Shown here: piece by piece, positions 1 through 64,000 of the stretch
How positions within the stretch are numbered: position 1 is the stretch's first letter
How the letters are laid out: each line of letters opens with the position of its first letter
DNA from: Halomonas sp. TA22
Lineage (GTDB): Bacteria; Pseudomonadota; Gammaproteobacteria; Pseudomonadales; Halomonadaceae
Reading direction: 5' to 3'
DNA length: 64,000 nt
NCBI RefSeq assembly: GCF_013009075.1
Contig: NZ_CP053108.1
Coordinates: 3,242,517 to 3,306,516 of the forward strand
The notes under the pieces: model-generated
Databases searched by the model: none
What the model was told of the DNA's origin: nothing
The model's input: the letters and a program-made list of their open reading frames with translations, nothing else
Made by a program: the position numbers and the translations under genes

Positions 1-595
1 CGCCAGCCTGGGCACGCTCAGGCTCGACACCGCGATCGCCCACGGTCATCAGCAGGGTGCCATCCTCCTGCCACGCCAGGCGCGAGCCATAATGGCGCCC
101 GGGGGAGGAGTTTCGGTCCTGCTCAAAGAGCTCCTCGACGTCGGTGAGCGATTCGCCCTCGAGTCTTGCCCTGGCCAGCGCGCTGGCCGTGCCATCATCC
201 CCAGGCTTCGAGTAGGCGAAGTAGATCCAGTCGTTATCGCCTTCGCCCCCGTTTTCCTCTCCATAGCGGGGGTGCAGCACCACATCGAGCAGCCCGCCCT
301 GGCCCTGGGCGGAGACCTCGGGCACGCCGTCGAGCTCGGTGACCTCGCCGCCGTCGATCAGTACCATCTGCCCGGTGCGTTGGGTCACCAGGAAACGACC
401 GTCGGGCAGCACGGCCATACCCCACGGATGTTCGAGGCCGGATACCATGCGTACCAGGCGCAGGTCATGCTCCTCGCTCTCGATACGCTCATGGATGATC
501 TCTTCGGCGCTGGCCACATTCAGTGCCAGGACGCCCCCCAGCAGCAAGGCGCCGGGCCGGCGCCAGGAACGGGTCGAGCAGGTGGGTTGTGTCAT
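1..595 (-). CDS. PQQ-dependent sugar dehydrogenase family protein (partial)
   Basis: This is the N-terminal part of a soluble aldose/sorbosone dehydrogenase-type beta-propeller protein; its C-terminus lies beyond the window edge. The reading frame opens at an ATG at 595 and stays open to base 1. It begins with a hydrophobic export signal (about residues 13-30, ending ...NVASAEE), so the protein is probably periplasmic. Family signatures visible are LEHPWGMAVLPDGRFLVTQR near residue 50, GQGGLLDVVLHP near residue 100 and the segment ending LLMTVGDRG near the edge. Members use PQQ to oxidise sugars or other alcohols, but substrate and cofactor use cannot be told from this fragment. Confidence 0.8.
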   Translation of the reverse strand, partial: MTQPTCSTRSWRRPGALLLGGVLALNVASAEEIIHERIESEEHDLRLVRMVSGLEHPWGMAVLPDGRFLVTQRTGQMVLIDGGEVTELDGVPEVSAQGQGGLLDVVLHPRYGEENGGEGDNDWIYFAYSKPGDDGTASALARARLEGESLTDVEELFEQDRNSSPGRHYGSRLAWQEDGTLLMTVGDRGVEPERAQAG

Positions 596-651
596 GATCA
601 TCTCCCAGTGGCTGACTCCCTTTACCCTAGCAGAGCCTGTGCAAGCGTGGC

Positions 652-1530
652 TTATCTCAGCAGCGCCAGCAGGATAGGTAGGTAGATGAACGAAAGCAGG
701 GTGGAGCAGAACACCAGACCGGCGACGAACTTTGGCTCACGTCCGGAGCGCTGGGCGAACAGATAGTTGAAAACCGCCACCGGCATGCTCATCTGGATGA
801 CCAAGATGCTGTGCGCCATGGGTGGCAGGGCCAGCCAATACCCCACCGCATAGGCCAGCAGGGCAGCGGCCAGGGTGCGTAGCAGACTGAAGCCCACCGC
901 GGATCTGAGATTGCGCGCCTGGATGCTGGCAAGTGACACGCCAAGGGTGATCAGCATCAGCGGTACGGTGAAGCCTGAGATCAGGTCGACGGTATTGTCC
1001 AGCCAGCTTGGCAGCGAGGTTTCGGTCACCAGCAGGGTGAGGGCGATCAGGATGGCGTAGACGGTGGGGGTCTTCGCTAGGGTCTTCAGCGGGTTGGCAC
1101 TGCGGCTCGCCATGGCGGTACCGAAGGTGAACTGCACCAGCGACACCGTGACCATGGTGGCGATGGCGAACACGAAGCTGGCGCCGCCGAAGGCATAGAG
1201 CACCACGGGCAGGCCCATGTTGCCGGTGTTGGGATACATCATGGGCGATATGAGCACTCGCCAGGGCTTGCCTATCAGCGGCGCGAAGGCGAAGGTCAGC
1301 AGGCCCATGGCGGTGAGTACCATCAGTGTGCCGAGCATGGTCATGCCGAAGGTGGCGGCATCGATATCGGCGCCGGAGAGCGAGGCGAGGATCAGCGAGG
1401 GAGTGCCGATGTTGAAGACTAGCTTGGTGACGAAATCCACCGGGTAGTCATGCCCCAGACGAATCCACATGAAGCCGAGACAGGCCCCCACGAACACCGG
1501 AGCCATTACCGCAAAAAGTTCGACAAGCAT
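652..1530 (-). CDS. AEC (auxin efflux carrier) family transporter
   Basis: A 292-residue inner-membrane protein with about ten hydrophobic segments in the two-repeat arrangement of the AEC/MdcF family. The start MLVELFAVMAPVFVGACLG leads directly into the first membrane helix. The helix containing MMYPNTGNMGLPVVLYAFG carries the N-x-G-NxGLP signature of the family's crossover region. Relatives export or import small organic acids such as malonate or malate, but no substrate can be assigned here. It is transcribed away from sodA and convergent with nothing; the gene upstream on the same strand is the sugar dehydrogenase 57 bases downstream of its stop. Confidence 0.85.
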   Translation of the reverse strand: MLVELFAVMAPVFVGACLGFMWIRLGHDYPVDFVTKLVFNIGTPSLILASLSGADIDAATFGMTMLGTLMVLTAMGLLTFAFAPLIGKPWRVLISPMMYPNTGNMGLPVVLYAFGGASFVFAIATMVTVSLVQFTFGTAMASRSANPLKTLAKTPTVYAILIALTLLVTETSLPSWLDNTVDLISGFTVPLMLITLGVSLASIQARNLRSAVGFSLLRTLAAALLAYAVGYWLALPPMAHSILVIQMSMPVAVFNYLFAQRSGREPKFVAGLVFCSTLLSFIYLPILLALLR

Positions 1531-1641
1531 GGATTATCCTTGGGCAAGAACGAGATGAAAATCGATAGGGTGCTATTGTGCTCGATTGAAAACGCGGCGC
1601 AACTTCTCGTCTGATCGGCGTGGCGAGCAGCAGTGGTATCC

Positions 1642-1678
1642 GCTAATCCCGCACCTTGGCACCAGGCGCGGGATTAGC
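1642..1678. promoter_or_regulatory. Perfect 11-bp inverted repeat in the sodA leader
   Basis: GCTAATCCCGC (1642-1652) and GCGGGATTAGC (1668-1678) form a perfect stem with a 15-base loop, 85 bases before the sodA start codon. There is no T-run after it, so it is not a classical terminator for the upstream region. It may be an RNA hairpin in the sodA leader or an operator. Confidence 0.4.
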
Positions 1679-1762
1679 ATCAAGGCCGATACTCTGCCAT
1701 CATCTTGTGTGGGCAACACCAGGTTGCACTCTTGTACATCCTTTCAAGGAGGAGTCTTTATC

Positions 1763-2374
1763 ATGCCGCATACCCTACCTGAGCTGCCGTATGGTTATGA
1801 CGCACTGGAACCGCATATCGATGCGATGACCATGGAGATTCACCATTCCCGGCATCATAAGACTTATGTCACCAACCTCAATGCCGCGCTCGAGGGAACT
1901 GGCCTGGAAGACATGCCGATCTTCGAGCTGATGAGCAACATCGATCGCGTGCCCGACGACAAGCGTCAGCCGGTGATCAACAACGGTGGCGGCCATGCCA
2001 ACCACTCCATGTTCTGGACGATGATGTCACCGCAAGGTGGTGGCAATCCCCAGGGCAAGGTGGCCGAGGCCATCGACAGCGAGCTGGGTGGTTTCGAGGC
2101 GTTCAAGGAAGCCTTCCAGAAGGCAGCAGTGGGCCGTTTCGGCAGCGGCTGGGCCTGGCTGAGCGTCACTCCGCAGAAGAAGCTTGTAGTGGAAAACACC
2201 CTGAATCAGGATAGCCCGCTGATGCACGGCAATACACCCGTGCTGGGACTGGACGTTTGGGAACACGCCTACTATCTCAAGTTCCAGAACAAGCGTCCTG
2301 ACTACATTGCAGCCTTCTTCAATGTCATCAATTGGGAAGAAGTCGAACGTCGTTATCAGGAAGCCGTGGCCTGA
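1763..2374 (+). CDS. sodA: Superoxide dismutase, Mn type
   Basis: A 203-residue cytoplasmic superoxide dismutase that converts superoxide to hydrogen peroxide and oxygen. Metal ligands His27 (in [11 protein letters not shown]) and His81 (in [10 protein letters not shown]) are visible, followed by the C-terminal [19 protein letters not shown] block with the Asp and His ligands. GGHANHS and NQDSPL are features of manganese rather than iron enzymes. The start at 1763 is chosen because AAGGAGG lies ten bases upstream; an in-frame extension to 1586 has no homology. It is monocistronic and ends in a stem-loop region. Confidence 0.95.
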
Positions 2375-2379
2375 TTCTC

Positions 2380-2412
2380 AACGCCGCAGTCAGCCCTGGC
2401 TGCGGCGGCGTT
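2380..2412 (+). terminator. GC-rich stem-loop after sodA
   Basis: AACGCCGCAG pairs imperfectly with CTGCGGCGGCGTT (one bulge) just after the sodA stop. No long T-run follows, so termination is likely but not certain. Confidence 0.45.
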
Positions 2413-2423
2413 CTCCCAACTCC

Positions 2424-2451
2424 TGATTGATCGATCTTTAGCGATCAATCA
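2424..2451. terminator. Perfect 10-bp inverted repeat between convergent genes
   Basis: TGATTGATCG (2424-2433) and CGATCAATCA (2442-2451) pair exactly around an 8-base loop. The repeat overlaps the stop codon of the convergent YceI-like gene and lies between it and sodA, which suits a bidirectional transcription end. No T-run is present. Confidence 0.4.
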
Positions 2452-3025
2452 GGGTGGCATTCAGCCGCACCGGCACCTCATCGCCGATATTCTCGTAACC
2501 GAGCATCGTCAGCACGGTGCGTGCCGTCGAGTTGGCCATCAGTTCCCTACCATCCAGTGCGATACGCTCGGCGGTGGTCACGCGAATCACATCGCGTGCA
2601 TCGCGCGTGAAGCGCAGCGCCAGCGGTTCACGCTGAGTATTGCCCTCGGACTGGATGCTGAACATCAGCGTCTCGACCATCGACTCCCCCACGGCCAGCG
2701 CATCGAGGCGCTCCGGCGGCAACTGGGTCACCAGCGTGGCAATTGGCGTATTGGTCAGGCCCGTCAGCCACGGCGGCAGGGGGCCGAGCTTATCCAGCGC
2801 ATCGGTTTGGTTCAGGCGCAGCGGCAGGCGCAGGGTGCCGTCGGCACTCACATCGCCCTGCAACTGACGCACTTGGTGCTCGTGCGGTACCGGACCGGTC
2901 GGTGTCATCTCGATAATGGTGGCCTCGACCCGCGACTGTTTGGGGTCGAGCTGCCAAGCGGCCATGGCCGGCAGGGCGAAGGGAAGAGTAAACAGCAGAG
3001 CGCTTGCGGCCAGATGTGCTTTCAA
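2438..3025 (-). CDS. YceI-like domain periplasmic protein
   Basis: A 195-residue exported protein with a signal peptide (KAHLAAS...ALPAMAA, cleavage near residue 23) and a lipocalin-like YceI barrel beginning AWQLDPKQSRVEATI. YceI proteins bind isoprenoid or other hydrophobic ligands in the periplasm; the exact role is unknown. The TTG at 3025 is preferred because GGAG sits eight bases upstream; an upstream GTG at 3061 would add twelve residues before the signal peptide and has its purine-rich stretch too close. Confidence 0.7.
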   Translation of the reverse strand: MKAHLAASALLFTLPFALPAMAAWQLDPKQSRVEATIIEMTPTGPVPHEHQVRQLQGDVSADGTLRLPLRLNQTDALDKLGPLPPWLTGLTNTPIATLVTQLPPERLDALAVGESMVETLMFSIQSEGNTQREPLALRFTRDARDVIRVTTAERIALDGRELMANSTARTVLTMLGYENIGDEVPVRLNATLIDR

Positions 3026-3153
3026 GGCATTGTCTCCAGGAAATGAATACACAGCAGACACGCCTCAGGCCGGAAAGTGCCCGCGGCGCGTTTAAGGTCA
3101 GCCGGGGGTGGTCTCGCTCATCGGCTTTCGCTATCATACGGCGGCGCAATGCA

Positions 3154-3230
<77 letters not shown>

Positions 3231-3327
3231 TTTAAAACAGTGACTTAGCAATTATCTCTGGTGAGTCCCATGTTCCAAGGGTACAGTTTCGGTACAGTGC
3301 CGATCCTTCAGCCCCCTGGAGATTTTC

Positions 3328-4395
3328 ATGGCCACCATCGTCAAGACCCCCTCTGGTAGCTGGAAAGCCGTCATCCGCAAGACCGGCTGGCCGACCACCG
3401 CCAAGACCTTTCGTACCAAACGTGACGCTCAGGATTGGAGTCGCCGCACCGAAGACGAAATGGTGCGTGGCGTCTATATTCAGCGCAGTGCCTCAGAGCG
3501 CATGACACTGGAAGCAGCTCTAAAGCGTTATCTGGCCGATGTCACCCCTACCAAGAAGCCCAGCACGCAGAAAAGCGAACGCCACAAAGCCACTACGCTC
3601 ATCGAGCACTTGGGCAAGTATTCCCTTGCGGCCCTGACGCCGGAGCTAATTGCGAAATTCCGCGACACGCGGCTGAACAGCATCGGGCACCGGGGAAAGC
3701 CCATCAGCCCCAATACCGTGCGCTTGGAGCTTGCCCTGCTTGGGCACCTCTACACCGTGGCCATCCAGGAGTGGGGCCTAGGCTTGACCTACAACCCCGT
3801 CCAGAACATCCGCAAGCCAAGCCCGGGTGAGGGGCGCGACCGGCGCTTGAGCCCCGACGAGGAGAAGCGACTTTTCGCCGTGCTGCGGCAGCACAGCAAT
3901 CCCATGCTCAACTGGATCGCCAGAATCGCCCTAGAGACAGGCATGCGCTCCTCGGAGATCCTGACCCTCACCCGTTCCCAAGTTGACGTGAAACGCCGCG
4001 TGGTGCGACTCACAGACACCAAGAACAACGAAGCCCGCTTGGTACCGCTGAATCTGGCTGCAACGGAGGTGTTCAAGCAGGCGCTGAGCAACCCGGTACG
4101 CCTGCTTGACTGTGACTTGGTGTTCTTCGGTGAGCCTGGCAAAGACGGCAAGCGAGGCCCCTACGCCTATACCAAGGTTTGGAATGAGGCAAAGAAGCAG
4201 GCAGGGCTCTACGATTTTCGCTTTCACGATCTAAGGCATGAGGCAGTTAGTCGGCTGGTGGAGGCGGGCCTATCCGACCAGGAGGTTGCTGCGATTAGTG
4301 GTCATAAGTCGATGCAGATGCTGCGTAGATATACGCACTTGAGAGCTGAGGATTTGGTTGCGAAACTAGATCAATTGGGGGCTGGCGACTGCTAG
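3328..4395 (+). CDS. Tyrosine recombinase / phage integrase
   Basis: A 355-residue site-specific integrase. It has an N-terminal arm-binding region (about 1-60), a SAM-like core-binding domain (about 65-165) and a catalytic domain with Arg in ETGMRSSEIL, His300-x-x-Arg303 in HDLRH, His326 and the nucleophile Tyr335 in MLRRYTHL. It lies 98 bases after the tRNA 3' end and points into island 1, the usual position for an element that uses a tRNA 3' end as attB. The catalytic residues are intact, so island 1 may still excise. GGTACAGT-like repeats at 3279 and 3290 just upstream could be arm sites or operators. Confidence 0.95.
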   Translation: MATIVKTPSGSWKAVIRKTGWPTTAKTFRTKRDAQDWSRRTEDEMVRGVYIQRSASERMTLEAALKRYLADVTPTKKPSTQKSERHKATTLIEHLGKYSLAALTPELIAKFRDTRLNSIGHRGKPISPNTVRLELALLGHLYTVAIQEWGLGLTYNPVQNIRKPSPGEGRDRRLSPDEEKRLFAVLRQHSNPMLNWIARIALETGMRSSEILTLTRSQVDVKRRVVRLTDTKNNEARLVPLNLAATEVFKQALSNPVRLLDCDLVFFGEPGKDGKRGPYAYTKVWNEAKKQAGLYDFRFHDLRHEAVSRLVEAGLSDQEVAAISGHKSMQMLRRYTHLRAEDLVAKLDQLGAGDC

Positions 4396-4523
4396 TGCAT
4401 GTGGCTAGGAATGTCGTGTGTTGGGTTAATGTGTTTTATCCTGGATAAGGATATATAATTACGTGCGCATAAATGCAGCATGAATTTTAACGAATTATAA
4501 CGCAATATTATTAAGGGAATGAC

Positions 4524-5015
4524 GTGAGCTTTGTAAAAAAACTAGAATTTGGGAATTATACTCTTAAATTTGGCGAGGACAAAGTTTTACTGGATCTGTT
4601 TTCTGAAGTAGTGATGCCATCTTTTCATGAGATGAAATATGTTAGGAGGATTAAGGATAAAGGTGAATATTTCTTTATCGATACCAAGCTTTTAACCTTA
4701 GACGATTCTAGCGTACATCCTGTGGTTGGCATTGCGGGAAGGATAGTAAAAAATACAAAGCTAAGAAGAGAGCAAGTATATAGAACTCAAGGGGGTATAA
4801 TCGAAGACAAGAGCGAGCTTGAAACTGCCCCAAGTTCAACTTTTTTGTTGATTCTTAATACGCATCGCTTAGTTCTGTGCAAAGAAGTTCCTGGAGCACC
4901 AACGATCCAAAACTTTCAGAGCACTAGCCAGTATTGCTTAAAACAGAGGCATGGCGAATTCATTAATGAAATTTTGAAAAAGCTAAGCAAGAAAGGGTGG
5001 AAAATCCTGACATAG
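4524..5015 (+). CDS. Soluble protein, N-terminal part; possible RexA-like sensor (frameshifted gene)
   Basis: A 163-codon AT-rich frame that I cannot place in a named family. It seems to be the first half of one gene continued in the -1 frame by 4997-5548. That frame is already open from 4970, where it reads as a plausible charged helix. A single-base change in the A/T-rich stretch 4965-4981 would join the two into about 341 residues. The segment STFLLILNTHRLVLCKEVPGA... resembles a region of phage lambda RexA by eye, as does a segment in the second half. Together with the four-helix protein that follows, this suggests a RexAB-like abortive infection pair. Base composition is far below that of flanking host genes. 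Confidence 0.5.
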   Translation: MSFVKKLEFGNYTLKFGEDKVLLDLFSEVVMPSFHEMKYVRRIKDKGEYFFIDTKLLTLDDSSVHPVVGIAGRIVKNTKLRREQVYRTQGGIIEDKSELETAPSSTFLLILNTHRLVLCKEVPGAPTIQNFQSTSQYCLKQRHGEFINEILKKLSKKGWKILT

Positions 5016-5548
5016 AGCGCGTTACTAAAAAATCTCTGTTAATTAAATACCCTCCTCCAGATCTGCGTGTAACCCCCCTTTCAGATAAAGAGTCGCTGAG
5101 ATCCTTTGTAAATCGTTTGCAGCATATAGATAAACTAACAATAAAATTGCTGCCTACTAACAAAGAAGAGATTGATAACGATGACTTTTGGGTGGATTTG
5201 GGGCGTCGCCGCGAGGAAATGAATAGTTCTAGCGCGAAAGTGGATTTTTCTAACACAAAGGAAGGATTAAATGGTGATAAGGTCTATGAACAAGCAAAGT
5301 CTGCATCAAGTTTTGGCAATTCAGAGTTAAAGTTCAAAGGTTATGATGCCCAGGGCGATACAATTCGGGGTAGTAACGAAGATTTTAGCTTGACAGTGGA
5401 AATGGATTCTTTGCCCAGAAGTGCTGAGCTTGCTGGAAAGCAAAAGTACCTTCAGTTTTTGAGTTTGGTAGGGGACGGTGTAATCTCGTTGCCAAAAGTC
5501 CATGAGGGTGTAATTCAGAAGCTGAAAGCTATAATAGGAAAGCAGTAA
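4997..5548 (+). CDS. Soluble protein, C-terminal part; possible RexA-like sensor (frameshifted gene)
   Basis: A 183-codon frame overlapping the previous one by 19 bases and beginning with GTG. No ribosome binding site dedicated to it is evident, and the frame extends upstream to 4970, so it is probably the C-terminal half of a single gene split by a -1 shift. It contains LLPTNKEEIDNDDFW and, near its end, KFKGYDAQGDTIRG. The latter parallels LRAKDEAGDIL of lambda RexA as I remember it. The product is predicted soluble and charged. The next gene starts one base after its stop, so the two are translated as an operon. Confidence 0.5.
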   Translation: MENPDIERVTKKSLLIKYPPPDLRVTPLSDKESLRSFVNRLQHIDKLTIKLLPTNKEEIDNDDFWVDLGRRREEMNSSSAKVDFSNTKEGLNGDKVYEQAKSASSFGNSELKFKGYDAQGDTIRGSNEDFSLTVEMDSLPRSAELAGKQKYLQFLSLVGDGVISLPKVHEGVIQKLKAIIGKQ

Positions 5549-5549
5549 T

Positions 5550-6161
5550 ATGTCATATTCTTTTAAGGACACTGACCTTACTAGCGAAAAATCTCTTTGG
5601 GATGTTTATAAGTTATCAAGGAGAATTCTTCCTGGGAAATTTCAGGTCTTCGTGGTTTTAGGATCTGTAGCTCTGCTTATTGCAAATGCTATGTTTTTTG
5701 CGCGGGAAGAATCGGTCCTTCTGGCTGATGTTAGGAAATGGTCTGAAATGGGGTTCGAATTTGCAATCACAACATTAGGTTTCTTGATAGCTGGTTTTAC
5801 CATATTTGCAACACTATCCAAGCCCAAAATGATGTTGGCTATGATGGGCCATATTAATAAAGAGACAGGGTTGCCTACCCTCAAGTACAATTTTTTTGCC
5901 TTCATGAAAGTCTTTATTGCATATATTGCTTTTTCTTTGGTTTATTTGCTGATAGTTTTATTTGGACAGCAAGGCGGCTTGGTGTCAAATGTGGTAAGCG
6001 TTCTCCCTCATTCTGATTGTATACGAATGATTTTGATCAAGACTTCATATGCAATTATAGGCGGGAGCTTTGTTTATCTTTTGATGTTGCTAAAGTCATT
6101 TGTGTTCAATATTTATGCGATAGTTATGAACTTTCTGCGATGGGAGTATCATCAAGAATAA
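5550..6161 (+). CDS. Four-helix membrane protein; possible RexB-like effector
   Basis: A 203-residue integral membrane protein with four predicted helices: about 31-51 (VFVVLGSVALLIANAMFF), 69-90 (ITTLGFLIAGFTIFATL), 114-139 and 160-196. It follows the preceding soluble gene by one base, so they form a transcriptional and probably functional unit. A cytosolic protein followed by a four-TM protein is the plan of lambda RexA-RexB, and KwaA of Kiwa is also a four-TM protein of about 200 residues. I cannot assign either by sequence. Composition is AT-rich like its partner, indicating joint transfer. Confidence 0.6.
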   Translation: MSYSFKDTDLTSEKSLWDVYKLSRRILPGKFQVFVVLGSVALLIANAMFFAREESVLLADVRKWSEMGFEFAITTLGFLIAGFTIFATLSKPKMMLAMMGHINKETGLPTLKYNFFAFMKVFIAYIAFSLVYLLIVLFGQQGGLVSNVVSVLPHSDCIRMILIKTSYAIIGGSFVYLLMLLKSFVFNIYAIVMNFLRWEYHQE

Positions 6162-6230
6162 TTGTTTAGATAGATTATTTGACAACTATGCGCGGCTAAA
6201 TTCGACGCTACGTAGCGATTTAGTATTGCA

Positions 6231-7127
6231 TCAGTCGTTTGGAAGCAGGCTTTCCCAAGCTTCTAATCCTTCAGGGTCAGTTGGGTAATGTGATGTGTTA
6301 AGCTTTTCCCAGAGCAGTGCGATGTCCTTATATTTGGCAACGTTCCTTGATACGCTTTGCCTAGATACGCCAAAATGAGAAGCTATACTCGACTGCGTCT
6401 GACCAGATAAAATCATATCAAACAACCTGAAGTGATAATCCCTTATGTTTAGGCGCGCCAGCTTATAAGCTACCCACCTTAGATGCTCTTTTTGCTTGGG
6501 TTCTAAAATATTGTAGTAGTAACCGGTGCGCTTTAGCTTTCGTATATTATCGTCGAAGAGCTTCCTTTTGTTATGATCCGTCCTGTAAAGTGAGTGTGGT
6601 TTACTAGGGTCGTGCTCTTCGCAAAAACGCATACTTGCTAGTGTATAGGGCTCCCCTGAATTTAATTCTACTGCTCCTTGCGTTTTTCGCCAGCATAGTT
6701 CGCAAAATAAGGATCTAGGTTTATTTTTACCGAAGGTAGTTCTCTGCTTAGCGAAAAACTTAGATTCTTGGTGGGATGGGGCGCAGGAATGGCAGAACCT
6801 TAGAACCCCTCGTAAGACGTCTATGTCAAAAACTAAGTCCGTGTTGCTATATGGCTTGCAAATGGCGCTAAGATGAATATCCGCTTCCTTTAAATCTCGC
6901 TTTTTCATGAAGTCAGAGAATGAGTCGCCAACGAAAGGGTTCTGTAGGCCTTGATTGCAAAGGGCCTGCTTAGCAGCTGAATCTAAGTGAGCTTTGACAG
7001 CGGACCAAATAGACCAGCGCCTAGAACGAGTGGTATGTGATACCGTGACATTGTCCCGAAAACTGCTCACGGCTGCCGCTAGTTCAGACGAACAACCCTT
7101 CACCACCTCTAATTCTTCAAGGTCCAT
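6231..7127 (-). CDS. Cys-rich HTH protein, probable island regulator
   Basis: A 298-residue protein with no family I can name. The middle holds a possible zinc-binding set (FCHSC near residue 125, LFCELC near 155, RFCEEH near 185). The C-terminal region has a resolvase-like helix-turn-helix, QSSIASHFGVSRQSVSRNV, around residues 255-275. DNA binding is therefore likely. The ATG at 7127 is chosen because AGGAAA lies just upstream; a TTG at 7157 would extend it by ten residues. It is convergent with the four-helix membrane gene and divergent from the AlpA-like gene, the usual place for an element regulator. Confidence 0.6.
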   Translation of the reverse strand: MDLEELEVVKGCSSELAAAVSSFRDNVTVSHTTRSRRWSIWSAVKAHLDSAAKQALCNQGLQNPFVGDSFSDFMKKRDLKEADIHLSAICKPYSNTDLVFDIDVLRGVLRFCHSCAPSHQESKFFAKQRTTFGKNKPRSLFCELCWRKTQGAVELNSGEPYTLASMRFCEEHDPSKPHSLYRTDHNKRKLFDDNIRKLKRTGYYYNILEPKQKEHLRWVAYKLARLNIRDYHFRLFDMILSGQTQSSIASHFGVSRQSVSRNVAKYKDIALLWEKLNTSHYPTDPEGLEAWESLLPND

Positions 7128-7203
7128 AGGCGCTTTCCTCTCGCATCCCCATGTCAACCATTCTTACATATACGGTTCCTTTCTTTCCACTCTACTCGGC
7201 ATA

Positions 7204-7225
7204 GATTACGCAAACCAACGTAATC
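7204..7225. promoter_or_regulatory. Inverted repeat between divergent regulator and AlpA-like gene
   Basis: GATTACG (7204-7210) and CGTAATC (7219-7225) are exact inverted repeats with an 8-base spacer, 15 bases before the AlpA-like start codon. This is a candidate operator for one of the two flanking DNA-binding proteins. Confidence 0.4.
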
Positions 7226-7240
7226 AATGGATGCTGACCG

Positions 7241-7471
7241 ATGGAAACGACAAAGATCGCAATCGAGCGCTCCCTACTCGATAAGTATGGCCCTCTTATC
7301 AGCCTGCCCCAACTGGCTGAGCTGCTGCACCGAAGCCCGGATGGCCTTCGTATAGCGATGAGTAAACCGCACGGCTATGCACAAGAGATCAAAAAAGCGC
7401 GAATAAAGATTGGCCGCCGGGTGTATTTCCGTACGCCTGAAATCGCCGAGTACATCGCCTCAGCGGAATAA
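7241..7471 (+). CDS. Small HTH (AlpA/excisionase-like) protein
   Basis: A 76-residue protein. SLPQLAELLHRSPDGLRIAM is a winged helix-turn-helix recognition region, and KIGRRVYFRTPEIAEYI is the beta-wing and C-terminal helix seen in AlpA/MerR-like excisionase proteins. Such proteins act as activators of excision or of replication genes in islands. It is followed three bases later by the replication-type gene, so they are cotranscribed. Confidence 0.65.
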   Translation: METTKIAIERSLLDKYGPLISLPQLAELLHRSPDGLRIAMSKPHGYAQEIKKARIKIGRRVYFRTPEIAEYIASAE

Positions 7472-7474
7472 GCG

Positions 7475-8275
7475 ATGAGTTATCGCGCCTTGGATTGGGT
7501 TCTAGCTTTGGAGTGCGCTCCAGCCACCAAGATGGTTCTGGTAGTGCTTGCCCGCTACGCCGACCGCGAAGGGAAGTGCTGGCCAAACGTGAACACGATC
7601 GCGCGAATGAGCGGTGCCTCTAGCCGGACTGTACGTCGGGCACTTAAGAAATTGCAGGCAGACGGCCTGATTACTACCGAAGCCCGTTACGAAAGTCACG
7701 GTCGCCAAACCTCTAATTGCTATCGCCTAGCGCTTGAGAGGGACCCTGACAAATTGACACCCCTAACGGTGGGGAGGGTGACAGAGTGTCAGGGGGAGGG
7801 TGACACCCGTGACACCCCCGGGGGTGACATAGCTATGTCACCCCTAGAACAACCAAAGGAAGTAAAAAAGGAAGTTAGGAGCGGCCCTGTGGATAACTTC
7901 GAGAATGAGCATGAGTCAGTTGAGGAGATGGTCGGGTCATTACCTGATGCTGTGATGCAAGGCGAGAAGGTCTTGATTGCGCGTATGCTTCACCAGGTCG
8001 ACCTTGGCTATGCGGGCCTGCTGATTGATGAGCTAAAAGGTGCTTTGGTGTGCGGGAGAATAAACAAATCACCAGTGAACTGGTTTCGTGCAGTCGTACG
8101 TAGCTATCAAGAAGGAAATTTTGAGCCTACCTATGCCTGCTTTGAATATTCACGCCGAGCCGGGTATGGACAGCCAGAAGCGACGCAAGGCCGGGAAGCC
8201 TTCTTGCAGATCAAAAAACAATTGTCTCAAGGCGAAACGAATAATACGCCAAAAAGGCAAAACAAGGCTTTCTGA
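7475..8275 (+). CDS. HTH-domain replication initiator-like protein
   Basis: A 266-residue protein with an N-terminal winged-helix domain (about 1-85): CWPNVNTIARMSGASSRTVR and ALKKLQADGLI form a typical HTH_36 fold. A low-complexity linker (about 90-135) and a C-terminal helical region follow. The plan matches phage and island replication proteins of the lambda O type, in which the N-terminus binds iterons and the C-terminus recruits the replicative helicase loader. DNA encoding the linker contains six TGACA/TGTCA units, as lambda ori lies within gene O. The C-terminal role is inferred; it has no recognised catalytic motif. Confidence 0.6.
   Translation: MSYRALDWVLALECAPATKMVLVVLARYADREGKCWPNVNTIARMSGASSRTVRRALKKLQADGLITTEARYESHGRQTSNCYRLALERDPDKLTPLTVGRVTECQGEGDTRDTPGGDIAMSPLEQPKEVKKEVRSGPVDNFENEHESVEEMVGSLPDAVMQGEKVLIARMLHQVDLGYAGLLIDELKGALVCGRINKSPVNWFRAVVRSYQEGNFEPTYACFEYSRRAGYGQPEATQGREAFLQIKKQLSQGETNNTPKRQNKAF
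7754..7843. repeat. TGACA/TGTCA iteron cluster inside the replication gene (candidate origin)
   Basis: Within 90 bases the core TGACAccc appears directly or inverted six times (about 7755, 7778, 7787, 7800, 7810, 7825/7835). The last two form the palindrome GGGTGACATAGCTATGTCAC. Repeat density is far above chance and coincides with the linker-coding part of the gene. Confidence 0.6.
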
Positions 8276-8444
8276 GAGGCTTTGAGGGGTAACCTAGGGG
8301 GTAGGAGGCGGGTAGGTTCGGGAAAGGCTTAAGACCCCTTCTGGCGCGAATTATGAGGCTGAAATTGCTCTGGTTATCGCGATGCAACGAAGCTCCAATA
8401 TGTTTACGTGACAGTGTCACGGTTATTAATAGCACCGGGAGTAA

Positions 8445-8600
8445 ATGATGGAGCCACTAGGTCGCCTAGGCATCCTGCTCTTGCCGGTTGTGATGTACGC
8501 GGCGTTATTTCTCCTTTTGGCGTTCCGGTTCAATCGGAGGGTTGCTGCAAAGCGCTGCGGCAACAATGTACCGAAGGAAAGGCACCATAGGGCACAGTAG
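8445..8600 (+). CDS. Small single-pass membrane protein
   Basis: A 51-codon ORF (MM start; GGGAG lies just upstream, favouring the second ATG at 8448). Residues about 8-28, ILLLPVVMYAALFLLLAF, form one membrane helix followed by the basic tail RFNRRVAAKR, giving an N-out/C-in orientation. It lies between the replication gene and the iterons/oriT of island 1. No family is recognised; a role in transfer or copy control is only a guess from position. Confidence 0.45.
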   Translation: MMEPLGRLGILLLPVVMYAALFLLLAFRFNRRVAAKRCGNNVPKERHHRAQ

Positions 8601-8670
8601 GGCAAACAAAGGCACGGTAGGGCTTGCTAGGGCACAGTAGGGCAAGCAAGGGCACTGTAAGGCACTTATA
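8589..8670. repeat. Four direct repeats of about 20 bp (iterons)
   Basis: Units built on GGGCACAGTAGGGC begin at about 8589, 8610, 8629 and 8650, with 19-21 base periodicity and slight divergence. They lie between the replication gene and the oriT nick region. They could bind the replication protein, the TraJ-like protein or an accessory relaxosome factor. Confidence 0.7.
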
Positions 8671-8694
8671 GTGCAATGCCTTAAAAGGCCTTAG

Positions 8695-8835
8695 GAAAAG
8701 ATGGCAGGATGTGCACTGTAGGCCTACGCCGCAAGCGGCTGGCCAACAATGCATAGTGTTTACTCGCCTTTGGGGCTCGCCACAGGTCCTGCTCTGCGAG
8801 GCAGAGCGGCTACCGCCGCTTGAGCGACAAGGAAA
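8695..8835 (-). other. oriT: Origin of transfer (oriT), RP4/IncP type
   Basis: The minus strand carries ACATCCTG^CC, matching the P-type nic consensus YATCCTG^Y, with the predicted nick opposite 8704/8705. Then, in the same order as in RP4 between nic and traJ, come GTAGGCC (8718-8724), a short inverted repeat CCGC-AA-GCGG (8729-8738), TCCTGCTCTGCGAGGC (near 8788-8805) and GGCTACCGCC (8808-8818). The traJ-like gene starts a few bases on. The comparison with RP4 is from memory. Confidence 0.7.
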
Positions 8836-8839
8836 CAAA

Positions 8840-9187
8840 ATGGGAAGTCAGACAAGGGTGCGTCAGAAACCGATCAAAGTTTGGGTCGATGAAGGCGAAA
8901 AGCTGTCGATAGAGAGTAACGCCAAAGCCTGCAACATGAGTTCTTCTGCTTTTCTAAGGAATCTTGGCTTGGGCTATGAGCCTAAGTCTATGCTCGATCA
9001 TGCAGCGATAGGCGACTTGATGAGGCTGAATGGCGATCTTGGGAGGCTGGGTGGGCTCTTGAAGATGGCGTTAACCAATAGTAAAGGCCATAGAGGGGAA
9101 GTGGAGGAGATAGTCGAGTTATCTGTCCTGCTATCTCGAATCGAACAGTTGCGCTCTGAAATACGCGATAAAGTTCAAGTTATTTAA
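8840..9187 (+). CDS. traJ: TraJ-like relaxosome protein
   Basis: A 115-residue DNA-binding accessory protein of conjugation. KPIKVWVDEGEKLSIESNA...MSSSAFLRNLGLGY followed by MRLNGDLGRLGGLLKMAL matches RP4 TraJ (there INGDLGRLGGLLKLWL). TraJ binds next to nic and recruits the relaxase TraI; members are ribbon-helix-helix proteins. Start at 8840 has AAGGAAAC just upstream. No relaxase or coupling protein is present in the island, so mobilisation would need a TraI supplied by a helper element. Confidence 0.8.
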   Translation: MGSQTRVRQKPIKVWVDEGEKLSIESNAKACNMSSSAFLRNLGLGYEPKSMLDHAAIGDLMRLNGDLGRLGGLLKMALTNSKGHRGEVEEIVELSVLLSRIEQLRSEIRDKVQVI

Positions 9188-9203
9188 TCTACGCAAAACC
9201 ATA

Positions 9204-9226
9204 AAATGGAATGCACTGCTTTCCAT
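9204..9226 (+). terminator. Stem-loop after the traJ-like gene
   Basis: AATGGAA and TTCCATT pair around a short GC-containing loop 20-40 bases after the stop codon. The downstream sequence is T-rich but without a clean run. Confidence 0.35.
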
Positions 9227-9368
9227 TCTGAGCTGTGTGATTTTGTTTGGCGAGCAGCCTACCCATATTGACTTCAGTACAAGGCTAAGGATTTTGACGG
9301 AACACAGCATTCCGCCTTGGTAACGGTAAGCCTGGCAATTGATCTAAAAGACTTGGGAGTGGTACTTG

Positions 9369-9395
9369 TGCATGCATTTTGGCATAATGCATGCA
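9369..9395. promoter_or_regulatory. Operator of the toxin-antitoxin operon
   Basis: TGCATGCATT (9369-9378) and AATGCATGCA (9386-9395) are perfect inverted repeats with a 7-base spacer. A -10-like CATAAT (9383-9388) sits inside. A palindrome over the promoter, 24 bases before the antitoxin start, is what autorepressing RHH antitoxins bind. Confidence 0.55.
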
Positions 9396-9418
9396 TCAGG
9401 CTAGTAGGGGGCTGAATT

Positions 9419-9676
9419 ATGGCAATGCTGACTATTCGCAACATTTCCGATGAAACACATCGTGCCCTGCGTACTCGTGCTGCTTTGCACGGTCACAGTA
9501 TGGAAGCAGAAGTACGCGAGATTCTGGAGGCCGCAGTCGCGCCCGAGGAGCGCGTAAAACTAGGTTCATTGTTGGCTGATATAGGCCGTCAGGCCAACCT
9601 GACCGAGCAAGAATTCGCTACTGTCTTTGGGAATATCCGAGACAAGAATCTTGCCCGTCCGGCGGATTTCGAATGA
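9419..9676 (+). CDS. FitA/VapB-like antitoxin
   Basis: An 85-residue ribbon-helix-helix antitoxin. The N-terminus MLTIRNISDETHRALRTRA is the beta strand plus first helix, HGHSMEAEVREILEAAV is the second helix, and the tail neutralises the toxin. It represses its own promoter with the toxin. The start has AGGGGG upstream. Its stop overlaps the toxin start (ATGA), so the two are translationally coupled. Confidence 0.85.
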   Translation: MAMLTIRNISDETHRALRTRAALHGHSMEAEVREILEAAVAPEERVKLGSLLADIGRQANLTEQEFATVFGNIRDKNLARPADFE

Positions 9677-10092
9677 TCCTGCTCGACACCAATGTTATCG
9701 CCGAGCCACTGCGTCGCAAGCCGGAACCCCGCGTTATCGAGTGGATCGATGCCCAGGCACTAGAAACCCTCTACCTTTCTGCTATCACGGTCGCGGAGCT
9801 GCGCTCACGTATCGTCCTGATCCCGGCAGGCAAGCGCCGCTCGGGTTTGCAGGACAGCCTGGAGAAGCGAGTACTACCCCTTTTTACCGGTCGCATTCTG
9901 CCGTTCGATCTTCCCTGTGCAAAATCCTACGCGGATCTGATTGCCAAGACACAAAAGGCCGGGCTGGCAATTGCCGCTACTGATGGCTTTATTGCCGCCA
10001 TTGCAGCCGCCAACGGCTTTGCGGTGGCCACACGAAACCCTAATCTGTTTGAGGTAGCAAGGGTAACGGTTTTCAATCCGTGGTTTATATGA
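9673..10092 (+). CDS. PIN-domain toxin (FitB/VapC family)
   Basis: A 139-residue PIN-domain ribonuclease toxin. Acidic metal-binding residues are visible: Asp5 in MILLDTNVIAE, Glu42 in ITVAELR, and Asp in AATDGFIAAIAAANG near residue 104. Such toxins cleave specific RNAs, often initiator tRNA, when the antitoxin is degraded. Within a mobile island this pair would stabilise inheritance of the element or contribute to phage defence. Confidence 0.85.
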   Translation: MILLDTNVIAEPLRRKPEPRVIEWIDAQALETLYLSAITVAELRSRIVLIPAGKRRSGLQDSLEKRVLPLFTGRILPFDLPCAKSYADLIAKTQKAGLAIAATDGFIAAIAAANGFAVATRNPNLFEVARVTVFNPWFI

Positions 10093-10166
10093 ATCAGAAA
10101 TGCTCTTTCGTAAGTCGTTTGAAATTGAATTATAGAGAAAAATTTTGAGTAATATTGAGGGATTAG

Positions 10167-11780
10167 ATGCCGTTATTGTCTTGGTTTAACCGTGATGAAG
10201 ATTTGACTCGTGCCGCCCTCACCCCATACCGGTTGCTGCAGCCAGTCGCAAGTATGTCTTATGGAGAACCCGACTCCCCAAACATTCTGATCGAGGGGGA
10301 CAACTTAGACTCACTCAAGGCTTTGCTGCCCTATTATGCTGGCCAAGTGAAATGCATTTATATAGATCCTCCGTTCAACACAGGCCAAGCGTTCGAGCAC
10401 TACGATGACAATCTCGAACACTCTATCTGGCTGAGTGTAATGTATCCGCGCCTAAAAATATTGCATCAATTGTTGGCTGAAGATGGAACCATTGTCGTGC
10501 ATTTGGACAATGAAGAGTTGCCTTATGCCATGGTTATAATGGATGAGATATTTGGGCGTAAGAATCGATTAGGACTCTGTACTTTTAAACAAAGCTCAGT
10601 TTCAGGACCAAAAGCAATTAATCCAGGGGTGGTAAGTATATCTAGCTTTCTGTTTTTCTACTCCAAGAATAAGTCTCGATGGAAAAGCTACAAATCCTAC
10701 AAAGCTCGGGAACGTGATAGCCGATATTCAAAGTTTATTAAGAATCGTGATGGCGACCCCGCTGAGTGGGAGGTTATATCACTCAATGAAGCACTAGAAT
10801 TACACTTTGGTGATTCGATTTCAGAAATCAAAAAGAAATTAAATGTCAATTTTGAAAAGCGGGTAGAGAAGTTCGTGATCGAAAATCGCCATGCAGTAAT
10901 ACGTACTGCTAGAGTGAAGCTAAAAGATATTTCCGAGGATTCTCGTCCCGCGTTGCTCAAGTCACAAGAAGTGTCGAACACATTTTTTGAAGCGAAACGA
11001 GAAGGGCTGGCGTCACAATTCTTCTGGAATGGTGAGCAAGTGGCTTTTTACGCCAACAAAGTTCAAATGATTAATGGCGAATACACGACTGCTGAAAGAG
11101 TATCAGACCTGTGGGATGACTTGCTCTCCAATAATCTGCATAAGGAAGGCGGAGTATCATTTCCTAAAGGAAAAAAACCGGAAGCCCTAATTCGACGCGT
11201 GCTTGAGCTGTTTACTATTGAGGGTGACTTGGTTTTAGACTCTTTTTTAGGGTCTGGGACAACGGCAGCTGTAGCACACAAAATGAATCGCTCCTATATC
11301 GGTATCGAGATGGGTGAACATGCGAGAACACACTGTGTGAAGCGCCTAAAGGCTGTTGTTGATGGTGACCAAGACGGAATTTCCAAGGCGCAGAATTGGC
11401 AGGGGGGGGGAGGCTTCCGCTTTTTCAAACTGGGTCCGCCAGTGTTTGATGAGAATGGTCATATCCGTGAAGGGATTAGTTTTGAGCACTTGGCTGCCCA
11501 CGTCTGGTTTTCTGAGACAGGGGCCGCTCGCTCAACCCGTGCCCTGAAGGAACCCTTCTTGGGTGCCCATAAAGGCATAGGCTACTACCTGCTATATAAC
11601 GGAATTCTAGGCGATGTCAGCAAAACAGGTGGAAATGTTCTGACACGACGAATCCTGCGATCGCTTCCCGAGTTTGATGGCCCAAAGGTGATCTATGGGG
11701 AGGCCAGTGGCATGACAGATGAACAGCTTGACGAGTTGGAAATCACTTTCAAGCAAACCCCTTACGACATCAAGGCATAA
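10167..11780 (+). CDS. mod: Type III restriction-modification methyltransferase (Mod)
   Basis: A 537-residue beta-class N6-adenine methyltransferase. The catalytic motif DPPFNTG is near residues 67-73 and the SAM-binding motif FLGSGTTAAVAHKMN near 360, with the target-recognition domain between. Mod gives specificity and works with Res as a Mod2Res1-type complex. The central part (about 10560-11200) is more AT-rich than the ends, as expected where recognition domains are exchanged. A run of nine G (11402-11410) at codon 412-415 could slip and truncate the last 120 residues. Res starts five bases after the stop. Confidence 0.9.
   Translation: MPLLSWFNRDEDLTRAALTPYRLLQPVASMSYGEPDSPNILIEGDNLDSLKALLPYYAGQVKCIYIDPPFNTGQAFEHYDDNLEHSIWLSVMYPRLKILHQLLAEDGTIVVHLDNEELPYAMVIMDEIFGRKNRLGLCTFKQSSVSGPKAINPGVVSISSFLFFYSKNKSRWKSYKSYKARERDSRYSKFIKNRDGDPAEWEVISLNEALELHFGDSISEIKKKLNVNFEKRVEKFVIENRHAVIRTARVKLKDISEDSRPALLKSQEVSNTFFEAKREGLASQFFWNGEQVAFYANKVQMINGEYTTAERVSDLWDDLLSNNLHKEGGVSFPKGKKPEALIRRVLELFTIEGDLVLDSFLGSGTTAAVAHKMNRSYIGIEMGEHARTHCVKRLKAVVDGDQDGISKAQNWQGGGGFRFFKLGPPVFDENGHIREGISFEHLAAHVWFSETGAARSTRALKEPFLGAHKGIGYYLLYNGILGDVSKTGGNVLTRRILRSLPEFDGPKVIYGEASGMTDEQLDELEITFKQTPYDIKA
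11402..11410 (+). repeat. G9 homopolymer tract in mod
   Basis: Nine consecutive G encode part of QGGGGFRFF. Gain or loss of one base would shift the frame after all methyltransferase motifs. Type III mod genes are known targets of repeat-mediated phase variation. Confidence 0.7.
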
Positions 11781-11784
11781 CACT

Positions 11785-14415
11785 ATGGCTCTGGTTCTCA
11801 AGCAATATCAACGTCGTTCCTTGGCTAGTCTGGAATACTTCCTTGAGTTGGCCCGAGTTGAAGGTGCTGCATCGGCATTCGCCAAAGCCGTGGATGACAG
11901 GTTGTTGTATGAGTACAAGCCCATGCCAGGTTTGCCAGCCGTGCCGTATGTCTGCCTGCGTATTCCAACTGGTGGTGGCAAGACGGTTATGGGGGCGCAT
12001 ATTATCCAAGCTGCGGGTCGGTCCCTACTGGAGCGGCAGTTCCCACTAGTGATGTGGATGGTTCCGACTACGCAAATCAAGGATCAAACCCTAGAAGCCT
12101 TCAGCGACCCGAGACACCCCTATCGCCAAGAGATGGATAACGCTTTCGGTGGTCAGGTCGCCGTCTTTGACGTAGCGGACTTTTCCCAAATCCGTCCAGC
12201 CGACCTAGGGACCAAGGTCTGCATCGTCATTGCCACCGTAGCGGCATTGCGCGTTGAGAACAAAGAAGGTCGCAAGGTGTACGACTACCACGAAGAGCTG
12301 GAGCCGCATTTCACCAGCAGCACCAAGGAGTTGGAATACTTGCACCGGGACGAAAGCGGTAGGGTGGTGGCTTCCTTTGCCAACTTGCTGAGAATGCATG
12401 GCCCCCTAGTCATTATGGACGAGGCCCACAATGCCACCACTCCTCTCTCGTATACCGTCTATGAGCGGCTTGGGCCTCGCGGTGTGGTCGAGCTGACCGC
12501 AACGCCTGATGTGAAGAGCTCCAATGTTCTGGTCAGTGTTTCGGCCTTCGAGCTGAAGTCCGAAAATATGATCAAGTTCCCGGTTGTTTTGAAAGAACAT
12601 AACGGGGAATGGCAAGAAGCCATTAACAGCGCGGTGGCACGTAGGAACACGCTCGCCAAAACGGCCATGGATGAGCACGACTACATCCGGCCTATTCTGC
12701 TAGTGCAAGCCCAGAACTCTAAAGGTGCTGCCACGGTAGAGGAGGTAAAGAGGCATCTGATTGCGACTGGCGTTCCTGAGAATGCGATTGCCATAGCTAC
12801 CGGCACAACCCGAGAAATTGAAGGTGTGGACCTTTTTGCGCGGGAGTGTCCCATTGAGGTCATCATCACCAAACAGGCGCTTAAAGAAGGGTGGGACTGC
12901 TCCTTCGCCTATGTGTTCTGTTCGGTGGCTCAGGTTAAGAGTGACAAGGATATCCAGCAGTTGCTTGGCCGCGTGCTGCGAATGCCGTACGCGACTCGTC
13001 GCAGGCAGGGCGATATGAACAAGGCCTACGCCCATGCTGTCACAGATGATTTCGGGCGGGCCGCAGGAGAGCTAACCCAATCTCTGGTCAACATTGGCTT
13101 TAATCCTCTGGAGGCTGCCACTGCTATTCGGAGGGAGAAAGATTCTGAGCTTCCTTTAACGGGCGGTAAAATACTTCCACCGTCGCTTCCCTCTACCAGA
13201 ATTGAAGTATCCAAGACTCCAAACCTTACCAATGTGCCAGAGCGAGACCATCAGAGAGTCTTGTTTTCCCCCAACTTGGACGGGAAGGGGGGCATGGTTG
13301 AGATCACTGACGAGATTGATGATGCAACCGTAGAAGCCATTATAGCTACGGCCCCACCTAAGAAACGTGAAGAGCTGGCTTCTCAGGTAGAACAACACCA
13401 GTTGAAGACCTTGGCGGCCAAGGCACCAAGCGAGCGCGGAGTGATGTTTAGCATTCCCCGACTCTGCATGGTAGAACAGGGAGAGCTTGAACTGGTCGAC
13501 AAAGGTGCAGTCTCGGCCAACTTCGCCTGGGATCTATTGTCCTGTCCCCCAGATCTATCCAGTTTCCGTATTAATGATGACACTATGACATTTGAGGTGG
13601 ATCTGGATGGTGAGGAGGTTAACTACAAGATGATTGAAGACGACGCCTCTACCTATCTGCCTGGCTTTGCACATGATCGCACCGAAGCAGATCTCATAGG
13701 CTGGTTGGATCATGAGATCCGGGAACCCTCTGTCAAGCAGCCAGTTCTGCGAGAGTGGGTGCGCAGGGCCATAACGGAGCTGAGTGAGAATCGTGGATTC
13801 TCACTGGCTCAATTGTTGAAAGGCCAGTTCATCCTGCGTCGTAAGCTGTCCGAACAATTGCAGAGCGCTAAGATACAGGCCTATAAAGAAGGGTTTCAGG
13901 AGGCGCTGTTTGATGGCGGCCTAGAAATCGTCACTAGCGATGAACCTGACCATACGTTCACCTATCCTGCCGATATGGCTTTATACCCAGCAACATACTA
14001 TTACAGCGGCGCTTACCGATTCCGGAAGCACTATTATCCGGTGCCGGGGGAGCTGGACTGGAAAACACCAGGAGGAAAGGTAACGGAAGAATTTCTGTGT
14101 GCCCAGACCATAGACTTTCTTGATGAGGTGGAGTTTTGGGTTCGCAACTTGGTTCACCGGACTCAGTTCTGGATGCCCACTTCAGTTCAGCGTACTTACC
14201 CAGATTTTGTAGCTCGATTGAAAGACGGGCGGCTTCTGGTGATTGAGTACAAAGGGAAAGATCGGTTCACAGCGGATCAAGAGAAAGAAAAGCGCCTAGT
14301 TGGAGATTTGTGGGCCAAAGGCAGCCGAGGCAATGGCCTATACCTCATGGCTCAAAAAACTGACGAACAAGGGCGTAATGTGCGCGAGCAGATACAAGCT
14401 GTAATCGCTGGATAG
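11785..14415 (+). CDS. res: Type III restriction enzyme (Res subunit)
   Basis: An 876-residue SF2 helicase-nuclease. Walker A IPTGGGKTVMGAHI is near residues 57-70, DEAH box VIMDEAHNA near 210, and the helicase motif VI region QQLLGRVLRMP near 390. A C-terminal PD-(D/E)xK nuclease is formed by YPDFVARLKDGRLLVIEYKG (about 806-826). Res cleaves DNA after ATP-dependent signalling between head-to-head recognition sites that lack methylation. The ATG at 11785 is used; an upstream in-frame start lies inside mod. Confidence 0.92.
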   Translation: MALVLKQYQRRSLASLEYFLELARVEGAASAFAKAVDDRLLYEYKPMPGLPAVPYVCLRIPTGGGKTVMGAHIIQAAGRSLLERQFPLVMWMVPTTQIKDQTLEAFSDPRHPYRQEMDNAFGGQVAVFDVADFSQIRPADLGTKVCIVIATVAALRVENKEGRKVYDYHEELEPHFTSSTKELEYLHRDESGRVVASFANLLRMHGPLVIMDEAHNATTPLSYTVYERLGPRGVVELTATPDVKSSNVLVSVSAFELKSENMIKFPVVLKEHNGEWQEAINSAVARRNTLAKTAMDEHDYIRPILLVQAQNSKGAATVEEVKRHLIATGVPENAIAIATGTTREIEGVDLFARECPIEVIITKQALKEGWDCSFAYVFCSVAQVKSDKDIQQLLGRVLRMPYATRRRQGDMNKAYAHAVTDDFGRAAGELTQSLVNIGFNPLEAATAIRREKDSELPLTGGKILPPSLPSTRIEVSKTPNLTNVPERDHQRVLFSPNLDGKGGMVEITDEIDDATVEAIIATAPPKKREELASQVEQHQLKTLAAKAPSERGVMFSIPRLCMVEQGELELVDKGAVSANFAWDLLSCPPDLSSFRINDDTMTFEVDLDGEEVNYKMIEDDASTYLPGFAHDRTEADLIGWLDHEIREPSVKQPVLREWVRRAITELSENRGFSLAQLLKGQFILRRKLSEQLQSAKIQAYKEGFQEALFDGGLEIVTSDEPDHTFTYPADMALYPATYYYSGAYRFRKHYYPVPGELDWKTPGGKVTEEFLCAQTIDFLDEVEFWVRNLVHRTQFWMPTSVQRTYPDFVARLKDGRLLVIEYKGKDRFTADQEKEKRLVGDLWAKGSRGNGLYLMAQKTDEQGRNVREQIQAVIAG

Positions 14416-14437
14416 CGTTCCGGGAAATAGTCTCACC

Positions 14438-14480
14438 TGTACCGCTGGTGTACTGTGCTAAACGGTACACCAGCGGTACA
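14438..14480. repeat. Perfect 16-bp inverted repeat near the island 1 right end
   Basis: TGTACCGCTGGTGTAC (14438-14453) and its exact complement at 14465-14480 flank an 11-base spacer. It could be the res terminator (no T-run) or integrase arm sites, since GGTACA also occurs twice before the integrase at 3279-3296. Confidence 0.5.
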
Positions 14481-14601
14481 CACACCAGCTTCGTGTGCTA
14501 TCCTCAACTTTCGCTAAACTACTGATTCCAAAGAGCTGTACCATTCGCTCGATTACGGTTGCTTTTCCTTGTGTGTTAGTAGCTTATTGTTTTAAAAGCG
14601 A

Positions 14602-14647
14602 ACTCATAATCCCTTGGTCGCTGGTTCGAGTCCAGCTGGGCCCACCA
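14602..14647 (+). repeat. Middle attachment repeat (island 1 right end / island 2 left end)
   Basis: A 46-base copy of the tRNA 3' end from anticodon loop through CCA, differing only in the T-stem pair. It is not preceded by a D arm or 5' acceptor, so it is not a tRNA gene. Confidence 0.8.
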
Positions 14648-14706
14648 TTAAATCAATGGCTTACTTCGTTTCTCCTTCCTCTTTTTGCTGTTCTTCTCCT
14701 GTACTG

Positions 14707-15400
14707 TCAACAAAGTGTCAACGGCGCTTTCGGCCCGTATGTAACGGCTTCTGTCAGGTGGTCCGGCGACAGATGCGCGTAGCGCATGGTCATCTGGATC
14801 GATTGGTGCCCGAGTATGTTCTTGAGCGTCAGCAAGTTACCGCCGTTCATGGCGAAGTGACTGGCGAAGGTATGCCGCAATACGTGGGTGCGCTGGCCTT
14901 TGGGAAGAGTGATTCCGCTGCGCTCCAGGGCGCGGGTGAAGGCGAGATAGGCATCCCGCGGAAAGAGTCGGCCGATCTTGGGGCCGTGGGTCTTCAGGCG
15001 CTGGTAGAGATTCTGGTCGAGCGGCACGCTTCTACCGCGTCCGTTCTTGGTGTCCCACATAGGTGACGCGACCATCACGGACGAGTTCTGCCCGAAGGGT
15101 TTGGGCTTCGCTCCAGCGTGCGCCGGTCGTTAGGCAGAGCGTCGAGATCAGTACAACGTCATGATTTCGAGATTGGCGCAGCGCGTCGAATAGCATTTCA
15201 ATCTACTCCTGGGAGAGGTAGAAGGGTTCCCGCTCAGGAACACGAATCGCCTTGATGGCGGCAAAGGGGTTGCCTTGGTGCCACTCGCCCATGCGGATCG
15301 CAAGGGTTACCACAGCGCGAAGATAGGCAATGTCGTGATTCACCGTATTGGCAGTTAACCCGGGCACTTGCCGGAACAAGGTGCTGGAAGGTGAGGACAA
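14707..15400 (-). pseudogene. P2-type tyrosine integrase remnant of island 2
   Basis: Pieces of a P2-family integrase, read from high to low coordinates. They are the core-binding segment LTANTVNHDIAYLRAV (near 15350), an in-frame TAG after FYLSQE (near 15203), then IEMLFDALRQSRNHDVVL, then a one-base shift near 15050. The catalytic end has DTKNGRGRSVPLD, HVLRHTFASHF and LGHQSIQMTMRYAHLSPDH. The N-terminal arm domain is absent. At least one nonsense and one frameshift mutation mean it is inactive, so island 2 cannot excise by its own integrase. It abuts the middle attachment repeat. Confidence 0.85.
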
Positions 15401-15419
15401 GGAGCAGCCGACCCGCCGC

Positions 15420-15617
15420 CTGTTCAGCGGGGCTGGGCATGACGGCTTGGCAATGAATGATCTGACAGATATCGGGATGTTGTTCCTACGCTGCAGGGAT
15501 GGTCTGAGCCATCACCCTGACGAAGCCATTACGGCGGAAGATGCTGAGGCAGGAACACGCGTGATCATGCACTTATTGACCAAACACCATGACATGACCG
15601 CAGTTCTCGTTCGGTGA
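15420..15617 (+). pseudogene. C-terminal fragment of an M20-type carbamoylase/allantoate hydrolase
   Basis: The segment SGAGHDGLAMNDLTDIGMLF...CRDGLSHHPDE...AEAG matches the end of hydantoinase/carbamoylase-family zinc hydrolases (typical SGAGHDA...MIFVP...GISH). The 5' part is missing and the preceding sequence is joined to the integrase remnant, so this is a truncated gene. It hints that island 2 once carried more nitrogen-compound catabolism. Confidence 0.6.
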
Positions 15618-15902
15618 TCTCTGGCTTCAATGACGACAAAAAACTTGGCAATCCATTAGTAGCAGAGGAGCCATCGTGACGGAGGTGTATATCCTCTTAG
15701 CCTGCATAGTATTTCAATTTATCATCTCAAGATAAGGATATGGAGTCTTGTTAACTTACTGATTTTTATCGATGCCAGCGCTTTTACGATCCTTTGTAAT
15801 CTGTCCCGGTTGGGTATGGGGGCCTACCCGACAGGTATTGGAGGCGCGACTTTTTAAACGCAACACTCGCCTGCATCTGTCATGTCGATTCAGGTGAACA
15901 TC
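15618..15902. other. Intergenic region upstream of the DASS transporter
   Basis: About 285 bases without a supported gene. It presumably holds the transporter promoter, but no clear -35/-10 pair or operator stands out. Confidence 0.3.
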
Positions 15903-17405
15903 ATGTCGCTAAACACAGGGGTAGCTGAACAGGCGCCTTACACCGAAGCTACAGCCTTCAAACCGGTATCGTTGGCCTTGGGCCTTATCATCGGTCTAGG
16001 TGTCTTTTTCCTGCTGCCCGAATCGCTAGCATTCAATGCGCGCATCGTTGCGGGTATTGCCATGCTGATGGCCACTTGGTGGATGACCGAGGCCATCCCC
16101 ATTCCTGCCACCTCGCTGTTGCCGCTGGTGTTGTTTCCCTTCTTCGATATCGCCTCGGTGGGCGCTACTGCCTCGCCCTATGCCCACAGCATCGTCTTCT
16201 TGGTACTGGGTGGGGTTCTGCTTGGCCTTGCCACCCAGCGTTGGAATCTGCATCGGCGCTTTGCTCTACTGACAGTACTCACCGTGGGCACCAAGCCAGC
16301 ACAGATCGTTTTCGGTCTTATGTTCGCCAGTTGGTTCATCACCATGTGGGTCAGCAATACCGCTACGGCCGTCATCATGATGCCGATTGGCGGCTCCATC
16401 ATCGCCCTGGTGAAGTCGCTGGGGAACGGCGATAACACGCCGAAGTTCTCTGCAGCGGTGCTACTTGGTATCGCCTATGCCATCACCATCGGCTCCATGG
16501 CAACCCTCATCGGCCAGCCGCCCATGGCGCTGATGCGTGCCTACATGGAAGACGCTCACGGCATTTCCATTGGCTTCGGCCACTGGATGCTGATGGGGGT
16601 ACCATTTTCCACTGCCATGCTGATCTTGGCCTGGTTCGTGCTGAACAAGGTCGTGTTTCGCTCGGAGGTCGATGATATCCATGGTGGTCGGCAATTGATC
16701 GAGACAGAACTCAAGGCCATGGGGCGTTTGAGCCTGGAAGAGCGCCGCGTGCTGATGGTCTTTGCTGGCGCCGTGTTCTGCTGGGTGTTTCTGCCGCTGA
16801 TCGCCAGGATTACGGCCGTGCAGGAGACGATGCCCTGGCTGACGAATATCAATGACACCAGCGTGGCGATCCTGGCCGCGATCCTGATGTTTGTGATTCC
16901 CGCATCGAAGGGCAGGGGAGCGCTACTGGAATGGACAGCCACCCGTGATGTGCCCTGGGGCGTCCTGATTCTGTTCGGCGGTGGCTTGACACTCTCTGCT
17001 CAGTTTACCGCCACAGGCCTGAGCGCCTGGATTGGTGAGAGCGTCTCGGAATTGTCGGGTTTTCCACCGATCCTGATATTAGCTTTCACGGCCAGTGTCA
17101 TTATCCTGCTGACTGAGCTGACCAGTAACACGGCAACGGCGGCCGCCTTCTTTCCCATCATGGGCGCTATCGCCGTTGGTCTGGGCATTGAGCCCTTCCT
17201 GATGACGATCGTTGTGACCTTCGCTGTCAGCTGCGCCTTCATGCTACCGGTGGCCACGCCCTCCAACGCTGTGGCATTCGCTACCGGCGACTTGCCGATC
17301 AAGCACATGATTCGCGCTGGCATATGGCTCAACCTAATTGGCCTGCTGGTCATCATGGTCGCCCTCTATACCATTGTGCCGCTAGTATTTAACGTTTCGT
17401 TCTGA
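15903..17405 (+). CDS. DASS/SLC13 family anion symporter
   Basis: A 500-residue inner-membrane carrier of the divalent anion:Na+ symporter family. Two SNT-type signatures are seen: MWVSNTATAVIMMPIGGSI near residue 155 and TELTSNTATAAAFFPI near 410, each followed by a hairpin region. ATPSNAVAFATG near 450 is the family C-terminal motif. Substrates in the family are di- and tricarboxylates or sulfate. The start at 15903 has AGGTGA seven bases upstream; the in-frame ATG at 15882 lacks a ribosome site. Confidence 0.85.
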   Translation: MSLNTGVAEQAPYTEATAFKPVSLALGLIIGLGVFFLLPESLAFNARIVAGIAMLMATWWMTEAIPIPATSLLPLVLFPFFDIASVGATASPYAHSIVFLVLGGVLLGLATQRWNLHRRFALLTVLTVGTKPAQIVFGLMFASWFITMWVSNTATAVIMMPIGGSIIALVKSLGNGDNTPKFSAAVLLGIAYAITIGSMATLIGQPPMALMRAYMEDAHGISIGFGHWMLMGVPFSTAMLILAWFVLNKVVFRSEVDDIHGGRQLIETELKAMGRLSLEERRVLMVFAGAVFCWVFLPLIARITAVQETMPWLTNINDTSVAILAAILMFVIPASKGRGALLEWTATRDVPWGVLILFGGGLTLSAQFTATGLSAWIGESVSELSGFPPILILAFTASVIILLTELTSNTATAAAFFPIMGAIAVGLGIEPFLMTIVVTFAVSCAFMLPVATPSNAVAFATGDLPIKHMIRAGIWLNLIGLLVIMVALYTIVPLVFNVSF

Positions 17406-17649
17406 TCATGCATGCCGGCCCTCAACGGTGCCCACGTGGCGCCGTCTGAGATCGTCTTGGTTGGGGCATGGGTTACCTCAGGGGGCACAGACCTTCCCCA
17501 TGGGCTAAAGGCTAAGGGAATAACTCACAGAGTTGGCCGCTACCCTCTGGATCTGTTTGAGCCTGGAGTAGTTCAAGCCGCTAATGCGAGTTTGGTCTTC
17601 AAGGTCTGCCAGGGTCGCTTTTCCACAATGATGGCAGCGCGGGCCGGCC
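17406..17649. other. Non-coding/decayed stretch in island 2
   Basis: No frame with recognisable homology. The minus strand briefly encodes a CHHC-containing segment that could be a relic, but it cannot be assigned. Confidence 0.3.
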
Positions 17650-18430
17650 CTATATGAGGCAGAGTGGTGAGTCTTTCTCGATCGAGGCCGTATTAAGATC
17701 GATGCACGAACTCACTGAACCTGACGGGAGTGAGACTCTACCGTTGATGGGGATCGCCTCTAAGGTAGCACTACCTAGCGTGATAAAAACCGGCGCATGA
17801 TCGGACACCACGTCCCGAGCCCGGTCGTGGCCAATGCCGAACAGTTCCGGGAATCGTAAGATGGCGCGCTCACTCACGTTGAGCGCGCCACTGACTTCCA
17901 AATATTGTCATAGAGGTTGGCGAAGTGGCCGTCTGTCAGGCCTAGGGCCGTGGCACCCTCAGAGATGGTAGGGATCGTCCCAAGCTCACGCAGCGGCGCC
18001 CAGCTGACATGCTGGGGGCGTAGGTTGAAGTCGCCCAGCAGCAAGCGAGGCGTGCCGGGGTAGACCTCCTCGAGCCACCGCTAGTAGTCGTCCAGGGCTT
18101 CAATCTCGGGCAGCCAGTCTCCGATGCTACTGCCATAAATGACATGCAAGGTGGCGGCGGCAAACGCCTGTCCTGTTCGCCGGCTGCGGAACTGGGCGGA
18201 GTAGGGCTCGCGAGTGAAAGCATCGCGGTGATCGATGAAGACCACCGTGCCACTGTCGTACTCCACGGCGCTATCGTGCCACAGAAACGCATAGTACTCT
18301 CGGTAGGTGGACCGGCCGAGGGCGTCAATGCCTTCGCGTTGCGTCTGCTCAAGTCATCCGCATGCCGGATTCCCCAGAAGCCAGGGCAGCGATTGCTAAC
18401 GGTATTGCGCGGCCTGGTGGAGAAGCACGG
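17650..18430 (-). pseudogene. DNase I-like endonuclease/exonuclease/phosphatase family remnant
   Basis: Successive frames on the minus strand encode GFWGIRHADDLSRRN, VVFIDHRDAFTREPYSAQFR, an in-frame stop after EIEALDDY, then PRLLLGDFNLRPQHV and, in another frame, RDVVSDHAPVFITL. GDFN and SDHAP are the catalytic motifs of the DNase I-like superfamily. At least two frame changes and one stop show that the gene is dead. Confidence 0.6.
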
Positions 18431-18453
18431 CGGAACGATCACCTGACAGTCGC

Positions 18454-18690
18454 TCGAGGGTGGCCAGCTTCGTGCAGTGGTACAACCACGAACACCGTCA
18501 CGGCGCCATCCGATTCGTGACGCCAGCGGAGCGACACACCGGTCAGGATACAGAGGTTCTGGACCATCACGATACGATCTATACCGAGGGTAAGCGCAAG
18601 AACCAGGATGTTGGAGTGGATTCACTCGCAGCTGGACGCCTCGCAAGACGACCTGGCTGACCCCAGTCCTAGATGATCCGGTGTACTAGC
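18454..18690 (+). mobile_element. IS3-family transposase C-terminal fragment
   Basis: FVQWYNHEHRHGAIRFVTPAERH is the end of the DDE domain of IS3-family OrfB. After a frameshift near 18600 the tail continues as WSGFTRSWTPRKTTWL, comparable to the usual RNWTPIGPVWLNP end. The rest of the element is gone. An inverted repeat AGTTAGAAGC/GCTTCTAACT (18700-18731) follows and may be near the old IS end. Confidence 0.7.
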
Positions 18691-18891
18691 AGAACCAGCA
18701 GTTAGAAGCTGCATGACCGCGGCTTCTAACTAACTTGACAGGCACCGCTACGAGAATAGCTCGGTAGCAACACCCAGGCGACGCTGTGGTTGGCCATTAC
18801 GCTGGTGTACATCTTGATCCCGTTCTCGATTTCCCATAAGAGTATTTTGGCCGCAGAAATACGGAGCGGGCTGGGTCCGGCTACCAACCAC

Positions 18892-19827
18892 TCAAGGTAA
18901 TGGCCCGCTAGAGTATTCGGTTGAGTCCTCGATATTGGTAATTGCTTGGCGGACCTGCTCCAGTATGACGGTTGTGGCCATAGGGAGAGGGTGATCGGCT
19001 GCTACGCAGAGTGACAAGGTCGATTTGATATGCTTCTTGTCTGTTAATGGCTTGAATATTAATTCGCCTTGTTCAAGTTCTCTGGCAATGTCCAGCCGGG
19101 TCAGAAATGCTACTCCTAGCCCTGAGCGGGCCAATGACTTGATCGATAGGATCCTGTTGCAGTGCGCCACCGGTGCAAGTTCAAGGTTCGTGCTTTCAAT
19201 GAGTCGTTGGAGAGTTGAGCCGGAAAACATTTCTGCATTTGGTTGTATTACGGGGAATTCGTTGCAGTCTTGCAACTTTATCGATGGCTTGCTGGCCAAG
19301 GGGTGTGAAGGGGAGATTACTGCCCCGAATGTCAGAGAAACCTTTTCTACAAATCTCACTCTTCGAGTCAGGGGAGGATTCATGCAGATGCCAATATCCG
19401 CATCCCCTGTTATGACCTGTTCGAGAATGGAGGATGTGACACCGGTATTGATAATGAAACGGACCCTGGGAAAGCGCTGGCTGAAACGACGCAGCACCAT
19501 GGGCAAGACCCGGTCCGTCATGGACTCAATGGTAGCAATTCGGATTTCCGCACAACCCGATCCCCTGATATCTCCCAAGTATTCTAGAAGCTGCCGCTCA
19601 TCGCGCTGCCATTGGCGTATCTTGTAAAGAATGATTTCTCCCGCCGGCGAGAGCCGCATCCCCCGGGGAAGCCGCTCGAAGAGGGGGACACCGAGCTCAT
19701 CTTCAAGTTTTAAGATTTGCCGATTAACTGCGGATGCAGCCACATGAAGATGGTCTGCTGCCTTGCGCAGCGAACCATGACGGGCCACCTCTTCGAAATA
19801 ACGCAATGCAGGCAGGAGTAGTGGCAT
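18892..19827 (-). CDS. LysR-family transcriptional regulator
   Basis: A 311-residue regulator with an N-terminal helix-turn-helix (about 1-62: SLRKAADHLHVAASAVNRQI) and a C-terminal effector-binding domain (about 90-300, beginning EIRIATIESM). It is divergent from the ABC importer genes starting at 20039. By LysR habit it probably controls them through the 211-base intergenic region and represses itself. Confidence 0.9.
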   Translation of the reverse strand: MPLLLPALRYFEEVARHGSLRKAADHLHVAASAVNRQILKLEDELGVPLFERLPRGMRLSPAGEIILYKIRQWQRDERQLLEYLGDIRGSGCAEIRIATIESMTDRVLPMVLRRFSQRFPRVRFIINTGVTSSILEQVITGDADIGICMNPPLTRRVRFVEKVSLTFGAVISPSHPLASKPSIKLQDCNEFPVIQPNAEMFSGSTLQRLIESTNLELAPVAHCNRILSIKSLARSGLGVAFLTRLDIARELEQGELIFKPLTDKKHIKSTLSLCVAADHPLPMATTVILEQVRQAITNIEDSTEYSSGPLP

Positions 19828-20038
19828 GTAACTGTCTCGTTAGGTAAAGATAGTGGTTGCACAACAACTGTAGCTAAACTGGCAACATTAAGAGCTAAAA
19901 TTGATGATAGACGCGTACAGTTGAAAAGGCTAGTTTTAGCGATATTAGAAATTAAGCGATAATATCATGCATTAACGTGGTGCATTAATGTTTTTTCGGC
20001 ACTTTTTTGGTGCGATAAAATAAATCGAAGGTGATTTC
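19828..20038. promoter_or_regulatory. Divergent promoter region of the LysR/ABC cluster
   Basis: An AT-rich intergenic segment with two direct repeats of TGCATTAA (about 19968 and 19981) and related TTAGCGATATTAG/TTAAGCGATAATA repeats. It is the likely binding region of the divergent LysR protein. Exact promoters are not assigned. Confidence 0.4.
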
Positions 20039-21073
20039 ATGCTTAACAAAAAATTCGCGACTGTAACTTCAGTTTCTTTGCTCTTCGTCGCGTTGAATAC
20101 AATAGCTAATACGTCTGCCAGCTTGGCTCATGCGCAGAACAATAAGGTGCGTGTGGCGCAAACATGGGTTCCCAATATCGAGTACGGGGGACTTTGGGTG
20201 GCCATCGAGAATGGTTATTTTGATGAAGAAGGTCTGAATGTCGACTATATCCCGGGCGGGCCTAATGCCACTCGCCCGGAAATTGTAGTCGCATCAGGAA
20301 ATGCTGAAATTGGCTACACAAATTGGATTCCCTTTCTCGATGCCGTGGCGCGTGGGAATGACTTCGTGATGCTGGCCGCGACACTTCCTGTCTCGCCCCT
20401 GGGGATTATCTCGCTGCCCGGAAAACCCATTTTGGCGGCCCAGGATATGGCCGGCTCCCGTATCCTGGCACAGCGTGCGACAGAGCGGGAGGTCGTGAAT
20501 GCCACTTTCACCTTGAATGACTTAGAAGCGGAGTGGGAGTCCATTCCCACAGGTTTTTCACCTGAGCCTTTGCTGGCGGGCGATGGGGATGGCTATACCG
20601 CTTTCGAAACCAATCAGGTCATTACCCTAGAAATGATGGGGCTGGAGCGTGACGAAGACTTCCATTTTGTTCTTTTTGATGAACTTGGCTTTACCTCATC
20701 TAATGGCGTGCTCTTCACCACCAGGGATTATTTGGAAGAAGAGCGAGAGAGCGTCATTGGCTTCATGCGTGCCTTGACGCGTGGCTGGATAGAAAACGAG
20801 CAAGATCCCGATGCTGCGGTGGAGTTGGTCGTCAATAACTTCGGCGCTGATCTGGGGTTGGACCCCGAACAGCAAAGGCGGCAGAACGAGACGCAGATCC
20901 AGCTCATGCGTCCTTACGATGACCCTGATCATCGTCTGCTGACACTGGATAAGGCCGTAATCGCTGGTCCCATGTATGACGCAGCCAGGGCATCCGGGCG
21001 AGAGGAGCTGCCGAATGTCGATCAGATCGTGGATACCACCATCATGCAGGAAGTACACGAGAGCCTCCGCTGA
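20039..21073 (+). CDS. ABC importer substrate-binding protein (NMT1/SsuA type)
   Basis: A 344-residue exported binding protein. A signal peptide occupies about residues 1-32 (cleavage after SLAHAQ). The mature part starts KVRVAQTWVPNIEYGGLWVA, followed by ENGYFDEEGLNVDYIPGG and later AEIGYTNW, the pattern of the nitrate/sulfonate/pyrimidine-precursor (NMT1/THI5-like) fold. It would capture a small organic ligand in the periplasm for the permeases and ATPase that follow. The ligand is not known; the amidohydrolase downstream suggests a nitrogenous molecule. Confidence 0.85.
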   Translation: MLNKKFATVTSVSLLFVALNTIANTSASLAHAQNNKVRVAQTWVPNIEYGGLWVAIENGYFDEEGLNVDYIPGGPNATRPEIVVASGNAEIGYTNWIPFLDAVARGNDFVMLAATLPVSPLGIISLPGKPILAAQDMAGSRILAQRATEREVVNATFTLNDLEAEWESIPTGFSPEPLLAGDGDGYTAFETNQVITLEMMGLERDEDFHFVLFDELGFTSSNGVLFTTRDYLEEERESVIGFMRALTRGWIENEQDPDAAVELVVNNFGADLGLDPEQQRRQNETQIQLMRPYDDPDHRLLTLDKAVIAGPMYDAARASGREELPNVDQIVDTTIMQEVHESLR

Positions 21074-21214
21074 GTGATCGGCATAACGGCAGGCTGTCTT
21101 CGGCAATGCCCCATGTGCCATGCATCAAGGTGGTGGTAATGCTGGCATAGGTGCCTTGTGGGCCGAATGGCTAGATAGTGCGGGCGTTTCAATAAGGTGG
21201 AGGCCGAGAATTCA

Positions 21215-21997
21215 ATGATAGATCTAGGAAATGTAGTCAAAAAATTTCCGGGCAGTGGTACCGGTAACGATGTGGTGGCTCTTGACGGGGTGTCGCTGTG
21301 CCTCGATGAAGGCGAGTTCGTGGCACTAATTGGTCCATCGGGCTGCGGTAAGAGTACCGTGCTGCGCCTAATGGCAGGTCTGGACACGCCGAGTGCGGGC
21401 AGTGTGTTGATTAATGGCCGTGCTCCACAAGAACTCGTCAAGCAGCATGCTCTGGGGGTGGCATTTCAGGATCATGCGTTGCTGCCATGGCTGACAGTCC
21501 AACAGAATATTGCCTTGCCCTACCGATTATCGAACCGGCCAGTAGACGAGAGACGCGTAGCGATGCTGATCAAGCTGGTGCGATTATCAGGCTTCGAGGC
21601 TAGCCGCCCCGGACAGCTTTCGGGCGGCATGCGCCAGCGGGCCGCAATCGCCCGCTCACTAGTACTCAAGCCGCAGGTTCTGCTGCTGGATGAGCCCTTC
21701 GGCGCCTTGGATGCCGTGACGCGGCGTCATATGAATCACGAATTGCAACGGATCTGGTCCGAGCACCAGCATACCACTCTGCTAGTGACGCATTCCGTCG
21801 AAGAAGCCCTATTTCTCGCTGATCGCGTAGTGGTTATGAGTCGTAGGCCGGGCCGAATTCTGCGGGAGATCAAAGTTCCCTTCCCCAGGCCACGCACCGG
21901 CGAGATGATCCGCACCCAAGCCTTCTATGAACTGACGAATGAGCTCACCGAGTTGCTTGTTCCTCAAGAGGATTCCGCCACAGAGGCAGGGAGTTGA
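21215..21997 (+). CDS. ABC importer ATP-binding protein
   Basis: A 260-residue ATPase of the SsuB/TauB group. Walker A IGPSGCGKSTVLRLMAG is near residue 44, the signature LSGGMRQRAAIARS near 138, Walker B VLLLDEPFGALD near 158 and the switch His in LLVTHSVEEAL near 193. It energises the two permeases downstream. The ATG at 21215 has GGTGGAGG upstream; a GTG at 21197 is an alternative. Its stop nearly overlaps the next start. Confidence 0.92.
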   Translation: MIDLGNVVKKFPGSGTGNDVVALDGVSLCLDEGEFVALIGPSGCGKSTVLRLMAGLDTPSAGSVLINGRAPQELVKQHALGVAFQDHALLPWLTVQQNIALPYRLSNRPVDERRVAMLIKLVRLSGFEASRPGQLSGGMRQRAAIARSLVLKPQVLLLDEPFGALDAVTRRHMNHELQRIWSEHQHTTLLVTHSVEEALFLADRVVVMSRRPGRILREIKVPFPRPRTGEMIRTQAFYELTNELTELLVPQEDSATEAGS

Positions 21998-21999
21998 AC

Positions 22000-22752
22000 A
22001 TGACGATCGAGCGACTGCAGTCGGTATTCCTCGGGATAATGGGGTTGACCCTGTTGCTGCTGGCCTGGGAAGTCATTGGGCATTATCAACTTGTCGGCAT
22101 CACCTGGCCCGCTTTGAGTGATGTGCTGTCGCTGCTATTCGATCCCGCGCGTCGCGGTCTGTTCGAGCGCGCGCTGACAACCACCCTTGCCGCCGCTTCC
22201 CAAGGTTACCTCATCGGTGGTGTCATGGGATTAGGGCTGGCGGTTATTGCGCACTTAAGCCTGGCACTCAGACTTGGCATAGAGCGCTTCTCCGCCTTTC
22301 TCAATGCTATTCCTCCCATCGCCCTGGGGCCTGTTTTTCTGGTCCTGCTTAGCCGCGATGCCACTCCGGTGGGTATTTCCGCCATCAATGTTTTCTTCAT
22401 TATCTTCGTGTCGGCTAGCTCCGGTCTTCGTACTGTTCCAGAAAGTCACAGGGACCTGTTTTCGGTCTTTGGGGCCAGCTCAGCACAGCGACTGGTGAGA
22501 CTAGAATTCCCAGCGGCCCTGCCTGTCGTTGTCAGCGGCCTCAAGCTTGCGGTTCCGGCGGCGCTCATAGGCACCATCATTGGTGAGTGGTTCGGTGCTA
22601 CACGCGGTCTTGGGGTGCTCATCGTCAATGCTATGCAGAACTTTCAGATTTCCCTGCTGTGGAGTGCGGTACTGCTCGTCACCTGCATGTCATTGGCGCT
22701 TTATCTAATGCTGACCGTACTGGAGCGCTCCGCCTACAAGCGCTTTCGTTGA
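22000..22752 (+). CDS. ABC importer permease 1
   Basis: A 250-residue BPD-type permease with about six membrane helices. The EAA loop that contacts the ATPase is visible as VFGASSAQRLVRLEFPAALP near residues 155-175. It starts three bases after the ATPase stop with GGGAG upstream. Together with the second permease it probably forms a heterodimeric channel, since both are intact and different in sequence. Confidence 0.88.
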   Translation: MTIERLQSVFLGIMGLTLLLLAWEVIGHYQLVGITWPALSDVLSLLFDPARRGLFERALTTTLAAASQGYLIGGVMGLGLAVIAHLSLALRLGIERFSAFLNAIPPIALGPVFLVLLSRDATPVGISAINVFFIIFVSASSGLRTVPESHRDLFSVFGASSAQRLVRLEFPAALPVVVSGLKLAVPAALIGTIIGEWFGATRGLGVLIVNAMQNFQISLLWSAVLLVTCMSLALYLMLTVLERSAYKRFR

Positions 22753-22778
22753 GCGATATCCGACAGATAGGAAGTGAC

Positions 22779-23594
22779 ATGATGAAGAGTGAACAACTAA
22801 TAAAGAGTGAGCAGATGAATAGGTCGACGCCCTTGTGGAGTGTGATATCGGGTAGCCTAGTGAAGACTCTGGTTGGTTATTGGCCCATCGCCCTGCTTTT
22901 CCTGCTCTGGCAGGTTTGGGTGATGGTAATGTCCTACAGCGCTATCGTCATGCCACCTCCGACGGCGGTATTGTGGGACATCGTTACAAACTCTAATATT
23001 TATCTCCACCATACCTTAATGACCCTCTCGACGGCGTTGCTGGGACTGGTAGGTGGCATGCTGTTGGGAGGAATGCTGGCGTCACTGTCCTGGTCCTCGA
23101 AAGTGGCGTCGGGACTCCTGACCCCCGTTACCGTGATGTTCAGTTCGGTTCCTGTCGTCGCTTTGATCCCCATCATTGCAAGGCTGCTGGGGTATGATGC
23201 CTCGACCGTGATCGCAGTGGCTGTCATCATCACCTTTTTTCCCTCCTTTGTGTTCATGACGGCAGGACTCCGTGCTCTGCCCAATGGTTCGGATGGGCTG
23301 TTTCGTGTGCTGGGTGCGTCACGGTGGTCCTATTTCCTGCACTTGGCTCTTCCCTCTGCGATGCCTAGTCTGGCTGTGGCGCTGAGGCTGGCATCGTCAC
23401 AAGCCATTCTAGCCGCCATGGTAGCCGAGTTTCTGATGGGCACATCCGGACTTGGGTATCTATTCGCCATCACTATGGCAGATTTCAGCACCGAGCGGGC
23501 TTTCGGTGCCAGCTTGGTCACTACTTTCATTTCATTAGCTCTCTTCCTGATCGCTTCGCGTATCGAGGTTCGTGTCAAGAAACGGTTTGCCTAA
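22779..23594 (+). CDS. ABC importer permease 2
   Basis: A 271-residue permease related to the previous one, with an EAA loop VLGASRWSYFLHLALPSAMP near residue 175 and about six helices. The ATG pair at 22779/22782 follows GGAAGTGAC; the frame extends upstream inside permease 1 but without a plausible start. A family with two permease genes and one ATPase is common in SsuC/ThiX-like importers. Confidence 0.88.
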   Translation: MMKSEQLIKSEQMNRSTPLWSVISGSLVKTLVGYWPIALLFLLWQVWVMVMSYSAIVMPPPTAVLWDIVTNSNIYLHHTLMTLSTALLGLVGGMLLGGMLASLSWSSKVASGLLTPVTVMFSSVPVVALIPIIARLLGYDASTVIAVAVIITFFPSFVFMTAGLRALPNGSDGLFRVLGASRWSYFLHLALPSAMPSLAVALRLASSQAILAAMVAEFLMGTSGLGYLFAITMADFSTERAFGASLVTTFISLALFLIASRIEVRVKKRFA

Positions 23595-23767
23595 AGGTCT
23601 TGTGTTGGGCGAGTGCTGGAGTCCGCTTTCCACTCGAATGCGGCCTTTCAAAGTCTCGGCCTCCTGTTGTGTGTGAAACTGCCTGCACTTTTTGAGTTTC
23701 TTTCGGGGCTCTGAGGGTCCTTTAAAATCGAAAAGTTGCGTTATGACGATTTCAAGGGGAATCGGGA

Positions 23768-25252
23768 ATGAGACGTGGTTATGGCGAAGATATGAACCGA
23801 GATGAGACGATATGGCCTTCCTCCTTTACTGACGAGACGCTGCTGTTGGCACCCGAAGAGGTTCTGTTGCCGGACGGCATCGCGAAGGACCGGGCGGTAT
23901 TGGTATCGCAGGGGCGATTTGCTGAGGTTGGTACGCTGGAGTGCATGTGTGAGCGACATCCGGATTTGGAGCCGATCCGAATGGCCGGTTACCTCATGAT
24001 GCCCGGCTTCGTCGATGCCCATCACCATCTTTCGCAGTCGATTGGTAAATCTCTAGTTTTCGGAGAACCCTCCGAGATTTACAAGCGGATATGGGTGCCG
24101 CTAGAGGCTAGCTTTGATACTTCATTATTGTATCTGTCGGCCAAGCTAGCCTCGCTCGAGGCCTTGCGTGGTGGTTTTACTAGTGTGGTCGATGCAGGAT
24201 GTCGTTCTGCTCAGGATAGCGGGATCATCGCTGAGGCGGCGCAGGATGCCGGCTTGCGTTGTGTGCTGGGACTGATCTGTAATGACCGGGCCGGTACCGC
24301 CAGCATCGCTAGCCGCGAAGAAATTCTAGCCAGTGCTGAAAAGCATCTGAGTCGTTGGCAGGGAAGTGAGCTGATTAGGCCTTCTCTAGCGGTGTCGATT
24401 CCGGAAGTGGCAAGTGATGCCATGATGCGTTATGCCTCGACGATGTGCGCCGAAGCCGGAGTGATTTTTCAGACCCACGCCAACGAACATCTACAGGCCG
24501 TGGAGCGGTCGCTAGTGACGCGCCGCGAGCGCCCCATCGAGCATCTTGAAACAGTTGGCGCGCTTGGCCCACAGACATTACTCGCCCATGCTACCTTGGT
24601 AACTCCCAAGGAGTTAAGCCTGCTTCGGGATAGCGATACCGCCGTGGCCTATAATCCTGTCGCCAGCGTCTGGAAGGGCAATGCTGTAGCACCTGCCCTA
24701 CAAATGTCGGAACTCGGTATTCGTTTTGGTCTTGGGACGGACGGAACGCGCAGTGATGCCTTTCGGCTTCTAGACGCTGCAGAATCCAACCAGCGGCTGG
24801 CGTTTGGGCTGGCAATTGGCGATTCCTCATGTGGCGGTGGTTGGTTGTGGCTGGAACATGCCACACGAGGAGCGGCCGATGTCGCTGGACTTGGTGATGT
24901 AACCGGGGCAATTGCCCCCGGCCTTGCAGCTGACTTTCTTTTAGTCGATATCAATGTGCCGGAAATGACGCCTAGTTGGGACCGCCAGTGGGAACTTGTT
25001 CGCTATGCTGGGCGCGAGCAGATCACAGCAGTCTTCACCAATGGCCAGTTGCGTCTCTGGCAGGGGTGGCCCTTGGATTGGGATGGTCGCGCGTTGATGC
25101 AGGAGGTGCGGCAAGCTGCCTCGTCGGCGGTGGCCGGAGCCTCTATCCTGCGCATCCATCCCACCTCGGACGAGCACCGTAAGGAACGGCAAAGGGCGAC
25201 ATCCCGAGGTTCTGTCGGTGTCTCGCAGCCCCAGGAGCCGCACGGCGCATGA
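23768..25252 (+). CDS. Amidohydrolase / deaminase family (TRZ/ATZ-type)
   Basis: A 494-residue metal-dependent hydrolase. The first metal motif is FVDAHHHLSQS near residue 85, then FQTHANEHL near 240 (His), LLAHATLV near 270 (His) and the conserved Asp in LGTDGTRSDAF near 320. The pattern fits cytosine/guanine/triazine deaminases and chlorohydrolases acting on ring C-N bonds. The substrate is presumably what the ABC importer brings in. It overlaps the TauE-like gene by four bases. Confidence 0.85.
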   Translation: MRRGYGEDMNRDETIWPSSFTDETLLLAPEEVLLPDGIAKDRAVLVSQGRFAEVGTLECMCERHPDLEPIRMAGYLMMPGFVDAHHHLSQSIGKSLVFGEPSEIYKRIWVPLEASFDTSLLYLSAKLASLEALRGGFTSVVDAGCRSAQDSGIIAEAAQDAGLRCVLGLICNDRAGTASIASREEILASAEKHLSRWQGSELIRPSLAVSIPEVASDAMMRYASTMCAEAGVIFQTHANEHLQAVERSLVTRRERPIEHLETVGALGPQTLLAHATLVTPKELSLLRDSDTAVAYNPVASVWKGNAVAPALQMSELGIRFGLGTDGTRSDAFRLLDAAESNQRLAFGLAIGDSSCGGGWLWLEHATRGAADVAGLGDVTGAIAPGLAADFLLVDINVPEMTPSWDRQWELVRYAGREQITAVFTNGQLRLWQGWPLDWDGRALMQEVRQAASSAVAGASILRIHPTSDEHRKERQRATSRGSVGVSQPQEPHGA

Positions 25253-25965
25253 ATGAAGGAGATTTTCTATCCTTCGTGTTGATTGCAGTGACCACCTGTA
25301 TCGCTGCTTTTATACAAGGGATCGTCGGTATTGGCTTTGCCTTGATCTTGGCCCCGGTCATGGGGCTGCTTCGACCTGATTTGCTTCCGGTTTCGTTATT
25401 GCTTCTGATGTTACCGTTGAATCTGTATGTCGCCGCACGCGAGCGAAATGATATTGACTGGAAAGGGGTGGTCTATATCAGTGTCGGACGTGTACCCGGG
25501 ACGGTGCTGGGATTGCTGGTTCTGTCACTGGTATCAGCCCGGGGGCTCAATCAACTGGTCGGGGGTGTCACCGTGCTAGCGGTACTGAGCGCATTTCTCT
25601 TACCTCCGTTTCACCCGAGGCGAGGTGAGTGTGCCGGCGCGGGATTTATCACAGGAATCAGCGAGACTGCCACTGGTGTGGGAGGGCCGCCGATGGCACT
25701 ACTCTACCAGCATAAACCAGGTTCCGTATTGCGCTCTACTATTGCGACTTGCTTCCTGATTGGGGAGGTCTTTTCCTTGATAATTCTGGTTGCAGTAGGG
25801 TTCTTTTATGCTTATCAGCTCTTATGGGTCGCTGCACTACTGCCAGCCTTGGCGATTGGTGGCTTGGCCAGTCGTTTTATGCACTATCGGCTAGACGCAT
25901 GGCTTATGCGGACTGGGGTTTTGTTGTTTTCTCTGGGATCAGGAGCTTACCTTCTCTTCAAATAA
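25249..25965 (+). CDS. Sulfite exporter TauE/SafE family protein
   Basis: A 238-residue membrane protein with about seven to eight helices. It has the TauE/SafE repeat: FIQGIVGIGFALILAPVMGL near the N-terminus and ISETATGVGGPPMALLY near residue 140. Relatives move sulfite, sulfoacetate or other small organic anions. It starts within the amidohydrolase stop (ATGA), so it belongs to the same operon and could export a by-product or import a related anion. Confidence 0.85.
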   Translation: MNEGDFLSFVLIAVTTCIAAFIQGIVGIGFALILAPVMGLLRPDLLPVSLLLLMLPLNLYVAARERNDIDWKGVVYISVGRVPGTVLGLLVLSLVSARGLNQLVGGVTVLAVLSAFLLPPFHPRRGECAGAGFITGISETATGVGGPPMALLYQHKPGSVLRSTIATCFLIGEVFSLIILVAVGFFYAYQLLWVAALLPALAIGGLASRFMHYRLDAWLMRTGVLLFSLGSGAYLLFK

Positions 25966-26251
25966 TAGTGCAAGAAGGGTGGCCAGCGTCGATATGCACC
26001 ACGTTGGTCGCGTCTGAGGACGCCTGTACTTCCTCTCTGCCACCGGCATCGGCCATGGCACCGACCGGGTGGTGATCCTGGGCTAATGGGTGACCGCCCT
26101 GACCGCATCGACCCACCTTCATCGGCCCGTGTATCAAGATGCTGCTCGAAACCGCCACTCTGCATCTCGATAACCACCACAGCTTGCCCTTCTTGTGGGA
26201 GTGCGATATGCAGCTGCATGCAGGCGCGATCCTTTAAAGTTACAAAATTGC
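25966..26251. other. Non-coding right end of island 2
   Basis: About 285 bases before the last attachment repeat; open frames here show no recognisable protein. Confidence 0.3.
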
Positions 26252-26295
26252 ACTCAAATCCCTTGGTCGCTGGTTCGAGTCCAGCTGGGCCCACC
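26252..26295 (+). repeat. Right attachment repeat of island 2 (attR)
   Basis: A third copy of the tRNA-Ile2 3' end, with the same T-stem version (GCTGG/CCAGC) as the middle copy and one base missing in the anticodon part (ACTCAAATCCC). Host sequence resumes after it. Confidence 0.75.
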
Positions 26296-26353
26296 CCGCC
26301 AATACTCTCCGGCCCTCGCTGGGTTTTTACCTTCTGCTTGGCTGGCGTCGCGG

Positions 26354-27646
26354 CTATTGCATCATCTGCACCAGAATCAGTGAGATCGAGGGGAAGAGGA
26401 TCAGCAGCCCCAGCCTTACCAGATCCGCGCCGATGAAGGGCACCAGCCCCTTGTAAATGCTCACCAGCGAGACATGGGGCAAGCTGGCTTTGATCACGAA
26501 GACGTTCATGCCGATGGGCGGCGTGATCAGGGCGATTTCCGTTACCACCACCACGATGATCCCGAACCACACCATGTCGAAGCCGCTGGCAGCCAGAGTG
26601 GGTACGAACAGCGGCACGCAGATCAGGATGATGGACAGCGAATCCATCACGCAGCCCAGCACCAGAAACACCAGCAGGATGATCAGCAGAGTCTGATAAG
26701 GGGTCAGACCCAGGCCCTCGATTCCTTGGCGGATGCCTTCGCCCAGCCCGGAGAAGGAGATCAGGTGGGTGAATAGCATGGCGCCGAACAGCACGGCATA
26801 GAGCATCACCGAGGTGGCAGCGGTCTCGACGAAGATGCGCTTGAGCTGCTTGAGCCCGAGGCGCCGCTGCAACAGGGCAATCATCAGGGCAAAGCCGGCC
26901 CCCATGCCGCCCGCCTCGGTTGGCGTGAACAGCCCCAGGTAGATCCCGCCGATGACCATGGCAAAGAGCAGGGCGAAGGGCCAGACGCCACGCAGCGAGC
27001 TCAGTTTTTCCTTGAGCGGCACCGCATCGCCTCGCGGGGCGCTGTCGGGCCGCCAGCGGGCCACCAGCCAGACCACGACCAGATAGAGGCCCAGTCCCAG
27101 CAGGCCCGGCAGCACGCCGGCGATGAACAGGTGCCCGATATTGGTCTGGGTGAGGATACCGTAGACGATCAGGATGATGGAGGGCGGAATCAGGATGCCC
27201 AGCCCGCCCCCGGCCGCGATGGTGGCTGTGGCCAGGGAGTCCGAGTAGCCGTAGCGCTTCATGCTCGGGTAGGCCACCTTGGACATGGTGGCGGCCGTCG
27301 CCAGGCTGGAGCCGGACACGGCGCTGAAACCGGCGCAGGTCATCATGGTCGAGAGCGCCAGGCCTCCGCGGATCGATCCTAGGAAGGCATAGGCAGCGCG
27401 GAAGAGGTCATCGGCGATCCCCGAGCGAGCCAGGACATTCCCCATCAGCACGAACATGGGTACGACGGCCATCTCATAGGAGAACACCGCCTGGGTGATG
27501 GTCAGCGAGACCATGGAACGTGCCACATCCCAGCTGACCACGAAGCTGAGCCCCGCGATAGAGATGGTCAGCAGCGCAAAGGCCAGGGGAACCCGCAGGA
27601 AGGCCAGCCCCAACACACCGAGTAGGGCGACGATACCGACCGTCAT
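26354..27646 (-). CDS. dctM: TRAP transporter large permease (DctM)
   Basis: A 430-residue integral membrane protein with about twelve helices. It has the DctM-family segments GFSAVSGSSLATAATM, GGGLGILIPPSIILIVYG and GLFTPTEAGGMGAG. It is the substrate-translocating subunit of a Na+-driven tripartite importer. Its start overlaps the stop of the small permease gene (ATGA). The substrate is set by the binding protein two genes upstream; the neighbouring M20 hydrolase suggests an N-acyl or amide compound. Confidence 0.92.
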   Translation of the reverse strand: MTVGIVALLGVLGLAFLRVPLAFALLTISIAGLSFVVSWDVARSMVSLTITQAVFSYEMAVVPMFVLMGNVLARSGIADDLFRAAYAFLGSIRGGLALSTMMTCAGFSAVSGSSLATAATMSKVAYPSMKRYGYSDSLATATIAAGGGLGILIPPSIILIVYGILTQTNIGHLFIAGVLPGLLGLGLYLVVVWLVARWRPDSAPRGDAVPLKEKLSSLRGVWPFALLFAMVIGGIYLGLFTPTEAGGMGAGFALMIALLQRRLGLKQLKRIFVETAATSVMLYAVLFGAMLFTHLISFSGLGEGIRQGIEGLGLTPYQTLLIILLVFLVLGCVMDSLSIILICVPLFVPTLAASGFDMVWFGIIVVVVTEIALITPPIGMNVFVIKASLPHVSLVSIYKGLVPFIGADLVRLGLLILFPSISLILVQMMQ

Positions 27647-28140
27647 AGCGGAGTTCCTCCCTGATCCTGGGCCCCGGGTCCCTTGAAGATCGACGCCGGC
27701 AGCAGCGCGGCCAGCCCGGCCAGGAAGGCGGTGAAGGCCATGAACACGTACATGTAGCTGCGTGGGATATAGAGCGCCTGACTTGCCTCATGGATCAGCA
27801 CGGCCTGCTGTGCTGCCAGCAGGTACTGCCAGGCAATCAGGAAGAGGATCGCCGCCACGCCTACCGAGACCAGAGCATGCCACCAGCGCAGGCGCGGGGA
27901 GGAGAGCCAGCGGTCGAACAGATCGACGGCCAGATGCCCACGGTCAGCGGTGACCAATGGCAATCCACAGAAGATGATGACCACCATCAGATGCTCGGTA
28001 AGGTCATGGGCGCCATAAACGGGGGTGCCGAACAGCCGGCGCCCCAGGACGTCGCAGAAGGTGAGGGCCACGATGGCAAACAGTGCCGTGATCAGCACGG
28101 CTTCCACCCCCAGCCTCACACGATTGAGCGTATATCGCAT
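27643..28140 (-). CDS. dctQ: TRAP transporter small permease (DctQ)
   Basis: A 165-residue protein with four membrane helices. The family motif region DVLGRRLFGTPVYGAHDLTE lies after helix 1 and CGLPLVTADRGHLAVDLF after helix 2. It pairs with DctM to make the membrane part of the importer. It sits 33 bases after the binding-protein gene and overlaps dctM. Confidence 0.9.
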   Translation of the reverse strand: MRYTLNRVRLGVEAVLITALFAIVALTFCDVLGRRLFGTPVYGAHDLTEHLMVVIIFCGLPLVTADRGHLAVDLFDRWLSSPRLRWWHALVSVGVAAILFLIAWQYLLAAQQAVLIHEASQALYIPRSYMYVFMAFTAFLAGLAALLPASIFKGPGAQDQGGTPL

Positions 28141-28173
28141 GGGTCACTCCTGCCCCGAGCGGGGCTGGCCGGG

Positions 28174-29202
28174 TTATTCGCTATCCAGTGTCTGGTAGCG
28201 GCTCTGGTAGAAGTCGACGATCGCCATGGGGTCGTCATAGCCCATCTCGCGCATGTCCTCCGCCCAGCTCTCCAGCATCGCCTCGCGCACCTCCCGTGTC
28301 TTGTCGAGCAGGGCTTCGGAGGGCTCATGGAACTGGTTGCCGTCCTCTCTCAGGGCCTCTTCCGCGGCCTGGTTCTGGGCATGGAAACGCTCCCCCCAGA
28401 GGCGCGAGAGGTGCTCCCCCGACACGCTCATGATCGCCTCCTGATCCGCCTCGGACAGGGTGTTCCACTTGCGCTCGTTCATGCCGATGAAGAAAGTGCC
28501 GTCGTAGAAGCCGCCGGGGAACAGCGTATGGTGTTGCAGCTGGCTCTCCAGGCGGAAGGCGATCACTGACTCCAGCGGGTGCATCGAACCGTCGACGACA
28601 CCGCTATCGAGCAGTTCGTAGCCGCGGGTGGCAGGGGCCGCCACCGGGACCGCACCCAAGGCTTCCAGCAGCTCGCGCTGGACAGGCCCGCCCATCCGCA
28701 GTTTCTGGTTACCCAGGTCCTCGGGCTCCACCATCGGCCGGCTGCCGTGGTGCAACGCGCCGCCGCCCAGCAGACCGACGCCCAACAGCTTCACGCCCTG
28801 ATAGGCGGTATCGTCGCCGAGGTGCGACTCGATGGTATCCCACAGGGCAACGGACGAGGCGACGGCGTTGGAACCGGTCAGGGGCATCTCGGCGAACCAC
28901 AGCGACTTGAAGCGAATCGGCTCGTAGGTGAAGTTGCTCCAGGTGATGTCCGCCACGCCCATGCGGGCGAGCTCCCAGTGCTGCTCAGGAGAACCGACGG
29001 CGCTGGGCAGGATCCTGATCTGGACGCGCCCTTCGGTGGCCTCGACGACCTGCTCGGCCCAGGCACCGAGAATGTCCGTGCTGATGAAGTGGCTCGGTGG
29101 CACCCAGTTGGAGAGGGTCAGGGTGGTCTGGGCATGTGTGACGCCGGCGCCCAGGGCGAGGGCGATACCGACGGCCAGAGTGGTCTTCTTCATGTGGGTC
29201 AT
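28174..29202 (-). CDS. dctP: TRAP transporter substrate-binding protein (DctP)
   Basis: A 342-residue periplasmic receptor with a signal peptide (MKKTTLAVGIALALGAGVTHA). The DctP fold starts TLTLSNWVPPSHFIST. The segment KLRMGGPVQRELLEALGAVP near residue 170 holds the conserved Arg expected to bind a carboxylate. The ATG at 29202 has GGAG eight bases upstream; a second ATG three codons later is possible. It is first in the TRAP operon. Confidence 0.9.
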   Translation of the reverse strand: MTHMKKTTLAVGIALALGAGVTHAQTTLTLSNWVPPSHFISTDILGAWAEQVVEATEGRVQIRILPSAVGSPEQHWELARMGVADITWSNFTYEPIRFKSLWFAEMPLTGSNAVASSVALWDTIESHLGDDTAYQGVKLLGVGLLGGGALHHGSRPMVEPEDLGNQKLRMGGPVQRELLEALGAVPVAAPATRGYELLDSGVVDGSMHPLESVIAFRLESQLQHHTLFPGGFYDGTFFIGMNERKWNTLSEADQEAIMSVSGEHLSRLWGERFHAQNQAAEEALREDGNQFHEPSEALLDKTREVREAMLESWAEDMREMGYDDPMAIVDFYQSRYQTLDSE

Positions 29203-29267
29203 AGGAGGTTCTCCAGTATTGTTGTTGTCCCTGATGGGCATAGGTGTCGGCCAGTGGCCGAGATGGC

Positions 29268-30497
29268 TCAGGATGAGCGCAAGGTCGAGGATGAGAAGTA
29301 CCGGGATACCAAGCCTAGCCAGAAGGCCGCCGCAGGCGTCAGGCACTCATCGTTGAAGTCGTAATGGGGGTTGTGCACGCTGCAGGGCCCCAGGTGATCG
29401 CCCTGGTCATAGCCGTTGTCGCCGTTGCCGACCATCAGGTAGCAGCCGGGCACCTGTTCGAGGAAGAAGGCGCAGTCCTCACTGGCGGTCAGCGGTGCCG
29501 CGGGACTCTCGACCCGGGTCTCGCCAAACAGTTCGCGGGCGGTCTCGACGGCCAACTGTGTCTCCGCGGGTGCGTTGATCAGCACCGGATAGCCGCGCTC
29601 GTAGGCCAAGTCACAGCGACAGTCGAAGGCCTGGGCCTGGGCCTGGGCGATGGAGCGGATGCGTCGCTCCAGGGTATCGCGCACCTCTGGGTCCAGTGTC
29701 CGGACGCTCAGTTCGAGCTCGGCTGTCTCGGGGATGATGTTGTAGGAGTTGCCGGCCTGCAGCCGGCCCACGCTAATCACCGAGGCCAGGTTAGGATCCA
29801 CGTTGCGCCCCACGATGCTCTGCAGGGCCATCACGGTAGCCGCTGCCGGCAGGGTCGGGTCCACCGCCAGCTGTGGCATGGCACCGTGTCCGGCCTTGCC
29901 GATGAAGGTGATCGTAACCTTGTCTGAGGAGGCCAGGAAGGCGCCCTCACGGAAATAGAAGTGGCCGGTGGGCTTGCCGGGGTAGTTGTGCAGGGCGAAG
30001 AGCGCATCGCAGGGGAAACGCTCGAAGAGGCCTTCCTCGATCATGCGCCGGGCGCCACCGCCGCCGCCCAGTTCCTCGGCGGGCTGGAAGATCAGGGTCA
30101 GGGTGCCGCTGCCCGACAGGTCTTCATCGCGATGCAGGCGGGCCAGGGCCTCGGCGGCTCCTAGCAGGATGGCGGTATGGCCGTCGTGGCCGCAGGCATG
30201 CATCTTCCCCGCTATCTGGCTGGCCCAGGGCAGGCCGGTCTGCTCGTGAATGGGCAGGGCATCCATGTCGGCCCGTAACCCGAGCCGAGGGCCTGAGCCG
30301 TCGCCCCAGCGCAGCACGCCGACGACGCCAGTTTCGGCGATGCCGGTATGCACCTCGTAGCCCCACTCGGTTAGCCGCTCCGCCACCAGGCGGCTGGTCG
30401 CGACCTCCTCGAAGCCAAGTTCCGGGTTCTGATGAATCTGGTGGCGCCAGGCTTTCATCTTGGCGAGATCTGGCTGATGCGTCGGGTGAGCTGTCAT
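29268..30497 (-). CDS. M20 family amidohydrolase (hippurate hydrolase-like)
   Basis: A 409-residue metallo-amidohydrolase. Metal-site motifs are GLRADMDALPI near residue 75, MHACGHDGHTAILLG near 105 and the Glu pair PAEELGGGG near 140. The dimerisation domain follows. Such enzymes hydrolyse N-acyl amino acids or amino-acid amides. Orientation and position upstream of the TRAP genes on the same strand suggest it acts on the imported compound. Confidence 0.88.
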   Translation of the reverse strand: MTAHPTHQPDLAKMKAWRHQIHQNPELGFEEVATSRLVAERLTEWGYEVHTGIAETGVVGVLRWGDGSGPRLGLRADMDALPIHEQTGLPWASQIAGKMHACGHDGHTAILLGAAEALARLHRDEDLSGSGTLTLIFQPAEELGGGGGARRMIEEGLFERFPCDALFALHNYPGKPTGHFYFREGAFLASSDKVTITFIGKAGHGAMPQLAVDPTLPAAATVMALQSIVGRNVDPNLASVISVGRLQAGNSYNIIPETAELELSVRTLDPEVRDTLERRIRSIAQAQAQAFDCRCDLAYERGYPVLINAPAETQLAVETARELFGETRVESPAAPLTASEDCAFFLEQVPGCYLMVGNGDNGYDQGDHLGPCSVHNPHYDFNDECLTPAAAFWLGLVSRYFSSSTLRSS

Positions 30498-30611
30498 TCT
30501 GTTTACCGTCCAGCGTTACATTATTGTTGATGGCTTCATGCTGGCAGTGGCAAGAGACAACGTAAAGACGACATAATCTGCCTGGTGACAACCTAAAGAG
30601 TTCGCTAAGCC

Positions 30612-31514
30612 ATGAAACATCATCAACTCAAGGCCTTGGTTCAGGTGGCCGAGCAGGGATCCATTCGTGGCGCCGCCAGGGCGCTGCATCTGAGCCAAAG
30701 CGCCTTGACCAAGGCGCTGAGAGAACTGGAAGCCAATGTGGGGGCCGAGCTGCTGGTGCGCAGCTATAAGGGCGTCGAGTTCACGCCTGCCGGTCAGGCG
30801 TTGCTGACACGAGCCCGTCTCGCGCTGTCGACCCTGGACAAGGCCAGGGACGAGATACGCTGGCTACGAGGCGGCGCGGGCATCCAGATCACGGCGGGGG
30901 TCACACCAGCGATCGCCGCCACGGCCTTGCCCAGCGTTCTCAACGAATTCGAGCGCGAGCAGCCGGATGCCAGCCTGACCCTGGTGGAGGGCATGCTGAC
31001 CAACGTCTTGCCAGGCCTGATGGAGGGACGCATCGACTTCGCCATCGCCGTAGCAGAGCCGGACGACCTGCCCTACGAGATCGCCTTCGAGCCATTAGGG
31101 CAGATTCTGGTTGAAGCCGCCGCACGTGTTGGCCACCCGATGCTGGCTGCCACGGAGTGGTCCCAGTTGGTGGGAGCTCGCTGGGTACTTAACCTGGCCG
31201 CCGGTAGCTCGGCACAGCAGTTGGTGGCCTGGTTGGAGAGGCAAGGCCTTGGCTTGTCACGCCAGGTCGTCAGATGCGACTCGCCCACCCTGATGACGGA
31301 GATGATGCGCCGAACCGACCTGATCGGCTTCGGGCCGCACATTCTGTTCCATGATCCCCTGTCTGGCCAAGGGCTGGCCAGCTTCGACTCCCTACCTCCC
31401 GTCCCCCCCATCACGCTCGGGCTGCTCAAGCTCCGGGGCGTCCCCTTGCACTCGGGCGCCCAGCGACTGGCTACCCTCTTCACCCGCTACATCACTCCCT
31501 CACAGATTCAATGA
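30612..31514 (+). CDS. LysR-family transcriptional regulator
   Basis: A 300-residue LysR protein. HTH is SIRGAARALHLSQSALTKAL (about 17-36), and the effector domain starts near residue 90. It is divergent from the M20/TRAP genes with 114 bases between, so it most likely controls their use. GTTGTC-like inverted elements lie in the shared promoter region. Confidence 0.9.
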   Translation: MKHHQLKALVQVAEQGSIRGAARALHLSQSALTKALRELEANVGAELLVRSYKGVEFTPAGQALLTRARLALSTLDKARDEIRWLRGGAGIQITAGVTPAIAATALPSVLNEFEREQPDASLTLVEGMLTNVLPGLMEGRIDFAIAVAEPDDLPYEIAFEPLGQILVEAAARVGHPMLAATEWSQLVGARWVLNLAAGSSAQQLVAWLERQGLGLSRQVVRCDSPTLMTEMMRRTDLIGFGPHILFHDPLSGQGLASFDSLPPVPPITLGLLKLRGVPLHSGAQRLATLFTRYITPSQIQ

Positions 31515-31564
31515 ACTTGGCAAATCCTAGCCTGGCGTTCACCTGCCACCGATACCGGGGCTGC

Positions 31565-32539
31565 TCAACCGGCCAGCGACTCCGCTGCCAACTGATAGGA
31601 GCGGCAGCGCGCCGCGGGATCATGGATGCGGGCGTCGATGATCAGCTCATTTGCCTGGGTCAGCTCGATGAAGTGGCGCAGCCAGTCGCCAACCTGGCGG
31701 GTGTCGCCCACTGCCGAACAGGCCATCGCCTGTTGCAGGCCCCGCCGCTCGACCTCGGAAATCCGCTGCAAATAGCCTTCCTGAGGCCGGGGCAGCGGGC
31801 CGGGCCTTCCCTGGTGCAGCAAGTTGACCCAATGGAAATGCGAACTGGCATGAAACTGGGCCTCCTGCTCGGTATCGGCGACGATGACATTGGCGCCGAC
31901 GATGACGTAAGGCTTGTCCAGCATGGCGGAGGGCTGGAAGTTTGTCCGGTAGTGGGCCACGGCCTTCTGCAAGAAATGCGGAGCGAAGTGCGAAGCAAAG
32001 GAGTAGGGCAGGCCAAGTCTGGCCGCCAGATCGGCACTGTACATGCTCGATCCCAGCAGCCAGAGGGGCACCTTGTGTTTACCGGGAATGCCGCGAACCG
32101 GCTGGCGGCCGTTGTCCAGCAGGTAGTCCGAAAGCTGGCCGATATCCTGCTCGAAGCCCCGCTCCGAGGCATCGCCGCGTAGAGCACGGATGCTGGGCCC
32201 GGCGGCGCCTGCTGCGCGCCCGAGCCCTAGGTCGATCCGCCCGGGATAGAGCGTTTCCAGTGTCGCGAACTGCTCCGCCACCATCAGAGGCGAATGGTTG
32301 GGCAGCATGATACCCCCGGCGCCCACCCGCAGGCGGCGGGTGGCCGCGGCCAGGTGGGAGACCAGCAGGGTGGTGGCCGAGGAGGCGATGCCCGGCAGGT
32401 CGTGGTGTTCGGCAATCCAGTAGCGCTGAAGGCCATGCTGTTCCACATGGCGGGCCAGCATGACTGCCTCGTCCAGGGTGTCGGCGAAGGTCTTGCCTTC
32501 GCCGATCATCATCAGGTCAAGTACCGATAGAGTAGCCAA
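31565..32539 (-). CDS. LLM-class flavin-dependent oxidoreductase
   Basis: A 324-residue bacterial-luciferase-like TIM barrel that would use FMNH2 supplied by a reductase to oxygenate or oxidise an organic substrate. YWIAEHHDLPGIASSAT near residue 40 and RLRVGAGGIMLPNHSPLMVAEQF near 70 are typical of the MsnO8/YhbW-type subgroup. It lies in a same-strand group with two TIM-barrel isomerase-like genes and a second LLM protein. Confidence 0.85.
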   Translation of the reverse strand: MATLSVLDLMMIGEGKTFADTLDEAVMLARHVEQHGLQRYWIAEHHDLPGIASSATTLLVSHLAAATRRLRVGAGGIMLPNHSPLMVAEQFATLETLYPGRIDLGLGRAAGAAGPSIRALRGDASERGFEQDIGQLSDYLLDNGRQPVRGIPGKHKVPLWLLGSSMYSADLAARLGLPYSFASHFAPHFLQKAVAHYRTNFQPSAMLDKPYVIVGANVIVADTEQEAQFHASSHFHWVNLLHQGRPGPLPRPQEGYLQRISEVERRGLQQAMACSAVGDTRQVGDWLRHFIELTQANELIIDARIHDPAARCRSYQLAAESLAG

Positions 32540-32623
32540 GTGTGACTCCTTCAGATGCGTGGGCCGCGCAGCACATCAGCCGCAGCAGCTCATGGGTTCA
32601 TTGATGCAAAAATGCAAAACGGA

Positions 32624-33433
32624 TCAGGCTCGGGCCTCGATTTCCGCCCAGTGCGGGCGGGCCTGCAGGCGCGCGTCGATGGCGCGCATGGTCGCCAGGC
32701 AGCGCTGCAGCTTGAGGTAGATATCACCACCGTAGTCCCAGCCGAGGATACCGATCCTGCCGGTATAGCCGATGCGGTTCAGTGCGGCGACCACGGCGAA
32801 GTTGTCCAGCTCACCACGGTCGACCGGTTCCATGGTCGCTACCCCGCCCCAGCCGAGTGGTGACAGGGCACTGCCGGAGAGATCCACCTGCATCAGCCAG
32901 GGTTCGATCGCCTCCAGACGCTGCTTCAGTTGCCCTTCCTGGCTGGCATACCAATGGTAGCCATTGAAGAACATGCCCAATCGAGGGTGGTTGAAGTACT
33001 CGCACAGGCGCTGCACCTCGTAGGTGGTCTGTGTGACATGCCGCAGGTGCGGATACAGGGCCAGACGCAGACCACGCCGCTCGATGATCGGCAACAGCGA
33101 TTCAATGCTGCGCAGAATGCCATCGATGCCATTGGCCGAGGTCTGAATGGCCAGTTCGATCAGCTCCACCCCCTCGACGGTCTCGATGATCCGGCGCAGC
33201 ACCGCATCGTTACGCCCTTCATGCAGGACCAGATAGAGCCCGGCAATGTCCAGACCATGCCGCGCCTTGACCCCGGGCAGCAGTGACAGGTCGGTGAACG
33301 GCGTACCGCCCCAGGCCGAGACGGTGATGCCGTCGTAACCGAGTTCGGCGAGCATCTCGCATTGCGTCTGGAACTGGTACACGCCCATGGAGTTATAGAA
33401 GAACGAGTCCAGCGCATGGATGGCATGCTTCAT
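32624..33433 (-). CDS. Sugar phosphate isomerase/epimerase-like TIM barrel (paralogue A)
   Basis: A 269-residue xylose-isomerase-like TIM-barrel protein. Metal-site type residues occur in IELAIQT (Glu near 94), ALYPHLRH (near 125), FFNGYHWYASQEG (His near 155) and QVDLSGSALSPLGWG (Asp near 180). It is clearly paralogous to the next gene; both share MLAELGY and FNGYHWYA motifs. The reaction is unknown; relatives are isomerases, epimerases or dehydratases of hydroxy-carbonyl compounds. Confidence 0.78.
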   Translation of the reverse strand: MKHAIHALDSFFYNSMGVYQFQTQCEMLAELGYDGITVSAWGGTPFTDLSLLPGVKARHGLDIAGLYLVLHEGRNDAVLRRIIETVEGVELIELAIQTSANGIDGILRSIESLLPIIERRGLRLALYPHLRHVTQTTYEVQRLCEYFNHPRLGMFFNGYHWYASQEGQLKQRLEAIEPWLMQVDLSGSALSPLGWGGVATMEPVDRGELDNFAVVAALNRIGYTGRIGILGWDYGGDIYLKLQRCLATMRAIDARLQARPHWAEIEARA

Positions 33434-33452
33434 GATGTCTCCTTGCGGTGGC

Positions 33453-34253
33453 TCAAGAGGGCAGCGGGGTCATGACAGCCCACTCGGGGTGAGCCGCCAG
33501 GCGCCGTTCCATAGAGCGGAAGGCCTTATGTGAGCGTTGCAGGTTGCCATACACATCGCCGCCCATGCTTTCCCAGCCCAGCACCCCATAGCGCCCGGAG
33601 TAACCGCGCCGCTCCAGCGCGCCGAGCAGGACGAAGTTATCCATCTCGCCTTCATCCAGTGGTTCGATGGTGGCCAGCTCGCCCCAGCCCAGTGGCGACA
33701 GGCGTGTGCCAGCGATATTGACCTGGCGCAGCCATGGCCAGAGCGCATCGAGGCGTTGCTCCAGCGCCTTCTCCTGCATGGCATACCAGTGGTAGCCGTT
33801 GAACACGATGCCCAGGTTCGGGTGGTCGAATTCCTGGCACAGCGCGACCGCTTCGCTAGTGGTCTGCATGCCGTAGCGCCCATGCGGGTACAGCGCGATG
33901 TCGATGCCCTGGCGCTCGGCAATCGGCAGCAGCTGTGCGAGCATCCGCCGGTCCGCATCCGTTACCTGGTCACCGGAGTGCAGGGCCAGCTCGATGCTGG
34001 CGCAGCCTTCGATGGACTCGAAGATATTGGTGACGAAGGTTTCCAGACCCTGACGATAGATCAGGTAGATCGCCCCCACGTCCAGCCCCCACTGCGACTT
34101 TACCTGCGGTAGCGACGTCAGCTCCTTGCTCCAGGCCGACACCGTCAGCCCCTGGTAGCCCAGTTCGGCCAGCATTTCGCACTGCACAGCCAACGGGTAG
34201 GTGCCCAGCTTGGTCTGAAAAATGAAATCCATGTGATGAAGTGGTCGATTCAT
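33453..34253 (-). CDS. Sugar phosphate isomerase/epimerase-like TIM barrel (paralogue B)
   Basis: A 266-residue paralogue of the preceding protein, with QCEMLAELGYQGLTVSAWS, IELALHSG, ALYPHGRYGMQT, VFNGYHWYAMQEK and LSPLGWGELATIEPLDEGEMDNF. The ATG at 34253 overlaps the stop of the upstream LLM gene (ATGA), which fixes the start and shows coupling. Tandem duplication followed by divergence may give a two-subunit enzyme or two successive steps. Confidence 0.78.
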   Translation of the reverse strand: MNRPLHHMDFIFQTKLGTYPLAVQCEMLAELGYQGLTVSAWSKELTSLPQVKSQWGLDVGAIYLIYRQGLETFVTNIFESIEGCASIELALHSGDQVTDADRRMLAQLLPIAERQGIDIALYPHGRYGMQTTSEAVALCQEFDHPNLGIVFNGYHWYAMQEKALEQRLDALWPWLRQVNIAGTRLSPLGWGELATIEPLDEGEMDNFVLLGALERRGYSGRYGVLGWESMGGDVYGNLQRSHKAFRSMERRLAAHPEWAVMTPLPS

Positions 34254-35236
34254 GCGCTTTCTCCGGGGGCATGGCTGGGAAACAGCGGCAGCAGATGCTC
34301 GCCGAGTTCGTCGATCACCTCCGCCGCGGGACGCCGCTGCGGCTTGAAGTGCAGGGCGACATGAGACACGCCCTGCTCCTGCTGGCGCAACCACAGCTCA
34401 CGCAATGCATTGCGGCCCGCGCGCAGCACACGGCCGGGTTGCAGTGGCGCGTTTGGGTCCCGATCCAGGTCGAACAGCGTGCCGTAGCCATAGGGTTTGA
34501 ACACGCCGGGCGTACAGGCCGCGCGCCATTGGTCGAGGATTGCCGGGATGCGCTGCGGGTTGGCGATATAGGAAATGATTCCGTCGGTGTTCTGCGCCGT
34601 CCACTCGTGCGTCTGCCCGGCGTGACCGATGATGATGGTCGGCAGTCGTGCCGCCGCCGGCTTGGGCACCATTTCTAGACCCCCGGTCAGCTCCCCGTAG
34701 AACCGCGAGGCATGCACCGGCCAGTTCTGCTCGGTGACCGAGCGGATGATGCTCAGCGCATCACGGAAACGCTCGGCGCGATTGTCGAAATCCACGCCGA
34801 AGGCGGGGTACTCCACCGGCCGGTCGCCGGTGGCCAGCCCCATCAGGAAGCGTCCACCCAGCAGCTGGTCCACGCTGGCGGCCTGCTTGGCGACGATCAA
34901 CGGATCGCGCAGCGGCAACACGATTCCCGCCGTGCCGATGGCAACGCGTCGGGTGACTGCCGCGAGAAAACCCGCATAGGCCAATGGATCCAGAACCTGG
35001 CCCACATCACCGAAGTTGGGATCATAGAAGGGCACATCACGCAGCCAGATCGCCGAAAAATCGGCTTCGTCGACCTTGCGGGCCATCTCGAGATGGTCGC
35101 TTAGGGTCGGTCCGACGGTATCAGGGTAGCTTTCCAATGGCGCGATGAAGCCAAAGGTAAGATGGCCGGGTCGAAACACCCGGGCATAACCGGCGTGCTG
35201 AGCCAGTTCCGGGGGAAGAGTGGCAGAAGTGGCCAT
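34250..35236 (-). CDS. LLM-class flavin-dependent oxidoreductase (TIGR03571-like)
   Basis: A 328-residue luciferase-like enzyme of a subgroup different from the one at 31565. Motifs are FSAIWLRDVPFYDPNFGDVG near residue 60, RVAIGTAGIVLPLRDP near 100 and GRFLMGLATGDRPVEYPAFG near 135. It is first in the probable operon (LLM, two isomerase-like genes, then LLM further on) and divergent from a LysR gene. Confidence 0.85.
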   Translation of the reverse strand: MATSATLPPELAQHAGYARVFRPGHLTFGFIAPLESYPDTVGPTLSDHLEMARKVDEADFSAIWLRDVPFYDPNFGDVGQVLDPLAYAGFLAAVTRRVAIGTAGIVLPLRDPLIVAKQAASVDQLLGGRFLMGLATGDRPVEYPAFGVDFDNRAERFRDALSIIRSVTEQNWPVHASRFYGELTGGLEMVPKPAAARLPTIIIGHAGQTHEWTAQNTDGIISYIANPQRIPAILDQWRAACTPGVFKPYGYGTLFDLDRDPNAPLQPGRVLRAGRNALRELWLRQQEQGVSHVALHFKPQRRPAAEVIDELGEHLLPLFPSHAPGESA

Positions 35237-35386
35237 GGGCGCCTCGCAAGTAGAGAAATATCCGGCCCGCTGGGGAAACGGCTATATCAGGATGCGAAGA
35301 CTGTAATAGGCTTTCACAAAAGGAAAAATAAGCTAGTATTCAAAACATAAAGGAAAATTATTCTTTAATTGAGAAAGGGATGTGCC

Positions 35387-36280
35387 ATGGCCATGGACTA
35401 CTTCGGTGCGCTGGGCGCATTTGTACAATCCGCCGAGACCCGAAGCTTTACCGAGGCTGGGCGCAGACTGGGCATTTCCTCTTCTGCGGTTGGCAAGGCG
35501 ATAGCCCGTCTGGAAGAGGAGTTGGGCGCACGCCTGTTTCATCGCTCAACCCGCTCCATCACCCTGACCGCTGAAGGCGAGCTGTTTCTGGAACGTTGCC
35601 AACGCATCCTGACCGAGTTCGATACCGCCAGGGCAGAATTAAGCGAGGCTGGTTCCACGCCACAGGGAAAGTTACGGGTGGGCCTGCCACAAATCGGCGA
35701 ACACTTCATGCATCACCTGATTGCTTTCCAGCAGGCATTTCCCAGCATTGAGCTTGAGATGAGCTTCACTGACCGCTTGGTCAATGTGATCGAGGAAGGT
35801 TTCGATGCAGTGATACGCATCGGTGAGATCAGCGACTCGCGGCTTATCATGCGTCAACTCCGCAGCTACCAGCACCATCTGGTGGCTGCGCCAGCTTATC
35901 TAGCGCAGCACGGCACACCCTTGCGGCCTGAGGAACTGATCTCCCACGTTTGTCTGCGCTACCGTTTCCCTTCCAGCGGCAAGCTGGCACCGTGGCCGCT
36001 GGAAACACAAGGGGAGCCTGCTGTCATCGAGCTTCCCCAATCCGTTATTGCCGATGGGACCGGGCCTTTGCAGGCAATGGCCGAGGCAGGGGTTGGAATT
36101 GCACTGTTACCGAACTTCGCCATCGCCGACGCGCTCTTGAGGGGGCGTCTGGTCAGTGTGCTGTCAGAGCATGTCCAGGATCACCGCAGCGTTTGCATCT
36201 TGTGGCCCTCCAGTCGCCAATCGCTACCCAAGATCAAAGTGTTTGTGGACTTCATGGTTGCTCGGCTTGGGACTGCCTGA
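35387..36280 (+). CDS. LysR-family transcriptional regulator
   Basis: A 297-residue regulator of the CrgA/DsdC-like class. HTH is SFTEAGRRLGISSSAVGKAI and the effector domain starts GKLRVGLPQIG near residue 92. ATG 35387 has AAAGGGA upstream. It is divergent from the LLM/isomerase operon (151 bases between starts), which it probably controls. Confidence 0.9.
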   Translation: MAMDYFGALGAFVQSAETRSFTEAGRRLGISSSAVGKAIARLEEELGARLFHRSTRSITLTAEGELFLERCQRILTEFDTARAELSEAGSTPQGKLRVGLPQIGEHFMHHLIAFQQAFPSIELEMSFTDRLVNVIEEGFDAVIRIGEISDSRLIMRQLRSYQHHLVAAPAYLAQHGTPLRPEELISHVCLRYRFPSSGKLAPWPLETQGEPAVIELPQSVIADGTGPLQAMAEAGVGIALLPNFAIADALLRGRLVSVLSEHVQDHRSVCILWPSSRQSLPKIKVFVDFMVARLGTA

Positions 36281-36496
36281 TACGTAGATCGCCGCAAGAT
36301 AAGGTCGCGGTGAGTTCAACCGATCGGCGTGACTACTTCATTAACTTCTCAGCGGGCTAGAGTCTGTCGACCTTTCGCGAGAGCGATGCTGCTGAATAAG
36401 AGCAACCCGCAGAATTGAGGGTGCACTGAAGCCCCCGAACTGTAGCGTAATGCCGCCTGGCGAGTCTTCGGGAATCCCGGCACGGTTCATTCTCTC

Positions 36497-37438
36497 TCAT
36501 TTCACATCGCCCAACTCCGTTCGTACGAACTCCCGAAAAACCCTCACTCGCGCCGGTGCATCTTTGCCGCTCAGACTGATGGCATAAAGCGTGCCCTCCG
36601 ACACCCGCCAATCCGTCAATACAGGTAACAGAGCGCCAGAGGCGACAGCCTCTGCTGCGACCAAGTCCGGGATAGGGCCGACCCCACCACCTGCGATCGT
36701 CAGGCGCAGCACACTGGCATAGTCGCTGGTGCGAATGATCGGACGGGCAATCACCTCGTGAGAGCGTCCCCGTCGATCTGTCAGCACCAGTTGAGCGGCT
36801 CCTACGAACTCACGCGAGACGACCAAGTGATGCTCGGCTAGCACCGCCGGCACATCAGGCAATCCGTACGCAGCGAGGTAGCCGGGTGCGGCATATAGCC
36901 CGATTTGGAACTGCGCCACGGGTGAGGCCCGATAGCCCATATCCGGCAGTTGTCCCACGCGCGCTCTCAGCGCCAGATCGACACGGTTGGTTGCGAGGTC
37001 AAGCGGCACATCGGTAACCAGAAGCTCGACGGTAATCTGCGGATGTATCTTCCGGAACTTCACGACGATCCGAGGCATTACCTCCATCCCAATATCCACT
37101 GGCGCTGTCACGCGTAGGTGCCCGCGAGGTATGTCTTGCGATTGCCGCGCGCCTTCAGCCGCATCGTCCAGCCACACTAGCGCCTCCCGGGCTTTGGTAT
37201 AGAAGGCAATGCCCTCTTCTGTCGGCGATACTGCCCGTGAAGTGCGTGCTAGCAGGGTCACCCCGAGCCGTCGCTCCAAACGCGATAGGCGGCGACTGAT
37301 ACCACCCTTCGTCTCCCCAAGCTGGCGCGCCGCTGCTGATACCGTCCCGAACTCTGAAACCGCACAGAAAGCCCGGACATCTTCAAGTGCACCACCCAAG
37401 GTTTCCAATCTATCAACCATAAGTTCCGATCCTGCCAT
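36497..37438 (-). CDS. LysR-family transcriptional regulator
   Basis: A 313-residue LysR protein. Its HTH is TVSAAARQLGETKGGISRRL near residues 31-50, and the effector domain begins GHLRVTAPVDIG near 106. It is divergent from the doxX gene with 83 bases between. LysR regulators in this position commonly respond to phenolic or quinone compounds and activate the DoxX/dioxygenase/reductase group. Confidence 0.9.
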   Translation of the reverse strand: MAGSELMVDRLETLGGALEDVRAFCAVSEFGTVSAAARQLGETKGGISRRLSRLERRLGVTLLARTSRAVSPTEEGIAFYTKAREALVWLDDAAEGARQSQDIPRGHLRVTAPVDIGMEVMPRIVVKFRKIHPQITVELLVTDVPLDLATNRVDLALRARVGQLPDMGYRASPVAQFQIGLYAAPGYLAAYGLPDVPAVLAEHHLVVSREFVGAAQLVLTDRRGRSHEVIARPIIRTSDYASVLRLTIAGGGVGPIPDLVAAEAVASGALLPVLTDWRVSEGTLYAISLSGKDAPARVRVFREFVRTELGDVK

Positions 37439-37521
37439 CTTATCTAAGAATCGAAACTACCTCATCCTACATCGCAAGATCCATTGAGCTTTAACATCTC
37501 TCACTTAATAGGTGCTATACC

Positions 37522-37977
37522 ATGAATACTGCGACATTGAACCGTTCTGAGAAAGGTGTGCTCAGCAAGTTAAGCACACTGTCCTACCCGCTGGTGCGGG
37601 TCACGACCGGCCTCATACTCATGCCTCACGGCGCGCAAAAGCTCTTCGGCTGGTTTGGTGGTTATGGGCTCACCGACACGGGCGCCTTCTTCGGGGACGC
37701 CCTCGGCCTGCAGCCAGGTGTTTTATTTGCACTTCTCGCCGGGATTGTCGAGTTCTTCGGCGGCCTAGCGCTGGCGCTTGGGCTGTTGACAAGGCCCGCT
37801 GCTGCTGCAATTGCGGCCCTGCTAGCGGTTGCTTTGAGCGTACATGTGCCGAATGGCTTTTTCTGGACCGCTGGTGGGATCGAATATCCGCTAATGTGGT
37901 TGCTGCTTGCCGTGGCTATCTTGCTTCGCGGCGGCGGTGAATATTCGCTTGATCGGTTATTGGGGCTGCGCTTCTGA
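37522..37977 (+). CDS. DoxX family membrane protein
   Basis: A 151-residue membrane protein with four helices. The DoxX pattern is YPLVRVTTGLILMPHGAQKLFGWFGG near residue 23, then LLAGIVEFFGGLALALGLLTR near 70. DoxX proteins are often induced with quinone or oxidative stress genes. It is first in a plus-strand series with the dioxygenase and glutathionyl-hydroquinone reductase genes. Confidence 0.88.
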   Translation: MNTATLNRSEKGVLSKLSTLSYPLVRVTTGLILMPHGAQKLFGWFGGYGLTDTGAFFGDALGLQPGVLFALLAGIVEFFGGLALALGLLTRPAAAAIAALLAVALSVHVPNGFFWTAGGIEYPLMWLLLAVAILLRGGGEYSLDRLLGLRF

Positions 37978-38005
37978 ACACTGTTGTTCATTAGGAGGAC
38001 GGGAT

Positions 38006-38815
38006 ATGACGACGCAAACGTTACCAACGCTTTTCGTACCTCATGGTGCGGGTCCTTGCTTTTTCATGGACTGGGACCCAGCCAATACGTGGTCCCGTAT
38101 GGAAGCCTGGCTTCGTGCCGTACCCGAACGGCTCGGTGCGAGACCCAAGGCAGTGCTGGTGGTATCGGGACACTGGGAGGCAGCGGAATTCACGGTGAAC
38201 ATTCAGAACAGTCCACCGCTCTTGTACGACTACTCCGGTTTCCCGGAACATACGTACGAACTAGAGTATCCGGTGCCCGGCTCGCCCGAGCTGGCAGAGC
38301 GAGTGCAGGCATTGCTCGCGAGGGCCGGCTACAGCACCAACTCAGAGCGAAGCCGTGGACTGGACCATGGCGTCTTCATCCCTATGAAGCTGATCTATCC
38401 AGGCGCGGATATACCATTAGTGCAGCTCTCGCTCAGGCGCGGCTTGAGCGCGGCTGAGCATGTCGCTGCCGGACACGCCCTTGAGCCGCTACGCCGCGAG
38501 GGTGTGCTCATCATCGGCACTGGCATGAGTTTTCACAACATGCATAGGTTTCGCTTCGATGACTCTGCACTGGATCCGGATTCGGTGTGCTTTGATGAGT
38601 GGTTGGCGCAGACCGTGGCGCTACCACCACCCGAGCGCGAGCAGCGGCTGCTTGACTGGGCCTTGGCCCCTGGCGGCCGTGCCGCCCATCCACGTGAGGA
38701 GCACTTGCTGCCACTGCATGTCGTTGCCGGCGCTGCTGGCAACGACTTAGGGCGCCAAGTTTTTCAGGATCGAGTGATTGGCAGCATACAGTCGGCCTTC
38801 ATATTTGGTGGCTGA
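38006..38815 (+). CDS. Class III extradiol (DODA/LigB-type) dioxygenase
   Basis: A 269-residue member of the LigB/DODA/YgiD family. Zinc or iron ligands are likely His in FVPHGAGPC (near 13), VVSGHWE (near 52), LDHGVFIP (near 112) and the late HPREEHLLPLHV (near 230). Family enzymes open catechol or DOPA rings with O2. The ATG at 38006 has AGGAGG upstream; an earlier in-frame start overlaps doxX. The ring-opening role fits with the tautomerase and hydrolase nearby. Confidence 0.85.
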   Translation: MTTQTLPTLFVPHGAGPCFFMDWDPANTWSRMEAWLRAVPERLGARPKAVLVVSGHWEAAEFTVNIQNSPPLLYDYSGFPEHTYELEYPVPGSPELAERVQALLARAGYSTNSERSRGLDHGVFIPMKLIYPGADIPLVQLSLRRGLSAAEHVAAGHALEPLRREGVLIIGTGMSFHNMHRFRFDDSALDPDSVCFDEWLAQTVALPPPEREQRLLDWALAPGGRAAHPREEHLLPLHVVAGAAGNDLGRQVFQDRVIGSIQSAFIFGG

Positions 38816-38867
38816 CGTCTGGATTCTGCCTCCAGCTATAAGTGCCGACCAACTTTGGGAGAATACT

Positions 38868-39893
38868 ATGCCAGGCCTCGTAAATGGCCAGTGGGTGAAG
38901 GGCAACATTGCCAGCGGCGAAATCAGAGATGGCGCCTTCGAGCGGGAGCCGACCCGGTTCCGTCACTGGATCACGCCACAAGGAGAGTCGAATTCAGAAG
39001 GTAGCGCTGCCTTGCCCGCCGAGCCCGAGCGCTATCAACTCTTTGTTGCGTACTTGTGTCCTTGGGCCTCGCGCACGTTGATTTTTCGTAAGCTCAAAGG
39101 GCTGGAAGATTTAATTCCGGTATCGATCGCCGATGCCGTGCTGGGTGAAGAGGGCTGGACCTACACGGACCCCCAAGACGCAGGTCCACGCCTGGGTGGG
39201 GTGCGGCGCCATTACCAGCTCTACACGGCAAGTGAGCCTTACTACACCGGTAAGGTATCGGTACCGGTGCTGTGGGATCGTGCTCAGGGGCAGATCGTTA
39301 ACAACGAATCGGCAGATATTATCCGCATCTTCAATAGCGCCTTCGACCATCTCACCGGTAACGAACTCGACTTCTATCCCGCACCACTTCGAAAGAAAAT
39401 TGATGCTTGGAACGAGTTTATTTATGAAAAGGTCAACAATGGCGTCTATAGGGCGGGCTTTGCCAAGACCCAGGCGAGCTACGACAGCTCTGTAGTTGCA
39501 CTGTTCGAAGCACTCGATCAACTCGAAGAGCGCCTTGCCAAGCACCGCTACCTTGCGGGGACGTACCTTACTGAGGCCGACTGGCGTCTCTTCGTCACAC
39601 TGATACGCTTCGACGCAGCCTACCACGGCGCCTTCAAGTGCAACATTTGCCACTTGGAAGATTATCCGAATCTCTCGAACTATCTACGAGAGCTGTATCA
39701 GTGGCCCGGCGTGAAAGATACCGTCAACCTCGATCACATCAAAATCGGTTATTACACGAACCCCGCCATCAATCCTGCGCTCATTGTGCCGAAGGGCCCC
39801 GCCCTCGACTTTGAGCGAGCCCATGATCGAGGTAATTTACAAGGTGCAGGTATATGGAGACGCGATCATGAAGCCTTGCGAGAGCAGCCCTAG
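38868..39893 (+). CDS. Glutathionyl-hydroquinone reductase (YqjG/ECM4-like)
   Basis: A 341-residue Xi-class glutathione transferase. The active-site Cys64 is in LCPWASRTLIF (usually CPWAHRT), and the C-terminal helical domain has ADWRLFVTLIRFDAAYHGAFKCN. It reduces glutathionyl-hydroquinones to hydroquinones using glutathione, protecting against quinones. The ATG at 38868 has GGGAG upstream. Neighbours indicate an aromatic or quinone detoxification role. Confidence 0.9.
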   Translation: MPGLVNGQWVKGNIASGEIRDGAFEREPTRFRHWITPQGESNSEGSAALPAEPERYQLFVAYLCPWASRTLIFRKLKGLEDLIPVSIADAVLGEEGWTYTDPQDAGPRLGGVRRHYQLYTASEPYYTGKVSVPVLWDRAQGQIVNNESADIIRIFNSAFDHLTGNELDFYPAPLRKKIDAWNEFIYEKVNNGVYRAGFAKTQASYDSSVVALFEALDQLEERLAKHRYLAGTYLTEADWRLFVTLIRFDAAYHGAFKCNICHLEDYPNLSNYLRELYQWPGVKDTVNLDHIKIGYYTNPAINPALIVPKGPALDFERAHDRGNLQGAGIWRRDHEALREQP

Positions 39894-39943
39894 CCTTGCC
39901 GAAGCTCGCGTTTCCATTGGACCCTGTTCTCAGTCCGGCATAC

Positions 39944-40354
39944 TCACTGCGTTGATTCTGGCCCAAAGGCAGCAACAGCAAAGTCCAGAAAACTACGCAG
40001 CTTGGGAGTGACACGTCGATCAGGAGCATACAGTACATGCATTGGCCGAGTAGGTGCTTCATATCCAGGTAGCAATCGCACCAGACGGCCCTCGGAAAGA
40101 GCGCTTCTGACCAGCTCATATGGTTGCAAAATAATGCCCATGCCCGCCAGGGCAGCACATAGCAAAGGTTCGCCATGGTCGACCATCAAGCGGCTGGACA
40201 CCGGTACTGACACTCGTCCATTCGGCCCATCGAAGGTCCAGAGATTACGCAGTTCAGTATGGGCAAAGCTCAAGCATTCATATTGTTGCAGATCCCATGG
40301 GCTAAGCAACGGTGGCCGTCCATCAAGATAACTTGGTGCACCACAAAGTACCAA
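39944..40354 (-). pseudogene. LysR regulator, C-terminal remnant
   Basis: A 136-codon frame matching only the effector-binding end of LysR proteins (AALAGMGIILQPYELVRSALSEGRLVRLLP; PKLRSFLDFAVAAFG). No helix-turn-helix is present; upstream lies a GATGAC tandem repeat and the next gene's promoter. It is therefore a 5'-truncated gene, probably the former regulator of the hydrolase gene. Confidence 0.75.
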
Positions 40355-40368
40355 GTGATGTCATCGCG

Positions 40369-40412
<44 letters not shown>

Positions 40413-40473
40413 GACGAGTAACAAGGCTCATTACTTTCAGAGAATCATCATCCGAGCCAGTGGAGGCAAGGAC

Positions 40474-41484
40474 ATGAAGCACATCATCCCCCCGGCTCTA
40501 TGCCAGCTTGCCGGCGCTATCTCAATTACATTGTTTTCACATCAAGGTATGGCCGCACCAGCGCTCGATGTGCTCGGTCGCGATTATACATTCCCGAACC
40601 AGATAGAAGGGATTCCTTCGATGCTATCCGACTTCAAGGATCTTGAGATCAATAGCTTCGATACCAGCGATGGCGTGTCGCTCTCTTATTGGGAAGCAGG
40701 CGAAGGCAGGCCGGTGATTTTTGTCCCTGCTTGGTCGGCGAGCGGTGCCGAGTATTTCAACGTATTGTATTTGCTAAGCAAGCAATATCATGTCTTTGTA
40801 CTCGACCCACGCAATCAAGGGCTATCCGATAACGTAGAGTACGGCGCACGCATCTCCCGGTTCGGCATGGATCTGAAAGAGTTTGTCGATCACTTAGACC
40901 TGACTAGGGCCGATTTCTGTGGGTGGTCGATGGGTGCCGCCGTTATATGGAGCTATATCGATCTTTTCGGCACTAAAGCCATTCGAAAGGCGTGTTTCGT
41001 CGATCAACCAATCTCCATTTATTCCCACTCCGATTGGTCCGAGCAGGAGCGTCTCGATGCCGGCGGCACAACGACGTCAGCGGAGCGCATGGTGGCTGGA
41101 GTGACTGAAGGGGCTAAGCTCAATAACTTGATCACTGATATGAAGCCGTGGGAGCGATTCGAAATTGAAGACTCGCCGTACTTCGCAAATTCGAAAGCTT
41201 TCGCGAAAGAGTTCATCGACAATGATCCGGAGGCGATCAGCCGCGTACTGTTCGATCATGTCATGAACGACTGGAGAGATGTTATCCGCCATAAGATCGA
41301 TATTCCAGTTGCTATTTTCTCAGGCGTTGAGAGCAACAATCTATCCAGCCAACGCTGGGCATCGTCGATAATTACGGACGCCTCTCTCTACAATTACAGC
41401 TCGGCTGAACATGGCGATCATTTCTTGATGTTCAAGAACCCTATCAAGTTCACTAATGACCTTTCGTCATTCTTGGAGCGCTGA
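40474..41484 (+). CDS. Exported alpha/beta hydrolase
   Basis: A 336-residue alpha/beta-fold hydrolase with a signal peptide (about 1-27, ending GMAAPA). The nucleophile elbow FCGWSMGAAV holds the catalytic Ser, RNQGLSDN follows the oxyanion strand, and SAEHGDHFLMF carries the likely catalytic His. GGAGGCAAG just upstream fixes the start at 40474; the frame extends upstream through the GATGAC repeat as poly-Asp but is unlikely to be translated. Substrate is unknown. Confidence 0.82.
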   Translation: MKHIIPPALCQLAGAISITLFSHQGMAAPALDVLGRDYTFPNQIEGIPSMLSDFKDLEINSFDTSDGVSLSYWEAGEGRPVIFVPAWSASGAEYFNVLYLLSKQYHVFVLDPRNQGLSDNVEYGARISRFGMDLKEFVDHLDLTRADFCGWSMGAAVIWSYIDLFGTKAIRKACFVDQPISIYSHSDWSEQERLDAGGTTTSAERMVAGVTEGAKLNNLITDMKPWERFEIEDSPYFANSKAFAKEFIDNDPEAISRVLFDHVMNDWRDVIRHKIDIPVAIFSGVESNNLSSQRWASSIITDASLYNYSSAEHGDHFLMFKNPIKFTNDLSSFLER

Positions 41485-41566
41485 ATAAACTGTGTTCCGT
41501 GAAAAACTCCCTCATTCGAGGGACGTAGATCTTGGCAAAATGCCAATTAGACTAATGGAGAATCAT

Positions 41567-41764
41567 ATGCCTGTCGTACGTGTAAGCTGGTTCAGTGGTA
41601 AGAGTACAAAAGAGAAGCAAGCAGTTGCCGCTGATATCACTGAGAGTATTGTCAAAAATACCGGCACTGACCCAAATTATATCTATGTAATATTTGAAGA
41701 TGTTGAGGCATCAAATTGGGCGGGCGCAGGTAAGCTATTCGGTGAGGAAAAAGAGAACCCATGA
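41567..41764 (+). CDS. 4-oxalocrotonate tautomerase family protein
   Basis: A 65-residue protein beginning MPVVRVSWFSGKS, with the N-terminal proline that is the catalytic base after Met removal. The family fold continues with ADITESIVKNTG...YVIFEDV. Such enzymes isomerise enols formed in catechol meta-cleavage. ATGGAG six bases upstream sets the start. It follows the hydrolase by 82 bases and fits the aromatic-degradation context. Confidence 0.8.
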   Translation: MPVVRVSWFSGKSTKEKQAVAADITESIVKNTGTDPNYIYVIFEDVEASNWAGAGKLFGEEKENP

Positions 41765-42334
41765 CATAGCCAAGGCGGTGTGCCTCTGGGTACGCCGCCA
41801 TTGTTTATAGCAATCTTGGAAATATTGTTACTGGTGTTTTGTCAGGGTAGACATGAAGTTAATGGCTGAGTTGAAAGTGCATTAAAGTATCTGCCGTGTC
41901 CCGGATGATTAATTATCCGGGACACGGCACTTTAGACAAAAACAGAGCCCTGTTCTAACCTTGTAATTGGCTCGGGAAATATACTCGACTATTTTCTTAA
42001 GAAGAGGAATAGAGTTATTTTCAACATGTTCGGAAATCCCTGCCTCACCGAACTCGCGACCTATACTGCTGTTTGGCACCGCCAAAGGGCATTCTGGGGT
42101 CCAGAGATCCAAAGGAGAGAGTGTTGATAAATATACTTACCGCCTCTAGATGCGATGCCATCAAACCACGCGCATGATCTGATCATTCGACACGTACCTC
42201 ACATATACACCGCCTCGACCCGCATTTTGCGAAGTGACGTACTCCTTAAGAATTTCATGTATAGCAGGCAACAGCTGACGTCGATTACACTCATTGACTC
42301 AAGTTGCATATCGGTCGCGTCAATGACAGCCCAA
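41765..42334. other. Gene-poor stretch with a perfect palindrome
   Basis: About 570 bases with no supported gene. Positions 41892-41906 and 41915-41929 form a perfect 15-bp inverted repeat (TGCCGTGTCCCGGAT and complement) with an 8-base AT spacer. It may be a terminator for the tautomerase gene or an insertion-element end. Confidence 0.4.
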
Positions 42335-42637
42335 TCAGGACGCTTCCTTATCGATGGACCAGGCGACTAACCGCACGACCAGCGGTCTGACAATTATGAC
42401 GCCTATGAATGCCACTGGCATGGCCAGTACATAGGATCGCAGCACCGTACCCACGAAGCCCGGAGTAATACCCTGGTTGATCAAGGTGATCGCCAGCGTC
42501 ATAAGAAACGCCATGATCGAGGCCATGTAGAAGGCGAACACAACCGGCGTAAACCGGCGCGGAATTCTACGCCGGGCAACTAGCCGCCGCACCCTGGCCA
42601 AGTGTTCACACTGCATGAAGGTTGTTGATCGGTTCAT
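42335..42637 (-). CDS. DUF2798 family small membrane protein
   Basis: A 100-residue protein with two membrane helices: FTPVVFAFYMASIMAFLMTLAITLI (about 29-55) and YVLAMPVAFIGVIIVRPLVVRLV (about 70-92), with a basic N-terminus. The arrangement matches DUF2798, whose function is unknown. Confidence 0.75.
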   Translation of the reverse strand: MNRSTTFMQCEHLARVRRLVARRRIPRRFTPVVFAFYMASIMAFLMTLAITLINQGITPGFVGTVLRSYVLAMPVAFIGVIIVRPLVVRLVAWSIDKEAS

Positions 42638-43045
42638 CGATCCTCCTCGATGGCTCGGTTTGCAGGGACGTTACCATAGCCTAGCCCGTACTATCTCACC
42701 AGATGCCCGGCCCGAGTGTCACGATCGGCCCCGCCTTCTGGATGATCATCTAGCCAGTTCTGCCTAAGTTCATCAGACTTTCACTGACCCTCCCCCTGTT
42801 TCAAGGCCACCGAGCGCACCTTGAACTTGGCCGATAGGGAACAGCGCTGGGTAGAGGCACTCAGCGAGCAGATTCACCGTTTGATGACTACGCTTCGAAC
42901 ATTTCGACCGGCACGGCGATGCGGTCGGCTTCCATCGAGCGAGCAAATGCGACGCGCTTGATGGATGTCATGTCGTCACCGTCGCACCGAGCCTAGCATG
43001 AGGCTTTCCTCTATCCACCCTAGGTTCGTCATGCCAGGAGATGCG
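42638..43045. other. Intergenic region upstream of ubiT
   Basis: About 400 bases between divergent genes without a supported ORF. It contains an FNR/ANR-like site at 42958-42971. Confidence 0.35.
42958..42971. promoter_or_regulatory. FNR/ANR-like site upstream of ubiT
   Basis: TTGATGGATGTCAT differs from the consensus TTGATnnnnATCAA by the common G/A change and by one terminal base, and lies 75-88 bases before the ubiT start. Oxygen-dependent control is consistent with the role of UbiT. Confidence 0.5.
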
Positions 43046-43525
43046 ATGCCACCGTTCCCCTCCCTGCTGCTGCATCTTGCCCCGCCGGCACGGCTGATCA
43101 GTCTTCTCGATCCGTTGATGCCCCTGACCGTCAAGCGCTGTCTGATCGAGCCGCTGCTCAACCATGCCTTTGCCGAACCGCTGCGCGAGGGTGAATTCGA
43201 TGCTCTCGAGGGGCGGCGTATCACACTGGCCATCGACGATTTTGCGCTCGAGTTGACGCTGGGGCTCGAGCGCCAGCAACTGGTGCTATGCGATGCCGCG
43301 GGCGAGGCGACCATTCGTGGCGGCTGGCGCGAGTTCCTATGCCTGGCCACGCGTCGCGAGGACCCCGATAGTCTGTTCTTTCAGCGCCGCCTGTCGATCG
43401 AGGGCGATACCGAGCTTGGCTTGATGGTCAAGAACCTGCTGGATGGGCGCGAGGAGGGGCTGGCGGCTGGACCGTTCGGGGCATTACTGCTGCGCATCGA
43501 GAGCTGGGTGAACCGCACCCGATGA
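43046..43525 (+). CDS. ubiT: O2-independent ubiquinone biosynthesis accessory factor UbiT
   Basis: A 159-residue SCP2-domain lipid-binding protein. The opening hydrophobic segment LLLHLAPPARLISLLDPLMP and the SCP2 core (LEGRRITLAIDDF; ATIRGGWREFLCLATRREDPD; FFQRRLSIEGDTELGL) match UbiT/YhbT, which holds polyprenyl intermediates for ubiquinone synthesis without oxygen. AGGAG just before 43046 selects that ATG. Its partners UbiU and UbiV are broken nearby (46369-46972), so the pathway may be non-functional unless other copies exist. Confidence 0.88.
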   Translation: MPPFPSLLLHLAPPARLISLLDPLMPLTVKRCLIEPLLNHAFAEPLREGEFDALEGRRITLAIDDFALELTLGLERQQLVLCDAAGEATIRGGWREFLCLATRREDPDSLFFQRRLSIEGDTELGLMVKNLLDGREEGLAAGPFGALLLRIESWVNRTR

Positions 43526-43533
43526 GCTAAGGC

Positions 43534-44253
43534 TCATTGGCGCAGTTCGAGCCGCGAGAAGCTGGGGCTGAGCTTGGCCAGCAGGCGCTCCAGCTGACTC
43601 GTCAGTGGTGCCTCGGGAAGCGGCTGGCAGTAATCCGGATCCAGGCACTGTTCGCCTCTGGCGAGCTGAAGGAGGTAGTGGCGCACGCCGCAGTCGGCCA
43701 GTGTCTGCGCCAGGCGCTCCACCTCGCTCAGGCTGAAGTCGCGCCAGTGCACGGTGGTGCGGCACTCGAGATCGATGCCGCTGGCCAGCAGTATCTCGAG
43801 GCTCTGGGCGTGGCGACGCCAGGTGCCCGTCCGCCCGCCAATGCGATCGAAATCGAGACCCCGCCCCTTGACGTCCAGGCCGACCCAATCGAGGTGCTGC
43901 AGCAGCGGCGTGAGTCGCTTAGGGTAGGGACCTGCGGTATGCAACCCGACCTTGAAGCCCATCGCCTTGATCTCTCCCATTGCCTCGGCCAGGTCACCGT
44001 GCAGCGTTGGTTCGCCACCGCTGAACACCACGCCCTCCAGCAGGCCTCGACGCGTCTCGAGAAACTCCCTGACCTTCGTCCATTCACCGGGAGTGCCGCG
44101 GCGTGGGGCGATCATCTGCGGATTGTGGCAGTAGCCGCAGCGTAGCGGGCAGCCCTGGGTGAAGACCACGCAGGCCAGGTGCCCGGGGAAGTCCAGCGTA
44201 GTCATCGGGGTCAGGCCGGCAACGGGCAGGCGGATGTCGCGGTGTGGCGGCAT
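43534..44253 (-). CDS. nrdG: Anaerobic ribonucleotide reductase activating enzyme NrdG
   Basis: A 239-residue radical-SAM protein. The 4Fe-4S motif CxxxCxxC appears as CPLRCGYCHNPQ near residue 35, followed by VVFSGGEPTLHGDL. It uses SAM to make the glycyl radical on NrdD. GGGAG eight bases upstream fixes the start at 44253. It follows the 54-codon glycyl-radical ORF by 50 bases, in the order nrdD, radical-domain ORF, nrdG. It is convergent with ubiT, 8 bases apart. Confidence 0.92.
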   Translation of the reverse strand: MPPHRDIRLPVAGLTPMTTLDFPGHLACVVFTQGCPLRCGYCHNPQMIAPRRGTPGEWTKVREFLETRRGLLEGVVFSGGEPTLHGDLAEAMGEIKAMGFKVGLHTAGPYPKRLTPLLQHLDWVGLDVKGRGLDFDRIGGRTGTWRRHAQSLEILLASGIDLECRTTVHWRDFSLSEVERLAQTLADCGVRHYLLQLARGEQCLDPDYCQPLPEAPLTSQLERLLAKLSPSFSRLELRQ

Positions 44254-44303
44254 GGCAAGTCTCCCAAGCCGGGAGCAGGACCCCCGGCGACATGGCGGCT
44301 GTG

Positions 44304-44468
44304 CTAGAGGCTGGCGGCCGCTTCGCTGAAGTGGCGTCGTTCGTGGTGTTCGGCGCGCTTGCCGAGATTGAACTGGCTGACCGGGCGGTGGTAGCCCATT
44401 ACGCGGGTCCACACCTCGCAGCGTTGGCGTTGTTCGCTCGGCAGGCTGTTGCGTTGGGAATGCGGCAT
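44304..44468 (-). CDS. Small protein with the NrdD glycyl-radical domain
   Basis: A 54-residue ORF between nrdD and nrdG. Residues 17-48 (CEVWTRVMGYHRPVSQFNLG then KRAEHHERRHF) match the C-terminal radical loop of class III ribonucleotide reductases, RVxGYxRPVxxxNxGK. Gly25 corresponds to the radical glycine. The preceding NrdD ends right after its zinc site, just where this segment would follow. A ribosome site (GAAGGAA) lies upstream. The ORF is in the same frame as nrdD but separated by two stops (TGA, TAA) and 27 bases. Confidence 0.75.
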   Translation of the reverse strand: MPHSQRNSLPSEQRQRCEVWTRVMGYHRPVSQFNLGKRAEHHERRHFSEAAASL

Positions 44469-44495
44469 GGCGTTTGATTCCTTCGATGGTTAGTG

Positions 44496-46235
44496 TCAGG
44501 CCGAGGCTTCGCTGGCCAGGGGGCGTCTTGCCAGCAGTGCATCGTCGCAGCGCGGGCAGAACTCATGTTCGCCTGCCAGGTAGCCGTGCACCGGGCAGAT
44601 CGAGAAGGTCGGAGTGATGGTGATGTAGGGCAGGCGGAAGCGCGATAGGGCAGTGCGTACCAGCGTCTTGCACGCCGCGGCGCTCGAGAGTCTTTCGCGC
44701 ATGTAGAGGTGCAGCACGGTGCCACCGGTATAGCGGGTCTGCAGCGGATCCTGATGGATCAGCACCTCGAAGGGGTCGTCGGTGTGCCCCACCGGCAGCT
44801 GGCTCGAATTGGTGTAGTAGGGCGCCTCACGAGTGCCGGCCTGGAGGATCGTCGGGTAGCGCTTGAGATCCTCCTTGGCGAAGCGGTAGGTGGTGCCTTC
44901 CGCCGGGGTAGCTTCCAGGTTGTAGAGATGACCGGTCTGTTTCTGGAATTCGCCGAGGCGTATGCGTACATGATCGAGCAGTGCCAGTGCCAGCCGCTGC
45001 CCTTCGGGGCTTGCGATGTCATGCCGGTCGGCGGTGAAGTTACGCACCATCTCGTTGAGGCCGTTGACCCCAAGCGTCGAGAAGTGATTGCGCAGCGTCC
45101 CCAGGTAGCGCTTGGTGTAGGGATAGAGCCCGGCATCCATCCACTGCTGAATCGCCGCGCGCTTGATCTCCAGGCTGTCGCGGCCAAGCGTCAGCAGCCG
45201 GTCGAGTTCGGCGAGCAGGCCAGCCTGGTCGCCGGCGAAGCGGTGGCCAAGTCGCGCGCAGTTGATCGTCACCACCCCCAGCGAGCCGGTCTGCTCGGCA
45301 CTGCCGAACAGGCCGTTGCCGCGCTTGAGCAGTTCCTTGAGGTCGAGCTGCAGCCGACAGCACATCGAGCGCACCATGTGCGGCTCCATGTCGGAATTGA
45401 GAAAGTTCTGAAAGTAGGGCAGGCCATACTTGGCGGTCAGCGCGAACAGCCGCTCGGCGTTGTCGCTCTCCCAATCGAAATCGTGGGTGATGTTGTAGGT
45501 GGGAATCGGAAAGGTGAAGACGCGTCCTTGGCGGTCGCCGGCCTCCATCACCTCCAGATAGGCGCGATTGAGCAGGTCCATCTCGCGCTGCAGCTCGCCA
45601 TAGGTGAAGGGCTGTTCGACTCCCCCGATCACCGGCACCTGATCGTGCAGGTCCGCCGGACACACCCAGTCGAAGGTGAGGTTGGTGAAGGGCGTCTGGC
45701 TGCCCCAGCGTGAGGGGACGTTGAGGTTGTAGATGAACTCCTGGATCGCCTGCTTGACCGCGGCATACTCCAATCCGTCACGCCGCACATAGGGTGCCAG
45801 ATAGGTGTCGAAGGAGCTGAAGGCCTGAGCGCCGGCCCACTCGTTCTGCAGCGTGCCGAGGAAGTTGACCATCTGCCCTAGCGCACTCGAGAGGTAGCGG
45901 GGCGGGGCGCTCTCGGCACGGTCGGGCACGCCATTGAAGCCCTCGTTCAGCAGGGTTCGTAGCGACCAGCCGGCACAGTAGCCGCACAGCATGTCGAGAT
46001 CGTGGATATGCAGATCGCCGTCGCGATGCGCCTCGCCGACCGCCACCGGATACACCTCATCGAGCCAGTAGTTGGCGATCAGCTTGCCCGAGACGTTGAG
46101 GATCAGCCCGCCCAGGGAGTAGCCCTGGTTGGCATTGGCATGCACTCGCCAGTCGGCTCGCTGCAGGTACTCCTCGAGGGTGGAGGCGACAGGAACATGG
46201 CGGGACGGCGCGGCGTCAGTACGGGAGAGCGTCAT
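44496..46235 (-). CDS. nrdD: Anaerobic ribonucleoside-triphosphate reductase large chain NrdD
   Basis: A 579-residue class III reductase without an ATP-cone. Conserved blocks are NANQGYSLGGLILNVSGK near residue 35, HIHDLDMLCGYCAGW near 75, SSALGQMVNFLGTLQNEWAG near 115, SQTPFTNLTFDW near 175 and TPTFSICPVHGYLAGEHEFC at the end. The last has the cysteines of the C-terminal zinc site. The usual continuation with the glycyl-radical loop is missing and is encoded by the next ORF. AGGA before ATG 46235 serves as the ribosome site and overlaps a possible NrdR box. Confidence 0.9.
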   Translation of the reverse strand: MTLSRTDAAPSRHVPVASTLEEYLQRADWRVHANANQGYSLGGLILNVSGKLIANYWLDEVYPVAVGEAHRDGDLHIHDLDMLCGYCAGWSLRTLLNEGFNGVPDRAESAPPRYLSSALGQMVNFLGTLQNEWAGAQAFSSFDTYLAPYVRRDGLEYAAVKQAIQEFIYNLNVPSRWGSQTPFTNLTFDWVCPADLHDQVPVIGGVEQPFTYGELQREMDLLNRAYLEVMEAGDRQGRVFTFPIPTYNITHDFDWESDNAERLFALTAKYGLPYFQNFLNSDMEPHMVRSMCCRLQLDLKELLKRGNGLFGSAEQTGSLGVVTINCARLGHRFAGDQAGLLAELDRLLTLGRDSLEIKRAAIQQWMDAGLYPYTKRYLGTLRNHFSTLGVNGLNEMVRNFTADRHDIASPEGQRLALALLDHVRIRLGEFQKQTGHLYNLEATPAEGTTYRFAKEDLKRYPTILQAGTREAPYYTNSSQLPVGHTDDPFEVLIHQDPLQTRYTGGTVLHLYMRERLSSAAACKTLVRTALSRFRLPYITITPTFSICPVHGYLAGEHEFCPRCDDALLARRPLASEASA

Positions 46236-46241
46236 GGCGTT

Positions 46242-46283
46242 CCTATATAGGCTAGGTTTTTAAATTTTAACTACCATATATGG
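46242..46283. promoter_or_regulatory. Candidate pair of NrdR boxes before nrdD
   Basis: Palindromes CCTATATAGG (46242-46251) and CCATATATGG (46274-46283) have centres 32 bp apart, three helical turns. This spacing and the ATAT core are typical of tandem NrdR boxes that repress RNR operons. The proximal one overlaps the nrdD ribosome site. Confidence 0.5.
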
Positions 46284-46368
46284 CGGTCTAGCCTAATGGG
46301 CGCTGCCTGCTCCCGCCTTGATATATGTCATGCAATACGTTCGACAGAGCCATGGCGCGGCGTCCCGT

Positions 46369-46972
46369 TCACACGCTCGCCTGGAGATGCTCCATGCCCG
46401 GCCGGCCATGCCAGTAGCCGTCGCAAGCGCCGCGATCCACCAAGGCCAGCGGGTCCTGGGTGCTAGCCTGCCGTGGCGAGCCTGGTCGAAGGCGTTGACG
46501 ATCTCCGCCATGCCTTCGGCACGTGGGCTCAAGCGGGCTAGGGTGACGCCCATGCGCCGCATGGTGCCGATCTCGCGACGCAGGTCGTAGCAGGCGCCGG
46601 AGAGCGTCTGAATGCCATTGAGCGTGAACAGTTCGCAAGACTCCTGGGAGCGCAGGGCAAGCCCCTGGGGATAGCGCTGGCAGACGAACTGACAGCGGAC
46701 CTTGGGCAGGCCGTGATGGCGGCCTGATCCACCGCCTGGGTCCACTGCTGAAAGCCTGCGGGTTGCGGATAGGTATTGATGGCACACAGCACCCGCCGAC
46801 CGTGGGAATGGGCGTAATCGATGCCCTCGCGGGCGCGGCTGGCGGTGAAATTGAGCCCCGCGAACTGGCGAGCGTTGGTGATGTTCTGAAAGCCGAAATA
46901 GACCGCATCGGCCCCCTCGTCCACGGCACGCTTCAGTGCGGGCAGGTTACCTGCCGGGCATACCAGCTCCAT
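46369..46972 (-). pseudogene. Fused and frameshifted ubiU-ubiV remnant
   Basis: It begins as UbiU (U32 peptidase-like): MELVCPAGNLPALKRAVDEG and QFAGLNFTASRAREGIDYAHSHG, intact for about 85 codons from an ATG with GGGAGG upstream. Near 46700-46720 it changes frame into the C-terminal third of UbiV: CQFVCQRYPQGLALRSQES, FTLNGIQTLSG and VTLARLSPRAEG. A further shift leads to GACDGYWHGRPGMEHL. The middle of both genes is deleted. UbiUV hydroxylate ubiquinone precursors without oxygen, so this copy is non-functional. Confidence 0.8.
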
Positions 46973-47028
46973 GATCGCCTCCCTTGTTCACGAGGAAACG
47001 ATACTAGGCAGTGGCGAGGCAATATCCC

Positions 47029-47042
47029 TTGATATCGGTCAA
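47029..47042. promoter_or_regulatory. FNR/ANR box upstream of the ubiU remnant
   Basis: TTGATATCGGTCAA (minus strand TTGACCGATATCAA) matches the FNR half-sites with the correct 4-base spacer, about 57-70 bases before the former ubiU start. Confidence 0.6.
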
Positions 47043-47178
47043 GGTGTGAGCGGGGTATGGGCGCATAACTGGTCTGGGGCGCCTTCTGGCACGGCGTCGC
47101 GCCGAATACATGGGTGTGCGGGCCATCGAACTCACCGCGCGTCTCGAGGATCAGCGCGCTGTCGGCATCGTCATAGTG

Positions 47179-48306
47179 TCAGCTCCGGCTGGCATCGTAA
47201 AACTGGGCCGTGTCGACCCGGCTGGCCGCCTGACGCAATAGGGTGGTTTCCAGGCTCGCCTGAAGCCGTTCGTCGTCGCTGCACTCTTCACCTTTTCCCT
47301 GGTCACCCTGTCCCTGTCCCTGGCGCTCGGAGCGCAGGCCGAGCTTGGCGAACAGCATACGGTCGCGCTCGACCTGAGGGTTGGCGGTGGTCAGCAGCTT
47401 ATCGCCGTAGAAGATCGAGTTGGCTCCGGCGAGAAAGGCCAGCGCCTGGGTCGACTCGCTCATCTGCTCGCGTCCGGCTGAAAGGCGCACGTGGCTTCGG
47501 GGCATCACAATACGTGCCACGGCAATGGCGCGAACGAACGTGAGGGGGTCGAGGTCGTCGACCTCCTGCAGTGGTGTGCCAGGCACCTTGACCAGCATGT
47601 TGATCGGTACCGACTCGGGATGCGGGTCGAGCCGGGCAAGTTGCTGAAGCAAGGCGGCGCGGTCGCGAGGCGCCTCGCCCATGCCGAGGATGCCACCGGA
47701 GCAGACCTGCATGCCCGCCTCACGCACGTTGCTCAGCGTCTCCAGACGGTCGGCGTAGGTGCGCGTGGTGATGATCTCGCCGTAGTACTCCGGCGAGGTA
47801 TCGAGGTTGTGGTTGTAGTAGTCGAGCCCGGCATCGGCCAGGCGCCGGGCCTGGGGCGCATCGACCATGCCTAGCGTCATGCAGGTCTCGAGCCCCAGTG
47901 TCTTCACCCGGCGGACCATCTCCAGCACCACGTCCATATCCTTCTCCCTGGGGCTTCGCCAGGCCGCACCCATGCAGAAGCGGCTGGCGCCGGCTTGCCT
48001 GGCGGCCCTGGCCTGCTCCACCACCTGCTCGACGGCGAGCAGCGCCTCCTTGCCAAGGCCGGTGGTGTAATGCCCGGATTGCGGACAGTACTTGCAGTCC
48101 TCCGGGCAGGCGCCGGTCTTGATCGAGAGCAGGGTAGAGACCTGGACCGCATTGGCCTCGAAATTCGCTCGATGCACCTGCTGGGCGCGAAACAACAGGT
48201 CATTGAAGGGTAGGGCGAAGAGCCCCTCAATCTCGGCGAGCTGCCAGTCGTGGCGAGGCGCGGGTGATGAGATAGCATGGATAAGGGAGTCATGCGTACA
48301 GGTCAT
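47179..48306 (-). CDS. bioB: Biotin synthase
   Basis: A 375-residue radical-SAM sulfur transferase converting dethiobiotin to biotin. The CxxxCxxC cluster site is [16 protein letters not shown] near residue 60. [29 protein letters not shown] and [10 protein letters not shown] follow in order, the last with the Arg ligand of the 2Fe-2S cluster. The tail has a Gln/Gly-rich insertion ([14 protein letters not shown]) and is longer than in E. coli. ATG 48306 is used rather than TTG 48324. No other bio gene is in the window. Confidence 0.93.
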
Positions 48307-48350
48307 GGTAAGCTCGTCAGTCAACTTGGATTCGTTTTATGGTTGACCGA

Positions 48351-48378
48351 AGGATAAGTTGCTCAGGCGACTTGTCAA
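48351..48378 (-). promoter_or_regulatory. bioB promoter
   Basis: On the minus strand TTGACA (48378-48373), 16 bases, then TATCCT (48356-48351) gives a plausible sigma-70 promoter 45 bases before the bioB start. Confidence 0.5.
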
Positions 48379-48403
48379 CTTTATTGATATTATAGGTTTA
48401 CTC
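48372..48403. promoter_or_regulatory. BirA operator at bioB
   Basis: TTGTCAACT, 14 bases, GGTTTACTC matches the bacterial BirA site (TTGTAAACC-N14/15-GGTTTACAA) with correct spacing. It overlaps the -35 element, so biotin-loaded BirA would repress bioB. Confidence 0.65.
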
Positions 48404-48480
48404 GATGGGATGCGTTCCCCTTGTTTCTTTATTATTAGTGATAATGACGATTAAAGATTGCCGGGCGTCGCATCGTTGAC

Positions 48481-48510
48481 TATTGTACATCTGTACAATA
48501 CCTGTACAGG
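48481..48510. promoter_or_regulatory. Two adjacent palindromes before the 28-codon ORF
   Basis: TATTGTACA-TC-TGTACAATA (48481-48500) is a perfect palindrome, directly followed by the perfect CCTGTACAGG (48501-48510). All half-sites share TGTACA. This looks like an operator array; the cognate regulator is unknown. Confidence 0.5.
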
Positions 48511-48519
48511 GAGGTCCGG

Positions 48520-48606
48520 ATGCTGAAGTTCCTTGCTGGTGCTGCAAGCGTGAGTTTTCTGATGGGCCTGATAGCGATGCTGGTCTTCGTGGTGTACGGT
48601 TTTTAA
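48520..48606 (+). CDS. 28-residue single-pass membrane peptide
   Basis: A short ORF encoding MLKFLAGAASVSFLMGLIAM followed by LVFVVYGF, almost entirely one transmembrane helix. It has a strong ribosome site (AGGGAGG, five bases before ATG), operator-like palindromes upstream and a terminator hairpin 30 bases after its stop. These make it a credible gene despite its size. Function is unknown; small hydrophobic peptides of this type may regulate membrane complexes or act as toxins. Confidence 0.5.
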   Translation: MLKFLAGAASVSFLMGLIAMLVFVVYGF

Positions 48607-48635
48607 GCCTAATTCAATATGTGATGCGAGTTTCC

Positions 48636-48664
48636 AAACCCCCGGCTCAGGCGCAGGGGTTTTT
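48636..48664 (+). terminator. Rho-independent terminator after the 28-codon ORF
   Basis: AAACCCC (48636-48642) pairs with GGGGTTT (48656-48662) and is followed by TTT. Confidence 0.6.
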
Positions 48665-48668
48665 ACGT

Positions 48669-49028
48669 TCATAACGCCAGGAAGGGCAGCAGCGAAAGGG
48701 CGAGCACGGCGACAGCCGCGACCAGGCACAGTAGCACCGGCAGTGGATTGTCCCTGAGCCGTTGCCATAAGTGGGGAGCGCCTTCTTCGGCGTCAAGTTC
48801 GGCGCGTTGCTGGCGTACCCAGGCGACCAGCTCGGCTTGATAGGCATCGATGACGGCCCGCGCCTCGGCGTACTGCGTCTCGTCGCGAAGCCAGATGGCC
48901 GCCACCGAGAGCTTCCAGCGTCCGGCGCTGGTTTCATAGACATCAAAACCGTGCGAGTCCAGTAGCGCACGAACGTCATCGGCCTCTTGCTCGGGTACGC
49001 CGCCCAGACGGAATATGAGTATGGCCAT
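48669..49028 (-). CDS. DUF6164 family protein
   Basis: A 119-residue protein. The N-terminal part (AILIFRLGGVPEQEADDVRA; HGFDVYETSAGRWKLSVAAIWL) forms a small alpha-beta domain. One membrane helix, PLPVLLCLVAAVAVLALSLL, lies near the C-terminus. The pattern is that of DUF6164, of unknown function and common in gammaproteobacteria. Confidence 0.7.
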   Translation of the reverse strand: MAILIFRLGGVPEQEADDVRALLDSHGFDVYETSAGRWKLSVAAIWLRDETQYAEARAVIDAYQAELVAWVRQQRAELDAEEGAPHLWQRLRDNPLPVLLCLVAAVAVLALSLLPFLAL

Positions 49029-49311
49029 GAAGCTCCTGTCGGGTGCGGCTCATGCGTGGTGCATGAGTATCTCGAGGCGAGGGCGGATTAGCTAAACCAC
49101 CCCGGCGAGACGTATTTTGATCGCAACAGAGGGGTTGACTCGATCTCGCTGAACGCGCATGCTGAGCAAAGTTGGCTAGCAAGTTGAATATCGTCGGTGA
49201 TCGAACAGCGTTATGCAAGTTTCGGTAGGCTGGTGAATATATCCCTTGTTTTATCCACTGAACTTCGGGTAATTCCCGGCAATATCAAAGTACTATTGAA
49301 GGATCTGAAAC

Positions 49312-49515
49312 ATGGCAACTGGTACCGTCAAGTGGTTCAACGACACCAAGGGCTTCGGCTTTATCTCTCCTGACGACAACGGCGACGACCTCTTCGCCCA
49401 CTTCTCTGAAATTCAGGCTGATGGCTTCAAAACCCTGCAAGACGGTCAGAAGGTCTCCTTCGACGTCACTCAGGGCAAGAAAGGCCTTCAGGCCTCCAAC
49501 ATCAAGGTTGTCTAA
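49312..49515 (+). CDS. Cold-shock protein (CspA family)
   Basis: A 67-residue OB-fold RNA chaperone. RNP1 [10 protein letters not shown] and RNP2 DLFAHFSEI are present, with the opening TGTVKWFND. It binds single-stranded RNA and melts secondary structure; it may be cold-induced or constitutive. The long untranslated leader upstream (about 100 bases) is usual for cold-shock mRNAs. A strong terminator follows. Confidence 0.95.
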
Positions 49516-49558
49516 TCGACTCCTCTGATGCGCCGACCAGATGAGAGTCTGGTGTGAT

Positions 49559-49590
49559 AAAGGCCCGCTTAGGCGGGCCTTTTGTATTTT
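49559..49590 (+). terminator. Rho-independent terminator of the cold-shock gene
   Basis: AAAGGCCCGC and GCGGGCCTTT pair exactly around the loop TTAG, followed by TTGTATTTTT. Confidence 0.9.
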
Positions 49591-49713
49591 TACAGTATCT
49601 CTGCAGTGTTCCTGTTTATTCTTTTATCGTATAGATAAATTTCTATAAATAACTTTGGGTTATATCATTTGGCCGTCACAATGCTGTTTTCGTGCCGTGC
49701 CAAGGAAAGACCC

Positions 49714-51483
49714 ATGCCTTTCGATGCCTGGATATCCCTACTCGTTGTCTTCGTCGTATTCCCGTTGATGGCCTTCAGCCGACTCGGCCCCGACATGATC
49801 CTGCTGGGGGCGGTGATTCTCTTGATGACGCTGGGCGTCATCGATGCCAATCAGGCGCTGGGTGGTTTCTCGAGTAGTGGGTTGTTCACCGTTGCCTTCA
49901 TGTACGTGCTGGTGGCGAGCATTCGTGAAACCGGCGGTATCGATTTGATCATTCGCCATGTCCTGGGGCGCCCGAAAAGCGAGCGCGGCGCACTGCTGCG
50001 CATGTTGGTGCCGGTGGCCAGCATCAGCGGCTTTCTGAACAACACCCCGGTGGTGGCCACCTTCATTCCCGCCGTGCTTGGCTGGAGCCGCCGTTTGGGG
50101 ATGCCGGCACACCGCTTCCTGATGCCGCTGAGTTTTGCCTCGATCCTTGGAGGCACCATTACCCTGTTCGGGACCAGTACCAATCTGGTGGTCAGCGGCT
50201 TGCTGATGACGCGCTACCCGGAGCTGTCGATGGGCATTTTCGATATTGCCTGGGTGGGCATCCCGGTGGCCATCGTCGGCCTCGTCTACCTCTGGTGGCT
50301 GGCGCCGCATCTTTTACCGGCCCGACGTGGTGCCGCCCAGGTCTTCGAGAACCCGCGCGAATACACCATTGAGATGGAGGTCGACCCGCACGGGCCGCTG
50401 GTCGATCGCAGTGTCGAGGAGGCCGGCTTGCGGCATCTGCAGGAGCTGTTCCTGGTCGAGATCGAACGCGGCGGCAATGTGGTGAGCGTGGTGGGGCCTG
50501 GCGAGATACTCAAGGGGGGCGACCGGCTGGTCTTCGCCGGCACCTCGGCGGCGGCGGTCGAGTTGCAGCAGATACGCGGGTTGGTGCCCTCTCGCCAGGG
50601 AGAGTCGAGCCTTGCGAAGGATTTCAAGGAACGCCGCCTGGTGGAGGCGGTGGTTTCCGATCAGTGCCAGTTCGTCGGCCGGCGTATCCGCGATGGCCAC
50701 TTCCGTACGCTGTATGGTGCGGCGGTGCTGGCCGTGTGCCGCAATGGCGAGCGGGTCGCCGGGAACCTGGGGCAGGTCCGCTTGCAGCCCGCTGACGTGC
50801 TACTGCTGGAGGCACGGCCGCCATTCATCGAACGCCACCGCCAGTCTCGCGATTTCCTGTTGATCAGTCAGGTCAATGGCGCGGCACGCCCGGTTCATGA
50901 GAAGGCCTGGCTGGCGTGGTCGATCCTGATCGGGGTCGTCGCCCTAGCGACGTTCGGTGTTATGAGCATGCTCAACGCAGCGATGCTCGGTGCGGCCCTG
51001 GCAATGATCACCGGCTGCTGCAGCATCAGTGGCGCCAAGCGCGGGCTGGATACCCAGGTGCTGCTGGTCATCGCCGCCTCCTTCGGGCTCGGGGCGGCAC
51101 TGGAGAGTTCTGGCGCGGCGGCCACGGTGGCCGGTGTTGCGCTGGAGGCAGCCGGGGGCAACCCGATGCTGCTGCTGATCGGCACCTATCTGCTGGTCGC
51201 GCTGCTGACTGAGCTTGTCACCAACAACGCTGCGGCAGTCATCACCTTTCCGATCATCATGGCGAGTGCCGAAAGCCTCGGCGTGAGTCCAATGCCGTTC
51301 GTGGTGGCGCTGATGTTCGCCGCCTCGGCGAGCTTTCTCACCCCGATCGGCTACCAGACCAATCTGATGGTGTATGGCCCAGGCGGCTATCGATTCGGCG
51401 ATTTCCTGCGTGTCGGTGGGCTGCTCAATATCATTACCGCGGTGGTGGTGCTGACGCTGGTGCCGCTGTTCTGGCCGTTCTGA
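49714..51483 (+). CDS. SLC13-type permease with TrkA-C domains
   Basis: A 589-residue membrane protein. There are N-terminal helices (about 1-200) with NNTPVVATFIPAV and FGTSTNLVVSGLLM, then two cytoplasmic TrkA-C-like domains (about 220-400; ILKGGDRLVFAGT). C-terminal helices contain TELVTNNAAAVITFPI and TPIGYQTNLMVYGPGGY. This is the plan of the sulfate/anion permease group also called CitMHS-like. AAGGAAAG upstream supports ATG 49714; 49669 would add 15 residues. Confidence 0.85.
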   Translation: MPFDAWISLLVVFVVFPLMAFSRLGPDMILLGAVILLMTLGVIDANQALGGFSSSGLFTVAFMYVLVASIRETGGIDLIIRHVLGRPKSERGALLRMLVPVASISGFLNNTPVVATFIPAVLGWSRRLGMPAHRFLMPLSFASILGGTITLFGTSTNLVVSGLLMTRYPELSMGIFDIAWVGIPVAIVGLVYLWWLAPHLLPARRGAAQVFENPREYTIEMEVDPHGPLVDRSVEEAGLRHLQELFLVEIERGGNVVSVVGPGEILKGGDRLVFAGTSAAAVELQQIRGLVPSRQGESSLAKDFKERRLVEAVVSDQCQFVGRRIRDGHFRTLYGAAVLAVCRNGERVAGNLGQVRLQPADVLLLEARPPFIERHRQSRDFLLISQVNGAARPVHEKAWLAWSILIGVVALATFGVMSMLNAAMLGAALAMITGCCSISGAKRGLDTQVLLVIAASFGLGAALESSGAAATVAGVALEAAGGNPMLLLIGTYLLVALLTELVTNNAAAVITFPIIMASAESLGVSPMPFVVALMFAASASFLTPIGYQTNLMVYGPGGYRFGDFLRVGGLLNIITAVVVLTLVPLFWPF

Positions 51484-51542
51484 GCGCTCGATCATCGGGC
51501 GGGCTTGCGTTAGGGTGACCAAAAATCCATCGAGAAGGTGCA

Positions 51543-52214
51543 ATGAACGCTTCCGACGAACTGATTATCGAACCGTGCTCCGGCAAGCCAGCCGATGCCT
51601 GCGTCATCCTGCTGCACGGCCTGGGTGCCGACGGGCACGACTTCGAGCCACTGGTACCGGCCCTGAGCCTGCCGGATGAGCTGGCGGTACGCTTCATCCT
51701 TCCCCATGCATCGCGTCTGCCGGTCACCATCAATGGCGGCATGGTGATGCCGGCGTGGTACGACATCCTCGAGATGAACCTTGGCCGGCGAGTCGACGAG
51801 GCGCAGCTCAAGGCGTCCGCGGCGCGGGTGCACCGCCTGATCGATGCCGAGATCGACCAGGGCATCGACAGCCGGCGGATCATTCTTGCCGGTTTCTCCC
51901 AGGGCGGGGCGGTGGCCTACGAGGCGGCACTGAGCTATCCCAAGCCGCTCGGGGGACTGCTTGCGCTCTCTACCTACTTCGCCACGACGCAGAGTATCCA
52001 GGCGCATGAGGCCAACCGGGATCTGGTGATCGAGGTGCACCATGGCAGCTTCGACTCGGTGGTTCCCGAGACGCTGGGCCAGGCCGGAGCGGAAGCCGCA
52101 CGCCAAATGGGTTATTCGGTCAACTATCGGCGCTACCCGATGCAGCATGCGCTGTGTCCCCAGCAGATCGCCGAGATCGGCCCCTGGCTGGCGGCACGCC
52201 TGGCGGGGGAGTAG
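51543..52214 (+). CDS. Carboxylesterase/acyl-protein thioesterase-like hydrolase
   Basis: A 223-residue serine hydrolase of the phospholipase/carboxylesterase family. Oxyanion region ILLHGLGADGHDFEPL, nucleophile Ser119 in LAGFSQGGAV, Asp in HHGSFDSVVP (near 174) and His in YPMQHALCP (near 205) complete the triad. It would cleave short-chain esters or thioesters in the cytoplasm. It is 3 bases from the methyltransferase gene, hence cotranscribed. Confidence 0.9.
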   Translation: MNASDELIIEPCSGKPADACVILLHGLGADGHDFEPLVPALSLPDELAVRFILPHASRLPVTINGGMVMPAWYDILEMNLGRRVDEAQLKASAARVHRLIDAEIDQGIDSRRIILAGFSQGGAVAYEAALSYPKPLGGLLALSTYFATTQSIQAHEANRDLVIEVHHGSFDSVVPETLGQAGAEAARQMGYSVNYRRYPMQHALCPQQIAEIGPWLAARLAGE

Positions 52215-52216
52215 CC

Positions 52217-52849
52217 ATGCACTCCCTCGACCCTCATGCCTCGGATGGGCCAGGACGGCCTCTCTCCAGCCCCTCGGCGCGGCGCAACCGCGACCCCATC
52301 CTGGCCGTGCTGCGCCGCTGGCTGCCCGAACGCGGCCGCGTGCTCGAGATCGCCAGCGGCAGCGGTGAGCATGCCGTGCATTTCGCCCGGGCCCTACCGG
52401 GACTGGAGTGGCAGCCCAGCGACCCCAACGTCGAGGCGCGAGCCTCCATCGAGGCGTGGCGCCACGCCGAGGCACTTGGCAACCTGGCCGCACCGCTTGA
52501 GCTGGATGTGATGCAGCGGCCCTGGCCAGTCGACGGCTTCGATGCCGTGGTGTGCATCAATATGCTACATATCTCCCCCTGGCCTGCCAGCGAAGCGCTA
52601 CTGGCCGAAGCCGGTGCGCGTCTGCCGTCGGGCGCTATACTTTATCTGTATGGCCCGTTTCGACGCGATGGCGAACATACCGCGCAGAGCAATGCCGACT
52701 TCGATGCCGACCTGCGTTTGCGAGACTCGCGCTGGGGCATTCGCGATCTCGAGGCGGTGATCGAGGCTGCCGAAGCGCAAGGGCTCGCGGTAGAGGAGGT
52801 AGTGGAGATGCCGGCGAACAATCTCAGCGTGGTGTTGCGGCGCGACTGA
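52217..52849 (+). CDS. DUF938 SAM-dependent methyltransferase-like protein
   Basis: A 210-residue Rossmann-fold protein. The opening PSARRNRDPILAVLRRWLP is typical of DUF938. The SAM-binding glycine loop is VLEIASGSGEHAVHFA near residue 43, with the acidic residue in WQPSDPN and motif IV-like VVCINMLHISPW. Substrate is unknown. Confidence 0.85.
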   Translation: MHSLDPHASDGPGRPLSSPSARRNRDPILAVLRRWLPERGRVLEIASGSGEHAVHFARALPGLEWQPSDPNVEARASIEAWRHAEALGNLAAPLELDVMQRPWPVDGFDAVVCINMLHISPWPASEALLAEAGARLPSGAILYLYGPFRRDGEHTAQSNADFDADLRLRDSRWGIRDLEAVIEAAEAQGLAVEEVVEMPANNLSVVLRRD

Positions 52850-52947
52850 CCCTCATGCAAGGAGCGCGAGCGGAGGGTTGAATCGAAGGGGTTGAAGTTT
52901 CGGGACGTGTCCCAAACACTGGTAAGGCATATCAAGGAGGAGTGACT

Positions 52948-53175
52948 ATGGCGGAATTGACGGAAGATTTTCGAATGCCTGAGCCTTGCCCCAACTGCGG
53001 TAGCCACCGTATGCGGGTCTCCCAGAACAAGCAGCACGACGATCAGGTCGTGTGTGCGTCCTGCAACACGTATATCTGTCTCTACTGGGAAGCGGAACAG
53101 AAACTCTTGAAGGATGGGACGGGAAGCGAAGCCGAAGACCTGCTCGAGCAGGCCTTCAATCGCAAGAAATACTGA
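52948..53175 (+). CDS. Small two-CxxC zinc-ribbon protein
   Basis: A 75-residue protein with PEPCPNCGSHRMRV and VVCASCNTYICLYWE, a four-cysteine zinc ribbon, then a charged C-terminal helix. AAGGAGG seven bases before ATG 52948 fixes the start. Function is unknown. It is 16 bases before the proton-channel operon and may be cotranscribed with it. Confidence 0.65.
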   Translation: MAELTEDFRMPEPCPNCGSHRMRVSQNKQHDDQVVCASCNTYICLYWEAEQKLLKDGTGSEAEDLLEQAFNRKKY

Positions 53176-53191
53176 GTAGGTCCGGCCGCTG

Positions 53192-54442
53192 ATGGCGCTG
53201 TTGCATGCCGACGGGCTGGCCCTGCTGCTGGTATCGTTCACGACGGTGGTGGTGGCCGCAAGCGCGCTTTACGGCTTCCACTACTTTCGTGAAACCGATG
53301 ACACGCCGCGTCGACTCCATCTGCTCTGGCCACTTCTGGCCCTGCTCTGGCTATCGCTCTGCACGCTCTGGCTATCGCGTCACCTGCTGCTGCTCTATGC
53401 CGCCCTGGAAGTGGTGGGGCTGTGCGCCGTCGCGTTGATGAGCCTGCCGGGCACCGACAAGTCGCGCAAGGCCGGCAAGCGCTACCTGATCTGTACCTTG
53501 TGTGGCTCCGCGGCGCTGATCGTGGGGCTAGGACTGGTTCATTCTCTCTACGGCAGCTTCGATCTTCATCTGCTTGCCGACATTGCCCCGGCGCGTTCAC
53601 ACACGGCGCTTGCCCTGGCGCTGCTGAGCGGCGGGCTGATGCTCAAGGTGGCGGTCTTTCCCATGCATGGTTGGCTGCCCCCGGCGCATGGCGCGGCATG
53701 GGTGCCGGTGAGCGCCGTCCATGCCGCGCTGGTCATCAAGGCGGGCTTCTTCGTCATGCTGCGTTTCTGGAACGCCTTGCTGCCGGATGCCGTGCTGGCC
53801 GCTCAGTTTCTCGGTGCACTCGGCGCGCTGGCAATCATCTGGGGAAGCCTGCTCGCTTGGCGACAGAGCGAGTTCAAGTCGGTCGTCGCCTACTCCACGG
53901 TGGCACAGATCGGCTACCTGCTGCTGCTGTTCCCGTTGATCACCGGTACCTCCGAGCGAGTCGCTACCCTCGCCTGGGAGAGCACCTGGTTGCTGGTGGT
54001 CAGCCACGCATTGGCCAAGGCGGCGGCCTTCATGTCCGCCGGCAATCTGGTGCTGACGATGGGGCGCGGCGACTTGGCCGGGCTGCCCGGCGTCGGGCGC
54101 CAGGTGCCGTTGTCGCTGCTGGTCTTCGGTCTCGCCTCGCTGACGCTGATGGGGCTGCCGCCAAGCGGCGGCTTCGTCGCCAAGTACATGTTGCTGCAGG
54201 CGGCAATGATCAGCGGGCAGTGGCAGTGGGCGCTGGTGGTGGCGCTGGGCTCGCTGCTGAGCGCCGCCTATGTCTTTCGCGTGTTTCGCTACTGCTTTCT
54301 CGAGGCGGAGTCGCAGGAGGGCAGCTACACACCGCCCTTGTCGCTTGACCTGATTCCCCTGGCGTTGGCGATTGCCGCCACTGCCATGGGACTATTCGCC
54401 GGTTGGCCGCTTGCACTGCTGCAGTGGGAGGGACCGGCATGA
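53192..54442 (+). CDS. Proton-conducting transporter subunit (MrpD/NuoN-like) 1
   Basis: A 416-residue membrane protein of the complex I/Mrp antiporter-subunit family. Retained ion-path residues include Glu in LYAALEVVGLCAVALM (TM5-type) and Lys in LMLKVAVFPMHGWLPPAHGA and LVIKAGFFVML. It is about 80 residues shorter at the N-terminus than usual; an upstream in-frame stop (TAG near 53177) rules out extension. Its stop overlaps the next start (ATGA). Confidence 0.85.
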   Translation: MALLHADGLALLLVSFTTVVVAASALYGFHYFRETDDTPRRLHLLWPLLALLWLSLCTLWLSRHLLLLYAALEVVGLCAVALMSLPGTDKSRKAGKRYLICTLCGSAALIVGLGLVHSLYGSFDLHLLADIAPARSHTALALALLSGGLMLKVAVFPMHGWLPPAHGAAWVPVSAVHAALVIKAGFFVMLRFWNALLPDAVLAAQFLGALGALAIIWGSLLAWRQSEFKSVVAYSTVAQIGYLLLLFPLITGTSERVATLAWESTWLLVVSHALAKAAAFMSAGNLVLTMGRGDLAGLPGVGRQVPLSLLVFGLASLTLMGLPPSGGFVAKYMLLQAAMISGQWQWALVVALGSLLSAAYVFRVFRYCFLEAESQEGSYTPPLSLDLIPLALAIAATAMGLFAGWPLALLQWEGPA

Positions 54443-55947
54443 CGCTCAATACCGGCATACTGCTTGCGGCCCTGGGCTCTTCGCTGGTGGTGGCGGTGAT
54501 CATCTTCCTGCTGCCGGAGCGTCAATCGCGGGTGCGCATTGCGCTCAACCTGGCGGCTGCGCTGGTCAAGCTGGTGCTGGTCGCGGTCATAGTGGTCGGC
54601 GTGTCCCGCGGGGAGGAGTATGCCTTCTCGTTCACGGTGATAGAGGGTCTGGAGTTCCAGCTACGCGCCGACTCGCTGGGCATCATGTTCGCCGGGCTCT
54701 CGTCGCTGCTGTGGGTGTTCACTACCCTCTATGCCATCGGCTACCTGGAGGGCTCGCCGCACCGCAAGCGCTTCTTCGGCTTCTTCAGCTTCTGCGTGGC
54801 GAGCACCCTGGGCATTGCCTTGGCCGGCAATCTCTTCACCTTCCTGCTCTTCTATGAACTGCTGAGCCTGACTACCTACCCGCTGGTGGTCCATCGCGGT
54901 ACGCACAAGGCGATGACAGCGGGCGCCGCCTACCTACGCTACGCCCTGAGCGGTGGGGTCGTGCTGCTGATCGGTATCGTCGCGCTGCATGTGCTGGTGG
55001 GCGATCTCGCCTTCGGCGAGCGCGAGGTGCTGGCCGAGCTGGGTGCGGAGTATCATCCCCAGCTGATCGCCATCTTCGTGCTGCTGATCGTCGGGCTTGG
55101 CGTCAAGGCGGCTCTGGTTCCCCTGCATGGATGGTTGCCCCAGGCGATGGTCGCACCAGCGCCGGTGAGTTCGCTGTTGCATGCCGTGGCGGTGGTCAAG
55201 GCGGGGGCGTTCGGCATCGTGCGGGTGGTCTACGATGTCTACGGCATCGAGTTCAGCTACGAGCTGGGCCTGTTGGCGGGACTGACGGCGGTGGCCACGA
55301 TCACCATCCTGTATGGCTCGATTCGCGCCCTGGCACAGACGGATCTCAAGCGTCGCCTGGCATTTTCCACGGTCAGCCAGGTCTCCTACATCGTGCTCGG
55401 TATCAGCCTGTTCGGCCCGCTGGGCACCATCGCCGGGATGGCGCACCTGTTGCACCAAGGACTGACCAAGGTGACGCTGTTCTTCTGCGCCGGCAACTAC
55501 GCCGAGGAGCTCGGCATTCACCGCATCGACGAGCTCGATGGTGCGGGACGGCGCATGCCCGGCACCAGCCTCGCCTTTACCATCGGCGCGCTGGGCATGA
55601 TCGGGCTTCCGCCCACCGCAGGCTTCATCAGCAAGTGGTACCTCGGCATGGGGGCGATGGAGGCGGGAATGCCATGGGTGCTCGGTGTGCTGGTGGCAAG
55701 CAGCCTGCTCAACAGTGCCTACTTCCTGCCGATCCTCTACAGGCTGTGGTTCAAGCCCGGCCCCGAGGAGGGAGTGGGGCGCTGGCCGCAGGAGGACTTT
55801 CTGGGACGTTTCGAGACCAGAAGCTGGCTGCTGTGGCCGACCCTGATCACCGCCTCGTTCAGCCTGCTGGCCGGGGCGCTGGCCGGCCTGCCATTCAGCC
55901 CGCTCAACTGGGCCGCGCTGATCGCGACCCGGGAGTACCTGCCATGA
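54439..55947 (+). CDS. Proton-conducting transporter subunit (MrpD/NuoM-like) 2
   Basis: A 502-residue, about 14-helix subunit. It has the full pattern: FYELLSLTTYPLVVH (Glu of TM5), VKAALVPLHGWLPQAMVAPA (Lys and HGWLP) and AVVKAGAFGIVRV (Lys), then IGLPPTAGFISKWYLG. Of the three it is the most canonical MrpD/NuoM type. It overlaps both neighbours by four bases, so all three are tightly coupled. Confidence 0.9.
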   Translation: MTLNTGILLAALGSSLVVAVIIFLLPERQSRVRIALNLAAALVKLVLVAVIVVGVSRGEEYAFSFTVIEGLEFQLRADSLGIMFAGLSSLLWVFTTLYAIGYLEGSPHRKRFFGFFSFCVASTLGIALAGNLFTFLLFYELLSLTTYPLVVHRGTHKAMTAGAAYLRYALSGGVVLLIGIVALHVLVGDLAFGEREVLAELGAEYHPQLIAIFVLLIVGLGVKAALVPLHGWLPQAMVAPAPVSSLLHAVAVVKAGAFGIVRVVYDVYGIEFSYELGLLAGLTAVATITILYGSIRALAQTDLKRRLAFSTVSQVSYIVLGISLFGPLGTIAGMAHLLHQGLTKVTLFFCAGNYAEELGIHRIDELDGAGRRMPGTSLAFTIGALGMIGLPPTAGFISKWYLGMGAMEAGMPWVLGVLVASSLLNSAYFLPILYRLWFKPGPEEGVGRWPQEDFLGRFETRSWLLWPTLITASFSLLAGALAGLPFSPLNWAALIATREYLP

Positions 55948-57740
55948 ACGAGGTGATCCTGGCTCTGTGGCTGGCGCTGGCGCTGCTCTGGCCGCTGCTG
56001 ATCGCCTGCTTTGCGGCGGTACCCGACCGGCTCTCCAAGCTTGGCGTGATGTGGATCTCGGCCCCGCTACCGGCGCTGGGACTCGCCCTGCTGGGCGGCG
56101 ACATACGCCTGGAGATCAACTGGTGGCTGCTGGGGGGCGTGTGGGAGCTCGATGCGACACGGCGCACGCTGCTTGGCCTGGTCGCACTGCTGTGGCTGCT
56201 GGCCGGACTTTACGCGCGGGGCTATCTGGGGGATGTCGTCGCCAAGGCCCATCAGCGCGACGAGCAGGCCGGGCGCCGTCTGACGAGTTTCTCCCTGCTG
56301 TGGCCGCTGACCTTGGCCGGCCTGCTGCTGCTGATCGTCGCCGAGGATATCGCCAGCTTCTACGCCGGCTTCACGCTGATGACCTTTGCCGCCTATGGCC
56401 TGGTGGTCAACGACGGCAGCGATGCCGCCCGGCGCGGGGGGCATGCCTACCTGATCATGGCGCTGTTCGGCGAGGGCCTGATCCTGGCTGGCTTGCTGTG
56501 GGCCGCGGGCAGCAGCGAATCGCTCACCCTTGCCGAGCTGCGCGCCGGTATCGCCGCCTCGCCCCACGCCCTGGCCATGACCACACTGCTGTGGCTAGGC
56601 TTCGGAGTGAAGGCGGGGGTGGTGGGGCTGCACGTCTGGCTACCGCTGGCGCACCCCGTGGCGCCGACGCCGGCCAGTGCGATCCTGAGCGGGGCGATGA
56701 TCAAGGCTGGCCTGCTCGGCTGGATCCAGATATTACCGGTGGGCTTGATCAGTCTGCCCGGGCTTGGCTACGGCGTGGTGTGCGCTGGCCTGCTGGCAGC
56801 GGTGGGGGCGGCGGTGTATGGCATCACCCAGTACCACGCCAAGGCAGTGCTCGCCTACTCCAGCATCAGCCAGATGGGCATGATGACGACGCTGCTCGGG
56901 GTCGGGCTGATCGCCCCGTCGCTGTGGTCGACACTGCTGCCGGCGATGCTGCTGTTCGCATTGCACCACGGCCTGAACAAGGGGGCGCTGTTCCTGGGGG
57001 TGGGGATCACCGAGCATCCGCCGCGGCTGCCGGCCTGGCTGCTGTGGGGGCTGCTGATCTTGCCGGGGTTGTCGTTGACCGGTGCGGTGGCCAGCGGGAT
57101 GGTCGCCAAGTGGTCGATGAAGGAAGCGCTCTACGATGGCGGCTGGTCGTGGCTCGTCGAGGCACTGAGCTGGGCGGCGATGGGTACCACGCTGCTGGTT
57201 GCCCGTGCGCTGTGGCGCCAGCATGCCGCCTGGCAACTGGGCAGGCGCGAGGGGGCAACTCCTGCACCGGTGACGATGAGCGTGGCCTGGGTGCTGTGCG
57301 TACTGGCGGCGGCCGCGTCACCATGGTGGATGCTGCCGGGGCGCGCGCCGGCCATGCCGCCGCTCGGCGAATGGCTGAGCATGCTGTGGCCGGTGCTGCT
57401 GGGGATTGGCGTGGCGCTGGTGCCGATCCTGTGGCTGCGCCGGCGGCCACGCCCCCTGAATCTGGAGCGCCTCGAGATGCTGCCGTCCGGCGATCTCTGG
57501 CATGGCTATGCCAGGGCGGCAATCGCGCTGCGCAGCTTGGCCTACCTGGGGATGGAGTGGCTGACGCGGGGTAGCCGCCGTTACGAGCAGGGGTGGCATC
57601 GCCTCGAAGAGCGGCGCCAGGCGCTGCTCGAGCGGCTCGCGGTGGGCGAAGCGGGGCTTCGACACTTGGTGGTGCCGGCGATGGTGGCGGTGGTACTGAT
57701 CCTTTGGGCGCTGCTGACGTTGTCGATCCCGGGCTCGTAG
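55944..57740 (+). CDS. Proton-conducting transporter subunit (NuoL/MrpA-like) 3
   Basis: A 598-residue subunit with a long C-terminal extension (after about residue 470) ending in an extra helix. VKAGVVGLHVWLPLAHPVAP and MIKAGLLGW keep the channel lysines. In the TM5-equivalent segment FYAGFTLMTFAAYGLVV the usual Glu appears replaced by Thr. It therefore may be structural or carry altered ion coupling. It is last in the operon and ends in a palindromic hairpin. Confidence 0.85.
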   Translation: MNEVILALWLALALLWPLLIACFAAVPDRLSKLGVMWISAPLPALGLALLGGDIRLEINWWLLGGVWELDATRRTLLGLVALLWLLAGLYARGYLGDVVAKAHQRDEQAGRRLTSFSLLWPLTLAGLLLLIVAEDIASFYAGFTLMTFAAYGLVVNDGSDAARRGGHAYLIMALFGEGLILAGLLWAAGSSESLTLAELRAGIAASPHALAMTTLLWLGFGVKAGVVGLHVWLPLAHPVAPTPASAILSGAMIKAGLLGWIQILPVGLISLPGLGYGVVCAGLLAAVGAAVYGITQYHAKAVLAYSSISQMGMMTTLLGVGLIAPSLWSTLLPAMLLFALHHGLNKGALFLGVGITEHPPRLPAWLLWGLLILPGLSLTGAVASGMVAKWSMKEALYDGGWSWLVEALSWAAMGTTLLVARALWRQHAAWQLGRREGATPAPVTMSVAWVLCVLAAAASPWWMLPGRAPAMPPLGEWLSMLWPVLLGIGVALVPILWLRRRPRPLNLERLEMLPSGDLWHGYARAAIALRSLAYLGMEWLTRGSRRYEQGWHRLEERRQALLERLAVGEAGLRHLVVPAMVAVVLILWALLTLSIPGS

Positions 57741-57742
57741 GG

Positions 57743-57768
57743 GATCGCCCCGGCATGCCGGGGCGATC
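57743..57768. terminator. Perfect 26-bp palindrome between convergent genes
   Basis: A fully self-complementary GC-rich sequence (GATCGCCCCGGCA and its complement) lies between the converging proton-channel and PhoH genes. It likely acts as a bidirectional terminator; no T-run is present. Confidence 0.5.
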
Positions 57769-57787
57769 GGGTCGTGGGAAGGTTGTG

Positions 57788-59200
57788 CTAGAGCAGTTCT
57801 TCCGCCGCCAGGGCCAGGCGTGAGCGCTCGACGCTTTTCAGCGTGACATGACCAGCATGCGGCCAGTCGCGGAAGCGCTCGACCACCGCCGCCATGCCGC
57901 AGGTGTTGGCGGTGAGGTAGGGGGTGTCGATCTGGCCAACATTACCCAGGCAGACGATCTTGGTATTGCGCCCGGCCCGGCTGACCAGTGCCTTGAGCTG
58001 CTTGGGCGTGAAGTTCTGCGCCTCGTCGATGATCAGGAAGGTGTCGCTCAGGGTGCGCCCGCGCATGAAGGTAGGCGAGCGGATCTGCACCCGCGAGCCG
58101 ATCAGCGAGCGGGTCGCACCGTCGCTCCAGCTCGAGTCGCCGCTCTTCTCGTCGCGCAGCAGGTTGTCCATGTTGTCGTGGAAGGCCCCCATCCAGGGCG
58201 ACATCTTCTCCTCCTCGGTGCCGGGCAGAAAGCCGATATCCTCGCCCATGGGAATGGGCGCCCGGGTGAATACGATGCGCTCGAATCGTTTGCTGTCCAG
58301 GGTCTGCTGAAACGCCGCGGCAAGGGTCATGTAGGTCTTGCCGGTGCCGGCGCTGCCGGCAACGGTGACCAGGTCGATCTCCGGGTCCATGAGCAGGTTG
58401 AGGGTGAAGTTCTGGCGGCTGTCGTGGGCATGCACGCCCCACACCCCGGCATGGTGCCGATAGTTGGTCAGCAATTGCAGGCACGCCCGGCGCGGCGAGA
58501 TTTCGCGCACGATGGCCTCGAAATCGGCGCCGTTGTCGCTGTCCGAGACCAGCATGCCCACGTGCCAGTCATGCGGAAGCTCGCCGCTGAGGTGGTAGAA
58601 GGTGTGATGGTCGACCCGCTCGACCCTGACCTCCACCTTGAGTGTTTCCCACAGGCCATGTCCATGTGTGCCGGCATCGGCATAGACCTTGGCCCCCTCG
58701 ATCATGGCGTCGCTGTCGGCGAACGCCCGGTCGTTCAGATAATCCTCCACCGGCACCTTGAGTGCCGCCGCCTTGACCCGCAGGTTGATGTCCTTGGTGA
58801 CCAGGATGACCGAGGCGTCGGGGCGCTCGTCGCGCAGCCGGCAGGTTTCGGCGAGCAGCCGGTTGTCGGGGCTGTCCTCCATGTTGTCGATGGGCTTGAG
58901 GTCTTGATAGCACAGGAAGCGCAAGCGCCCGGTGGGGCCGATCGAACCCGGAAGGGGAATGCCTTGCTGAATTTCGTCGAAGCTGACCTGGCTGGTAAGG
59001 TCGGAGAGAGTGCGGCTTATCTGACGGGCGGTACGTGCGATTTCACGGATGCCATTCTTGTGCTTGTCGAGCTCTTCGAGGACGGTCATGGGGATGACCA
59101 CGTCGTGCTCCTCGAACTGGTAGAGGGCGGCGGGGTCGTGAATCAGGACATTGGTGTCCAGCACGTAAAGCCGTTTGGCTTTCTTGTCGAGTCGTACCAT
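57788..59200 (-). CDS. PhoH-family ATPase with N-terminal PIN domain
   Basis: A 470-residue PhoH2-type protein. The PIN ribonuclease domain (about 1-150) starts RLYVLDTNVLIHDP with further acidic residues in VLEELDKH and LVTKDINLR. The PhoH P-loop ATPase (about 230-460) has GSAGTGKTYMTLAAA and FLIIDEAQNFTP. PhoH2 proteins unwind and cleave RNA. AAGGAG lies 11 bases before ATG 59200; the frame extends to 59284 without homology. Confidence 0.9.
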   Translation of the reverse strand: MVRLDKKAKRLYVLDTNVLIHDPAALYQFEEHDVVIPMTVLEELDKHKNGIREIARTARQISRTLSDLTSQVSFDEIQQGIPLPGSIGPTGRLRFLCYQDLKPIDNMEDSPDNRLLAETCRLRDERPDASVILVTKDINLRVKAAALKVPVEDYLNDRAFADSDAMIEGAKVYADAGTHGHGLWETLKVEVRVERVDHHTFYHLSGELPHDWHVGMLVSDSDNGADFEAIVREISPRRACLQLLTNYRHHAGVWGVHAHDSRQNFTLNLLMDPEIDLVTVAGSAGTGKTYMTLAAAFQQTLDSKRFERIVFTRAPIPMGEDIGFLPGTEEEKMSPWMGAFHDNMDNLLRDEKSGDSSWSDGATRSLIGSRVQIRSPTFMRGRTLSDTFLIIDEAQNFTPKQLKALVSRAGRNTKIVCLGNVGQIDTPYLTANTCGMAAVVERFRDWPHAGHVTLKSVERSRLALAAEELL

Positions 59201-59402
59201 CGGCGCGGGCACTCCTTGGTTAACGGCATCATCGACACTGGCATGACGAAACGACGTTCGCGACCGGGCCAGTATCGCTTCCATTACGATAAGGCGTGAC
59301 TCTTTGGGCTCCTCTGACTGGGTGAATGGGGGCGGTGAAGGGTGACGAACTCAGCATGACCCGACTCTTGCCGGGCCGCCAGTAGAATGCTTCAACGCAA
59401 CG

Positions 59403-60428
59403 TCACTCCTCCTGCCGGTAGACGGAGTCGACATCCAGCGTCGAGCGCTCGCCCAAGGCATCGAAGTTCTCATCGAGCCAGCGCTGCGAGGCCGCACGGC
59501 CCTGGTTGCGCAGATGGCGAAGGAAGGCCCATTCGGCGTTTAACTTGCTCGATACCGAGAGTCCCTCCAGGGCATCATCGGCGCTGATGCGGTGGAGCAG
59601 GGTGTCGCGATAGCAGCTGATGTCCATGCCGCTATCGTTGATCAACCCCTTGAGCATGGCCACCATGCGCACCTCCTTGATCAGCGAAGCGTTGAAAGTG
59701 ATCTCGTTCAAGCGGTTGTAGATCTCGGCCGGCGTGGTGGGAATCTTGTCGCGCACGATGGGATTGATCTGCACGATCACGATATCCCGCGAGCCGCACT
59801 CCTCCATGAGCGGGAACAGCGGTGGGTTGCCCATGTAGCCGCCGTCCCAGTAGGCCTCGCCATCGATCTCCACGGCCTGGTACATGAACGGCAGGCAGGC
59901 CGAGGCCATCAGTGCATCGACGCTCATCTCCTCGCGGCGAAATACTCGCTGCTTGCCCGAGCGCACATTGGTGGTACCGACGAACAGCTTGAGCGTCTCG
60001 CAGCTGCGCACCCGGTCGAAATCGATCTGCTCGACCAGCAGATCGCGCAGCGGATTGAAGTTCATCGGGTTCATCTGATAGGGCGAGACGACCCGCGTCA
60101 TGGCGTCCATCATCACGTAGCCGGGCGAGTAGTCCAGGCTCCAGTTGCCAAGCAGGATATCCAGGGGGGTGCGCTTGATGGGGCTTGTCATGGCCGCCTT
60201 GCTGACGGCCCGCCAGAACCGGTCGAGCGCCTCGCGGGCGCTGCTCTCGCCGCCCGCCGCCATGCCATCGGCCATCACCACCGCATTCATGGCACCGGCA
60301 CTGGTGCCGCAGATACCTTCGATGCGGACCCTGGGGTCCTCCAGCAGATAATCCAGCACGCCCCAAGTGAAGGCGCCGTGGGAACCGCCACCCTGCAGGG
60401 CGAGATCGATCAATTTGGGCTGACTCAA
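59403..60428 (-). CDS. Patatin-like phospholipase family protein
   Basis: A 341-residue patatin-fold hydrolase. The oxyanion loop LALQGGGSHGAFTWGVLD, nucleophile elbow GICGTSAGAMNAV (Ser near 43) and catalytic Asp in YWDGGYMGNPPLFP (near 200) are all present. It would hydrolyse acyl esters of lipids in the cytoplasm or at the membrane. A DUF3734-like C-terminus with EVRMVAMLKGLI may be present. Confidence 0.9.
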   Translation of the reverse strand: MSQPKLIDLALQGGGSHGAFTWGVLDYLLEDPRVRIEGICGTSAGAMNAVVMADGMAAGGESSAREALDRFWRAVSKAAMTSPIKRTPLDILLGNWSLDYSPGYVMMDAMTRVVSPYQMNPMNFNPLRDLLVEQIDFDRVRSCETLKLFVGTTNVRSGKQRVFRREEMSVDALMASACLPFMYQAVEIDGEAYWDGGYMGNPPLFPLMEECGSRDIVIVQINPIVRDKIPTTPAEIYNRLNEITFNASLIKEVRMVAMLKGLINDSGMDISCYRDTLLHRISADDALEGLSVSSKLNAEWAFLRHLRNQGRAASQRWLDENFDALGERSTLDVDSVYRQEE

Positions 60429-60560
60429 GCGTGCCTCCTTGCCTTGGCTCCCCGCCGCATTGCCAAGGAGCGATTACTCGGTTACAGCCATGGCGTGAGC
60501 CGAATGGTGCATTGCAGTAATGTCAGGATAGTGCGGTGACTCCGATAGCGCCATAGGCAG

Positions 60561-61964
60561 TCAGTCGCTGTCAACGAGGGGAGCGCCGATAAACGCAGTG
60601 GCTCTTGGATCCTTCAGGTAGGCGACATTGAGCCGTACCCAAGGGGTGTCCTGACCATCGGCCAAGAACAGTTTGCCCGGCGATAGCGTAATGCCCCTGT
60701 GCCGAGCGTGCTCGACGAGCTGGACCGAGGAAGAGATCGCCGGATGCCTGGCCCAGATGAACATGCCGCCAGCAGGTTCGGCGAAGACTTCCCAGCCGGC
60801 GCCCTTGAGCTGGGCGAGTGCGTTGGCCATTTGGCCCGACAGCCGGGTCCTGAGCCGTTCGGCAAGCTTGCGATAGCTGCCGTTGCGCAGCATGGTGACG
60901 AGTACCTGCTCGGCAAAGTTGGAGGCGGAGATGCTGGTGAGCATCTTCACATCGACCAGGCGCTGCAACAGAGGCGAGCGGGCCGCAATGAAGCCGACCC
61001 GCAGCGAAGAGGAGAGCGTCTTGGAGAAGCTGCCCAGGTAGACGACCCGGTTCAGGCCATCCAGCGCCGCCAGACGCGGGGTGGGCGTATGCTGGAGATC
61101 GGCGTAGATGTCATCCTCGATGATCTGGAAGTCATGCGCTTCGGCCAGTTGCAGGAGCCGGTGGGCTACGGCGGGCGCGAGCGTGGTGCCCGTGGGGTTC
61201 TGAAATACGCTGTTGATGAAGACCAACTTCGGGCGATACCTGGTAAGCAGCGCCTCCATCCTCTCGATGTCAGGACCATTGGCCAGGCGAGGCACGCCGA
61301 TTACCTGAATGCGTTGCAGATGCAGCAAGCCGAACAGGTTGTAGTAGCCGGGGGACTCGACGAATACCACATCGCCGGGTTCGAGCAACAGCCGTACCAG
61401 AAGGTCCAGCGAGTGACTGCCGCCTGCGGTCAGCATGACTTGATTGGCATGCGCCTCGATTCCCAACAAGCGCAGACGCTCCTGCAACAGCTCGCGTAGC
61501 TCCAGTGACCCTAGGGGCGTGCTGTAGTCAAAAATGCCCGAGCGGCTCTGTCTTGCCACCTGGCGAATGGCATGGGTCAAGTCCTCCTTCTCGCGCCAAT
61601 GGTGGGGGAGCCAGCCGCACCCGAGCTTCAGGGTCGTTTCATCCGCCTGGAACAGCTCCCACAAGCCGCTGGTGACCTCTTCCAGCGACCCGGATGCCTT
61701 GTTCTTGCTGGCCAGGGCCGATGAAGCGTTATCCGCAACATAGAATCCCGAGCCCGGCCTTGCGCGCACCAGCCCCTGGGCAACCAGTCGTTCGTAGGCT
61801 TCGATCACCACGTTACGGCTGATGCCGTGCTCTGTGGCCAGCTGGCGTATCGAAGGCAACCGGCTACCGCCACCCCCGCCATTGCGCCCGATCCACTCCC
61901 GTACCCCTTCGACAACTTGCTCCACCAAAGGCGTGTTCGGGTGCTCGTCCCTTTTTACTCGCAT
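60561..61964 (-). CDS. MocR-type GntR/aminotransferase regulator
   Basis: A 467-residue fusion. The N-terminal GntR winged helix (about 1-80) has SIRQLATEHGISRNVVIEAY. A type I aminotransferase-like domain has MLTAGGSHSLDLL, VFQNPTGTTLAP and the PLP-binding Lys in LGSFSKTLSSSLRVGF (near 310). MocR proteins use PLP or amino compounds as effectors and usually control a divergent gene, here the MFS exporter 212 bases away. Confidence 0.92.
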   Translation of the reverse strand: MRVKRDEHPNTPLVEQVVEGVREWIGRNGGGGGSRLPSIRQLATEHGISRNVVIEAYERLVAQGLVRARPGSGFYVADNASSALASKNKASGSLEEVTSGLWELFQADETTLKLGCGWLPHHWREKEDLTHAIRQVARQSRSGIFDYSTPLGSLELRELLQERLRLLGIEAHANQVMLTAGGSHSLDLLVRLLLEPGDVVFVESPGYYNLFGLLHLQRIQVIGVPRLANGPDIERMEALLTRYRPKLVFINSVFQNPTGTTLAPAVAHRLLQLAEAHDFQIIEDDIYADLQHTPTPRLAALDGLNRVVYLGSFSKTLSSSLRVGFIAARSPLLQRLVDVKMLTSISASNFAEQVLVTMLRNGSYRKLAERLRTRLSGQMANALAQLKGAGWEVFAEPAGGMFIWARHPAISSSVQLVEHARHRGITLSPGKLFLADGQDTPWVRLNVAYLKDPRATAFIGAPLVDSD

Positions 61965-62004
61965 GACAAGCTCACTTTCATGACACGTTCAATTTCATGA
62001 CAAG
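61962..62004. repeat. Three CATGACA direct repeats at 17-bp spacing (MocR operator)
   Basis: CATGACAAG (61962), CATGACAC (61979) and CATGACAAG (61996) recur at exactly 17-base intervals; the last two share the longer TTTCATGACA. The first overlaps the MocR start codon. Direct repeats in the divergent promoter are typical MocR binding sites. Confidence 0.6.
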
Positions 62005-62176
62005 CCAATTCTGCAGCTCAACCGTGCAAGAAAAACTCGCAACAGTTCATTAGAAACTGTCGTGGATTGTACCTTTCCCTGCCCCGCGGGAGATGCAATT
62101 GTTCAGTCACGTCATAAGTCCCCCTTGAAAACCTCGACGCGGTCTGTCGGGTTTTCAATACGTTCAGAGTCTCGCC

Positions 62177-63325
62177 ATGTCCCGAATCAACGCCATCCGC
62201 CTTGCCTTCGCGCTATGCACGATCACCACGGCTGTCAATCTACAGGCACCGCTCTACGATGCCCTGGCCGCACGCGACGGCGTCGGGGTGGGCGCCACGA
62301 GCGTGGCATTCGCCTGCTACGTGGCCGGCATTGTGCCGGTACTGCTGGGGCTCAATGGCGTTGCCGAGCGGGTGGGGCGCAAGCCGTTGATCATTGCAGC
62401 GCTGCTGCTGGCCGTGTGCGCCACGGCACTTACGCTCATCGCACCGGGGCTGGCCACGCTGGGCATCGCACGCTTCATGATGGGTATCGGCACTGCACTG
62501 ACATCGGCAGCAGCACCCGCCTACATGCTCACTTTCTTTAAAGGAGAGGATAAACGCGTACCGGCTTACTGGGTGACCGCCAGCACGGCATTAGGCTTCG
62601 GTCTTGGCGCGGCCGTCACCAGCCTGTTCGTGCTGCATACGCCGAGCCTGACCCCGCCCAGTCTATGGCTCTATCTGGGCGCCGCCATACTGGCGCTGCT
62701 GTTGATGCTCACCCTGCAGGATGACTTGCCGCGCAAGGCCAGTACGCCAATGCTGCGCTGGCCCACCTATCCGCCAGGGGCGTTCGGCTATGGGCTTGCC
62801 ATTCTGCTGGCCTGGGCAACCGTGGGGCTGGTCATCGCAATCCTACCCTCGGCGCTGGCCCGGCATGGCCTGTCGGGCTGGGCCGGCTTCGCGACCTTCG
62901 GTATCTGCAGCTGCGGCGTACTGTTCCAGCCCTGGGCACGACAACTGGCGCCACGCCTGGCAACCCAGGTCGGGCTTGTCATTCTGCCGCTGGCCTATGG
63001 AGTGATCGCCTGGGGATCGCTGCAGGGCTACCTGCTTGCTGTGCTCCTCGGCACACTGGGCGCCAGCAGCGCTTGCTATGGCTTCGTATACCTGGGCGGG
63101 CTGAGCGGCATCCTCGAGGCGTCAGGCGAGCACCCCTCCCGCGCGACAGCGGGGTACTTCCTGATGGCCTATCTCGGCTTCGGCCTGCCTGTCATCGTCA
63201 CGGGGATATTGGTCGATGCCTTGGGGCATGGCGTGGCGCTGACGCTTTTCGGCCTGACACTGCTCGCCGGGGCCGGCATCACCCTCGGCCTCCTCCACCG
63301 TGGTCAGCGCTTGGCCGAAGGGTGA
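62177..63325 (+). CDS. MFS transporter
   Basis: A 382-residue major facilitator protein with twelve helices in two halves. The loop 2-3 motif is LNGVAERVGRKPLIIAALLL near residue 60, and helix 5 has GFGLGAAVTSLF. It is probably an exporter of a small metabolite. It is divergent from the MocR gene, which likely regulates it. No strong ribosome site is visible before ATG 62177. Confidence 0.85.
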   Translation: MSRINAIRLAFALCTITTAVNLQAPLYDALAARDGVGVGATSVAFACYVAGIVPVLLGLNGVAERVGRKPLIIAALLLAVCATALTLIAPGLATLGIARFMMGIGTALTSAAAPAYMLTFFKGEDKRVPAYWVTASTALGFGLGAAVTSLFVLHTPSLTPPSLWLYLGAAILALLLMLTLQDDLPRKASTPMLRWPTYPPGAFGYGLAILLAWATVGLVIAILPSALARHGLSGWAGFATFGICSCGVLFQPWARQLAPRLATQVGLVILPLAYGVIAWGSLQGYLLAVLLGTLGASSACYGFVYLGGLSGILEASGEHPSRATAGYFLMAYLGFGLPVIVTGILVDALGHGVALTLFGLTLLAGAGITLGLLHRGQRLAEG

Positions 63326-63348
63326 GCCGGTGCGAGAACTTCAACCGG

Positions 63349-63939
63349 TCAGACCGTTACTTCGTACCACACCCACAGCCCGAACAGCACCAAACCCAGT
63401 ATGCCAATGGTGCGGGCATGGCGTTTCCACAACCGCAGGGCGGCATCTCCCATCAGGGCCACCAGCACGGCAAGCCCGAAGTAGCGAATGCCGCGCCCCA
63501 GCATGGCCGCCAGTAGAAAGAGCGGATAGGGATAGTCGCTCGCCCCGGCCGCCAGCATGGCGATCTGAAAGGGAACCGGCACGATGCCGATGGTCAGCAC
63601 GGCCATGAACCCCTCCTCCTGAAGCTGGGCGCGAAAGGCCTCGAAGGCCTCCTGACTGCCCGAAGAAGCCAATCAGCTGATCGCCCCACTGCTCCATGAC
63701 GGAAACGCCCAGTGCATAGCCAAGCGAGGCCGCCGCCAGGTTGCCGGCCAGCGCCACGCCGGCAATCGTGCACTTGCGCTCCGGGTGGCACAGCATCCAG
63801 GGAATGAGGATGACCTCGATGGGAATAGGCACCAGCAAGGTCTCGAGCATCGAGGCCCCGAACAGCCACCACAGCGCGTGGCGGGAGTGATTCAATCGAT
63901 CGAGCCAATCCCTGGCGGAAGTGAGATGAAGGCGTGACA
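63349..63939 (-). pseudogene. DedA/YqaA-type membrane protein gene with a frameshift
   Basis: The first part (from ATG 63939) reads HALWWLFGASMLETLLVPIP and on to QWGDQLIGFFG. The second, in another frame, reads QEAFEAFRAQLQEEGFMAVL, IGIVPVPFQIAMLAAGASDYP and WKRHARTIGILGLVLF. They join without gap if one base is removed near 63660 (GGGCAGTCAG to GGGAGTCAG). Family members (SNARE-associated/VTT domain) are membrane lipid or small-molecule transporters. Disruption could be real or a sequencing error. Confidence 0.7.
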
Positions 63940-64000
63940 TGACCAATCCGCGTCCTTGCGAGTGGAAAGAGCTTGAGCATATACCACCGGGTAGGGCATG

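Follow-up and report, generated by a model that had tools for sequence, protein, structure and literature searches.

The window, that is, the whole 64,000-nucleotide stretch of Halomonas sp. TA22 DNA that was analysed, very probably encodes a class III (anaerobic) ribonucleotide reductase that is made of two chains and carries its radical on the smaller one. The catalytic core, NrdD, and a 54-residue protein with the glycyl-radical loop are encoded by two adjacent genes that are followed by the activase gene nrdG. No expression, binding, EPR or activity data are available, and the physical assembly of the two chains, the formation of the radical and the activity (ribonucleoside triphosphate reduction via a glycyl radical) are inferred. 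The features of the locus are as follows.

43534–44253, minus strand: nrdG, radical-SAM activase, 239 residues from the likely ATG at 44253.
44304–44468, minus strand: 54-residue predicted glycyl-radical subunit with the loop RVMGYHRPV and a match to the C-terminus of PF13597.
44469–44498, minus strand: stop codon TGA of the core and a 27-base spacer (CAC TAA ...) that carries the AAGGA ribosome-binding site for the small gene.
44496–46235, minus strand: nrdD, the NrdD catalytic core, a 579-residue barrel chain with the stop codon TGA.
46318–46331, minus strand: candidate Anr/Dnr-type box ATGACATATATCAA, 96 bases upstream of the NrdD ATG.

The 579-residue ORF covers positions 2–531 of the 562-position PF13597 profile (profile search; E = 3.1e-167, 558.1 bits) and positions 98–649 of the 684 positions of NF006126 (1002.9 bits, with a cut-off of 548). 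These matches and a fold comparison with solved NrdD entries (Z values of 29.8 to 35.8) place an NrdD-type barrel in the core, one of the features by which its catalytic class was judged. The finger loop SMCCR occupies core residues 290–294, and M291, C292, C293 and R294 are invariant in all 10 aligned sequences, in agreement with the MCCR or MGCR motif that section 2.5 of PMC9669993 gives for the class III finger loop. The core also contains a zinc-type motif, CPVHGYLAGEHEFCPRC, formed by C547, H550, C560 and C563. The chain terminates 16 residues past the last cysteine of this motif, without a glycyl-radical loop, which confirms the statement of a first-pass annotation that NrdD stops just past its zinc-site cysteines. 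The core lacks the N-terminal extension (ATP-cone), and its NF006126 match starts only at position 98; this N-terminal part is kept in three split relatives (L005, L008 and L013). The box upstream of nrdD was spotted by eye, is not among the results of a pattern scan and is regarded as a candidate Anr/Dnr-type site only by its resemblance to the published box of Pseudomonas aeruginosa nrdD.

In the reading frame of the core, the TGA stop codon is followed by CAC, TAA and then the small ORF (GCCTGACACTAACCATCGAAGGAATCAAACGCCATG), with AAGGA preceding the ATG of the latter. The 54-residue protein contains RCEVWTRVMGYHRPV and matches PF13597 positions 531–562 (E = 2.3e-8, 33.6 bits, cut-off 26.2). 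Gly25 is its predicted radical site, and Cys17 is conserved. The nrdG product, whose ORF opens mechanically at 44412 and for which the likely ATG at 44253 was taken as the start, matches TIGR02495 (199.4 bits, cut-off 131.15) and lies downstream of the small gene. The loop RVMGYHRPV is thus found in an ORF next to the core with nrdG behind it, and the arrangement described in the first-pass annotation (a radical loop on a small ORF of its own, with its own ribosome site, in frame past two stops and before nrdG) is borne out in every element. A single-chain NrdD is not supported at this locus, where two ORFs are parted by TGA and TAA and give two separate PF13597 matches. These two are the only PF13597 matches in the whole genome (3.73 Mb, one contig), so no second intact copy of nrdD was found. 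The small-protein sequence has no PDB match at E values up to 0.01. The split is not a chance arrangement, since the two pieces together span PF13597 from one end to the other and all 80 relatives examined have the split too.

To model the enzyme, the two window pieces were joined by an artificial linker and folded by AlphaFold2 as a single read-through chain, using 43 relatives in the alignment (17 of 20 read-through sequences, 11 fused phage sequences and 15 of 58 core-only sequences). The model has a mean pLDDT of 82.9 and a pTM of 0.84. The small protein corresponds to model residues 590–643, with block means of pLDDT of 66 (residues 591–600), 79–90 (residues 601–640) and 60 for the terminal block; confidence is low around the finger loop, where residues 291–310 have block means of 61 and 51. 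VIA-align returned Z scores of 35.8 to Streptococcus thermophilus NrdD (9d3x_B) and 34.9 to T4 NrdD (1h7b), with both pieces aligned. In the 1h7b alignment, model residues 37–621 are aligned with chain residues 26–587, and residue 621 is paired with residue 587; model residue 614, which is Gly25 of the small protein, therefore falls on T4 residue 580 if that end is gapless. T4 Gly580 is the radical residue according to the RNRdb paper (PMC2795772). The docking and the radical site are inferred from homology and modelling, and the docking is not independently predicted, because a single chain with an artificial linker was folded and fused homologues were included in the alignment.

The solved single-chain NrdDs (T4, Thermotoga maritima, Prevotella copri and S. 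thermophilus) resemble the window enzyme in their barrel, finger-loop cysteines, RVxGY-type loop and NrdG partner, and similarity to all four was found for the core at the sequence level and for the model at the fold level. The window enzyme differs from them in having the radical loop on a separate 54-residue chain and in lacking the ATP-cone. In the P. copri NrdD paper (PMC11226230), the zinc site is counted within the glycyl radical domain. The gene break thus falls within this domain, leaving the zinc half on the core and the radical half free.

The split was compared across the 80 best named loci of 569 confirmed in GTDB genomes, which had been selected by similarity to split cores, and nrdD is split in all 80. 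The first stop is TGA in 63, TAA in 10 and TAG in 7; the small gene is out of frame with the core at 58 loci and in frame with it at 22; and the distance from the stop to the radical motif ranges from 31 to 318 bases (median 105). For the small gene, an ATG with a Shine–Dalgarno-like site in range is present at 80/80 loci compared with 108 of 1477 ATGs inside cores, a generous contrast, because each locus is represented by the best of its several ATGs. At 77 loci, a radical-SAM motif is found behind the small gene. In the 81 sequences comprising the 80 loci and the window, RVMGYHRP and the cysteine five residues upstream are invariant, and the conserved block has an in-frame pN/pS ratio of 0.236, compared with 1.73 and 1.68 in the other frames. 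The small gene is under purifying selection. In one genome (G698; L332, G698:C4:21500-35500), the core and the small gene lie ~9 kb apart, and the small gene remains together with nrdG. In Cupriavidus necator, Bradyrhizobium and Sulfuricurvum, the small gene lies between the core and nrdG and overlaps the annotated nrdG start.

The first-pass annotation had guessed that relatives might share the split and had called for a search for it; the guess was right and even understated. Its further proposal, that the enzyme is assembled from two chains, is supported as the best-fitting reading by a core without the loop, a small gene under purifying selection, the other frame in 58/80, the ~9 kb separation in G698 and viral records that hold the small gene alone, with the physical assembly itself inferred. 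Recent damage, in which a nonsense mutation or a sequencing error cut one nrdD in this strain, would fit the shared frame with two in-frame stops between the pieces and an adjoining ubiU/ubiV region that appears decayed, but it is scarcely credible when all 80 relatives are split by different stops, frames and spacers and when the small ORF has an ATG and a ribosome-like site in every one of them and is under purifying selection. Stop-codon read-through or recoding (e.g. TGA as selenocysteine), which would produce one long chain, could draw on the common frame in the window and in 22/80 relatives and on TGA as the commonest first stop (63/80), but it can practically be discounted, as the frame differs in 58/80, the stop is TAA or TAG in 17/80, the window would need passage of both TGA and TAA, and the G698 pieces are ~9 kb apart. 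Damage, sequencing error and read-through were rejected on the 80/80 split, the frames, the pN/pS ratios and the ribosome-like sites.

The split nrdD is spread over a wider range of bacteria. Among 58 genomes of relatives, 13 have an NrdD match, 10 of which are split (the source genome counted) and three continuous. At the level of the order, a match is present in 57 of 390 genomes, of which 32 are split (27 give two separate matches, and five a single match across an internal stop), 18 are continuous and of the E. coli type, and seven are continuous and of another type. These types were read from the match rows; the five internal-stop cases, and four cases whose two pieces had been assigned to a single open frame, were checked on the sequence, and all proved to be split. 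In a phylum sample, 16 of 398 genomes exceed the NF006126 cut-off, of which 13 are split and three fused (G439, G517 and G759). In the genus of Pseudomonas nitroreducens, the core is present in 14 of 25 genomes and split in all 14. Cases on plasmids include split genes in C. necator H16, C. metallidurans, Bradyrhizobium ottawaense, Paracoccus denitrificans and Sulfuricurvum kujiense (Campylobacterota) and fused genes in Actinomyces oris and Acidiphilium cryptum, and subfamily members that have a fused chain and the same loop do exist. In a tree built without four rows (L232, L256, L258 and L270), the branches are long and the forks open, the seven fused rows are scattered (four changes, at least two of them forced), and a single origin of the split is not resolved. 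The tree neighbours of the window NrdD point to a probable place in the Halomonadaceae.

Both pieces are already in databases under nearly one name, as the NCBI annotation calls the small gene 'nrdD, anaerobic ribonucleoside-triphosphate reductase' in several genomes, beside 'ribonucleoside triphosphate reductase' for the core. For C. metallidurans, NrdDG is given as Rmet_5137 and Rmet_5139, with one tag skipped, in PMC2864759. In genome G827, the core has 675 residues, a 48-residue radical ORF is separate, and TTGACGCAGATCAA lies exactly 98 bases upstream of the NrdD start. The same box has been reported at 98 bases before the NrdD start of P. aeruginosa nrdD (PMC5645315), from which we infer that G827 is P. 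aeruginosa and hence that P. aeruginosa NrdD is split.

The C. necator H16 core has 676 residues and a mass of 76,191 Da, and its residue 650 is the glycine of the zinc-type motif CPTHGYL. The radical motif of this strain is in the separate 66-residue protein WP_011154154.1, in which Gly36 is the predicted radical glycine. Siedow et al. reportedly described, in 1999, a 76.2-kDa C. necator NrdD and took G650 as the radical site because a G650A variant was inactive. If this account is right, the G650A mutation hit the zinc-type motif.

A 20-kb contig of a same-order metagenome-assembled genome (L131, G126:C163:14500-18800) carries a split NrdD with in-frame TGA codons. Nine TGAs in its core were aligned with 10 relatives; five correspond to glycine in 10/10, one in 9/10 and three to other residues. 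Three TGAs are found in its small gene, one of which corresponds to the radical glycine (10/10) and two of which are not in glycine columns. Judged from these codons, the contig looks like a mis-binned piece of a lineage that reads UGA as glycine, which we take to be Gracilibacteria or Absconditabacteria, and the split would then extend to that lineage. G126 is counted among the 32 split genomes of the order.

The small radical gene was also found apart from the core in viral contigs. An IMG/VR search with an alignment of the small protein yielded 174 confirmed contigs, and the best 80 were kept. In 79 of these 80 loci, neither a core nor nrdG is present in the flanks examined, which are short in some. 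A whole-record search of 40 of the 80 found the small radical gene only in 39 and a core as well in one (L146); the records are up to 212 kb long, and viral records may be fragments. ORFs were read by motif at 78 of the 80 loci (L201 and L203 were missed), giving 77 stop-free blocks and 59 distinct sequences. The radical glycine is kept in 59/59 and the cysteine in 56/59 of these distinct sequences, whose pN/pS ratio is 0.254 in frame and 1.55 and 1.74 in the other frames. Other viral contigs do have cores, several of them fused and some with a separate small gene (L253, L255, L261 and L280).

The gene neighbourhood was scanned gene by gene against PHROGs at seven viral loci, with few ORFs each, and packaging or tail genes are near the small gene at four of the seven. 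The small gene lies between terminase and portal genes in L164 and among tail-fibre genes in L186, with a tape-measure gene ~2 kb on in L147 and a portal-like gene ~2 kb on in L187; replication genes are nearby in L149 and L211. Three ORFs scanned from L220 and several ORFs from L147 had no PHROG match. Among the 86 and 115 picked ORFs of two neighbour batches are integrases and helicases as well as terminases, portals and tape-measure proteins. The window protein matches phrog_4132, a family of unknown function in PHROGs version 4, as do five viral small proteins.

Among isolate phages (INPHARED, 50,697 records), a tblastn search with the window protein gave two weak matches, and searches with two orphan types as queries gave three and nine weak matches, none of them a clear orphan copy; the annotated INPHARED matches are all within genes named as NrdD. 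No orphan copy was detected in the 19 phylum genomes with a match (398 searched), and of the 57 matching genomes in the order (390 searched), only one, G235, has such a copy. Orphan copies were thus seen here only in IMG/VR contigs and in a phage-like region of G235, a genome with a single-chain NrdD and no split core. The G235 copy (L130, G235:C1:17500-22000) is an orphan radical ORF whose Cys-rich N-terminal part resembles that of L143; because this part and the radical loop do not share a frame, the copy may be decayed. As G235 has no split core and its orphan copy is apparently frame-disrupted, the cognate core of the phage subunits is not shown.

Several viral radical proteins (L143, L147, L148, L153, L154, L180, L181 and L197) have an additional Cys/His segment at the N-terminus (PCxH...C...DC..C-like), perhaps a zinc module of their own. 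In L257–L274, fused phage NrdDs are of another type, and many have a C-terminal APTLVV-like, thioredoxin-like extension after the radical domain.

On the strength of homology, it is highly likely that the core, the small subunit and NrdG together form the enzyme. The proposed two-chain enzyme would work as follows. The 579-residue core would provide the barrel, the thiyl-radical finger loop and the zinc motif, and the 54-residue chain would provide the glycyl-radical loop and dock into the barrel opening. NrdG would put the radical on Gly25, which would pass it to the finger-loop cysteine. The oxygen-sensitive part would in this case be a small replaceable subunit, and after O2 cleavage at the glycine, a fresh 54-residue chain could restore the core. 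Phages may bring only the small subunit, load it onto the host core and keep dNTPs flowing. That the subunit is replaced after O2 damage and that phages use a host core are hypotheses only, on which the evidence is evenly poised.

The hypothesis of replacement would draw support from the stand-alone viral gene, the G698 separation and the precedent of YfiD and Y06I. YfiD/GrcA of E. coli and Y06I of phage T4 are likewise small free glycyl-radical proteins that complete a large chain without one. Both are spare parts for pyruvate formate-lyase (PFL), one from a bacterium and one from a phage (PMC8683613; T4 vs.6, PMC1524935), and they are the only two validated spare parts, with others regarded as possible (PMC8683613). 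In contrast to the window core, which never has the domain, intact PFL has the domain that GrcA duplicates, and GrcA acts after damage. The comparison with YfiD/GrcA made in the first-pass annotation is therefore apt for a possible way of working and fails as to family: the 54-residue protein is not a GrcA protein, as its only Pfam match at E values up to 1 is the NrdD C-terminus (PF13597) and not a PFL-type domain.

The phage step has a rival of its own, in which the orphan proteins do not donate a radical and instead act as decoys or inhibitors by occupying the host core or NrdG. Small inhibitors are often encoded by phages as a matter of general knowledge, and G235 has an orphan copy without a split core, but the radical loop, including its glycine, is kept in 59/59 distinct viral sequences and is not obviously needed by an inhibitor, so that this reading is unlikely. 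A stronger rival concerns the replacement step only. The two chains may form the enzyme without any repair role for the split, which would be a neutral fission kept by translational coupling or a means of stoichiometric control. The sequence alone gives no reason for the persistence of the split, some relatives have the same loop on a fused chain, and in 77/80 loci a radical-SAM motif comes after the small gene; nevertheless, the stand-alone viral copies suggest a use of the small part in trans. This possibility is a serious one, held tentatively. Returning to the replacement hypothesis, viral contigs with the small piece alone suggest that this piece is an exchangeable part. In its broadest form, which could prove right or wrong with equal ease, the hypothesis is that much of the Pseudomonadota, with a member of the Campylobacterota and the UGA=Gly lineage, would have a permanent two-chain NrdD whose radical subunit of ~50–80 residues is swapped after oxygen exposure, and that a broad set of phages would encode only this subunit as an auxiliary gene, reviving or boosting host dNTP synthesis in anaerobic infection.

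If true, this would be the first case of a spare part serving a glycyl-radical enzyme besides PFL, and the question of spare parts beyond PFL, left open in PMC8683613, becomes testable with the split NrdD. The nrdDG operon would really consist of core, radical subunit and activase, and work on this enzyme in denitrifiers such as Cupriavidus and Pseudomonas would need to cover the third protein, which the usual operon name omits. A function would also be suggested for phrog_4132, a phage family labelled unknown.

Divided ribonucleotide reductases of other kinds have been described. Like the window enzyme, class II NrdJa/NrdJb of P. aeruginosa is a ribonucleotide reductase in two polypeptides (PMC4860495 and PMC9669993), but it belongs to another, B12-dependent class; the window core scores as NrdD. 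In PMC3653736, phage ribonucleotide reductase genes are split by introns, inteins and homing endonucleases, with nrdD the commonest (six cases) and the phage phiAS4 nrdD in three pieces, and split ribonucleotide reductase genes in some organisms are mentioned. These cases share with the present one that nrdD is divided in phage genomes; they are described as interruptions of one gene, whereas the small subunit is an old stand-alone gene, and the viral contigs mostly lack a core. No split NrdD or NrdD-type orphan radical protein appears in titles or the beginnings of abstracts among the matches listed from the open-licence literature, outside which most subscription journals fall, and the word 'split' is absent from the main text of the RNRdb paper (PMC2795772).

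Other features of the window were also noted. The ubiU/ubiV region (oxygen-independent ubiquinone synthesis; window positions 46293–46972, minus strand) has apparently collapsed into a remnant, in which one ORF matches UbiU 1–87 and an overlapping ORF matches UbiV 177–266. The ubiT gene at 42965–43525 (plus strand) is above its cut-off. An ORF at 40312–41484 (plus strand) has ~14 aspartates in a run within its N-terminal part, followed by hydrolase-like sequence.
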